Virus record (IMG/VR): IMGVR_UViG_3300046808_000295
Coordinates: 1-34,932 of that record
Length of the DNA stretch: 34,932 nucleotides
Strand: one strand, 5' to 3'
Origin: a virus
This document shows, piece after piece, positions 1-34,932 of this stretch (its first letter is position 1; each line of letters starts with the position of its first letter). The translations under genes and the position numbers were made by a program. Below the pieces are notes generated by a model, which had not been told where the DNA came from, did no database searches, and saw only the letters and a program-made list of their open reading frames with translations.

Positions 1-1
1 G

Positions 2-613
2 AAAGAATTTGACGCACTAGTTAATCTATCAATGGCTTATGATAAAATAGGAAATTCTACTGATAAAGTAGTGCAAGCAAATAATGCTTTTTTAGACCAA
101 TTAGCTTTTGGTCAAGATGTTATTCAAATGCTTAACAAGGCATTAAAACTCGATGATATATATAATAAAGCATTAGAAAATCTTGTAAATTTTGGTGAAT
201 TTCAAAGAAAAGAAATAGATAAAATAGTAAAGGATTTAAGATTTTTACAAGAACCATTAGAAGGATTTTTTACAACTGCTCTTGAAGGAGCAGGTGCTAA
301 TTGGAAACAGTTTGCAGATGATGTAATTAAACAAATTAAAAGAATTACTGCTGCATTATTAGCTAAAGCATTAATAACTGGCTTAGCAAATATTTTAGCA
401 CCAGGATCAGGATCATTAGTTTCAGCTGGCTTGAAAGGTGTTAGCGATGATGCATTAGGAGAATTTCTTGGATTTAAAGTAAATAATCCTTCATTTGGAG
501 GAGTAGGCGGAGGCGGTATGGAAATGAGTGGTCAAGTAGTATTCGTACAAAGAGGAAGTGATTTAGTAGGTGTTCTTAATCGTACAAATTCAACAATTAA
601 TAGAGTTGGCTAA
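2..613 (+). CDS. Tape measure protein, C-terminal part (5' end outside window)
   Basis: This frame is open from base 2 to the TAA at 611, so only the C-terminus is present (about 203 residues). The tail resembles siphophage tape measure proteins: a charged helical stretch, then a segment rich in Ala, Leu and Lys (ITAALLAKALITGLANILAP), then a glycine-rich end. The tape measure sets tail length and lies inside the tail tube. The first 12 codons of a tape measure gene stand at the opposite end of the window (34895 on), and joining the ends keeps the frame. The joined product would be about 216 residues, very short for this family, so an internal part may be missing from the assembly. The next gene overlaps its end by about 8 bases. 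Assignment rests on composition and position, not on a conserved motif. Confidence 0.7.
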   Translation, partial: KEFDALVNLSMAYDKIGNSTDKVVQANNAFLDQLAFGQDVIQMLNKALKLDDIYNKALENLVNFGEFQRKEIDKIVKDLRFLQEPLEGFFTTALEGAGANWKQFADDVIKQIKRITAALLAKALITGLANILAPGSGSLVSAGLKGVSDDALGEFLGFKVNNPSFGGVGGGGMEMSGQVVFVQRGSDLVGVLNRTNSTINRVG

Positions 614-3032
614 AGCAGTAAAATATAGAATAGAATTTTATAACCTTCAAAATCAATTATGTCAAGTTGATTTTTTATACGAAGGCTATACAGGAGGTAT
701 TGTTACATATTTAGATGGTGGCTCAAAACCATTTGTATTAAGTGAATTTAATAATGATGATGATTTATTTAAACCAATAAGACCACAAATTGCTACAATA
801 CAATTAATAGGTAATAATATTATAACCATTGATGATTTTATTTTTGATAATGATAATGACATTGAGGTTAGATTTACATTTGGTACTTATACAAATTATT
901 GGATTGGTTATCTATTACAAGATAATTTTCAAGAAACTTGGCAAGATAGCAATCATATAATAACACTAACCGCTAGTGAAGGATTGGGTTTGCTTCAATA
1001 CGATCAATTTGCTAATAATGGAGCAGAAATAGTTGGCAGACTTACGGTATATGACACTTTACAATATTGTGTACAACCTACACCATTAACATTTGTCAAT
1101 AGTAGAATAGTATCTAATTTGTTTCATTCATCAATGAATGATACTGGTACAAACATACCACTTGACCAATGCTATATTGATGCACGTTCATTTCAAGTCG
1201 AAGCAAGAGAATTTGAAAATAAAAAAATAGTATTAGAAAAGATAAATGTAGCATTTTCACAAACATTATTTCAATACTATGGTAATTGGTTTATATATAG
1301 GTTAGAGGAATTATATACTCCATCCTCAAGTAATTTGAGACAAGTAAGAATGGACCCTTTAGGTCGAGTATCAACAAATACTCGATATGATATAAATGTT
1401 GGTGTTGGGCAAGAGGTAAAGCCAGTAACCCCTGATATGCTTAGGTATATCAAAAGGAAAACAAAAAAGGATATTAATAACTTTAGATATGAGTTATTTA
1501 ATGAAGTTATAGAAAACGAAAGTTTTACAAGGGGTGATGAGCTTTCATCAAATCCATCAGCTATATCTAAAACATTAGATTCGTGGACATATGAAACTGG
1601 TACCTTTGCATCGCCAACTACACCAACTGGAACAAATTCTGGTCACGGTTTAATTGAAAATTATGTAAATGGTTTATTTGAAAATTCATATGCTTATTTT
1701 GGTATTGCTGCTCAAACTGGTGCATTTTGGATTAAGTCACAACCTGCTAATGTAAATAACTTACAATTTTTAGACATACAATTTGAGGTTTCATATAATC
1801 CATTTTTAGGTAATTTCCCTACTGGTAAAAAAACAACTTTTCCTTGTTGGGTGTTTTTAAATGGTGTTGTAGCAAATTATCAATTACTCAATACTGGTAA
1901 ATGGGAGCAAGTTGCAGGTTCTGTACCTACAAAGGCAATCGAACTTGACTACGATAGTAATAAAGAGCCAGTAGCTTATGAATACAATACTATAAGCGTA
2001 CAATCAGATAGAATACCTGATAATGGAGATATAACCGTATATTTTTATGCTCAAGGTCAGACGGGGATGATTGGTAATGAGTTAAGGATTAAGAACTTTA
2101 TCTTTAAAGTAAAGAATCCTTGGGAAGTAGATACAGAAAGAAGAAACATATTTGGTCAAAAAATGTATTATGAGAAGTCAGCTACATTAAGAATAAATGA
2201 TGAGTTTGAAATATTTTTTGGCGATAACTTCTCTCAATCACATAAGGGAACCATATACCAATCTGATGCTTTGACAATATGCGATAAAAGTTGGTATAGA
2301 TTAAGATTTCCTAACGAAACAATGCCATTTAGAAAAGAGGCTCTTATTGCTCATTGGGAGAATAATAGGTTTAATAGAAATAAAATAGATGCTACATTTT
2401 ATGGCTTAACTTATGGTACTAATAAGCCTATTGGACTAATGAACACAATTAAATTTGTTGATGACGATCCTAATAAGGTTTATGCAATCTTAAATTTAAG
2501 AGAGATAGATTTTTCTACTTGTATTTGGAGTGCAACACTTCTTGAGGTTTATGATTCAGATAAAGATAGTGGCACACCAGCAAATAATACGTTCTCAACT
2601 GATGTAATTGATGGAACATATAATAACCAAACATATGTTCCAATGAATATTACTTCAGCAGCAGACTTTATTGCAAATAGTAGTGATACTGTTTTCTCTT
2701 ATACTGGTGATGATACAATTACGGTAAATATTACTTGCAATGTTGGTGGGTATGTTAATAACGCAGCAACACCATCTACACAATATATTCGTCTACAAAA
2801 AAATGGTACAGATATACAAACTTATGCAATTAGCGTAAACACATTACCTGAGCCTTTTAATGCGACTTTAAGTGTAAATGGTATAGTTATAAATAGTCAA
2901 GATAACTTAGCGATATTTATTGATAGTGGTATTACGGAGATTGAATTATCTACTGGGGGAATTAGTTTTAATTATACGGATGCAGTACCTTTTGTATATG
3001 ATCCATATTATGAAAAATATTTAAGTAATTAA
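606..3032 (+). CDS. Large tail-tip/distal tail protein directly after the tape measure
   Basis: A protein of about 808 residues located where siphophages encode distal tail and tail-tip proteins. I chose TTG at 606 (giving M/LAKAVKYRIEFYN) because it overlaps the tape measure gene by only 8 bases and starts exactly with the KYRIEFYN strand expected at the N-terminus. The frame is also open to a GTG at 570. Visible features are an N-terminal beta-rich part with YWIGYLLQDNFQETW and ITLTASEGLGLLQYD, a pattern I associate with Bacteroidota phage tail proteins, a long middle of mixed strands, and a Ser/Thr/Asn-rich C-terminus resembling a carbohydrate-binding or fibre-like domain. It probably forms the tail tip or baseplate hub. 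No peptidase or glycosidase motif was recognised. The exact role (Dit, Tal or fused) cannot be told from sequence alone. Confidence 0.6.
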   Translation: MAKAVKYRIEFYNLQNQLCQVDFLYEGYTGGIVTYLDGGSKPFVLSEFNNDDDLFKPIRPQIATIQLIGNNIITIDDFIFDNDNDIEVRFTFGTYTNYWIGYLLQDNFQETWQDSNHIITLTASEGLGLLQYDQFANNGAEIVGRLTVYDTLQYCVQPTPLTFVNSRIVSNLFHSSMNDTGTNIPLDQCYIDARSFQVEAREFENKKIVLEKINVAFSQTLFQYYGNWFIYRLEELYTPSSSNLRQVRMDPLGRVSTNTRYDINVGVGQEVKPVTPDMLRYIKRKTKKDINNFRYELFNEVIENESFTRGDELSSNPSAISKTLDSWTYETGTFASPTTPTGTNSGHGLIENYVNGLFENSYAYFGIAAQTGAFWIKSQPANVNNLQFLDIQFEVSYNPFLGNFPTGKKTTFPCWVFLNGVVANYQLLNTGKWEQVAGSVPTKAIELDYDSNKEPVAYEYNTISVQSDRIPDNGDITVYFYAQGQTGMIGNELRIKNFIFKVKNPWEVDTERRNIFGQKMYYEKSATLRINDEFEIFFGDNFSQSHKGTIYQSDALTICDKSWYRLRFPNETMPFRKEALIAHWENNRFNRNKIDATFYGLTYGTNKPIGLMNTIKFVDDDPNKVYAILNLREIDFSTCIWSATLLEVYDSDKDSGTPANNTFSTDVIDGTYNNQTYVPMNITSAADFIANSSDTVFSYTGDDTITVNITCNVGGYVNNAATPSTQYIRLQKNGTDIQTYAISVNTLPEPFNATLSVNGIVINSQDNLAIFIDSGITEIELSTGGISFNYTDAVPFVYDPYYEKYLSN

Positions 3033-3035
3033 AAT

Positions 3036-3668
3036 ATGGCAGACGTAATAAAAGCAGAAGGGTTAGTATTGGCAGCTATGGATAGTAGCGGAAACGTGTA
3101 TCCATTTGCTTGTACTACCAATTCTAGTATAACAATAAATAGTGAAAGTATTGAATTAGCTCCAAAGACTAATTCCGCATATAAGGGGTTCCTACCAGGC
3201 AGACAAACCTTCACGGTTAGCGGCAGTGGGTTGGCAAAATTAGTAGAATCAAATATGCAAGGTATCAATTTTTTTGATAACTTTATAACGGGTACGAACA
3301 CCAAATTTAAGTGCTTTTTGGACTTAATTGATAATCAAAATAACTATCAATCTTATCAATTTGAGTGTTTTATTACCTCACTATCTTTAGACTCTACTTA
3401 CGGAACATTTACTACTTATAACTTTACACTTCAAGGAGCAGGACCGATTGTTGATACATTGATAAAGGATCAAGATGTTGTGGCGAGTGGCAAGGTTACT
3501 GCTCCTGCGGGTAGTGAGCCTGGTGGTATATACAAACTTGTGGCAGTAGGATACGGTGGCAAGTGGTACTTTAACTATACAGTTACTTTGGATGGAGCTA
3601 CCCCTATAATAAACTTAGGTAGTGGATTAAACGGAACAACGGTAACGCATTGTTACACAGCAATATAA
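3036..3668 (+). CDS. Tail-tube-like structural protein (second copy, downstream of tape measure)
   Basis: A 210-residue protein that looks like a major tail protein of the TP901-1/lambda V type. The N-terminal strands SITINSESIELAPKTNSAY are followed by FLPGRQTFTVSGSGL, then a beta-rich core ending near FTLQGAGPI at about residue 137. The C-terminal 70 residues (VTAPAGSEPGGIYKL to the end) look like an added Ig- or jelly-roll-like domain exposed on the tail. The genome also has a shorter tail-tube candidate at the usual place (33812-34243). This copy could therefore be a tail-tip adaptor, a decoration ring or a second tube protein. It starts 3 bases after the preceding stop and is followed by the small membrane protein genes. 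Confidence 0.55.
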   Translation: MADVIKAEGLVLAAMDSSGNVYPFACTTNSSITINSESIELAPKTNSAYKGFLPGRQTFTVSGSGLAKLVESNMQGINFFDNFITGTNTKFKCFLDLIDNQNNYQSYQFECFITSLSLDSTYGTFTTYNFTLQGAGPIVDTLIKDQDVVASGKVTAPAGSEPGGIYKLVAVGYGGKWYFNYTVTLDGATPIINLGSGLNGTTVTHCYTAI

Positions 3669-3678
3669 ATCAATAATT

Positions 3679-3834
3679 ATGAAAGAAATGTTAGAAAATC
3701 TAAAGACAAGTTTATTCGGTGCAGTTGCGGGACTTCCTATGATTTATGAAGGCGCAATGGCTCAAGATTGGAAACTTGTACTTGCAGGAATTGGAATGTT
3801 ATTAGTAGGAATCTTTGCTAAAGACTCAAAGTAG
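3679..3834 (+). CDS. Small two-segment membrane protein, holin candidate
   Basis: A 51-residue ORF beginning MKEMLENLKTSLFGAVAGL and ending WKLVLAGIGMLLVGIFAKDSK. It has two hydrophobic segments (about residues 12-28 and 32-47) separated by a short polar turn with Glu and Asp, and a charged end. Its TAG stop is followed immediately by the ATG of the next gene at 3835, so the two are translationally coupled. Small hydrophobic phage proteins near lysis genes are often holins. The endolysin lies about 6 kb downstream, after the fibre genes. Holin function is inferred from size, hydrophobicity and pairing with the next membrane protein, not from homology. Confidence 0.55.
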   Translation: MKEMLENLKTSLFGAVAGLPMIYEGAMAQDWKLVLAGIGMLLVGIFAKDSK

Positions 3835-4056
3835 ATGGAACAAGGGGTAATCATTACAATAATTGTACAGACCATTGCGTTTGCGATGGCATTGTCGAAA
3901 ATGTTTACGGACATGAAGATTAAGTTAAGAGAGCTTGATCTTCGTGTTCGTACCCTTGAGAAGAAGGAGGATGAGATTGGTGAGAAGCTGACTAAAATTT
4001 TCGATGCTCTTAATGAGATTAAATTAGATTTAAAAGATAAACAAGACCGAACATGA
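3835..4056 (+). CDS. Membrane-anchored coiled-coil protein, possible holin partner
   Basis: A 73-residue protein with an N-terminal transmembrane segment (about residues 4-22, GVIITIIVQTIAFAMALSK) followed by a charged coiled coil (about 30-70) with heptad-like Leu/Ile spacing. The layout is the reverse of XhlA-type hemolysin-like phage proteins, which carry the coiled coil first, but the composition is similar. It starts on the base after the upstream stop and overlaps the next gene by 4 bases (ATGA), so it sits in a tightly coupled run. It may be a holin, a holin regulator or a structural membrane-linked protein. No catalytic motif is present. Confidence 0.5.
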   Translation: MEQGVIITIIVQTIAFAMALSKMFTDMKIKLRELDLRVRTLEKKEDEIGEKLTKIFDALNEIKLDLKDKQDRT

Positions 4057-4391
4057 TCCCAGAATTTAACCTACCCGCCATCAGACAAGGAGACACTTAT
4101 GTTCTCCCATTGTCATTTTGGGTTGATGATTGCGAGACAACGTCAATAGACGTAACAACATATGTCTTTAAGCTAATGGCTAAGAATAGTGCGGGTGTTA
4201 CTCAATTTACTTGGGATAACTCAGCCTTTGTTGTTGGTGAGCCTAACCAAAGGACGGTTACATTAAGCTCATCAACTACTGCGGGTTATACTGCGGGTGA
4301 GTTTAGTTATGACTTGCAAGTAACAACTGCTACTGGGACTTATACTTATATGGCTGGGTTCGTTCAAGTAAATAGTCAAATAACATCTTAG
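4053..4391 (+). CDS. BppU-like baseplate/fibre-anchor protein
   Basis: A 112-residue beta-rich protein starting MIPEFNLPAIRQGDTYVLPL. The sequence after the start, with RQGDT, hydrophobic strands and a later SYDLQVT strand, resembles the N-terminal domain of BppU-type baseplate upper proteins that connect receptor-binding fibres to the tail. It overlaps the preceding gene by 4 bases and lies directly before three fibre genes, which fits an anchoring role. The similarity is at the level of pattern and context. A generic small tail protein is the alternative. Confidence 0.5.
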   Translation: MIPEFNLPAIRQGDTYVLPLSFWVDDCETTSIDVTTYVFKLMAKNSAGVTQFTWDNSAFVVGEPNQRTVTLSSSTTAGYTAGEFSYDLQVTTATGTYTYMAGFVQVNSQITS

Positions 4392-4392
4392 A

Positions 4393-5043
4393 ATGTATAT
4401 AAAGATAGATTATACCATCACTCAACCCGTTATTAAAATTACCACATCCACAAGCAATGTGTATGTTAAGGTAACTACCCCATCCCCTATTTACGTTAAG
4501 GTAGGTAGTGATGGGAATGGTGGTGCGAGTGAGAGTGCATTGACATTATTACAATATGTACGCAATCAGACCGGTGCTACGGTGACTAAGGGAACGGTGG
4601 TATATATAAGTGGTGCAACGGGTAACACTTCTACAATATCTAAAGCAATAGCAACTACCGATGGTACAAGTGCGCAGACACTTGGCTTAGTTAAGGATGA
4701 TATAGCAAATAATGGGTTCGGATATGTTGTGGTGTTTGGTAAGGAGAGTGGACTTAATACAAGTGCATATAATGAAGGCGATCAGTTATACCTATCACCA
4801 ACGGTTGCGGGTGGATATACAACAACTAAGCCTTATGCTCCCTTCCATTTGGTGTATATAGGCATAGTAACAAGATCTCACCCAAATCAAGGAACTATTG
4901 AGGTTAGGGTGCAAAACGGATATGAGATGGATGAGTTGCACGATGTTGCTGCACTCAACCCAACTGATGGTGATGTGTTGCAATATGTTGCGAGTACGGA
5001 CTTATGGACAAAAACTTCTTCAATTAATTTCGGTACCTGGTGA
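4393..5043 (+). CDS. Tail fibre protein, first segment (ends in GTW)
   Basis: A 216-residue fibre-like protein. The N-terminus has alternating strands (VIKITTSTSNVYVKVTTPSP, YVKVGSDGNGG). The middle, about residues 55-175, has a beta domain with GATVTKGTVVYIS and GDQLYLSP that recurs in phage fibres and decoration proteins. The C-terminus reads LQYVASTDLWTKTSSINFGTW. The stop TGA at 5041 overlaps the GTG start of the next gene (TGGTGA). In the -1 frame the sequence would continue directly into that gene as GTW-VRINKSLITYIPTSG, typical of one continuous fibre. It may therefore be the N-terminal part of a longer fibre made by frameshifting, or a gene split by a base deletion. Confidence 0.6.
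   Translation: MYIKIDYTITQPVIKITTSTSNVYVKVTTPSPIYVKVGSDGNGGASESALTLLQYVRNQTGATVTKGTVVYISGATGNTSTISKAIATTDGTSAQTLGLVKDDIANNGFGYVVVFGKESGLNTSAYNEGDQLYLSPTVAGGYTTTKPYAPFHLVYIGIVTRSHPNQGTIEVRVQNGYEMDELHDVAALNPTDGDVLQYVASTDLWTKTSSINFGTW
5031..5041 (+). repeat. 11-bp direct repeat, copy 1, at a fibre gene 3' end
   Basis: The sequence CGGTACCTGGT covers the last codons of the first fibre gene (Gly-Thr-Trp and first base of the stop). The same 11 bases close the next fibre gene at 6455-6465. Each contains a KpnI-type palindrome and a CCTGG motif. At both places a -1 shift would keep a fibre-like frame open. Confidence 0.8.
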
Positions 5044-6467
5044 GAATTAACAAGTCACTCATAACTTATATACCAACAAGTGGGTCGGGTAGCGGCACGG
5101 TTACAAGTGTTGCTATGACCATGCCAGTCGGTGTATTTTTTGTTCTTGGTTCTCCAATCACATCAAGTGGTACTTTGCAGGTTGGACTCACTGACCAAAT
5201 TGCTAATACGGTATGGGCAGGACCTACAAGTGGTGGGGAATCTATACCTACATTTAGAGGACTTGTAAGTGATGACATACCCACACTTAACGTGTCAAAG
5301 ATTACGGGTGCGGTTCCATCAACGAGGTTGTTAACTATAAATGGTACTTCGCAAGATTTAAGCGCAGATAGAACATTTAATATTAATGCTATCACATCTC
5401 TTACGGGTGAGGCAACGGGTAGTGGGACAGGTGCAGTTGCAGTTACTTTGACCAATAGTGCGGTGATAGGTAAGGTGCTAACGGGGTTGAGTATAGCGGG
5501 TGGAACGATAGCGAGTACCGACTCGATACTAACTGCGTTCGGTAAATTGCAGAACCAAGTAAATGGAGTGTTGGGAGGTGTTGTTTATCGTGGTACTTGG
5601 AATGCAAGTACGAACACGCCAACAATCATCTCGGGTGCGGGTAGTAAGGGTGACTATTATATTGTTAGTGTTGCGGGTAGTACAAACGTGGATGGTATCA
5701 ATGATTGGAAGATTGGCGATTGGATAATCTTCAATGGTACCGTGTGGGATAAGGTTGATAATACAGAGGCGGTTGCATCGGTGAATGGTTATACGGGTAT
5801 TGTTACATTAACCACATCGGATATTGCTGAGGGCACTAACCTTTATTATACGGACACAAGAGCAAGGGCAGCTATTACATTGACAACAAGTGGCACAAGT
5901 GGTGCTTCGACATATAGTGGTGGTACATTAAACATCCCTAACTATTCTTTGAGTGGGTTGGGTGGTGTGCCTACGAGTAGGACAATAACAATTAACGGAA
6001 CGGCACAAGATTTAAGTGCAGATAGAACTTTTAGTGTAGGTACGGTTACGAGTGTGGGGTTAGCGACAAGCACAACGGCTGTAACAATAGGCTCACAACC
6101 AATTAGCACAAGTGGTACTATGACTATTGACATAGCTACTGCTGATACTTCGCAGAGTGGGTTGATATCTGCTACCGATTGGAATATATTCAATAATAAG
6201 ATGAGTAACCCAATGACAACATTGGGCGATATAATTATAGCAAGAGCAGCGGGAGATCCTTTTAGGTTTGCGGGGAACGCATCAACAACAAGGAAGTACT
6301 TCTCGCAGATAGGTAATGGTAGTGCGGTGACGGCATCTTCTTGGGAGGAAATTAGCGCAACGACACTTGGTGTCGTGCCAACAAGCAGAACAATAACAAT
6401 AAACGATGTCGTGTTTGATTTGAGTGCGAATAGATCGTGGGATGTGGGGGATTACGGTACCTGGTAA
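5040..6467 (+). CDS. Tail fibre protein with repeated modules, second segment (ends in GTW)
   Basis: A 475-residue protein beginning at a GTG that overlaps the upstream stop. It contains three copies of a fibre module: VPSTRLLTINGTSQDLSADR (near residue 89), VPTSRTITINGTAQDLSADR (near 302) and a degenerate VPTSRTITINDVVFDLSANR near the end. These alternate with GTVTSV-type linkers. Such repeats form trimeric beta structure in phage fibres. The protein ends SWDVGDYGTW, the same Gly-Thr-Trp end and the same 11-base DNA as the preceding gene. Continuing in the -1 frame gives VSADNNNIVNFDI before a stop at 6515. It probably extends the first fibre segment. Receptor specificity cannot be read from the sequence. 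Confidence 0.65.
   Translation: MRINKSLITYIPTSGSGSGTVTSVAMTMPVGVFFVLGSPITSSGTLQVGLTDQIANTVWAGPTSGGESIPTFRGLVSDDIPTLNVSKITGAVPSTRLLTINGTSQDLSADRTFNINAITSLTGEATGSGTGAVAVTLTNSAVIGKVLTGLSIAGGTIASTDSILTAFGKLQNQVNGVLGGVVYRGTWNASTNTPTIISGAGSKGDYYIVSVAGSTNVDGINDWKIGDWIIFNGTVWDKVDNTEAVASVNGYTGIVTLTTSDIAEGTNLYYTDTRARAAITLTTSGTSGASTYSGGTLNIPNYSLSGLGGVPTSRTITINGTAQDLSADRTFSVGTVTSVGLATSTTAVTIGSQPISTSGTMTIDIATADTSQSGLISATDWNIFNNKMSNPMTTLGDIIIARAAGDPFRFAGNASTTRKYFSQIGNGSAVTASSWEEISATTLGVVPTSRTITINDVVFDLSANRSWDVGDYGTW
6455..6465 (+). repeat. 11-bp direct repeat, copy 2, at a fibre gene 3' end
   Basis: This is an identical copy of the 11-mer at 5031-5041, again encoding a terminal Gly-Thr-Trp just before the stop (TAA here). 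The two copies flank almost exactly the 5040-6467 gene, so recombination between them would remove that segment and leave the first fibre gene with a new stop. Confidence 0.8.
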
Positions 6468-6501
6468 GCGCAGATAACAATAATATAGTTAATTTTGATA
6501 T

Positions 6502-9267
6502 ATGGCAAACACATTAAGATTTAAAAGGGGATTAGTAAGTGGGATACCAATTGCATTGGCTGGTGAGCCATTGTTCACTACTGATACTTTTGACCTTTAT
6601 ATAGGCAACGGAACGACTAACACTCGCTTCCAAAAGTACATTGCAAGTGGCACAACATCCCAACTCCTTAGAGGTGATGGGTCTTTGTTGACTATGCCTA
6701 TTGTCTTAACAAGTCCTTCAAGTGGGCAAGTGTTGAAGTACAACGGCACATCGTGGGTGAACGATAGTGATGCGGGGATAACGGGTTCGGGGGCGGCTGG
6801 TCAAGTTGCATACTTCACTGGTGCGACAACGCAAGGTGGGAGTAATAACTTGTTTTGGGATGCGACTAATGTAAGATTAGGAATAGGTACAAATACACCT
6901 ACTACAACATTAGATATTCAAAGAAGTGGATTGAATATTTTAAAATTAAATGGCGGTACGGGGACAAATCAAGGTTCATCATTATATATACAAAATGGAA
7001 ACTTTTGTGTAGGTGATATAGCATCAATTCTTGGTGGTACACCGAACACTGCTTTTGGTTTTTATCTGCCATCTGCTCCATTAGTTTTTTATGTAGGCGG
7101 TACATTAGAACGTATGCGTCTTGATACATCGGGCAATCTCGGTCTTGGGGTTACTCCGAGTGCGTGGAGAAGTACAGAAAGAGCATTTCAGATTGGCTTG
7201 AGTGGTTCTATAAGTGCGATTAGCAATGCAATGAAAATGTCTGCTAATGTTTATGCCGATAGTAGCAATAATAATATATATATTAATAGTTCGTTTGCTA
7301 CTTTTTATTTGCAGAATTTAGGACAACACCAATGGTGGAACGCACCAAGCGGAACGGCTGGAGGAACAATATCCTTCACCCAAGCAATGACCCTCACCGC
7401 CAACGGGCGGTTGTTGTTGGGGACAACTACGGAGGGGACACAGAGGTTGCAAGTAACGGGCGATACATTACTGAAAGGTTCGGGGAACACATCTGCGACA
7501 ACGGCATTGACGGTTCAGAATAGTTCAAGTCAGAACGCTTTTAGAATCTTGAATAATGGTCAAATAAATTTAGGCAATAATGCTTCGTCTCCTATATTTA
7601 GAACAGTTACAGAGGCATCAGTTAGCGTACAGGATATTGCAGGAACTAAACTTTTATTTGTATCTCAAGATACTGAAACAGGTTCTAATCCTTCATTTCA
7701 TTTTAGTAGTAATAGTTTACTTCATACTTCAGGCAATTTAACATTTGCACAATTTAGTAGAGATTTTATACCGACAAGTGGTACAGGTACGGTTACAACT
7801 TTAAGAATATCAGGAAGCATCAATCAAACCGGCGGTGCAAACGGCATCACTCGTGGATTGTACGTTAACCCTACACTAACGGCTGCGGCTGATTGGAGGT
7901 CAATAGAAACATCGAACAACACTGGGTGGTCATACTATGGTGCGGGGACTGCTAATTCGTATTTCGGGGGTAGCGTGGGGATTGGGGCAACGAGTTTAAC
8001 TGGATATACTATAAGAATAGGAAGAACTATGACTGGTTCTACTTCTGTTTTTGGCATTGGTAATTATGGAGCAATTCAATCTGGTGTAACGAGTTCAGCA
8101 ACATATTACGATTCTTATGCAAGTACGCAATCGGCTAACTTTGGATTAACAGAAATAAGACATTTTAATGTTTCTTCATCTGGAACATTTGCAAACGTAA
8201 CGGCTGGTGGTTCAGTAACTAATCAATTTGGATTTTATGTTGATTCGTCAATAACGGGTGCAACAAACAACTACGGGTATTTTAGCAACATCGCAAGTGG
8301 CACTGGTAGGTGGAATCTGTATATGGGCGGAACGGCTGCGAATTACATTAACGGAAATACCATAATGGGAACACTTGCTGCTGATAGTGGCGAGAAACTC
8401 CAAGTCAACGGCACAATGAAGGTGACGGGGGCGAGTACGTTTGGGGGGGCGATGACTTTAGCAATTAATCAAAATTCTGGAACAATATTCACAGCACAAA
8501 ATACAACAGCTGGTACTAATTCTTATAGTCAATTAGTTGTACGTTCAGATGCAAGTGCTGGAGCAGGGGGATTTATTAAACATAGTGCAAGTTATACCGC
8601 TTATAAAATAAATACTCCAAGTAGTACAAGTATTTATAATGGTACTGCTGGGGATATTGTGTTATTAAATGATGTCGCAGCTGGTCAAATCAAAATGGCT
8701 GCTGGTGCTTCATCAACGGCTCATTTCACAATAGCAAACACCGGTGCAGCCACCTTCTCGTCAAGTGTGACGGCTAATGATAGTTGTACGATAACAAGAA
8801 GCCAAAACGGGAACACGAAGCTGACAATAACGAATATAAACACTGGCGGCAATGCTAGTGCGTTTACTGAATACAACAATGCTTCAAGCGGTGCATTGTA
8901 TGGTAAAAGAGGGTCTGCTGCTTCTACTTATAAAATATTAACACCACATGATGCAATATTGTACAATTACACAGAAGGTAATATTTCAATATTAAATGAC
9001 TTTGCGACTGGTACGATTAAAATGACCGCAGGTGGTGCATCAAATGCACATCTGACAATAGCAGCAAGTGGTTCAGCTACATTTAGTAATGCAGCGACAT
9101 TCCAAAGTACTATAACTACAACACAATTAAATCTATCTGCACTAAACACTGCACCTGCAAACTCAACAGACACGGGTACACTTGGTGAGATAAGAATAGA
9201 TGCGAATTATATATACGTTTGCACAGCAACAAACACTTGGAAAAGAGTAGCAATAGCAACATTCTAA
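6502..9267 (+). CDS. Long tail fibre / receptor-binding protein
   Basis: A 921-residue fibre. The N-terminal domain (NTLRFKRGLVSGIPIALAGEP, then LYIGNGTTNTRF, residues 1-45) is the short attachment module seen at the start of many phage fibres. A long repetitive shaft rich in Gly, Thr, Ser and Asn follows, with recurring units such as RLLLGTTTEGTQRLQVTG and GNTIMGTLAADSGEKLQVNG, and a duplicated pair of blocks (KINTPSSTSIYNGTAGDIVL, then KILTPHDAILYNYTEGNISI). The C-terminus, DTGTLGEIRIDANYIYVCTA then TNTWKRVAIATF, is a compact domain common on Bacteroidota phage fibres. No intramolecular chaperone triad was recognised. It probably contacts the host surface. The gene follows the GTW-ending fibre with 34 bases between. 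Confidence 0.75.
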   Translation: MANTLRFKRGLVSGIPIALAGEPLFTTDTFDLYIGNGTTNTRFQKYIASGTTSQLLRGDGSLLTMPIVLTSPSSGQVLKYNGTSWVNDSDAGITGSGAAGQVAYFTGATTQGGSNNLFWDATNVRLGIGTNTPTTTLDIQRSGLNILKLNGGTGTNQGSSLYIQNGNFCVGDIASILGGTPNTAFGFYLPSAPLVFYVGGTLERMRLDTSGNLGLGVTPSAWRSTERAFQIGLSGSISAISNAMKMSANVYADSSNNNIYINSSFATFYLQNLGQHQWWNAPSGTAGGTISFTQAMTLTANGRLLLGTTTEGTQRLQVTGDTLLKGSGNTSATTALTVQNSSSQNAFRILNNGQINLGNNASSPIFRTVTEASVSVQDIAGTKLLFVSQDTETGSNPSFHFSSNSLLHTSGNLTFAQFSRDFIPTSGTGTVTTLRISGSINQTGGANGITRGLYVNPTLTAAADWRSIETSNNTGWSYYGAGTANSYFGGSVGIGATSLTGYTIRIGRTMTGSTSVFGIGNYGAIQSGVTSSATYYDSYASTQSANFGLTEIRHFNVSSSGTFANVTAGGSVTNQFGFYVDSSITGATNNYGYFSNIASGTGRWNLYMGGTAANYINGNTIMGTLAADSGEKLQVNGTMKVTGASTFGGAMTLAINQNSGTIFTAQNTTAGTNSYSQLVVRSDASAGAGGFIKHSASYTAYKINTPSSTSIYNGTAGDIVLLNDVAAGQIKMAAGASSTAHFTIANTGAATFSSSVTANDSCTITRSQNGNTKLTITNINTGGNASAFTEYNNASSGALYGKRGSAASTYKILTPHDAILYNYTEGNISILNDFATGTIKMTAGGASNAHLTIAASGSATFSNAATFQSTITTTQLNLSALNTAPANSTDTGTLGEIRIDANYIYVCTATNTWKRVAIATF

Positions 9268-9284
9268 AATAAAAAATAAAAACA

Positions 9285-9563
9285 ATGAAGAGTATTCAAC
9301 CAGTACAAGTTTGGAAAAATGGCGAAGAGAAACAAGCCAATGTATTTAATCTCATCCTCATCAACGATGACTTAGCAACATCTGCTACGTTCTACTATCA
9401 ACTAATGGCATCTTCTACCGATGCTGAAGGCAATGTATCAAGTGAGATGTTGGCTGATGGGAACTGCTCTATGAGTGGTGAGGACTATCAAAATTGGGAT
9501 GACTCAAATGATGGGGCGTATAATTATTGTGCAGGTAAGTTAAATTTGGTAATTATTGCTTAA
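9285..9563 (+). CDS. Small conserved-looking protein after the fibre gene
   Basis: A 92-residue acidic protein, MKSIQPVQVWKNGEEKQANV and onward, with predicted strands, a central SATFYYQL strand, an acidic loop (SGEDYQNWDDSNDGAYNYC) and a hydrophobic end (LNLVIIA). It has two Cys residues but no CxxC pair. I do not recognise a named family. Its place right after the receptor-binding fibre and before a small coiled-coil gene suggests a tail accessory protein or fibre-assembly factor, which is inference from position only. Confidence 0.6.
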   Translation: MKSIQPVQVWKNGEEKQANVFNLILINDDLATSATFYYQLMASSTDAEGNVSSEMLADGNCSMSGEDYQNWDDSNDGAYNYCAGKLNLVIIA

Positions 9564-9595
9564 TTTCGATTATTCATATCTAAAAATTAAATACT

Positions 9596-9730
9596 ATGGA
9601 CATTAAAGAACTAAAGGCACAAGCCTACGATCTACTCGCACAAATGGAGTACATTCAAAAGCAACTCGCAGAAACTAACGCCAAGATTGGCGAACTAATG
9701 CAGAAGGATGCTAACGAAGTTAAAGAATAA
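9596..9730 (+). CDS. 44-residue coiled-coil protein
   Basis: A short ORF, MDIKELKAQAYDLLAQMEYI, ending KIGELMQKDANEVKE. It is one amphipathic helix with regular Leu/Ile spacing, a likely coiled coil. It overlaps the endolysin start at 9708 by 23 bases, which suggests coupling. The ORF starts with ATG, has a sensible composition and fills the gap between two genes. Function is unknown. A multimerising tail accessory or lysis regulator is possible. Confidence 0.6.
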   Translation: MDIKELKAQAYDLLAQMEYIQKQLAETNAKIGELMQKDANEVKE

Positions 9731-10301
9731 GATACCCATACAAGTCGTAAATGAGTTGGAGAGTGTTATGCGTGAGTTTAACATCTCCAACCCTTTTCGT
9801 TTGGCGCATTTCTTAGCACAAACGGCTCACGAGAGTGGGAATTTTAAACACGTAAGAGAGAATCTGAATTACAGCGCAGAAGGACTGCTCAAAGTATTCC
9901 CAAAGTATTTCTCTAAGGAGACTGCACTATCATACGCTCGTAGACCACAAGCGATAGCAAATATGGTTTATAATGGTCGAATGGGTAACGCATTAAGAAG
10001 TAATGATGGATTTGCTTTTCGTGGCAGAGGTTATCTAATGCTGACTGGTCGAGTAAATTATAAAGCATTTTCAGATCATATTGGTGATGCCAACATAATG
10101 ATAGAACCAGATTTAGTTGCAACAAAATACCCGCTTACATCAGCTGCTTGGTTTTTTGATAAGCGAGGACTATGGAAGATTTGTGATGAAGGATTAAGTA
10201 CAGACACGATTGTAAAAGTGTCTAAGATTGTCAATGGTGGCACTATTGGACTCGCAGACCGTATCTCCAAGACTAACGTACTATCCAATTTATTAATATG
10301 A
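9708..10301 (+). CDS. GH19-type endolysin (chitinase-like lysozyme)
   Basis: A 197-residue peptidoglycan hydrolase of the glycoside hydrolase 19 family, which cleaves the glycan backbone at the end of infection. The catalytic region is visible: FLAQTAHESG with the proposed acid Glu42, VRENLNY with Glu51 as second acidic residue, then RGRGYLMLTGRVNY around residues 105-118, the family's substrate-binding motif. The C-terminal half has the typical SAAWFFDKRGL segment. There is no signal peptide or membrane anchor, so it would depend on a holin. The spanin gene follows with a 4-base overlap, giving an endolysin-spanin pair. The ATG lies inside the preceding small ORF. Confidence 0.85.
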   Translation: MLTKLKNKIPIQVVNELESVMREFNISNPFRLAHFLAQTAHESGNFKHVRENLNYSAEGLLKVFPKYFSKETALSYARRPQAIANMVYNGRMGNALRSNDGFAFRGRGYLMLTGRVNYKAFSDHIGDANIMIEPDLVATKYPLTSAAWFFDKRGLWKICDEGLSTDTIVKVSKIVNGGTIGLADRISKTNVLSNLLI

Positions 10302-10726
10302 GAAACATCTTATTTTTACTTTTACTTACGTCTTGCGTAAGTGAGAAAGGAGTCCAACGCTACTTAGCCAAGAACCCCGATATGATTGAGAAAGTGTACT
10401 ACATTGACGAGGTACACGATACAACAACAATAGTCAAAGACTCTCTTGTTGTTGAGCGCATTACCGACTCGTTCTACACTTGGTTCACAGATACCCACTA
10501 TATTGATAGATGGAGGATCAAGAAGGTGTTAGAGCCTTGCAAGGATAGTATATTAATCGTATCTAAGCAGATAATTACGGATAGATATAAGGATGTGTAC
10601 CTAAAAGCGAAACGTGATAGCGAACTCAACGACAAGGCTCTTAAATGGTGGAGGAAAGGTCTCCTTCTTACTTGGGCGTGGATAGTACTTATACTTCTTG
10701 TGGTTTACATAATTAAGCGTAGATGA
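10298..10726 (+). CDS. One-piece (unimolecular) spanin candidate
   Basis: A 142-residue protein with both ends of a u-spanin. At the N-terminus a hydrophobic segment ends in a lipobox (LLLLTSC, Cys13), predicting an outer-membrane lipoprotein. At the C-terminus a strong transmembrane helix (about residues 121-138, LLLTWAWIVLILLVVYII) is followed by KRR. The region between is polar, beta/helical and rich in Asp and Thr. Such a protein links outer and inner membranes and fuses them in the last step of lysis of Gram-negative hosts. Position right after the endolysin supports this. It overlaps the next gene by 4 bases. Confidence 0.75.
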   Translation: MRNILFLLLLTSCVSEKGVQRYLAKNPDMIEKVYYIDEVHDTTTIVKDSLVVERITDSFYTWFTDTHYIDRWRIKKVLEPCKDSILIVSKQIITDRYKDVYLKAKRDSELNDKALKWWRKGLLLTWAWIVLILLVVYIIKRR

Positions 10727-11751
10727 GTGAAAAGAGCATAATAGCGAAAGATTATTGTGCGAAATTTAAGAATATGAAAACGTACACTCTTGCCTCCAAG
10801 ATGTACAAAGAGAATATACCGCTATTTGACTCTATTCAAAATGCAAGGCAAATGCTTCTATATTATCGTGGTTTGCACGGTGATAAGAAACGAGCCAGAA
10901 CAAAAGACAAATCCTATTTTATGCCCAAAACCTACGATACTACCAACTCTAAACCCGAGCAAGTGAACACATCCGCAAAGGTGTTAATCTTAGATATTGA
11001 GACAGCACCCATTATGGCTTATGTGTGGGGGATATGGCAACAAAATGTAGGTACTCATCAGATACAAAGTGATTGGTTTTGCCTTACCTGGTCAGCCAAG
11101 TGGCTATTCGAGGACAAGGTGTATAGTGGGAAGCTAAAGCCAAAAGAGGTAGCCGAGCAAGATGATAAGCGCATCATACAAGGGATATGGCGATTGGTTA
11201 ACGATGCAGATATCGTGGTGGCGCATAATGGCGCAAAATTCGACATCCCAAGACTTAACTCAAGATTTATCATTAATGGGTTAAATCCTCCTCTCCCATA
11301 CCAAATTATTGATACTTTGGTGCATATCCGTAGGCAGTTCGGGTTCACTTCAAACAAACTGGACTATGTAAACAAACTACTTAACCTTGAGAGAAAGAAG
11401 GATACTAATTTTGAGTTGTGGGAGAGGTGTATGAAAGGAGAGAGTAAAGCACTCAAGGAGATGGAGGATTATAACATACAAGATGTGCGCATATTAGAGG
11501 AGACTTACCTTGTTATAAGACCTTGGATTAAGCCTCATCCTAATATGGGTTTATTTATTTTGGATGAGAAGGAGCATCGCTGCCCTAATTGTGGATCTGA
11601 TAAACTAAGTGAGCAAGGTAAGAACTACAACACGACTGCGAATGTGTATGTACTAATGAGATGTGATAATTGTGGAGCATCGAGTAGGAAAAGGCTTGGT
11701 AGCGCAACAATCAAACAAAAGCGACATTTACTTATCTCTGCTGCACGATGA
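10723..11751 (+). CDS. DnaQ-like 3'-5' exonuclease with C-terminal zinc ribbon
   Basis: A 342-residue protein in three parts. Residues 1-80 are a helical N-terminus, possibly DNA-binding. Residues 85-270 carry an RNase H-like exonuclease fold: LILDIETAP (Asp91, Glu93), VVAHNGAKFDIPRLNSR (ExoII-type Asp), and YNIQDVRILEETY (ExoIII-type Asp). The C-terminal 60 residues hold a zinc ribbon (CPNC and CDNC). The acidic residues fit two-metal-ion exonuclease chemistry. No polymerase domain is attached. It probably processes DNA ends during replication or recombination. It overlaps both neighbours by 4 bases, placing it at the transition from lysis genes to DNA metabolism genes. Confidence 0.8.
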   Translation: MSEKSIIAKDYCAKFKNMKTYTLASKMYKENIPLFDSIQNARQMLLYYRGLHGDKKRARTKDKSYFMPKTYDTTNSKPEQVNTSAKVLILDIETAPIMAYVWGIWQQNVGTHQIQSDWFCLTWSAKWLFEDKVYSGKLKPKEVAEQDDKRIIQGIWRLVNDADIVVAHNGAKFDIPRLNSRFIINGLNPPLPYQIIDTLVHIRRQFGFTSNKLDYVNKLLNLERKKDTNFELWERCMKGESKALKEMEDYNIQDVRILEETYLVIRPWIKPHPNMGLFILDEKEHRCPNCGSDKLSEQGKNYNTTANVYVLMRCDNCGASSRKRLGSATIKQKRHLLISAAR

Positions 11752-12020
11752 AACGCATAAAAGTAAAATATAGCAAATTAGGTAAGCAAAAAGTATGGGG
11801 GTTTGCTCATAGTGATGGGTTAATAGAAATAGACGAGAAGCTAAAAGGAAAGAAGCATCTTGAAATTTTGCTTCACGAATGCCTACATATCTTGAACCCT
11901 ACCGATACCGAGGAGGAGGTGGTAACCAAGAGTGTGATCTTAACCAATACCCTATGGGGTGAAAAATATAGGAGGGTGGATGAGAGTCCGCATCCTCCAC
12001 TACAAGACGGGTCAATTTAG
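11748..12020 (+). CDS. Small HExxH metalloprotein (SprT/ImmA-like)
   Basis: A 90-residue protein with the zinc-protease signature HECLH at residues 43-47 within a helix (LEILLHECLHIL). It is preceded by a strand (LIEIDEKL) as in small phage and plasmid SprT- or ImmA-type proteins. A third zinc ligand is not obvious, although Glu residues follow (TDTEEEVVTKS). Activity is therefore uncertain. It overlaps the exonuclease gene by 4 bases and is followed by a strong terminator. Confidence 0.65.
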   Translation: MKRIKVKYSKLGKQKVWGFAHSDGLIEIDEKLKGKKHLEILLHECLHILNPTDTEEEVVTKSVILTNTLWGEKYRRVDESPHPPLQDGSI

Positions 12021-12047
12021 TATGCAGTTTTGGTTGTTATGTCCACG

Positions 12048-12074
12048 ACCCCCATTTCTATGGGGGTTTTTCTT
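12048..12074 (+). terminator. Rho-independent terminator after the HExxH gene
   Basis: An 8-bp stem (ACCCCCAT at 12048-12055 with ATGGGGGT at 12060-12067), a TTCT loop and a following run of T (12067-12074). It ends the lysis/exonuclease transcription unit just before the regulator promoter. Confidence 0.9.
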
Positions 12075-12145
12075 TCTATTGTGAGCGAAGTGAACAATAT
12101 GCGAAGCAGTGTATTATGATAACTTTAACAAAATATATTTCTGTA

Positions 12146-12169
12146 TTGTCAGATATGTTATTACATTTG
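12146..12169 (+). promoter_or_regulatory. Bacteroidota-type promoter of the XRE regulator
   Basis: The sequence TACATTTG at 12162-12169 fits the TAnnTTTG -7 element of Bacteroidota sigma factor exactly. A TTG at 12146-12148 is closer than the usual -33 spacing, so the upstream element is weak. Transcription would start near 12176, leaving a very short leader before ATG 12185. Lying directly after a terminator supports a new start here. Confidence 0.55.
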
Positions 12170-12184
12170 CAGTACAACAAATTT

Positions 12185-12415
12185 ATGGACATGAAAATAA
12201 TCATTAAAGAAGAACTACGCGCCCTTAGAGATAGTAAGGGTGTATCAAGAGAGACACTATCGAAAGTTGCCAATGTAACTATGCAGACCATCTACCGAGC
12301 TGAGACTACTGGTAAGATTAACTTAGTTAACTATGTCAAGATTATTAACGCACTTGAAAACTATACTTATGATACATCTACTGTGGATCGTGGTAGTCAC
12401 GTTAATTACATTTAG
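12185..12415 (+). CDS. Cro/CI-type helix-turn-helix regulator
   Basis: A small DNA-binding protein (about 76 residues from ATG 12185) with an XRE fold: KEELRALRDSKGVSRETLSK, then VANVTMQTIYRAETTGKIN. SRETLSKVANVTMQTIYRAE is the helix-turn-helix and NLVNYVKIINALENY is helix 4/5. I prefer 12185 over an ATG at 12116 because the promoter-like element lies between them and conserved sequence starts only at 12185. As the only obvious regulator, it may control the early operon or its own promoter. No integrase is present, so a lysogeny role is doubtful. Confidence 0.7.
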   Translation: MDMKIIIKEELRALRDSKGVSRETLSKVANVTMQTIYRAETTGKINLVNYVKIINALENYTYDTSTVDRGSHVNYI

Positions 12416-12440
12416 TGTAATATTATCTAAGCCACAATGG

Positions 12441-12701
12441 ATGGCTACAATCGAGAAGCATAAGAAGAGAACTAATGACAAGTACAAATTACCACCTGAG
12501 TTTTGGAGAGACATCAACGAGCTTGAGGTAATGCTACACGAGATGACAAAAGACGATGCAAGGTATGTGTTTAATGCAATTAATAAAGTAAGTGATAAGT
12601 ATATGAAATATTATATGAACTTTACTTACGACCAACAGATGTCAAGGCTAATAACTAAGTATAACGACAAAGTATTTTTATTATCAACAAAAACCAAGTA
12701 A
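12441..12701 (+). CDS. Small helical protein of unknown function
   Basis: About 86 residues from ATG 12441: a basic start (MATIEKHKKRTNDKY) followed by amphipathic helices (PPEFWRDINELEVMLHEM, then MKYYMNFTYDQQMSRLI). The frame is open upstream to 12333, which would add a hydrophobic segment, but that part overlaps the regulator gene by 83 bases and is probably a shadow. The SSB-like gene follows after one base. No family was recognised. Its place suggests a DNA-metabolism accessory. Confidence 0.55.
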   Translation: MATIEKHKKRTNDKYKLPPEFWRDINELEVMLHEMTKDDARYVFNAINKVSDKYMKYYMNFTYDQQMSRLITKYNDKVFLLSTKTK

Positions 12702-12702
12702 A

Positions 12703-13284
12703 ATGGGACTAAATCAAAGTCAAAGCAAGGGAGTGTTTTTAACTATTACTAATGGTAAATTGGTCCGCCAGTTTCCTACTCCAACAGAGAAGTCTGTATC
12801 AAGAGTTAACAAGATGGGCAGAGAAGTACACGAAGAGTTTTATGACTCTCTATCGGGTTACATCACTGACATCAAGACAAGAGAGTCTGAGTATGGTAAG
12901 AGTTGGGTTATCGTTGTAAAAGATGATAGCACATTCTTTAACCTTGAGTGTGGCTACTCTTCAGGCTATGCGATGAGCTTCCTCAAAGCATTGCCAAATG
13001 CTGACCTTACAGGTCTTGTTACATTATCACCTAAGTTAATCATTGATGGTGATAAGAAGCAAAGTGTACTTTTCATTTCCCAAAATGGGAACGGATTGAA
13101 GCACTTTTGGACAAAGGCTAACCCTGGTGAGCTGCCCGATCTTAAAAAGATTAAGGTAAAAGGCAAGGACACTTGGGATGATAGCGAGAGGCTTGAATTT
13201 TTGGAAGAGTATGTAAAAAGTACTATCTTACCTAAGATTAAGCCAACCCTCCAAGAAATGAGCGAGGATGATACACCTTTTTAG
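12703..13284 (+). CDS. SSB-like single-stranded DNA-binding protein
   Basis: A 193-residue protein whose last residues, MSEDDTPF, match the acidic C-terminal tip of bacterial SSB (consensus DDDIPF), which recruits replication and repair proteins. The body is beta-rich at the N-terminus (GVFLTITNGKLVRQF, SGYITDIKTRESEYGKSWVI, STFFNLECGYSSGYAMSFL), as in an OB fold. It does not resemble cellular SSB closely, so fold assignment is inference. A linker (DTWDDSERLEFLEEYVKS) precedes the tip. It lies among nucleases and before the primase, consistent with covering single strands during replication. Confidence 0.65.
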   Translation: MGLNQSQSKGVFLTITNGKLVRQFPTPTEKSVSRVNKMGREVHEEFYDSLSGYITDIKTRESEYGKSWVIVVKDDSTFFNLECGYSSGYAMSFLKALPNADLTGLVTLSPKLIIDGDKKQSVLFISQNGNGLKHFWTKANPGELPDLKKIKVKGKDTWDDSERLEFLEEYVKSTILPKIKPTLQEMSEDDTPF

Positions 13285-13296
13285 GTTTGGTAATTA

Positions 13297-13352
13297 GAGG
13301 GGAGATTAGATGCAGGTGCAATAAATCAAGGGTTCGATTCCCTTCTCCCCTC
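13297..13352 (+). ncRNA. Shortened tRNA-like hairpin structure (acceptor plus T-arm only)
   Basis: A segment of 56 bases has an 8-bp outer stem (GAGGGGAG at 13297-13304 with CTCCCCTC at 13345-13352) and a canonical T-arm (AAGGG, TTCGATT loop, CCCTT, 13328-13344). Only 23 bases (13305-13327) lie where a D-arm and an anticodon arm should be, far too few for a normal tRNA. It could be a decayed tRNA, a minimal tRNA-like RNA or a processed element. No CCA is encoded. Confidence 0.5.
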
Positions 13353-13412
13353 CTAAATATTCCCTTCGAAGCGAAGGAAAAGTTTGTTTCATATGGTGTG
13401 TTTTAAACTGTT

Positions 13413-13444
13413 CCTCCTATGTTTCTACATCGGGAGGTTTTTTT
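13413..13444 (+). terminator. Rho-independent terminator between the two tRNA-like structures
   Basis: The arms CCTCC (13413-13417) and GGAGG (13433-13437) are joined by an inner ATGT/ACAT pairing, and seven T residues follow (13438-13444). It would end transcription from the SSB-like gene through the first tRNA-like structure. Confidence 0.8.
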
Positions 13445-13461
13445 AGAAAATAAATTTCCTT

Positions 13462-13554
13462 AGTCAGGTGGCGGAATGGTAGACGCTTAAGGATAGGTAA
13501 TATCTCAGTTATATGTAAATCCTAACCATACAGGTTCGAGTCCTGTCTTGACTG
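13462..13554 (+). tRNA. tRNA-Leu-like gene with unusual anticodon arm
   Basis: The acceptor stem AGTCAGG (13462-13468) pairs with CTTGACT (13547-13553), including one G-T pair, and G13554 is the discriminator. The D-arm region GGCGGAATGGTAGACGC is typical of tRNA-Leu. The T-arm is ACAGG/CCTGT with loop TTCGAGT. The 43 bases between D-arm and T-arm do not form a standard anticodon arm plus variable arm. Instead TTAAGGAT pairs with ATCCTAA and encloses a short ATAT/ATAT hairpin with loop CTCAGTT, which would place CAG (Leu) as anticodon. Function as a real tRNA is uncertain. Confidence 0.5.
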
Positions 13555-13581
13555 CTCATTTAATACTTAAACTATATACTA

Positions 13582-14325
13582 ATGAAAAGTTACACTGTTA
13601 CTAAAGACCGCATCGAGTTTATTGACTCAAGGTTTTATGCCACGCAAAGTGGTCAGTTTGTCCCATCAGTTACCACAATTTTAGATGCTTACCCTAAAGA
13701 TGCATCGTATTTCAAATGGCTCAAAGATGTAGGCTCCGATGCCGATGCCATTCGTGATGAAGCGGGTCGTAGAGGCTCAGTTGTCCACGAACTAACCGAG
13801 CAGTATGATGATGGGCAAGAGGTCAATCTTGTTAGTGAGTATGGGTCACCACGTTACAAAATCTTAGAATGGGCAATGTTCGGTCGCTATGTAGAGTTTA
13901 CCGAGATGCACAAACCAGTCGTGGATATGATGGAGGCGCATATGGTTAGTGATAATCTTGGATTTGCTGGGACTCTTGATAGGGTGATTAGCTTCCCCAA
14001 TCGCACTATCCTTCTCGACATCAAAACATCAAATAGCATCTACCCTTCTTATTGGTTGCAACTCGCAGCTTACTACAAGTTACTTATGGAGTACAAGCCA
14101 AGTGTCACAGTCCACGAGGTGGGCATCCTATGGCTCAACGCAAAGACTCGCACAATCGGTAAGAACGGAGCAATACAAGGTGTAGGATGGCAATTAGTAA
14201 CCAAGTCAATCAACGAGGTTGAGAAGGACTGGGAAATGTTCCAAGCAACTCACAAGCTATGGTTGAGCATCAACGAGGATATGAAGCCGAGAAATATTAG
14301 TTACCAATTAAAGCATAAGAAATGA
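13582..14325 (+). CDS. RecB-like PD-(D/E)XK nuclease
   Basis: A 247-residue nuclease of the PD-(D/E)XK family. Ordered motifs are visible: RRGSVVHELTE with His69, GFAGTLDRV with Asp133, LLDIKTS with Asp146 and Lys148, and YWLQLAAYY with Gln160 and Tyr164. These match the RecB/Cas4-like exonuclease pattern. There are no cysteines for an iron-sulfur cluster of the Cas4 kind. It probably processes DNA ends in phage recombination, with the DnaQ-like exonuclease and SSB-like protein nearby. It overlaps the next gene by 4 bases. Confidence 0.8.
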   Translation: MKSYTVTKDRIEFIDSRFYATQSGQFVPSVTTILDAYPKDASYFKWLKDVGSDADAIRDEAGRRGSVVHELTEQYDDGQEVNLVSEYGSPRYKILEWAMFGRYVEFTEMHKPVVDMMEAHMVSDNLGFAGTLDRVISFPNRTILLDIKTSNSIYPSYWLQLAAYYKLLMEYKPSVTVHEVGILWLNAKTRTIGKNGAIQGVGWQLVTKSINEVEKDWEMFQATHKLWLSINEDMKPRNISYQLKHKK

Positions 14326-14579
14326 TAATCACACCACACGAAAAAGCACTACAAATATTTAATAGTGTGCCTTTAAATTGTAGATATAAAAAAATAGATG
14401 GAGAGGATGTTTTTTTAGAAAAAACAAGAGAAGAAAGAAAGACACAAGCATATACTATTGCAAGAGAAATATTTTTACACAACCAATATGATGTTAAGCA
14501 TAAGATTGGCAAATTTGCAATAGTAGAAAATGTATCTAATTATTATAAACAAGTAATGAACGAAATAGCAAAATTATGA
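14322..14579 (+). CDS. Small protein of unknown function
   Basis: An 85-residue protein, MIITPHEKALQIFNSVPLNC, with a basic central part (RYKKIDGEDVFLEKTREERK) and helices to the end. It overlaps both neighbours by 4 bases (ATGA), so it is certainly part of the early operon. No catalytic or binding motif was recognised. Its base composition is more AT-rich than that of the nuclease gene before it. Confidence 0.6.
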   Translation: MIITPHEKALQIFNSVPLNCRYKKIDGEDVFLEKTREERKTQAYTIAREIFLHNQYDVKHKIGKFAIVENVSNYYKQVMNEIAKL

Positions 14580-14803
14580 GCGACTTTATAGTAATCAATG
14601 AATCAGATGATAGTATCATCTACGAGGTGGCTGCGCTAATGCGCAGTCGCTCTCAGAAGGGCAAGGACACCTATGGCACAACAATGGATAGGGATGATCT
14701 AAGTACCGATGAGTGGCTTGACCACGCAATAGAGGAGGCACTTGATTTGGCGATATATTTGACTAAGATTAAGAGGGAGTTAGTGCAACTAAAAGCACTT
14801 TAG
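14576..14803 (+). CDS. MazG-like nucleotide pyrophosphohydrolase domain protein
   Basis: A 75-residue protein with the pattern of a small all-alpha NTP pyrophosphatase: KGKDTYGTTMDRDDLSTDEW, then LDHAIEEALDLAIYLTKI. Glu53, Glu54 and Asp57 in the EExxD helix would bind magnesium. The family hydrolyses (d)NTPs to monophosphates and is frequent in phages. The protein is short, about one helical hairpin pair, and might dimerise. The assignment is based on pattern. Confidence 0.55.
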   Translation: MSDFIVINESDDSIIYEVAALMRSRSQKGKDTYGTTMDRDDLSTDEWLDHAIEEALDLAIYLTKIKRELVQLKAL

Positions 14804-14941
14804 ATGATAATATTCCATTATAAGGGATAAAATCGTAAATAAAGTGCATTATATGACACATTGGAAATATAGTTCTAAAATATAGAAATTGATTATATAA
14901 ATTATAACTTATTCATTAAAATTAGAAATATATTTATAACT

Positions 14942-15154
14942 ATGGCACAACAAACGGCAACAGAATGGTTAATGTTAGAAATGCTAAAACCAGATATGTA
15001 TAGGATATGGCCTACATTATTAGAGAGAGCCAAGTATATGGAGAAGGAGCAAATAATGAATGCTTGGTTGAATGGTGATAATGATAGTATGTATGACCCA
15101 AAAGAATTAGACAAACAAGCAGAACAATATTACAACGAAACCTATAACAAATAA
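14942..15154 (+). CDS. MAQQTA...YYNETYNK family protein, copy A
   Basis: A 70-residue acidic protein sharing its beginning (MAQQTA, then WL at residues 9-10), a central AKYMEKEQIMNAW helix and its end (YYNETYNK) with the next gene. It is half of a tandem duplicate. I have seen this arrangement in Bacteroidota phages but know of no function. A 138-base gap before it (14804-14941) is AT-rich and shows no clear promoter match. Confidence 0.65.
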   Translation: MAQQTATEWLMLEMLKPDMYRIWPTLLERAKYMEKEQIMNAWLNGDNDSMYDPKELDKQAEQYYNETYNK

Positions 15155-15156
15155 CT

Positions 15157-15369
15157 ATGGCACAACAAACGGCAGTTGATTGGCTTGTAAAAGAGCTAAA
15201 ACTTGAAGGGTATGACTATACAGTAGAACAAGCAAGGGCTATGGAGAGGCAACAACTCGCTAACTCTTGGGACAAGGCTTGTGACCAATACATTTACCGT
15301 GATGGGAACTTAGTTAAGGTATGGCAAGATTTTGATAAATATTATAACGAAACATATAACAAGTCATAA
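15157..15369 (+). CDS. MAQQTA...YYNETYNK family protein, copy B
   Basis: A 70-residue paralogue of the preceding gene, separated by 2 bases. The start MAQQTAVDWLVKELKLEGYD, central ARAMERQQLANSW and end DKYYNETYNKS match copy A, while the middle differs, so the duplication is old. The first 16 bases of both genes are identical at DNA level. Its function is unknown. Small acidic early proteins of this type often bind host proteins, but nothing here proves that. Confidence 0.65.
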   Translation: MAQQTAVDWLVKELKLEGYDYTVEQARAMERQQLANSWDKACDQYIYRDGNLVKVWQDFDKYYNETYNKS

Positions 15370-15371
15370 AA

Positions 15372-15397
15372 GTCACAAATATTTGTATAATTGTGAC
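15372..15397. promoter_or_regulatory. Palindromic operator candidate
   Basis: The arms GTCACAA (15372-15378) and TTGTGAC (15391-15397) form a perfect 7-bp inverted repeat with a 12-base spacer. A second palindrome, CAAATATTTG (15376-15385), is nested in it. The site is about 15 bases before the ATG at 15412 and has no T-run after it, which favours protein binding over termination. The XRE regulator at 12185 is a possible binder. Confidence 0.5.
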
Positions 15398-15411
15398 ATA
15401 AAAGGGATATT

Positions 15412-15624
15412 ATGGAAGCAACAATCAAATTTAACTTAGATGAAGACTACGATCGTAGTTTGTTTGAGGTTATGAACAAGGCGCAAGACTTATTACTCGC
15501 TATTCAAGAGTATGACCAGAAGTTGCGCTCGATGTATAAGTACGAGGACATAGCTGATGCGTTTAACTATCGGGAGTTATTACAGAATATATTAATTGAA
15601 AGACACGTTAATCATTTACTATGA
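15412..15624 (+). CDS. Small acidic helical protein
   Basis: A 70-residue protein starting MEATIKFNLDEDYDRSLFEV with helices to the end (AQDLLLAIQEYDQKLRSMYK, LLQNILIERHVNHL). The strand plus DEDYD start is familiar from early proteins of Bacteroidota phages, but no function is known to me. It follows the palindromic operator candidate, overlaps the next gene by 4 bases, and starts at the first good ATG. Confidence 0.6.
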   Translation: MEATIKFNLDEDYDRSLFEVMNKAQDLLLAIQEYDQKLRSMYKYEDIADAFNYRELLQNILIERHVNHLL

Positions 15625-15827
15625 ATACACCAACTTTATGTACGGGCGGAGATTGCCCATTAAAAGAAACCTGCCATAGATACACTGATGAAAAAATTGC
15701 ATATAATTGGTATTATCATGAACCACCGTATAGAAATGATGATTGCAATTTTTATGTAAGTGATTTTGTAAGTAAAGTTATAATAAGCTCAACCATAAGA
15801 CATGAGAAAAATAGCACACACAATTAA
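15621..15827 (+). CDS. Small cysteine-rich (zinc-binding?) protein
   Basis: A 68-residue protein with Cys7, Cys12 and Cys18 in the start CTGGDCPLKETCHRY and a further Cys in RNDDCNFYV. The CPxxxxC arrangement recalls small phage and bacterial metal-binding proteins. It is rich in Tyr and His. It overlaps the upstream gene by 4 bases and the downstream gene by 26 bases. The role is unknown. Confidence 0.55.
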   Translation: MNTPTLCTGGDCPLKETCHRYTDEKIAYNWYYHEPPYRNDDCNFYVSDFVSKVIISSTIRHEKNSTHN

Positions 15828-16008
15828 AGAGTACTTTGAACTCAACCAAGAAAGAAAGAACACCCATTGGAAATTAGTTGATGGTAAGTGGATGTTTGAG
15901 CATATGGGTGTATGGTATGACAATGATATGTTCGATGAGATTTATCCTCAGTATGACTACAAGCCGTTTAATGAGAAAGGTGTAAACCCTGGGAAGACTT
16001 ATGCTTAG
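15802..16008 (+). CDS. Small Trp/Tyr-rich protein of unknown function
   Basis: A 68-residue protein starting MRKIAHTIKEYFELNQERKN and rich in aromatic residues (HWKLVDGKWMFEHMGVWYDN). It overlaps the gene before by 26 bases and the helicase gene after by 8 bases. No known motif is present. Coupling to the helicase may link its expression to DNA replication. Confidence 0.5.
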   Translation: MRKIAHTIKEYFELNQERKNTHWKLVDGKWMFEHMGVWYDNDMFDEIYPQYDYKPFNEKGVNPGKTYA

Positions 16009-17233
16009 AGATTACCAAGATAGGATTAGCAACCAAGCAGTAGCAATCCTTCAAGAGCATGGACTCGTGTACCTTGCTATGGAGCCAAGGACAGGTAAGA
16101 CTTTGACTGCGTTCGCAGCGGCACAAAGATATGGCGCACAAACTATACTCTTCGTAACAAAGAAGAAAGCCAAAGCTGATATAATGAGTCAGCTACAAGA
16201 GAGTGGATTGATGTTTCATTGTGTTGAAGTAACTAACTACGAGCAGTTGCATAACTTTTTGTGTGGATATGATCTGATAATTATAGATGAAGCGCACGTC
16301 ATTGGCGCATTTCCAACTCCATCGCTTCGCACTAAAGAACTAAAAAGAATATGTAATGGTAAACCAATTATCTTCCTCTCAGGTTCGCCCAGCCCAGAGT
16401 CATTCTCGCAGCTTTTCCATCAAATGTGGGTATCGTCTTTTAGTCCTTTTAAAGCATACAGAAATTTTTATGCATGGGCGAAAGATTACGTTGAAATACG
16501 CCAAAAATATTTGTATGGTAAGACGATTAATGATTACAGCCAAGGCAATCAACAAGCCATCGAGAAAGCGACGAACCATCTATTCATTGCCTATACGCAA
16601 GAGGAAGCAGGGTTCACGGAGTTAGTAAAGGAGACTATACTGCACGTTAGGATGCTACCATCAACATATAAATTTTGCGATCGGCTTAGAATAGATAAAA
16701 TAGTTACTAATAAGGATGGTGTAAGTGTGCTTGCAGATACATCAGTCAAACTGATGCAGAAGCTACACCAAGCATATAGCGGGACAATTATTGTTGATGA
16801 ACCGAAGGTTGATGGCAGAGCATTTGACTACACCAAAGCTGAGTTTATACGTGATACATTTAAAGGTCAGAAGATTGCTATCTTCTATAAGTTTAAAGCA
16901 GAGGCAATGGCACTGCGTTGGGTGTTGGGGAAAGTGTATGATGACCCAATGGAGTTTAACAATGCTGATAGCGGAGTATTTATTAGCCAGATAGTGTCGG
17001 GTCGTGAGGGTATTAGGCTTGATACGGCTGATGCGTTAATTATGTACAACATTGACTTCAGTGCAACAAGTTACTGGCAAAGTAGGGCAAGGATTCAAAC
17101 TAAGGACAGAGTTAAAGAGGCACAGCTATTTTGGATATTCGCAATCGATGGGATAGAGTATAAGATTTATAATGCGGTGATGGCTAAGAGAGATTATACC
17201 CTCGCGCACTTTAAGAAAGATTTCACACTTTGA
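16001..17233 (+). CDS. Superfamily 2 DNA helicase
   Basis: A 410-residue helicase/translocase. Motif I is EPRTGKT (residues 28-34), motif II DEAH (96-99, LIIIDEAHV), motif III SGSP (127-130), and motif V/VI is represented by VSGREGIRLDTAD and YWQSRARIQTKDR near the C-terminus. The Q-like start (MLRDYQDRISNQAV) is typical of SNF2/RAD54-like phage helicases. It is compact, without accessory domains. It could remodel DNA during replication or recombination, along with the VRR-NUC protein encoded just after. Such SF2 plus VRR-NUC pairs are frequent in phages. Confidence 0.85.
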   Translation: MLRDYQDRISNQAVAILQEHGLVYLAMEPRTGKTLTAFAAAQRYGAQTILFVTKKKAKADIMSQLQESGLMFHCVEVTNYEQLHNFLCGYDLIIIDEAHVIGAFPTPSLRTKELKRICNGKPIIFLSGSPSPESFSQLFHQMWVSSFSPFKAYRNFYAWAKDYVEIRQKYLYGKTINDYSQGNQQAIEKATNHLFIAYTQEEAGFTELVKETILHVRMLPSTYKFCDRLRIDKIVTNKDGVSVLADTSVKLMQKLHQAYSGTIIVDEPKVDGRAFDYTKAEFIRDTFKGQKIAIFYKFKAEAMALRWVLGKVYDDPMEFNNADSGVFISQIVSGREGIRLDTADALIMYNIDFSATSYWQSRARIQTKDRVKEAQLFWIFAIDGIEYKIYNAVMAKRDYTLAHFKKDFTL

Positions 17234-17286
17234 TAGTTTGTTATTAACTTTATTGCCCTTACCTTCATTGTCTAAACTATTATACT

Positions 17287-17697
17287 ATGACACATTTAAC
17301 TTTCTGTACTAAGGAGTTGTTCTACAACATTAAGTATTTAGGCGATTATTTAGGCTTTGAAGATTCTAAGGAAATTATCACAACCATTCACGATGTGAGA
17401 TGCTTTTGGGGTGCTACAATCTACGATGACACCGATAAGATGAACATCGACCTCAAGCACACAAAGACTACGTTCTATATCAATTACGCTATACCATTAG
17501 AGGAATTAAACGACTCAGAGGTTGCAATGCTGATGCGTAAGCATAGCTGCATACTAACCGACATTGATGTCCAAGGCTCACTTCTTATCGATAGTGATGA
17601 GTACGAGGTCGACTTTGAGCCATCGTTTGAAGATGGTATGCTCAAGCCATATAATGTTGAGATATTAGTTGATCAGAAATATATGCATATAATCTAA
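17287..17697 (+). CDS. Protein of unknown function between helicase and VRR-NUC
   Basis: A 136-residue acidic protein, MTHLTFCTKELFYNIKYLGD, with alternating strands and helices and a C-terminus rich in Asp/Glu (IDSDEYEVDFEPSFEDGM). No motif was recognised. The 53-base gap upstream holds only a weak promoter match (TTTG with TACCTTCA 19 bases later). It may be an acidic DNA mimic or inhibitor, but this is speculation. Confidence 0.55.
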   Translation: MTHLTFCTKELFYNIKYLGDYLGFEDSKEIITTIHDVRCFWGATIYDDTDKMNIDLKHTKTTFYINYAIPLEELNDSEVAMLMRKHSCILTDIDVQGSLLIDSDEYEVDFEPSFEDGMLKPYNVEILVDQKYMHII

Positions 17698-17707
17698 ACC
17701 ACTATAC

Positions 17708-17983
17708 ATGAAAGAAAGTGAACTCCAAACACAAATCAAGAACCGCCTTCAAAAGAACGGTTGGCTTGTAGTTAAGCTCATCTCCACGAATTGGAACGGC
17801 ATCCCCGACCTGTTATGTATGAGAAAAGGTGTGAGCATATTCTTAGAAGTCAAGACTGATACGGGGGTTTTAGCCCCGTTGCAAGAGCATCGGATCAAAA
17901 CACTAAATAGCATCGGCATACATAGCCGAGTGGTTAGGAGCTTAGAAGATATAGATGTTTATTGTTATAAATTAAATGGATAG
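17708..17983 (+). CDS. VRR-NUC domain nuclease
   Basis: A 91-residue protein that is essentially a single VRR-NUC (PD-(D/E)XK) domain. It shows the N-terminal helix ESELQTQIKNRLQKNGW, the catalytic GIPDLLC (Asp34), then IFLEVKTDTG (Glu47, Lys49) and PLQEHRI (Gln59). The stand-alone phage forms cut branched or flap DNA and usually lie next to SF2 helicase and primase genes, as here. It overlaps the primase gene by 8 bases. Confidence 0.85.
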   Translation: MKESELQTQIKNRLQKNGWLVVKLISTNWNGIPDLLCMRKGVSIFLEVKTDTGVLAPLQEHRIKTLNSIGIHSRVVRSLEDIDVYCYKLNG

Positions 17984-20486
17984 AATGCACCTGAAATACT
18001 TAGAACACGGAGTAAATGTTATAGCCGTTAACGATAACAAACAAGCTATCTTTCCTTGGAAGGTTTACCAAGAGAGGAGGATAACGCCCGAGGAGGCTAA
18101 TACACAAATGTCTGACCCGAGGACTAAAGGTCTCGCAGTGATCTGCGGAGCAGTGAGTGGTGGACTCGAGGTGATAGACATCGATACAAAATACGAGACC
18201 TATCCGTTGTGGGATGCGATAAAAACTAAAATACCGACCGAACTGTATGGTCGACTTCAGGTAGTGCAGACCAAGAGTGGAGGCATCCACTTATACTACA
18301 AGTGCGAGGTGATTGAAGGCAATCAGAAGTTAGCACAGAGGCTGCCAACTGCGGATGAGTCAAAAGCCAACCCACAAATCAAGACCTACTGCATCATCGA
18401 GACAAGAGGTGAGGGTGGGTACGTGGTGGCTCCGCCAACACAAGGGTATACGATTATCCAGCGTGGACTTAGTGTGTTGAGCATTTCAGAAAGGGACACG
18501 TTGTTTGAGATTATGCGGTCCTTTAATGAGATTATTGAAGAGGTTGTGATAGAGGCTCATCAGCGACCGAGTGCTAAGGATTATGGTAAGAGTCCGTTTG
18601 ATGATTACAACCAAAGAGGAGATATTGTCAAGCTATTGACTGACAATGGGTGGTCTTTTGTCAAGCAGAACGCTGACAGGATATATTTTTTACGACCTGG
18701 CTCAAATGCCGAGCATAGTGGATCATACAATAAGAGTATGGGTCTGTTTAGCGTGTTTAGTGTCAATACTCCGTTTAGCGTTGGCAAAGGATATAAGCTA
18801 AGTGCAGTGTACGCAATATTAGAATGTGGAGGAGACTTCAAGATGGCAGCCAAGCAACTATTCGAGCAAGGTTTCGGTGAAAAAAAAACATCCTTCGGGG
18901 ATAAACTCGAACGTTCACTCTTCACTAAGAAACAAAACGGTGCTACTAAGGATGAGCTTGTTTCTTATCTTGTGCAGTCTCAACGTAAGGGTGTAGCTGA
19001 CGCACAGCTTATGGTTGATGAGTTAGAGGAAAGGTGGGGAGAGCAAGTGTGTACGTTTTGGGATATTGATAAGAACGGCAACCCTGTCATCAATCGCTAT
19101 AAGCTGCAAGTGTTTTTGACTACTAATGGTGGGTTTAGACTTTACTTTTATGATCCGAATAGCACAATTTATCGGCTCATCAGAATCAAAGATGGGTTCG
19201 TAGAGGAGTCAAGCACAGAGCAGATTAAGAGGTTCATCAAGGATTATATAGATAGGCTACCCGACTCGTTTGATGGTGGAGTGACTCCACAAGATTTGCT
19301 TGAGCATATTTATAAAGGTGCAAGTGTGTTGTTTTCTGATGCATTCTTCGAGTTTTTTGATAGGGCAGAGATAGAGTTTTTGACAGATAGTAAGGAGGTT
19401 AGTTACATACCGTTTAAGAACGGAGTGGTGTGTATTTCAAAGGATGAGGTGTCGGTCCGATCCTATGGAGAGCTTAACAAATTTGTTTGGCGCAATCAAA
19501 TTATTGACCATCATATTTATGTCAACCAAGAGCAGGATAGTGCTGATATAGAGTATTATAAGTTTATCAGTAGGGTGAGTGGAGATGATACGGAGAGGAT
19601 TATGTATGCCATAACTTTGATTGGATATCTACTACATGGATATAAGGACCCAAGCCGACCGTTCTCGGTGATTCTTGCTGAAGAGACTGAGAATGAGAGC
19701 AATGGTGGAGGCACAGGTAAAGGGATATTCGTAAAGGCTTTGGGGCATCTTTCGAGCCTCGTGAGGGTGGATGGTAAGAACTTTAAGGTTGATAAGAACT
19801 TCGCCTTCCAAAGGGTAGATCTCGACACTCGAATATTAGCCATTGAGGACACGAGGCGGAACGTGGATTTTGAAGGGTTTTATTCTATTATTACTGAAGG
19901 TATAACTGTCGAAAAGAAGAACAAAGACGAGTTATTTATCCCTTATAAGGACTCGCCAAAGGTGATGTTTACGACTAATTATACTATCCCGAATATGGGC
20001 AACCATGCTAAGAGGAGGCAGAAAGTGTTTGAGTTTAGCAGTTATTTTGGGTTGGGTCGTACTCCTGAGGATGAATTTGGCAAGAAATTGTTTGATGATT
20101 GGGACAAAGATGAATGGAATAGGTTTTTTAATTTGATGTTTACTTGTGTCCAGTTGTACCTGGAAAGTGGTGTTTTGGAGGTTGCAAACTCGGAAAAATT
20201 GCATCGTAAACAAGTCCGTGTACAGTTCGGAGAGGAGTTTTTAGAGTTCTTAGATAGGCAGAAGGAGGAGAAGGATGTGTGGATAACTTTCGAATTTATG
20301 TACAATGAATTTCTAAAAATGACTGGTTTTGACAAGAAAGATTACTCGATGAAAAGGTTCAGTAGGGCGGTAGACGAATCGTGTACTATTTTAAAAATCG
20401 CGTACCTGAGTACGCGATCTAAGGAACATTCGAACCGAAAATGTATAAAGTTCGTAGAGACTGATATTGTTAATCAGATATTGTAA
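17976..20486 (+). CDS. Primase-polymerase / superfamily 3 helicase
   Basis: An 836-residue replication protein. Residues 1-180 resemble a bifunctional primase-polymerase domain: FPWKVYQERRITPEEA, LEVIDIDTK (catalytic acids), VVQTKSGGIHLYYKC, YVVAPPT. The middle is a linker region, and the C-terminal part is an SF3/D5-like helicase with Walker A GGGTGKG at 577-583, a Walker B-like strand LAIEDTRR and sensor region PKVMFTTNY. It would prime and unwind DNA at the origin. The downstream iteron array begins inside its 3' end (20377 on), which links it to origin recognition. No DNA polymerase gene is visible, so host polymerase is probably used. Confidence 0.85.
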   Translation: MDRMHLKYLEHGVNVIAVNDNKQAIFPWKVYQERRITPEEANTQMSDPRTKGLAVICGAVSGGLEVIDIDTKYETYPLWDAIKTKIPTELYGRLQVVQTKSGGIHLYYKCEVIEGNQKLAQRLPTADESKANPQIKTYCIIETRGEGGYVVAPPTQGYTIIQRGLSVLSISERDTLFEIMRSFNEIIEEVVIEAHQRPSAKDYGKSPFDDYNQRGDIVKLLTDNGWSFVKQNADRIYFLRPGSNAEHSGSYNKSMGLFSVFSVNTPFSVGKGYKLSAVYAILECGGDFKMAAKQLFEQGFGEKKTSFGDKLERSLFTKKQNGATKDELVSYLVQSQRKGVADAQLMVDELEERWGEQVCTFWDIDKNGNPVINRYKLQVFLTTNGGFRLYFYDPNSTIYRLIRIKDGFVEESSTEQIKRFIKDYIDRLPDSFDGGVTPQDLLEHIYKGASVLFSDAFFEFFDRAEIEFLTDSKEVSYIPFKNGVVCISKDEVSVRSYGELNKFVWRNQIIDHHIYVNQEQDSADIEYYKFISRVSGDDTERIMYAITLIGYLLHGYKDPSRPFSVILAEETENESNGGGTGKGIFVKALGHLSSLVRVDGKNFKVDKNFAFQRVDLDTRILAIEDTRRNVDFEGFYSIITEGITVEKKNKDELFIPYKDSPKVMFTTNYTIPNMGNHAKRRQKVFEFSSYFGLGRTPEDEFGKKLFDDWDKDEWNRFFNLMFTCVQLYLESGVLEVANSEKLHRKQVRVQFGEEFLEFLDRQKEEKDVWITFEFMYNEFLKMTGFDKKDYSMKRFSRAVDESCTILKIAYLSTRSKEHSNRKCIKFVETDIVNQIL

Positions 20487-20688
20487 GAAAAATGGGGTTT
20501 TGGGTACGCGATTTTGGTGATTAGTACGCGATTGGTACGCGATTAGTACGCGATTAAAGTGCTGATAATGAGCTCGGTACGCGATTTACGCGATTTTCCC
20601 TTGTTTTTTTTTGGTCTTGCAAAATTTAATGCGTTTTTTTTAATGGGGGGAGGTAGAAAAAAATCGCGTACACCGTGTAATCGTGTAC
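20377..20688. repeat. Iteron array, probable replication origin
   Basis: Repeats of GTACGCGATT lie at 20504, 20524, 20535, 20546 and 20577 (+), a partial TACGCGATT at 20587 (+), GTACGCGAT at 20410 (+), and inverted copies AATCGCGTAC at 20396 and 20662. The one-base variant AATCGTGTAC is at 20377 and 20679. The pair 20397-20405/20410-20418 is a 9-bp palindrome around CTGA. Three direct copies are spaced by 11 bases (20524, 20535, 20546). These look like iterons bound by an initiator. The repeats are GC-rich inside AT-rich DNA. Confidence 0.85.
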
Positions 20689-20769
20689 TGAGATATGTCG
20701 AGCAAATGGTATGAATGAGATTTTTGTGTTATTATTGATATTATAAATATAATTAGTTATATATAAGAG

Positions 20770-20778
20770 TTATCCACA
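20770..20778 (+). promoter_or_regulatory. Perfect DnaA box
   Basis: TTATCCACA at 20770-20778 matches the consensus DnaA box. It lies at the end of a very AT-rich stretch (about 20720-20768) that could be a DNA unwinding element, 28 bases before the gene for a DnaA domain IV-like protein. Iterons, AT-rich DNA, the box and the gene in this order form a compact origin. Confidence 0.8.
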
Positions 20779-20805
20779 ATTTAAGAAAATTTAAAAAGTA
20801 ATAAT

Positions 20806-21192
20806 ATGGTGAATTTAGAGAATGTTTTGGAGGCAGTATCGAATGTGACTGGTGTACCATCCGAAAAGGTTTTTGGTAAGGATAGGTACAGAGAGGTAGC
20901 TGCTGCTCGGCATATGTTTTGCTATGCGGCAAGGATGCATACCGACCATAGTCTGAAAAATATCAGCAGGTTTTTGGGAAGGGATCATACAACTGCTATA
21001 AATAGCATCAAAGTATGTAATGATATGATTGACATACAAGATGAGGTTTTTGTCGGTACAATCAACGAAATTAATTCGTATATCATTAGGGAGTTTAAGA
21101 AGGATCATGAAATCCGAGTTGTTTTGCCATATCATGTTAAACTTTCCGATGTACGGGAGTTTTTGGAGGGGTTAGGGTGTGAGGTGAGGTGA
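20806..21192 (+). CDS. Stand-alone DnaA domain IV-like DNA-binding protein
   Basis: A 128-residue protein. Residues 4-70 match the C-terminal DNA-binding domain of bacterial DnaA: VTGVPSEKVFGKDRYREVAA, ARHMFCYAAR, SLKNISRFLGRDHTTAINSI, with the DnaA signature GRDHTT at 58-63 and the basic-loop Arg/Lys before it. There is no AAA+ domain, so it cannot open DNA by itself. The last 55 residues (helical and basic, LPYHVKLSDVREFLEGLG) are an extra domain of unknown use. It may bind the DnaA box at 20770, recruit or exclude host DnaA, or help load the phage helicase. A terminator follows. Confidence 0.85.
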   Translation: MVNLENVLEAVSNVTGVPSEKVFGKDRYREVAAARHMFCYAARMHTDHSLKNISRFLGRDHTTAINSIKVCNDMIDIQDEVFVGTINEINSYIIREFKKDHEIRVVLPYHVKLSDVREFLEGLGCEVR

Positions 21193-21195
21193 CCC

Positions 21196-21222
21196 AACTC
21201 CCTTCGGTCGCGGGAGTTTTTG
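21196..21222 (+). terminator. Rho-independent terminator after the DnaA-like gene
   Basis: A 7-bp stem (AACTCCC at 21196-21202, GGGAGTT at 21212-21218) with a 9-base loop and a T-run to 21221. It ends the rightward early operon before the leftward genes. The rest of the convergent gap to 21456 holds T-rich, weakly structured DNA with a possible second hairpin near 21394 but no gene that I can support. Confidence 0.85.
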
Positions 21223-21456
21223 GGTGCAGGATTTTTGGTATAGCATATTAGGGATTTTTGGTGGGGGTTTTTGCCAATACCCTATGGTAGTATCAAGCTG
21301 TTTTGTTCTAATATATAGAATAGTTGTTTATGCAACTAAATTATCTAGTAGTTAATCAACTTGCTTGACTAAATCAATTTTAAGGGTATTTTTAGCCGTT
21401 TTACGGGCTTTTGTTATTGGTTTGATATGTTGGTATCATTTTGTTAATTTATGGGC

Positions 21457-21693
21457 TTAAAATGGCTTGAAATAACCTCTGTAAACATTGCGCTCGAATT
21501 GTGCAAGCTCTTGTGCTTCGATATAGGCTCTGGTAGATCTTGTTTCATCATCTTGTCGCTGTTTATATTCAATATACTCCTTTGAATGTATTGAATAAGC
21601 TTTTTTCCCGTCCAATAATATCAGCTCACCTGGTAATATTACCCGCAAAGTACTTGCGCACTTTGTACGAAATTTGTTTCTTATTATAGTCAT
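21457..21693 (-). CDS. Small leftward protein of unknown function
   Basis: A 78-residue basic protein, MTIIRNKFRTKCASTLRVIL and onward, with strands in the first half (PGELILLDGKKAYSI) and a helical C-terminus. The pattern NKF-TKC-ASTL-RVILPGELILLDGKKAYSIHSKEY recalls small Bacteroidota zinc-finger-like proteins in which most cysteines have been lost (one Cys left). It is the last gene of the leftward block. Function unknown. Confidence 0.5.
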   Translation of the reverse strand: MTIIRNKFRTKCASTLRVILPGELILLDGKKAYSIHSKEYIEYKQRQDDETRSTRAYIEAQELAQFERNVYRGYFKPF

Positions 21694-21705
21694 AAATTAA
21701 AAGTT

Positions 21706-21924
21706 TTATTGGTTAAAAATTTGCTCGATTGCTTCACTGATATTGTCAAGATCTGGTATCTCTGCATCTGTAACTTTGGCGATTAATGAAATTAGATCTT
21801 GCTTAATCTGTTGCGAATTACTAAAAATAAAGTTTATTTCTTCCCTAATGTCTTCAAGGTAGTAAAAATCGGTTTCTGTAATTTCAGCGATTAATGAAAT
21901 TAGATCTTGCTTTATTTGTTCCAT
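21706..21924 (-). CDS. Protein made of two tandem copies of a ~36-residue motif
   Basis: About 72 residues, with a duplicated unit: QIKQDLISLIAEITETDFYY... and QIKQDLISLIAKVTDAEIPD..., each followed by an acidic helix (EDIREEINFIF, DNISEAIEQIF). DNA identity between the repeats is high at QIKQDLISLIA, so the duplication is recent. I chose the start at 21924 because a leftward terminator hairpin lies at 21950-21970, between this gene and its neighbour. The motif resembles helical dimerisation or acyl-carrier-like modules, but no function is supported. Confidence 0.55.
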   Translation of the reverse strand: MEQIKQDLISLIAEITETDFYYLEDIREEINFIFSNSQQIKQDLISLIAKVTDAEIPDLDNISEAIEQIFNQ

Positions 21925-21943
21925 ATGTTTTATATTGGTTAAT

Positions 21944-21970
21944 ACAAAAAAGCGCAAAAATATTGCGCTT
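21944..21970 (-). terminator. Leftward rho-independent terminator
   Basis: On the minus strand AAGCGCAA and TTGCGCTT (21963-21970 and 21950-21957) form an 8-bp stem with a 5-base loop, followed by T residues (A-run at 21944-21949 on the plus strand). It ends transcription from the 22006-22212 gene and fixes the start of the next gene downstream of it. Confidence 0.8.
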
Positions 21971-22005
21971 AATTGTTTCGCTTATTATAAAGCTCATCAG
22001 TCAAC

Positions 22006-22212
22006 CTAATTATGTTTATCAAATATGGCAGTAATTTGATCTAATGTGTTATACTCTTCAGGCTGTAGCTCTTCCCAAAAAACAACACAGAAAGCGGGAA
22101 ATGGAATAGTTAAGCGAATTTTTTTAGGAATACGCTGGTATTCTTCTTTGAGTGCCTGGTAATTACTGCAAATAAATTCATAAAGTTCCTGACTAAATTT
22201 TGTTCTGTTCAT
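22006..22212 (-). CDS. Small leftward helical protein of unknown function
   Basis: A 68-residue protein, MNRTKFSQELYEFICSNYQA, mostly helical with a basic segment (YQRIPKKIRLTIPFPAFCVV) and an acidic end (LQPEEYNTLDQITAIFDKHN). No motif was recognised. It is followed by a clear terminator, so it is an expressed unit. Confidence 0.5.
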   Translation of the reverse strand: MNRTKFSQELYEFICSNYQALKEEYQRIPKKIRLTIPFPAFCVVFWEELQPEEYNTLDQITAIFDKHN

Positions 22213-22224
22213 AGTATTAAAGTT

Positions 22225-22311
22225 TTATAGCTGTTCAATGATATTGACTAATTTCAAAGCAAGTATAAAAACAATGCAAAAAATAATTGTATCCCTTAGG
22301 TCTTTTTTCAT
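22225..22311 (-). CDS. 28-residue single-span membrane peptide
   Basis: A tiny ORF: MKKDLRDTIIFCIVFILALK followed by LVNIIEQL. The centre is a transmembrane helix (about residues 8-23), and the start is basic. It lies just after the GP88-like gene in the leftward block. A second tiny MKK-type membrane peptide exists at 23314-23394 in the same block. Support is only by composition and position. It may not be translated. Confidence 0.35.
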   Translation of the reverse strand: MKKDLRDTIIFCIVFILALKLVNIIEQL

Positions 22312-22317
22312 GTTATT

Positions 22318-23061
22318 TTAGTTTTGATTAATTACGAAACCGCTACAGTCTTTTTTTGCTTTACCCTTAGCAATAAGACCTATAATTACGCCTGAGGGAT
22401 CAAAATAGCGCAAGTCTGTTGTATCTCCGTTAATTACTTTTACTCCATTGAATTGATCAGGTAGTGACTTTTGAAAAACTGCAGCAACATTAGTGCCTAA
22501 GCTTAGAGCAATTGCGCACTCTTTCTCGTTACTTTCAGAGCGCGAAAAAGTAAGCTTATAATTGCTACCCGTGTATCTTTTAACGTGGTTAATATTTTTA
22601 GTATAGTCGTAAAAAAGTAGATCACTATAAAAACTATCTAAAAAATTTATTCCTGTGTATCTCTGTAGTAAGTTAAGGTGATCAACGTCGCTGGTGCCGT
22701 TTAATCTTATGGCTATTTTTTCCTTATACTTTACTGCTTTGCCGTGTATCTTTAAAAGTTCTTCAGCTAATTGAATATAAAAGTTTGCGCGGTCGTATCC
22801 CCAAAATTTAGTTTTATTTATTCGCGCTAATTGTACGTTACTAAATGCGCCGCGTCCCGCAGTATTCAAGCATGAAGCAATGCAGCCAGCAGATGCGAAA
22901 GGACAGAGATTGAATTCAGAAACTGTATTCGCTGGGGCAAGGTAAAGGATAAAGGTAGTTAGCTCATTTTTGGACGTTTTCGCATTGGTGCTACCTTTAC
23001 TTAATAGATTAACTACAGGCTTATAAGATGTTGTCTTAATTGTGGTTTTTACTGTTTGCAT
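22318..23061 (-). CDS. GP88-family phage protein
   Basis: A 247-residue protein resembling the phage 'gene product 88' family. Features are LTTFILYLAPANTVSEFNLC followed by PFASAGCIASCLNTAGRGAF, with Cys53, Cys60 and Cys64, then SNVQLARINKTKFWGYDR and an RLNGTSD motif. The C-terminus has DPSGVIIGLIAKGKAKKDC. The three clustered cysteines suggest a metal or cluster site. The family is widespread in phages, and its function is not established to my knowledge. It is the largest gene of the leftward block. Confidence 0.75.
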   Translation of the reverse strand: MQTVKTTIKTTSYKPVVNLLSKGSTNAKTSKNELTTFILYLAPANTVSEFNLCPFASAGCIASCLNTAGRGAFSNVQLARINKTKFWGYDRANFYIQLAEELLKIHGKAVKYKEKIAIRLNGTSDVDHLNLLQRYTGINFLDSFYSDLLFYDYTKNINHVKRYTGSNYKLTFSRSESNEKECAIALSLGTNVAAVFQKSLPDQFNGVKVINGDTTDLRYFDPSGVIIGLIAKGKAKKDCSGFVINQN

Positions 23062-23065
23062 GATA

Positions 23066-23293
23066 TTAATAGTTTATTTTAATTATTAAATTTGTTTCAA
23101 CGCTACGAGCTTCAATCTTTGCGAAAGATGGATCAATACCTTTGTAGTTTTCAGTCAATTTACCTAAGTTTTCAGCTGGTATAATTGTTGCATAAATTAA
23201 ATTGCCAACTGTTTTACCTGTTTCGCAGTCGACTGCTTTAAATTGTTGATCATTGCAGAATTTTGCGTAAAGTCTAAAATTTTGAGCTTGCAT
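23066..23293 (-). CDS. Small leftward protein of unknown function
   Basis: About 75 residues from ATG 23293 (MQAQNFRLYAKFCNDQQFKA), beta-rich with CETGKTVGNLIYATIIPAEN and a C-terminus RSVETNLIIKINY. An upstream start at 23329 is possible but would overlap the tiny ORF at 23314-23394. The gene ends 4 bases before the GP88 gene, suggesting co-transcription. No motif was recognised. Confidence 0.5.
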   Translation of the reverse strand: MQAQNFRLYAKFCNDQQFKAVDCETGKTVGNLIYATIIPAENLGKLTENYKGIDPSFAKIEARSVETNLIIKINY

Positions 23294-23313
23294 AATTTTA
23301 AGTTTAAATTGTT

Positions 23314-23394
23314 TTAGATTAATTTCCACTGTATAAGATTGAACAATACTATACCAGCGTAAAAAATAACTGATACTAAAATTGCTTTTTTCAT
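23314..23394 (-). CDS. 26-residue single-span membrane peptide
   Basis: A tiny ORF, MKKAILVSVIFYAGIVLFNL then IQWKLI. It is basic at the start, hydrophobic in the middle and polar at the end. It is the first ORF after a good Bacteroidota promoter on this strand, with a leader of about 10-20 bases, which supports real translation. Function is unknown. It resembles the 28-residue peptide encoded at 22225-22311. Confidence 0.4.
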   Translation of the reverse strand: MKKAILVSVIFYAGIVLFNLIQWKLI

Positions 23395-23414
23395 GTGTTT
23401 TAATTTTGTTTAAA

Positions 23415-23448
23415 CAAAGATAATATAATTGTATTTAAATTAACCAAA
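23415..23448 (-). promoter_or_regulatory. Leftward promoter of the GP88 block
   Basis: On the minus strand TTTG (23448-23445) is followed after 22 bases by TATCTTTG (23422-23415), a full TAnnTTTG -7 element of Bacteroidota. Transcription would start near 23408, just before the first small ORF. It is divergent to the promoter at 23502-23532. Confidence 0.65.
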
Positions 23449-23501
23449 CATTTTATATATATTTCTTTTAATAATATATTAAACTAGTATTTATCAACAT
23501 A

Positions 23502-23532
23502 TTGTGTAAAGATATAAAATAGACTAATTTTG
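23502..23532 (+). promoter_or_regulatory. Rightward promoter of the packaging/structural block
   Basis: TTG at 23502-23504, a 20-base spacer and TAATTTTG at 23525-23532 match the Bacteroidota promoter. The start would fall near 23539, 16 bases before the TTG start codon of the first gene. It stands back to back with the leftward promoter in a 160-base gap. Confidence 0.6.
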
Positions 23533-23554
23533 TTAATTGGTTAATTTTACCTAA

Positions 23555-23764
23555 TTGAAAAAGAAGGGATACTATATAAAGAAGGAAAGAAAAAACGAAA
23601 TAGTTTTGAACTTATTCGTTGAAGACTTCAAAGCCTATTTGGATCAATTAGAGACTGTTAAAGGTTGGGTGAGGTTCAGGGTCTACGAACGTGAGAAACC
23701 CGCCACAAATGGTCTTACTCACAATATGGAGCATATAATAAGCAACAATACTGAAAATAAATAA
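23555..23764 (+). CDS. Small basic protein, first gene of the packaging block
   Basis: A 69-residue protein starting at TTG 23555 (MKKKGYYIKKERKNEIVLNL) shortly after the promoter. It is basic at the N-terminus and helical in the centre (FVEDFKAYLDQLETVKGWVR). It precedes the TerS-like gene by about 17 bases. It may be a DNA-binding or packaging accessory, or a small regulator. Nothing specific was recognised. Confidence 0.5.
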   Translation: MKKKGYYIKKERKNEIVLNLFVEDFKAYLDQLETVKGWVRFRVYEREKPATNGLTHNMEHIISNNTENK

Positions 23765-23781
23765 TACTACACAATTTGCAT

Positions 23782-24084
23782 ATGCAAGAGGAAAGCAAGG
23801 TTAAAGGTAAGTGGGGCGGAAAGCGACCAAATCAAACAGGTCGACCAAAGAGAATGGACGAACAAGCCATCATTGAGAAACTTACCCCAATGGCTGAAAC
23901 GGCTTTCAAGGTATTACAACAAAAGATCCTTGAGGGTGATATGGTTGCCATTAAACTATACATGAGCTACTTCCTGGGAATGCCTACCCAAAAAGTGGAA
24001 AGCAAAATAGAGGGGCAATTAAACAGCGTTAACGTTGAAGTTGTCCGCCCCGAATTGGTAAAGGAGGAAGTGCTAAGTAATTGA
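23782..24084 (+). CDS. Terminase small subunit candidate
   Basis: About 100 residues from ATG 23782. The N-terminus is basic and Gly-rich (KGKWGGKRPNQTGRPKRMDE), followed by helices (IEKLTPMAETAFKVLQQKIL) and a C-terminal acidic part. The GKRPNQTGRPK start and helical core resemble small terminase proteins of Bacteroidota phages that bind packaging sites. It lies before the TerL gene with a 315-base gap. The similarity is by pattern and place. Confidence 0.6.
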   Translation: MQEESKVKGKWGGKRPNQTGRPKRMDEQAIIEKLTPMAETAFKVLQQKILEGDMVAIKLYMSYFLGMPTQKVESKIEGQLNSVNVEVVRPELVKEEVLSN

Positions 24085-24399
24085 TTAACAATGAGTTACA
24101 ATCTTACTTAACATAATAATAGTTATCAGTAAAATTAAACTATTGATTATCAACAACTTAAGCAAACATACTGACAGACTGACAAGGGTTTTTTTCGGGG
24201 GTGCATATACAATGAGGGGGTACATAAGAAATTACTTTTTCGGTAGGGTGGGGGTAAAGCAGAAATTTGATAGTGTACTTTTTGGATGTATGATATTTTA
24301 TATAACACATATACGATGACCCCCAATTATACCCTACTTTTCAAACTGATAAACTAATACTAAGATTTAATTTTTTCACTAAAAGCTCTGCTTGACGAA
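24085..24399. other. Non-coding gap before the large terminase gene with G-run/C-run structure
   Basis: No gene is supported in these 315 bases. G-runs stand out in AT-rich DNA: near 24195, 24216 and 24246-24254, with C-runs at 24320-24324. GTAGGGT-GGGGGT (24243-24255) can pair with ACCCCC-aattat-ACCCTAC (24319-24337), giving 13 paired bases with a 6-base bulge and a loop of about 63 bases. A packaging (pac/cos) site, a leader structure or a promoter region is possible. None is proven. Confidence 0.4.
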
Positions 24400-26448
24400 A
24401 TGGACCAAACACTAAAGACTAACAAAGTATTCGAGATACTAACTGATTCGGACAAGAGGATAACGGTGATGCAGGGAGGTTCACGTTGTTTTACTGGTGA
24501 AGTTCTTGTACATACGGAAAATGGTCATAAGCCTATAAGAGACATTAACAAAGGTGAACGAGTGTATTGCATTGACAATAATTACAAAGCAGTACTTAGA
24601 CCCGTTGTTGATAAGTTTATATACAAGGGTGACCAACATAGACATAATGTAGTTACATTTGTATTAAGTGACAATAAAAAAATCACTTGTACTTATGATC
24701 ATAAACTACTACAAAGAGATGGATATGTTGCAGCATTTGACATTGCCATCGGAATGTTGGGTTGCGGTTCGTGGGACAAACGAGCGTTACCTTATCAGCA
24801 ACCTTGGTCGACTTGTAACGATGAGGTACAAGAACAAGTCTGGCGTGGATGGGGTGAGAGTTATGAGACCAGCGAAGGATGCCAATGGGTATTTGAGGAC
24901 AATGATTCTCTTGAACGGGCAATACAGAACTGTGAAGATGCATCGGTTGGTAGCGGAACATTTCATATTGAACGAGAATCAGAAACCTCAAGTAAACCAC
25001 ATCAACAACCAAAGAGACGACAATCGAGCAGTGAATTTGGAGTGGGTGACATTCAGAGAGAATTTGGACCATATGATAGCGCAGGGGAGACAAACTTTCA
25101 ACAATGGAGAGAAGAATGGGAAGAGTATCCTTACTTCAGATATTGTAAGGTCGATAAGGCAGGAATACAAGCCTTATGTGGTAATGATGAAGGATTTATC
25201 GGTGAAGTATGGGGTGAGCAAAGCAACGATAAAAGATATATTGACGGGCAGGAGTTGGGGCAGCGTATCTTAGAAATAAATGACGTAAGTGAAATTTTGT
25301 TTCACACTACTGCTGAGAGTGTATATGATATTGAGGTAGAGGAGTTTCATAATTACTTTGTTACTGATAAAAACTATATTTCTCATAACTCTGGCAAAAC
25401 TTACAACATTCTGATTTGGTTTATTGTAAAGCTACTCCAAGAGAACGGCAAGACATTAACAATCGTAAGACAATCGCTTCCTTCTATCAAGGGTACAGTT
25501 TTAAGGGACTTTATCGACATACTTGGTAGACTTGGTATATATTCAGAGGACAACCACAACAAGACTGACCAAATTTATTCTTTGAATGGTAATATAATCG
25601 AGTTTGTATCGGCAGATCAACCTCAGAAGATAAGAGGTCGTGCAAGGCAGTATTTATTTTGCAATGAGGCGAACGAATTGACTTATGAGGCTTGGATGCA
25701 GTTGATAATGCGTACGGAAGGTAAGATAGTGATAGACTATAACCCATCGGACTTATCGAGCTGGATTTATGACTCTGTGATACCGAGAGATGATGCGGAC
25801 TTCCACATCACTACGTTCAGAGACAATCCGTTCTTGCCGAAGGAGTTGGTGTTGGAGCTTGAGAGGTTAAAGGATGCAGACCCGAACTATTGGACCATCT
25901 ACGGATTAGGTGAGAGAGGACTAAGCCAAGACTTGATATACTCACATTGGAAAACAACTGAGCAAATGCCCGAGGAAGGTGAGGTGGTGTATGGATTGGA
26001 CTTTGGGTTTAATGTGCCAACTGCACTGGTTAAGGTTGTATTCGTTGAGAACATGGCATACTGCCAAGAAATGATATACGAGGCGAAGATGACAACGGAG
26101 GATGTGATAGATAGACTGAAGCAGTTGGGGATGACAAACTATGACGAGATTTATTGTGATGCGGCAGAGCCAAAGACGATTGAGGCTATGGTGAGAGCAG
26201 GGTTTAATGCTAAACCTGCGAACAAGGATGTGACGGAGGGAATAAGGACAGTAAAAAGCGTACCATTGTTTATTCACCAAGATAGTGTAAATTTGATTAA
26301 AGAAATTAAAAACTATCGTTGGAAAACGGACAGAAATGGTAACAAACTTGATGCACCTGTGAAGTTTAACGATCACATTCTCGATGCATTACGTTATGGC
26401 ATATTTAGTAAATTAACAATCCCAAGTGTGACTTGGGGTGCAATATAA
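24400..26448 (+). CDS. terL: Terminase large subunit with intein
   Basis: A 682-residue precursor. Removing the intein (residues 30-330) leaves a 381-residue TerL with an ATPase (Walker A GGSR/SGKT restored across the splice junction, Walker B-like FCNEAN near 418-424) and an RNase H-like nuclease (Asp534 in DFGF, Asp587 in CDAAEP, Asp658 and Asp662 in DHILDALRYG). It belongs to the PBSX/Terminase_3-like group that packages DNA into heads. Splicing is needed for ATPase activity because the intein splits the P-loop. The start at 24400 gives TLKTNKVFEILTDSDKRITV directly before the Walker strand. The gene follows a 315-base non-coding region and is followed by the portal gene after 5 bases. Confidence 0.9.
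   Translation: MDQTLKTNKVFEILTDSDKRITVMQGGSRCFTGEVLVHTENGHKPIRDINKGERVYCIDNNYKAVLRPVVDKFIYKGDQHRHNVVTFVLSDNKKITCTYDHKLLQRDGYVAAFDIAIGMLGCGSWDKRALPYQQPWSTCNDEVQEQVWRGWGESYETSEGCQWVFEDNDSLERAIQNCEDASVGSGTFHIERESETSSKPHQQPKRRQSSSEFGVGDIQREFGPYDSAGETNFQQWREEWEEYPYFRYCKVDKAGIQALCGNDEGFIGEVWGEQSNDKRYIDGQELGQRILEINDVSEILFHTTAESVYDIEVEEFHNYFVTDKNYISHNSGKTYNILIWFIVKLLQENGKTLTIVRQSLPSIKGTVLRDFIDILGRLGIYSEDNHNKTDQIYSLNGNIIEFVSADQPQKIRGRARQYLFCNEANELTYEAWMQLIMRTEGKIVIDYNPSDLSSWIYDSVIPRDDADFHITTFRDNPFLPKELVLELERLKDADPNYWTIYGLGERGLSQDLIYSHWKTTEQMPEEGEVVYGLDFGFNVPTALVKVVFVENMAYCQEMIYEAKMTTEDVIDRLKQLGMTNYDEIYCDAAEPKTIEAMVRAGFNAKPANKDVTEGIRTVKSVPLFIHQDSVNLIKEIKNYRWKTDRNGNKLDAPVKFNDHILDALRYGIFSKLTIPSVTWGAI
24487..25389 (+). 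mobile_element. Intein in TerL Walker A motif, carrying a nested HNH gene
   Basis: A 301-residue intein (codons 30-330). It starts at Cys (CFTGEVLVHTENGHKPIRDI, block A), has a block B-like TCTYDHKLLQRDG, and ends with blocks F and G (VYDIEVEEFHNYFVTDKNYI then SHN), followed by Ser of the extein as nucleophile. These are the catalytic residues of class 1 splicing. The centre (about residues 124-291) has no intein or endonuclease character in this frame. It coincides with an HNH gene in the +1 frame. Without that insert the splicing part is about 134 residues, a normal mini-intein. Confidence 0.9.
24719..25273 (+). CDS. HNH homing endonuclease (NUMOD4-HNH) nested in the intein, +1 frame
   Basis: A homing endonuclease gene of about 184 residues from ATG 24719 (alternatives 24668 and 24725). 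Domains in order are NUMOD4 (CWVAVRGTNERYLISNLGRL), an HNH nuclease (KMHRLVAEHFILNENQKPQV then NHINNQRDDNRAVNLEWVTF with the His-Asn-His pattern), and a C-terminal helix-turn-helix (DLSVKYGVSKATIKDILTG) for DNA binding. It would cut intein-free terL alleles and promote copying. AAAGAG before 24725 could serve as ribosome site. The overlap with the terL frame is complete. Confidence 0.85.
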   Translation: MDMLQHLTLPSECWVAVRGTNERYLISNLGRLVTMRYKNKSGVDGVRVMRPAKDANGYLRTMILLNGQYRTVKMHRLVAEHFILNENQKPQVNHINNQRDDNRAVNLEWVTFRENLDHMIAQGRQTFNNGEKNGKSILTSDIVRSIRQEYKPYVVMMKDLSVKYGVSKATIKDILTGRSWGSVS

Positions 26449-26453
26449 AATAA

Positions 26454-27929
26454 ATGGGGCTATTAGATTTTTTTAAACGAAAGGGTTTAAACCCTAATGA
26501 GAATCAAAGCAGTCGTATAGTTGGTATAAATGGAGCAGTGCTGCAAGAATACGAGAATGGGAAGTATGTATATGAAGGATATTTAGGCAATGCCGATGTG
26601 TATTCTATTGTTAGCTTCCTTGCAAGGAAAGCAGCATCTATTCCTTGGTATGTATACAAGCTGAACAATACAGAGAAGGGCAGAACGTCATTACAAAAGT
26701 ACAAGCAATTATCAAGAGGGTTATCGTTCCAAGGTGCATTTGAGAAAGCATTAATAGAAAGAAAGAATGCATACTCAGAAAACATTGTTGAGAACACTGC
26801 TCTTGCAAAAATATTAGAAAGACCAAATGAGTACCAAGCACAAGACCAATTCTTCGAAAACTTATTCGGATATCGTTTCATTTCGGGAGAAGGAAACATC
26901 TACGGCAACGATGGTAATATCGGTGGTCAGTTCGCTGAGCTTAACGTCTTACCAACCCAGTTCTTGGACATCTACCCTGACAAGAATGACCTTTACGGCT
27001 TGGTCGGATATCGCCTAATGGTTGACAAGGGTATAGATATACCTAAATCGAACGTGTGCCAATGGAAAACATGGAATCCAGACTTTAATGCATCTACGAG
27101 GTCGCATATGAGAGGACTATCGCCTCTTCGTGCTGCCTACAAGACATTAAGGATGAGTAACAACGCTGCGGATGCATCAGCAATGATGGCAGCTAATGGT
27201 GGTGCGAAGGGAGCAATAACTCCTAAACCACTTGGCACAGTTGTGCCATCGTTCACAATCGAACAAGCAAATATAATTAAGAGAGCGGTTAACGAGGACA
27301 TCAATACAGTTGACAATAAGGGTAAGGTTGCGGTGTTGCAAACTCCGTGGGATTATCTTAACTTTGGATTATCGTCTGTTGACATGGAGCTTGTCAAGAC
27401 AATGCAGATGAGTCTACATCAGTGGTGTAGGGTATTTGGATTACCTGCGGTACTATTTGACGTAGACACATCATCCTATAATAATTATCAGAACGCAATG
27501 CGCGATTTGATAACGAACACAATCATGCCGATGTGCTGCTCACTTAGAGATGAGTTGAACAAATGGCTTGTGCCGAGATATGGTGAGGATGTGTACATCG
27601 ACTTTGACATTACTGCTCTTCCTGAGATGCAGCAAGACATGGAGAGGATGGTGCGCTCATTAAGAGATGCGAACTGGTTAACGATGGATGAGAAGCGTGT
27701 AGCGATGAATTATAGTGAGAAGGGTGGTGCATGGGATATGAGTTATATTAACCAAGGACTCGTGCCGATTGACCAAGCAATGATGGACTTAAGTATCGCT
27801 GATGATAACAGCAACGACAACGGACAAAGAGATATGGGGGATCGTGATGAAGAGATTTCCGAAGATCCCTACGGAAATGACGTGCCTGACGGAGCGAACA
27901 ATGAGACGGCAGGTACGAGAGTCGTATAA
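26454..27929 (+). CDS. HK97-type portal protein
   Basis: A 491-residue portal, the ring at the capsid vertex through which DNA passes. Family features are an N-terminal segment with ADVYSIVSFLARKAASIPWY, NPDFNASTRSHMRGLSPLRA (the conserved GLSPL), TLRMSNNAADASAMMAANGG, and the helical part VFGLPAVLFDVDTSSYNNYQ. The C-terminus is acidic and disordered (DDNSNDNGQRDMGDRDEEIS). It follows terL after 5 bases and precedes the MuF gene, the usual order. Confidence 0.9.
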   Translation: MGLLDFFKRKGLNPNENQSSRIVGINGAVLQEYENGKYVYEGYLGNADVYSIVSFLARKAASIPWYVYKLNNTEKGRTSLQKYKQLSRGLSFQGAFEKALIERKNAYSENIVENTALAKILERPNEYQAQDQFFENLFGYRFISGEGNIYGNDGNIGGQFAELNVLPTQFLDIYPDKNDLYGLVGYRLMVDKGIDIPKSNVCQWKTWNPDFNASTRSHMRGLSPLRAAYKTLRMSNNAADASAMMAANGGAKGAITPKPLGTVVPSFTIEQANIIKRAVNEDINTVDNKGKVAVLQTPWDYLNFGLSSVDMELVKTMQMSLHQWCRVFGLPAVLFDVDTSSYNNYQNAMRDLITNTIMPMCCSLRDELNKWLVPRYGEDVYIDFDITALPEMQQDMERMVRSLRDANWLTMDEKRVAMNYSEKGGAWDMSYINQGLVPIDQAMMDLSIADDNSNDNGQRDMGDRDEEISEDPYGNDVPDGANNETAGTRVV

Positions 27930-27943
27930 AATAAGATTGACTG

Positions 27944-28771
27944 ATGAACGCAACGCAGCGCAGCGACTATTGGTTGAAGGTGGAGAGACTGAGGAGGTCG
28001 CTTGATAGGAAATATAGTTCTTTGTTTTATGGTGTATTAAAAGGTGAGCTTGAGGCTTTTGCTAAAGATGTAAAGCGTATCGGACCACAAGCTGCGATGA
28101 GTAATCTCGGAGCAGTGGCTTGGGATGAGAAGCTAATGCCCATAATGAGAGATATGTATCGAGAGATTGGTGTTAAGTTTGGCAATGCAACATTTAGAGC
28201 GATAAGTGTCGATAGCAAGAAGGCTGCTGACCCGTATGGACTAAATGATGAGTTCTTAGATGAGCTAACATCATTTCTAATTCAATGGGGGTTCTATTTA
28301 GCTGCACTAATGACTAAAACTACTAAAGACAGACTAATACTACTTGTTACAAAGGCTCTAACGGATGGGTTGAGTAATGATGACATCATACTGCTCATTC
28401 TAAGCGATGCGCAGATGCGCTACGCTCGTTACAGAGCCACTATGATAGCAAGGACTGAGGTGATGAGAGCATCGAACAATGCATCTCTAAAAGGCGCACA
28501 GAAGCATCCATTCTTAGTAGATAAGGTTTGGATAGCAACAAGAGATGCGAGGACAAGACGGATACCTAAAGACTTCTACGACCATTGGAACATGGATGGG
28601 CAAACGGTTGAGTACGACCAACCATTCATAAGTGCCGATAAAGTCGGCAGACCAATAGTGGTAGATGCGCCAGGTGATCCGACTGCACCAAGAGGGTTTA
28701 CAATTAATTGCAGATGTGCGGTGGCATTTATTCCACGCAGAGACGCAAATGGACAATTAATAATGAAATGA
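27944..28771 (+). CDS. Phage head morphogenesis protein (MuF/SPP1 gp7 family)
   Basis: A 275-residue protein with the MuF C-terminal signature: ATMIARTEVMRASNNASLKG, VDKVWIATRDARTRR, DGQTVEYDQPF, TINCRC near residue 260. The N-terminal half is helical. MuF proteins are minor head proteins involved in assembly and sometimes DNA ejection. The start at ATG 27944 gives MNATQRSDYWLKVERLRRSL, typical of the family. It lies between portal and prohead protease. Confidence 0.85.
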   Translation: MNATQRSDYWLKVERLRRSLDRKYSSLFYGVLKGELEAFAKDVKRIGPQAAMSNLGAVAWDEKLMPIMRDMYREIGVKFGNATFRAISVDSKKAADPYGLNDEFLDELTSFLIQWGFYLAALMTKTTKDRLILLVTKALTDGLSNDDIILLILSDAQMRYARYRATMIARTEVMRASNNASLKGAQKHPFLVDKVWIATRDARTRRIPKDFYDHWNMDGQTVEYDQPFISADKVGRPIVVDAPGDPTAPRGFTINCRCAVAFIPRRDANGQLIMK

Positions 28772-28772
28772 T

Positions 28773-29624
28773 ATGCCGATATACGCCTGTTCGAACGGAA
28801 AATTTAAACTGGGAAAAGATGGTGAGTGTATTTATACCACACGCGAGAATGCCAATGCGGCTTATAGAGCTTACTTGGCGGAGGAAGGAGAAAATGAATC
28901 TGAAAACGATAATGCAAAGAGTAAAAATATGATGTATAACTACAAGAGCCTCGGAATGGAGGTTAAAGATGTAGATGTCAAAGAAGGCATCGTTAGTGGT
29001 TATTTTAGTGCATTTGGTATGGTTGACTCCGATGGAGACATAATGATGCCAGGTGCGTTTAAAAGAAGTATCGCTGATTGGGGACCAAATGCTAAAGGTA
29101 GGATTAAGCATTTGCTTAACCACGACCCGTCTAAGCCATTAGGTAAACCAATAGAGCTTGAAGAGGATAATTATGGTTTAAAATATGTAAGTAAAATTGG
29201 CACACACTCTTTAGGTAAAGACTTTTTGAAGATGGTAGAAAGCGGACTGATTGCAGAGCATTCTATTGGGTTTAAAACATTAAGAGAGCAGAAGAGTGGT
29301 GATGCTAATCAGATACACGAAGTGATGCTATTTGAGGGATCATCTTTAACTGCGTGGGGAGCAAACGAGAACACTCCACTAATCGGTATGAAGAATATGA
29401 CTACAATAGAAGATATACAAAGTCAAATTAAAGCATTCGAGAAGTTCATTCGTGATAGTGATGTTACGGATGAGACCATCGACCTATGTCTAATCAAAGT
29501 CAAACAACTTGCACAAGCACTTGAAATGATGAGTAGCACTGAGGCAGCTATTGCAGCACCTCCGCAGCAAAAAGAAGACAAAGTGGATGTAAGTTCATTT
29601 ATTTCAATTATTAACAAAATCTAA
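28773..29624 (+). CDS. Prohead protease (HK97 U35-like)
   Basis: A 283-residue protein. Residues 1-37 form an extra N-terminal module (MPIYACSNGKFKLGKDGECI). Residues 60-210 are the protease, with GYFSAFGMVDSDGDIMMPGA, HLLNHD carrying the catalytic His117 and EHSIGFKTL with Ser164. The acidic third residue is not certain. The C-terminus has helices that may act as scaffold. It matures the capsid by cleaving the N-terminal delta region of the capsid protein. It starts 1 base after the MuF stop. Confidence 0.88.
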   Translation: MPIYACSNGKFKLGKDGECIYTTRENANAAYRAYLAEEGENESENDNAKSKNMMYNYKSLGMEVKDVDVKEGIVSGYFSAFGMVDSDGDIMMPGAFKRSIADWGPNAKGRIKHLLNHDPSKPLGKPIELEEDNYGLKYVSKIGTHSLGKDFLKMVESGLIAEHSIGFKTLREQKSGDANQIHEVMLFEGSSLTAWGANENTPLIGMKNMTTIEDIQSQIKAFEKFIRDSDVTDETIDLCLIKVKQLAQALEMMSSTEAAIAAPPQQKEDKVDVSSFISIINKI

Positions 29625-29630
29625 ATCACA

Positions 29631-30800
29631 ATGAGCGATTTAAAATCATTCGAGACTGCCCTCGAAGCAAAATTGGCAGAACAAAAAGCTGAGGTAGCAA
29701 GTGTTACCGAGAAGGCTGCAAAGCAGTTCGATTCTAAGGTTGAGCAAATCAACGAGCAACTTGAGAAGTCTAACAAGACTATCGCTGAAGCAGTTGCTGA
29801 GGTGAAAGAAGCTAAGGCTGCTTTCGGTAAGCTATCTGCAAACGCTGAGCAAAAAGTTGCTAAGTCTTATGGCGAACACATCAACAACATCAAAGCTGAG
29901 ATTGCTAATGGTGTTGAGAAAGGTTGGTCTGCAATCAAAGATGCAGCTCGTGGAAACGGTAAAGGTTTCACTTATGAGTTGAATGAGAAGGCAGTAGGTG
30001 TAATGCTTGAGTCAAGCAACCTAACTGGTTCTATCTACACTTCATATGTTGACAACGCTTACATGAGAAGTTATGTTAACCCACACCTAAGAAGCGTGTT
30101 TAACATCATCCCTGTATCAACTGGTTCTGTGTCTTTCCCAAGAGGTAACACTCCAGTAGGCGAAGGTTCTTTCGGTAAGCAAACTGAAGGTTCTGCTAAA
30201 GCACAATTGGATTACGATGTAACTATGGTTAACGTAGCGTTGTCTTTCATCGCTGGTTACGCTAAGGTTTCTCGTCAAATGATTGATGACCTTCCATTCC
30301 TTCAGGCTTACTTGCAATCTTCTTTGATTGAAGATTTCCAAAGAGCTGAGAACACATACTATTTGAACGCAATCGCTTCTTCTGCAACTGCAGGTTCTAC
30401 TGCTGCTTCAGAGAAGGCTGAGAAGTTCATTGACTATGTTGCACAACTTAATAGCCTTAACTGGAACGCTAACCTTGCATTGACTACATATGCAGGTTGG
30501 GCATCTTTGTTGAAAACTAAGCCATCTGACTACTCTGTACCTGGTGGTGTTGTTATCGACAACAGTGGTAACGTAAGAATCGTTGGTATCCCTGTGGTTC
30601 CACATTCTCAAGTTACTGCCGACAAAATCTACTTGATGGATACAACTAAGTACGCTATTGCTCAGCAAAGCGGTCTTGCAGTTCGTTCTACCGAGTTTGA
30701 TCAAGATGATTTCATTAAGAATCTTATCACCTTCCGTTGCGAAGCTCGTTGCGAACTTCTTCAGTTCCAACCTTCTGCTGCAATCTACGGTACGTTCTAA
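29631..30800 (+). CDS. Major capsid protein (HK97 fold)
   Basis: A 389-residue protein. Residues 1-110 are a long charged coiled coil (AEQKAEVASVTEKAAKQFDS), the delta domain used as scaffold and removed by the protease. The HK97 core follows, with SIYTSYVDNAYMRSYVNPHL, RSVFNIIPVSTGSVSFPRGN (N-arm and E-loop), FIAGYAKVSRQMIDDLPFLQ, and LITFRCEARCELLQFQPSAA at the end. It is followed by a terminator, so head protein mRNA can be made in excess. Codon use is more biased than in neighbours, typical for a highly expressed gene. Confidence 0.92.
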   Translation: MSDLKSFETALEAKLAEQKAEVASVTEKAAKQFDSKVEQINEQLEKSNKTIAEAVAEVKEAKAAFGKLSANAEQKVAKSYGEHINNIKAEIANGVEKGWSAIKDAARGNGKGFTYELNEKAVGVMLESSNLTGSIYTSYVDNAYMRSYVNPHLRSVFNIIPVSTGSVSFPRGNTPVGEGSFGKQTEGSAKAQLDYDVTMVNVALSFIAGYAKVSRQMIDDLPFLQAYLQSSLIEDFQRAENTYYLNAIASSATAGSTAASEKAEKFIDYVAQLNSLNWNANLALTTYAGWASLLKTKPSDYSVPGGVVIDNSGNVRIVGIPVVPHSQVTADKIYLMDTTKYAIAQQSGLAVRSTEFDQDDFIKNLITFRCEARCELLQFQPSAAIYGTF

Positions 30801-30813
30801 CTATAATCGGGGA

Positions 30814-30838
30814 GGGAGAAATCTCTCCCCTTTATTTT
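30814..30838 (+). terminator. Terminator after the capsid gene
   Basis: The stem GGGAGA (30814-30819) pairs with TCTCCC (30824-30829) around AATC. A GGGGAG/CTCCCC register also exists, and TTTATTTT follows (30831-30838). It stands 13 bases after the capsid stop and before the methyltransferase gene. Confidence 0.8.
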
Positions 30839-30845
30839 ATACTAT

Positions 30846-31364
30846 ATGCCATTTAGCTACGGGTACTTTAAGAAAGAATACGCAGAGCATTTATTTGAGA
30901 ACTTTAGCATTGACATTGACATTCTTGATGTTGGTGCAGGTTGCGGAACGTATGGAGTGTTATTGAAACAAGATTTCAAAAACATTGATGCTATTGAGAT
31001 TTATGAGCCATACAGAAAGCAATTTGATTTAGATAAAGTTTATAGGAGTGTATTTATAGGAGATGTAAAAGAGCTAAACCTATTCTTATACAATTACATT
31101 ATTATGGGCGATGTGCTTGAGCATATGAGCGTAGAAGATGCCCAAGCATTACTTGAGAAGATACACCAAAATAATATTTATTGTATGGTAGCAATCCCAT
31201 ATAAGATGCCACAGGCTGATGTTGGAGGCAACAAGCATGAGAGGCATTTGCAAGATGATTTGACACACGAACTATTTTTAACGAGATATCCAACAATGCA
31301 ACTTCTATTTATGAATGAGCATTACGGGTATTATGTAAACTATAACTATGAACATACTATTTAG
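30846..31364 (+). CDS. SAM-dependent methyltransferase-like protein
   Basis: A 172-residue class I methyltransferase-like protein. Motif I is ILDVGAGCGTYG (residues 26-37), followed by an acidic strand end (AIEIYEP) and motif IV-like YIIMGDVLEHM. The length is short and a target-recognition domain is not visible, so a small molecule, sugar or protein target is more probable than DNA. It ends with a 17-base overlap with the glycosyltransferase start at 31348, which supports a functional pair for modification of a surface structure. Both are inserted between the capsid gene and the connector genes. Confidence 0.75.
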   Translation: MPFSYGYFKKEYAEHLFENFSIDIDILDVGAGCGTYGVLLKQDFKNIDAIEIYEPYRKQFDLDKVYRSVFIGDVKELNLFLYNYIIMGDVLEHMSVEDAQALLEKIHQNNIYCMVAIPYKMPQADVGGNKHERHLQDDLTHELFLTRYPTMQLLFMNEHYGYYVNYNYEHTI

Positions 31365-32372
31365 CATTCATCTTTATCCTCCACAACACTTATGCCTCTT
31401 GGGGGTGGGCATTAAGTTGTTCACCCTCAAGAGGTAAAAAACTGCGGAGCAGAGATGATGGCGCATAGGATAATCAAACACTTACAATCCAAAGGGCATC
31501 ACGTAAGGGTTTTATTACACCAAGCTAACCACTATAAGATTACAAATAATTATTGCTATGACGGAGTGGATGTATTCCCTCCAAACGCAAATGTGATAGA
31601 TGGATTATTTAGATGGTGCAATGCAGTTTTTACGCATTTGGACTATACGAGATGGAGCATAGGCACATCAGCAATGTATAAAAAGCCATTATTCCATTTG
31701 ATACACAATACTCACTTATACCCTGAGATACATAATGCAGAAACTTATCAACACATTGTGTACAATTCTAAGTGGGCAAAAGACAAATTGGGTTATAAAT
31801 GGAGTAACTTTATACTCACACCACCTACCGATTTTAGGGATTTTGATATTGATGTAGATAGTGCTGATAATGAGTACATTACGCTTATCAATTTGAACGA
31901 AAATAAGGGTGGTAAGATATTTGAAGAGATAGCAAAAGCGATGCCTCACAAGAAGTTCTTAGGAGTACAAGGCTCTTATGACGATCAAATTAGGGGAAAT
32001 ATCCAAAATATTACTTATATTAACAAAACTACTAATATACTTGACGTATATAAACAGACCCGAATACTACTAATGCCGAGTGCTTATGAGAGTTGGGGTA
32101 TGACTGCTACTGAGGCGATGTGCTGTGGCATACCAGTCATTAGCAGCGAGGCAGAAGGGTTAAAAGAGAATTGTGGCAAGGCAGGTATATTTATAAAGGA
32201 CCGCAATGATATTAAAAGCTGGGTTAACGAGATTAATAAATTGGATGATGCCAAAGCGTACGCAGCAGCATCACGAAAAGTCAAAGCGAGAGGAAGAGAG
32301 CATGATCCGAGAAAAGCGCTTGATGAATTTGAGACCTGGTTCAGAGAAAATGTTAATAGATACAACAATTAA
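31348..32372 (+). CDS. GT4-like glycosyltransferase, interrupted by a 50-nt hairpin element
   Basis: The gene begins at ATG 31348 inside the methyltransferase end: MNILFSIHLYPPQH (14 codons), then 50 bases (31390-31439) break the frame, and the protein resumes at AAC 31440: NCGAEMMAHRIIKHLQSKGH and onward. The first part plus the second reads as one GT4 N-terminus (YPP, CGAE, GHHVRVLL). The later part has ESWGMTATEAMCCGIPVISS, the GT4 donor-binding EX7E motif. Without bypass, translation from 31348 ends at TAA 31435, and starting at ATG 31455 yields 305 residues lacking the first strand and the Gly-Glu loop. It probably glycosylates capsid or tail, or a host surface sugar. Confidence 0.75.
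31390..31439 (+). other. 50-nt self-complementary insert (bypass element candidate)
   Basis: The insert consists of arms CCTCTTGGGGGTG (31395-31407) and CACCCTCAAGAGG (31422-31434), a 13-bp stem with one G-T pair and a 14-base loop. Outer bases TTATG/TAAAA add partial pairing up to the edges of the insert. Removing exactly these 50 bases restores the GT4 reading frame. It contains the in-frame stop TAA (31435). No T-run follows, so it is not a terminator. Confidence 0.75.
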
Positions 32373-32374
32373 GT

Positions 32375-32932
32375 ATGGCGATATATATAGACGGGATAAC
32401 AGTGATTGCTGATGCGGTTGTTGAACCCGTGAGTCGCACCGATGCCAAAAATTGGATGCGCATAACAGATTATACTTCTGACGATACTTTGATTGATGAG
32501 CTTATCACATCTGCAAGGAAGCATCTTGAGAAGCTAACTGGCTTGTCATTGTGTAATAAAAAAATTAAGGCTAACGTAGAGCTTACAGGTGAAGTACCTG
32601 CGGTATGGATGGTTGATGTTCCTTACGGACCATTGGCTTGTGTGGATGAGATAAGATACAAGACGGGCATAAATAGTTGGGATGTGCTTGAGAATAATGT
32701 TGAGTACGAGAAAATCGGAGGCAAGTTGTGGTTCTATGCTGCTGGGTGTTATGAGATAACATACCAAGCGGGGTACGGAGACTTACCCGCTGACCTTGAG
32801 AACGACTTGCTTACGCTTGTCGCTTGGATGTATGAGAACAGAGGTAAGAGGTTCCAAAAGAGTGATGCAATAAAAGACTATCCTAATTGGGATGGACTTA
32901 ATTATCATCAGTATAAAAAGGTTGTGATATAA
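32375..32932 (+). CDS. Head-tail connector, HK97 gp6-like
   Basis: A 185-residue protein with the connector pattern: VSRTDAKNWMRITDYTSDDT, then LIDELITSARKHLEKLTGLS, a beta region with VDEIRYKTGINSWDVLENNV, and LTLVAWMYENRGKRF at the C-terminus. Such proteins form a ring under the portal. It starts 2 bases after the glycosyltransferase stop and overlaps the next gene by one base. Confidence 0.85.
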   Translation: MAIYIDGITVIADAVVEPVSRTDAKNWMRITDYTSDDTLIDELITSARKHLEKLTGLSLCNKKIKANVELTGEVPAVWMVDVPYGPLACVDEIRYKTGINSWDVLENNVEYEKIGGKLWFYAAGCYEITYQAGYGDLPADLENDLLTLVAWMYENRGKRFQKSDAIKDYPNWDGLNYHQYKKVVI

Positions 32933-33378
32933 TGGCTAAAGCCAAAGTAAATATAAACCAATTAAATTCTGTGCTAAATAGCATTGACCAAGCATATATT
33001 ACAAGACTTGATAAAATTGAGAAGCAATTTAAAAAGTCGATAGATAAGATGGCTAATGACGCTAAACGTGATGCGCCTATTGGAGTATTAGGACCACACC
33101 CAGGCAGACTTGCTGATAGTATATATTGGGAAGAAGTTGGCAAAGTATCATATCAATTAAGGGCAGATGCGCCTTATGCAGCTTATGTCGAGTTTGGTAC
33201 TGGAGCAAATTTTAGTAAGTACCCTGGAAAGGATGCGTATTGGCAAGATATAGCAAGTAAGTTTAAAATTAATGGTCAAGGTAGAACACCTGCCCAACCA
33301 TTTTTTTATCCAAACGTGAACAAGGAATTTAGTAAACTTATAACAAGAGTAGGAAAAATATTGTCACAGAATGCTTGA
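32932..33378 (+). CDS. Head-tail joining protein, HK97 gp10-like
   Basis: A 148-residue protein with the family pattern: a helical N-terminus, KRDAPIGVLGPHPGRLADSI, then RADAPYAAYVEFGTGANFSK (the AxYxEFGT signature) and PAQPFFYPNVNKEF. It joins the head to the tail or completes the neck. The next gene overlaps by 8 bases. Confidence 0.85.
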   Translation: MAKAKVNINQLNSVLNSIDQAYITRLDKIEKQFKKSIDKMANDAKRDAPIGVLGPHPGRLADSIYWEEVGKVSYQLRADAPYAAYVEFGTGANFSKYPGKDAYWQDIASKFKINGQGRTPAQPFFYPNVNKEFSKLITRVGKILSQNA

Positions 33379-33802
33379 TACCGCAAATAGTGTTAGGTCT
33401 ATATATTTGTCCACTCTTAATGGGCATTTAACTTATGGTGGCAAGAACGTGCCAGTGTATGGACAGACACCATTTAGCACAACTCCTCAGATGTTTGTGA
33501 TTATTGGCAACATAACGGAGGTAAGCGACAATACTAACCATTCATTTGGTAACGATGTGGAGGTGGTTATAGACATTTATAGTGAGCAGTATATGGTTTA
33601 TGATAATAGTATTGTAGACAATATTGCTTCACAAATATTAAATTTGCTAATACCTACACCTAACGTGAATGGATTTAGCGATGCGAATTTTTTAGTTTAT
33701 CCAACTGCAAGGACAAGTTCAAGATACTTGTCTGAGGTGGATGGGCAAAATTTCTTCGCAAGAAAAATAATAACAATAAGTAATTTAGTTAATCAAAAAT
33801 AA
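33371..33802 (+). CDS. Tail completion/terminator protein (DUF3168-like)
   Basis: A 143-residue protein at the place of tail terminators between the gp10-like and tail-tube genes. The pattern is helix (TANSVRSIYLSTLNGHL), strand VPVYGQTPFSTTPQMFVIIG, then DVEVVIDIYSEQYMVYDNSI and ARKIITISNLV, as in tail terminators that cap the tube. The start is ATG 33371, overlapping the previous gene by 8 bases. The family call is by order and pattern. Confidence 0.7.
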   Translation: MLDTANSVRSIYLSTLNGHLTYGGKNVPVYGQTPFSTTPQMFVIIGNITEVSDNTNHSFGNDVEVVIDIYSEQYMVYDNSIVDNIASQILNLLIPTPNVNGFSDANFLVYPTARTSSRYLSEVDGQNFFARKIITISNLVNQK

Positions 33803-33811
33803 AATAAAACA

Positions 33812-34243
33812 ATGGCACAAATTTTAGGTTCTTTACAAAACATTGAAATTGATGTAGCTGGTGGCTCATCATACAAAAACCTTGTTTGCTTGAGGACATC
33901 TTCAGTTAATACAACTATGGATGCAACTACCGAGCAAACTAACTGCGGAGTTTTGACTTCTCCTTCAGAGCCTCAAATGTCTACCGACTTTGATGCAATC
34001 TGTGAGACTGCACCAACTGTTGCTCAAGTATCTTACGAAGATTTGTTGGCTGCAATGGTAAACAAAACTTTGGTTGCGGTAAGAGTTCAAAACCCAGTTG
34101 TTAGTGGTTCTTCAGCAGGTGCTGCTTATTACCACGCATTTAGCGGTTATATCACTGATCTTACTTTGAACCAATCATCTACTGAATTTATCAACTTCTC
34201 TGGTACTATCCAATCAAGTGGTGCTTTGGATGTTGTTGCTTAA
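33812..34243 (+). CDS. Major tail (tube) protein
   Basis: A 143-residue beta-rich protein, MAQILGSLQNIEIDVAGGSS, with TSSVNTTMDATTEQTNCGVL and the end strands GYITDLTLNQSSTEFINFSG, typical of short tail-tube proteins. Position before the tail assembly chaperones and tape measure fits the main tube subunit. Codon bias is strong, as in the capsid gene, which supports high expression. A second tail-tube-like protein is encoded at 3036-3668. Confidence 0.75.
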   Translation: MAQILGSLQNIEIDVAGGSSYKNLVCLRTSSVNTTMDATTEQTNCGVLTSPSEPQMSTDFDAICETAPTVAQVSYEDLLAAMVNKTLVAVRVQNPVVSGSSAGAAYYHAFSGYITDLTLNQSSTEFINFSGTIQSSGALDVVA

Positions 34244-34251
34244 TATAAATT

Positions 34252-34626
34252 ATGAACTATACTACTATTACTATTAACGACCAAAAGGTCGGACTTAAAT
34301 TTGGGATGGCTTCGTTTAGGTATGTTGCCGATAAACTAAAAGACGGAATTACTTTTGAGAATGGAGAGATAAATGAGATTGGCATTGCTCATCTTATTTA
34401 TAGCGGTTATTACAATAACTGCCTTGTCAAAGGAGTCTTACCCGAAATGACATTTGAGACTTTACTTGATTATATTGAGGCTAATATAATGAAACAAGAT
34501 TTCATTGATGAGCTTAAAGAGATAATTAAAGTATGGGGCGAAAGCGACATGATTAAAAAGAATTTTGTAGCTTCCGACAATACTGAAGAGTCAGCAAAAA
34601 AAAAGAGTTCACGTGGGAGGAAATAG
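34252..34626 (+). CDS. Tail assembly chaperone (G-like, unshifted form)
   Basis: A 124-residue protein, the G-type partner of tail assembly chaperones (NDQKVGLKFGMASFRYVADK, MTFETLLDYIEANIMK). It ends in SAKKKSSRGRK at a run of nine A. At this run ribosomes can shift by -1 into the next frame (see the fused product). The chaperones bind the tape measure protein during tail assembly and are absent from the finished tail. Confidence 0.85.
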   Translation: MNYTTITINDQKVGLKFGMASFRYVADKLKDGITFENGEINEIGIAHLIYSGYYNNCLVKGVLPEMTFETLLDYIEANIMKQDFIDELKEIIKVWGESDMIKKNFVASDNTEESAKKKSSRGRK

Positions 34627-34910
34627 AAGCATTCGCTTTTGGTGAATTGTGTTTGCTTCCACGTGACTTCTACGACATGAGTCCAAGACATTTTTCTCTT
34701 ATGATACAAGGTCACCAAGAGAAAAAAGTAGATACATATAAGCAGACAAGACTACTCATGTTTACAATGGTAAGGTTAATGGGTGATCCTAAAACCGCAC
34801 CAAAGACACCAGAGGCTTTGTGGGAGCTACCAGGTGATGAGATAACCAAACCCACTGATGAAGAGTATAGAGAAGTCTTTAATAGATTAACAAAATGGCA
34901 GAAGGAATAA
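34252..34910 (+). CDS. Tail assembly chaperone GT-like fusion by -1 frameshift
   Basis: The fused product reads codons 34252-34605, then slips back one base and continues from 34605 as EFTWEEIEAFAFGELCLLPR to the stop at 34910. The TWEEIEAFAFGEL and LLPRDFYDMSP segments form a T-like domain that has no good start of its own (the first ATG, at 34647, lies inside it). This is the lambda G/GT arrangement found in most siphophages. The total is about 219 residues. It ends 16 bases inside the tape measure start. Confidence 0.85.
34599..34666 (+). promoter_or_regulatory. -1 programmed frameshift site (A AAA AAG) with downstream stem
   Basis: The slippery heptamer A AAA AAG lies at 34599-34605 in the correct phase. 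Starting four bases later, TCACGTGG (34609-34616) can pair with CCACGTGA (34659-34666), an 8-bp stem with a 42-base loop, a plausible stimulator. The heptamer is the dnaX type known for efficient -1 shifting. Confidence 0.85.
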
Positions 34911-34932
34911 ATGCATTAATATTACCTATTGG
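34895..34932 (+). CDS. Tape measure protein, N-terminal start (truncated by window end)
   Basis: ATG at 34895 starts MAEGINALILPI with the frame open to the end. It overlaps the chaperone stop by 16 bases, as usual for tape measure genes in this order. Only 12 codons are present. The end bases GG plus the first base of the window give a Gly codon and keep the frame with the C-terminal part at 2-613. Confidence 0.7.
   Translation, partial: MAEGINALILPI

What the first reader, a model, noticed from the sequence alone, without database searches (positions are those of the whole stretch)
24487..25389. HNH homing endonuclease gene nested out of frame inside a TerL intein whose own frame stays open
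Seen in sequence: a complete class 1 intein (Cys at start, His-Asn at end, Ser after) interrupts the Walker A motif of TerL. From about 24758 to 25273 the +1 frame encodes a clear NUMOD4-HNH-HTH endonuclease, while the intein frame has about 167 codons without stop but with no recognisable domain (rich in Gln, Glu, Trp). A chance open frame of this length in AT-rich DNA is unlikely. Known: inteins normally carry the endonuclease in the same frame as one fused protein. Inference: a free-standing homing gene invaded a mini-intein of about 134 residues, was tolerated because the other frame remained open, and now makes a dual-coding mobile element.
Basis: partly seen in the sequence, partly recalled or inferred. 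Interest (0 to 1): 0.87.

Follow-up and report, generated by a model that had tools for sequence, protein, structure and literature searches.

The report
Inteins hiding out-of-frame homing genes
A self-splicing protein insert (intein) in a phage DNA-packaging gene carries its probable spreading enzyme as a second gene written over it in another reading frame, and the same hidden layout turns up in dozens of related phage genes where it had gone unnoticed.

Summary
A 301-residue class 1 intein interrupts TerL exactly at the Walker A codons (24487-25389). A NUMOD4-HNH endonuclease gene (ATG 24695 to TAG 25273) lies in its +1 frame, and the intein frame stays open. This is neither chance nor a one-off. 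Ten related inteins keep both frames with no indel. Recoding the endonuclease synonymously gives 10-21 stops in the intein frame; none are observed. The endonuclease frame is under purifying selection (omega about 0.12). The overlapped intein stretch is not conserved as protein; it is only kept stop-free. So this is a linker kept open, not two selected proteins. The inteins are scattered on the TerL tree, with empty sites in 98%-identical exteins. The same layout recurs in six more divergent TerL Walker A inteins. A second TerL intein site, with an unrelated HNH mostly in the +2 frame, shows it in 67 of 79 loci plus named phages (TJE1, LS06-2018-MD07, Highwayman); no in-frame fusions were found. 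Free-standing relatives of both enzymes flank terL, and some inteins are split around the HNH gene. Published precedent found: only the ShiLan out-of-frame HNH insertion, which is not an intein. One relevant preprint could not be read. Splicing, translation and cleavage are untested.

The parts
24400..26448 (+). terL (large terminase) with intein, one open frame of 682 codons
   Evidence: Terminase_3/3C, PBSX-type TerL TIGR01547
24400..24486 (+). TerL N-extein ending ...MQGGSR (first half of Walker A)
   Evidence: intein-free relatives read GGSR-SGKT without interruption
24487..25389 (+). class 1 intein, 301 residues (Cys1 ... His300-Asn301, +1 Ser)
   Evidence: Foldseek hits to solved inteins
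24487..24759 (+). N-terminal Hint half of the intein, including block B T-Y-D-H (24691-24702)
   Evidence: TIGR01445/PF01079; AlphaFold2 pLDDT about 76-89 up to residue 90
24760..25272 (+). overlapped intein linker, intein codons 92-262: open, unconserved, predicted disordered
   Evidence: positional rates, stop avoidance, omega; pLDDT < 50 for residues 102-214 and 224-258
25279..25389 (+). C-terminal Hint half (...VYDIEVEEFHNYFV...ISHN)
   Evidence: TIGR01443; pLDDT about 77-81
24695..25273 (+). nested NUMOD4-HNH endonuclease gene in the +1 frame (192 aa, ATG to TAG); the open frame begins at 24668
24752..24901 (+). NUMOD4 domain of the endonuclease
   Evidence: PF07463, 25.1 bits against cut-off 23.4
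24935..25063 (+). HNH_3 domain of the endonuclease
   Evidence: PF13392, 28.4 bits against cut-off 24.8
24654..24661 (+). TACATTTG, candidate TAnnTTTG promoter element inside the intein, 41 nt upstream of the nested ATG (a lead, unproven)
   Evidence: present at -41 in 10/10 site-a inteins and at -46 in 4/4 site-b inteins; no significant excess in the window and no paired -33 element here
25390..26448 (+). TerL C-extein (SGKT... with ATPase and nuclease parts)

Best explanation
This is a mobile intein that carries its endonuclease the way a mobile intron does: as a separate gene inside it, not as a fused domain. Steps: (1) Ribosomes translate TerL plus intein as one precursor, and the Hint halves splice it out to restore Walker A (inferred from intact splicing motifs). 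(2) The HNH protein is made by separate initiation at the ATG inside block B, in the +1 frame (inferred). (3) The HNH protein cuts intein-free terL at the Walker A codons and the intein is copied in by repair, that is, homing (inferred from scattered distribution, empty sites and relatives). (4) Selection keeps the endonuclease sequence and, in the intein frame, only the absence of stops and the length, so that TerL can still be made (shown by sequence statistics). It most likely arose when a terL-adjacent free-standing HNH gene entered the loop of a small intein sitting in its target site (inferred).
For: Both frames open, 903 nt and zero indels in ten relatives. Stop avoidance: 0 observed against 10-21 expected, P < 5e-5 in each of six lineages; all 44 at-risk junctions in the window avoid T where about 18.5 T are expected. 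Wobble moves to the HNH frame exactly in the overlap; HNH omega 0.12 (0.09-0.20), intein-frame ratio 1.7. Hint halves are constrained (pN/pS 0.44) and modelled confidently, the linker disordered. Scattered distribution: L002 exteins 98.4% identical to empty L077, L012 98.2% to empty L080; L002 and L003 exteins are 96% identical but their inteins only 78% at nucleotide level. Recurrence in divergent TerL, at a second site with another HNH and another frame, and in named phages. Non-nested HNH relatives carry the usual stops in both other frames. A Shine-Dalgarno-like GGAGGG precedes the nested ATG in the Rhodobacteraceae phage. Free-standing relatives lie immediately upstream (site a) or downstream (site b) of terL.
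Against: No experiment shows splicing, translation of the HNH frame, or cleavage. No conserved ribosome-binding site precedes the window's nested ATG. The homing target is inferred. Inteins could also be inherited and lost repeatedly, although 96% versus 78% identities for L002/L003 speak against that. The omega estimates come from my own simplified OLGenie-like counts, with very few SS sites and near-saturated NS sites.
Confidence: 0.85

Rival explanations
1. Programmed frameshifting: the HNH is made as a fusion to TerL plus the N-terminal half of the intein, not from its own start.
For: The HNH frame opens only about 90 nt before its conserved part and overlaps the intein N-half; no Shine-Dalgarno motif at the window's ATG.
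Against: Frame offsets differ between sites (+1 at site a, mostly +2 at site b), so no common slippery event would serve; the ATG is invariant in the ten close relatives and at the equivalent or a neighbouring codon in six divergent ones; one case has a Shine-Dalgarno-like motif.
Confidence: 0.08
2. The ancestor was an ordinary in-frame HNH intein and two compensating indels put the HNH out of frame.
For: The HNH sits where intein endonuclease domains normally sit, between the Hint halves.
Against: No in-frame relative among 82 further HNH-a loci or 79 HNH-b loci; the HNH has its own start and stop; its nearest non-nested relatives are free-standing genes beside terL.
Confidence: 0.04
3. The HNH is not a homing enzyme but a packaging cofactor that works with terminase, as proposed for HK97-type HNH proteins.
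For: Both HNH families are strongly associated with terL; an HNH upstream of terminase acts with it in cos cleavage in HK97 (discussed in PMC10448857).
Against: The presence/absence pattern among near-identical TerL proteins is not expected of a packaging cofactor.
Confidence: 0.08
4. The overlapped intein stretch is itself a functional domain, giving true dual coding of two selected proteins.
For: A few columns (QW..EW, YP) are conserved in the intein frame.
Against: Intein-frame nonsynonymous changes are not depleted (NN/SN 1.7); AlphaFold2 predicts disorder for nearly all of it.
Confidence: 0.04

Closest known systems
[quoted passage not shown] PMC11855218)
   Same: HNH gene out of frame inside a host ORF that stays open; disjunct distribution; described as actively homing
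   Different: No splicing domain was detected there and the authors conclude it is not a known type of intein; ours has complete Hint halves, and sits in a different gene.
Canonical mobile inteins with a nested endonuclease domain (e.g. PI-SceI; PMC6801210 for the conserved insertion site)
   Same: Hint splicing fold with the endonuclease between the two halves
   Different: Here the endonuclease is a separate gene in another frame, not a fused domain
Fractured genes / split inteins with a free-standing endonuclease between the halves (Dassa et al. 2009, from memory; here Lactobacillus phage CL2, L333, L380, L119, L122)
   Same: Same HNH families and, for CL2, L333 and L380, the same TerL site; endonuclease as its own ORF between the intein halves
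   Different: There the intein frame is closed and the halves would have to trans-splice; here one continuous precursor is kept
Mobile group I introns carrying homing endonuclease ORFs
   Same: Endonuclease ORF independent of the host frame inside a self-removing element
   Different: Removal is at protein level; no group I intron is detected
I-HmuI (1u3e), NUMOD4-HNH homing endonuclease
   Same: Only solved-structure relative of the nested protein, E 1e-15
   Different: I-HmuI is intron-encoded (from memory)

Membership tests
Class 1 intein | Cys1, block B TxxH, C-terminal His-Asn, Ser/Thr/Cys at +1 | tested here: met
   invariant in ten relatives
Class 1 intein | Hint fold | tested here: met
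Class 1 intein | autocatalytic splicing | not testable with these tools
   motifs intact only
Canonical endonuclease-bearing intein | endonuclease fused in the intein's own frame | tested here: not met
   HNH in +1 frame
NUMOD4-HNH homing endonuclease (I-HmuI-like) | NUMOD4 and HNH_3 domains above curated cut-offs, I-HmuI similarity | tested here: met
NUMOD4-HNH homing endonuclease (I-HmuI-like) | site-specific cleavage of the element-free allele and homing | not testable with these tools
   only indirect: scattered distribution and empty sites
ShiLan-type insertion (PMC11855218) | out-of-frame HNH with the host frame open | tested here: met
ShiLan-type insertion (PMC11855218) | no splicing domain in the host frame | tested here: not met
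   Hint halves present
Fractured gene / split intein with free-standing endonuclease | intein frame closed, halves in separate ORFs | tested here: not met
   682-codon continuous ORF
Overlapping gene pair with dual protein selection | purifying selection on the HNH frame | tested here: met
   omega 0.12
Overlapping gene pair with dual protein selection | purifying selection on amino acids of the intein frame in the overlap | tested here: not met
   NN/SN 1.7 (1.3-2.2); only stops are avoided

The most novel reading that the evidence does not exclude
Out-of-frame nested endonucleases are a general, overlooked architecture of phage inteins. Homing genes that flank terL enter inteins at their cut site (near the 5' end from upstream, near the 3' end from downstream). 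The nested stage can then lose the open intein frame, which would make it a natural source of split inteins.
Probability: 0.6. Interest if true: 0.83.

Novelty: new variant of a known kind. Interest (0 to 1): 0.74.

Why it matters
It shows that protein-splicing elements can carry their mobility gene without fusing to it, by writing it over a linker that only has to stay open. This breaks an assumption of intein annotation (look for the endonuclease in frame), explains TerL inteins with an apparently meaningless insert, and gives a concrete, testable route from flanking homing genes to mobile inteins and on to split inteins. The overlap statistics separate 'kept open' from 'selected as protein' unusually cleanly, because free-standing homologues of the same gene serve as the control.

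Tried and rejected
Chance open frame: rejected. Assembly error or indels: rejected by ten indel-free relatives. Group I intron or other known RNA element: no Rfam match in the window or in 20 relatives. AlphaFold2 of the HNH protein was uninformative (mean pLDDT 42). An internal promoter TAnnTTTG is conserved at -41/-46, but the codons partly force it, there is no significant excess in the window, and no -33 partner is conserved: kept as a lead only. Synonymous conservation and RNA folding around the ATG were equivocal. Three searches used the wrong frame of the site-b or Clown insert; the site-b ones were repeated (then 59 and 102). The Gosselin et al. 2025 bioRxiv paper on actinobacteriophage inteins with 'non-canonical architecture' is not held, so prior description there cannot be excluded.

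Full report
WHAT IS THERE. The window's terL gene (24400-26448) is one open frame of 682 codons. Terminase domains are split by a 301-residue insert at residues 30-330, between GGSR and SGKT, the two halves of Walker A. The insert has the marks of a class 1 intein: Cys1, block B T-Y-D-H, C-terminal His-Asn, Ser at +1; curated intein N- and C-terminal models both match. In the +1 frame an ORF 24668-25273 matches NUMOD4 and HNH_3 above their cut-offs, and its family profile finds one solved structure, the homing endonuclease I-HmuI. The best start is ATG 24695, which is formed by the block B codons T-[TATG]AT-H and is invariant in ten relatives.

NOT CHANCE. Ten related inteins (the window and nine from IMG/VR), with exteins 83-98% identical to each other, all have exactly 903 nt, no indel, and both frames open. 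Recoding the endonuclease with synonymous codons gives on average 18-21 stops in the intein frame with the phage's codon usage, or 10-14 when each gene's own codons are permuted; none of 20,000 recodings was open in any of six lineages, and observed stops are zero. In the window, 44 of 44 junctions where a T would create a stop avoid it, against about 18.5 T expected; single-coding genes of the window show no such avoidance (229 T in 537 junctions, 231.6 expected). The third frame has its normal 20-28 stops.

WHICH FRAME IS SELECTED. Outside the overlap the third intein codon position varies most; inside it the variable position jumps to intein position 1, which is the wobble position of the HNH frame (0.394/0.203/0.131). 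Counting changes by their effect in both frames gives omega about 0.12 (0.09-0.20) for the HNH and a ratio of 1.7 (1.3-2.2) for the intein frame. So the intein stretch is not conserved as protein; it is only kept open. AlphaFold2 agrees: Hint halves confident, residues 102-258 mostly below 50; Foldseek's best matches are intein and Hint domains. The Hint halves themselves are constrained (pN/pS 0.44).

MOBILITY. Among 77 classifiable TerL genes, 14 have the site-a intein (all 301 residues), 5 the site-b intein (one has both), 59 neither. Filled and empty alleles are neighbours: L002 (filled) and L077 (empty) share 98.4% of extein residues, L012 and L080 98.2%, the window and empty L015 92.9%. 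L002 and L003 exteins are 96% identical while their inteins are 78% identical in DNA, and the L003 intein is as close to that of L012 (77%), whose exteins are only 84% identical. This is the pattern of repeated horizontal gain. Cleavage and homing themselves were not tested.

RECURRENCE. Searching with the HNH profile found six further, much more divergent TerL inteins at the same Walker A site with an HNH in the same +1 frame (L095, L097, L098, L099, L102, L115) and a partial one close to the window's group (L096). In the other 75 of 82 HNH relatives examined the two other frames are closed. Several relatives of the window's TerL also carry a second intein near the 3' end of terL (DH|C...HN|C, 270 residues) with an unrelated HNH in the +2 frame and again an open intein frame. 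A profile of that second HNH family found 79 classifiable loci: 67 lie under an open host frame (61 with the HNH at host +2, 6 at host +1), 12 do not, and none is fused in frame; most of the 67 show intein flanks by eye, a few are less clear. The 12 non-nested ones carry 2-9 and 8-28 stops in the two other frames, as random recoding predicts; about 9 of 75 open frames would be expected by chance there, 63 were seen. This test is weaker than the site-a one, because that frame offset forbids fewer codons. Named phages show it too: Tetrasphaera phage TJE1, Rhodobacteraceae phage LS06-2018-MD07 and Acinetobacter phage Highwayman, annotated simply as terminase. Gordonia phage Clown has an HNH with zinc fingers in the +1 frame of a terminase intein. 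In LS06-2018-MD07 a Shine-Dalgarno-like GGAGGG precedes the nested ATG.

ORIGIN. The nearest free-standing relatives of the site-a HNH sit directly upstream of terL, those of the site-b HNH directly downstream of terL. Site a is near the 5' end of terL, site b near the 3' end, so in both cases the free gene lies next to the intein site. Other relatives sit between the two halves of an interrupted intein: Lactobacillus phage CL2, L333, L380 at site b, and helicase/primase genes in L119 and L122, also at a P-loop. The simplest order is: flanking gene, nested gene in an intein, and in some lines closure of the intein frame. The direction is inferred, not tested by a rooted tree.

EXPRESSION. Independent initiation at 24695 is the most likely route. 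A TAnnTTTG element, the -7 consensus of Bacteroidota promoters (my knowledge), lies at -41 in ten of ten site-a inteins and at -46 in four of four site-b inteins, but it is partly forced by codons and not significantly enriched in the window.

COMPARISON WITH WHAT IS KNOWN. The literature held here contains one close precedent: the ShiLan domain, an out-of-frame HNH insertion in a phage methylase, judged by its authors not to be an intein (PMC11855218). A structural paper states that endonuclease domains in inteins are all inserted at one conserved site (PMC6801210). Searches for out-of-frame endonucleases in inteins found nothing else. The 2025 preprint on actinobacteriophage inteins with non-canonical architecture, cited by the ShiLan paper, is not held and may describe similar cases such as Clown. 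I therefore call it a new variant of a known kind.

Noticed in passing
L110 2118-2260; L113, L118, L150, L238, L239, L240, L282, L289, L298, L303, L304 (terL Walker A): In a related group of terL genes, 11 of 78 carry a roughly 40-42 nt hairpin insert with an immediate or early stop exactly in the Walker A codons (GCT GCT, stop, 9-11 bp GC-rich hairpin, landing GCA/GCT, then GGT GGT GGC AAA); the 40-nt versions also shift frame. Folding energies -14 to -20 kcal/mol against -4 to -8 shuffled, with compensatory changes. It looks like the T4 gene 60 translational bypass; an HNH-a relative lies directly upstream in 5 of the 11 and in none of the 67 intact genes (T4 background PMC5009743).
   Followed up: partly
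L106, L111, L125, L139 (terL Walker A): Small 1-5 nt frame-breaking inserts at the same Walker A codons downstream of a free-standing HNH-a relative; recoding or assembly error not distinguished.
   Followed up: no
L119 1166-3948 and L122 2071-3924: Primase-helicase and DnaB-like genes split at a P-loop: intein N-half ORF, HNH-a relative, intein C-half ORF (fractured genes).
   Followed up: partly
L214 (Lactobacillus phage CL2) 506-2771: terL interrupted at site b: the N-half intein ends in a stop, an HNH ORF follows, and the C-half intein with the TerL C-terminus lies in an unannotated third ORF.
   Followed up: partly
L215 (Gordonia phage Clown) 1817-4576: Terminase intein with an HNH plus zinc-finger ORF in the +1 frame, annotated only as terminase.
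   Followed up: partly
L219 1492-2415 (Staphylococcus phage IME1318_01): A NUMOD4-HNH domain is fused in frame to the N-terminus of a dUTPase.
   Followed up: no
window 24654-24661: TACATTTG inside the intein, conserved 41 nt upstream of the nested start; possible internal promoter.
   Followed up: partly
window 14942-15154 and 15158-15370: Two adjacent small ORFs share the start ATGGCACAACAAACGGCA, apparently tandem paralogues.
   Followed up: no
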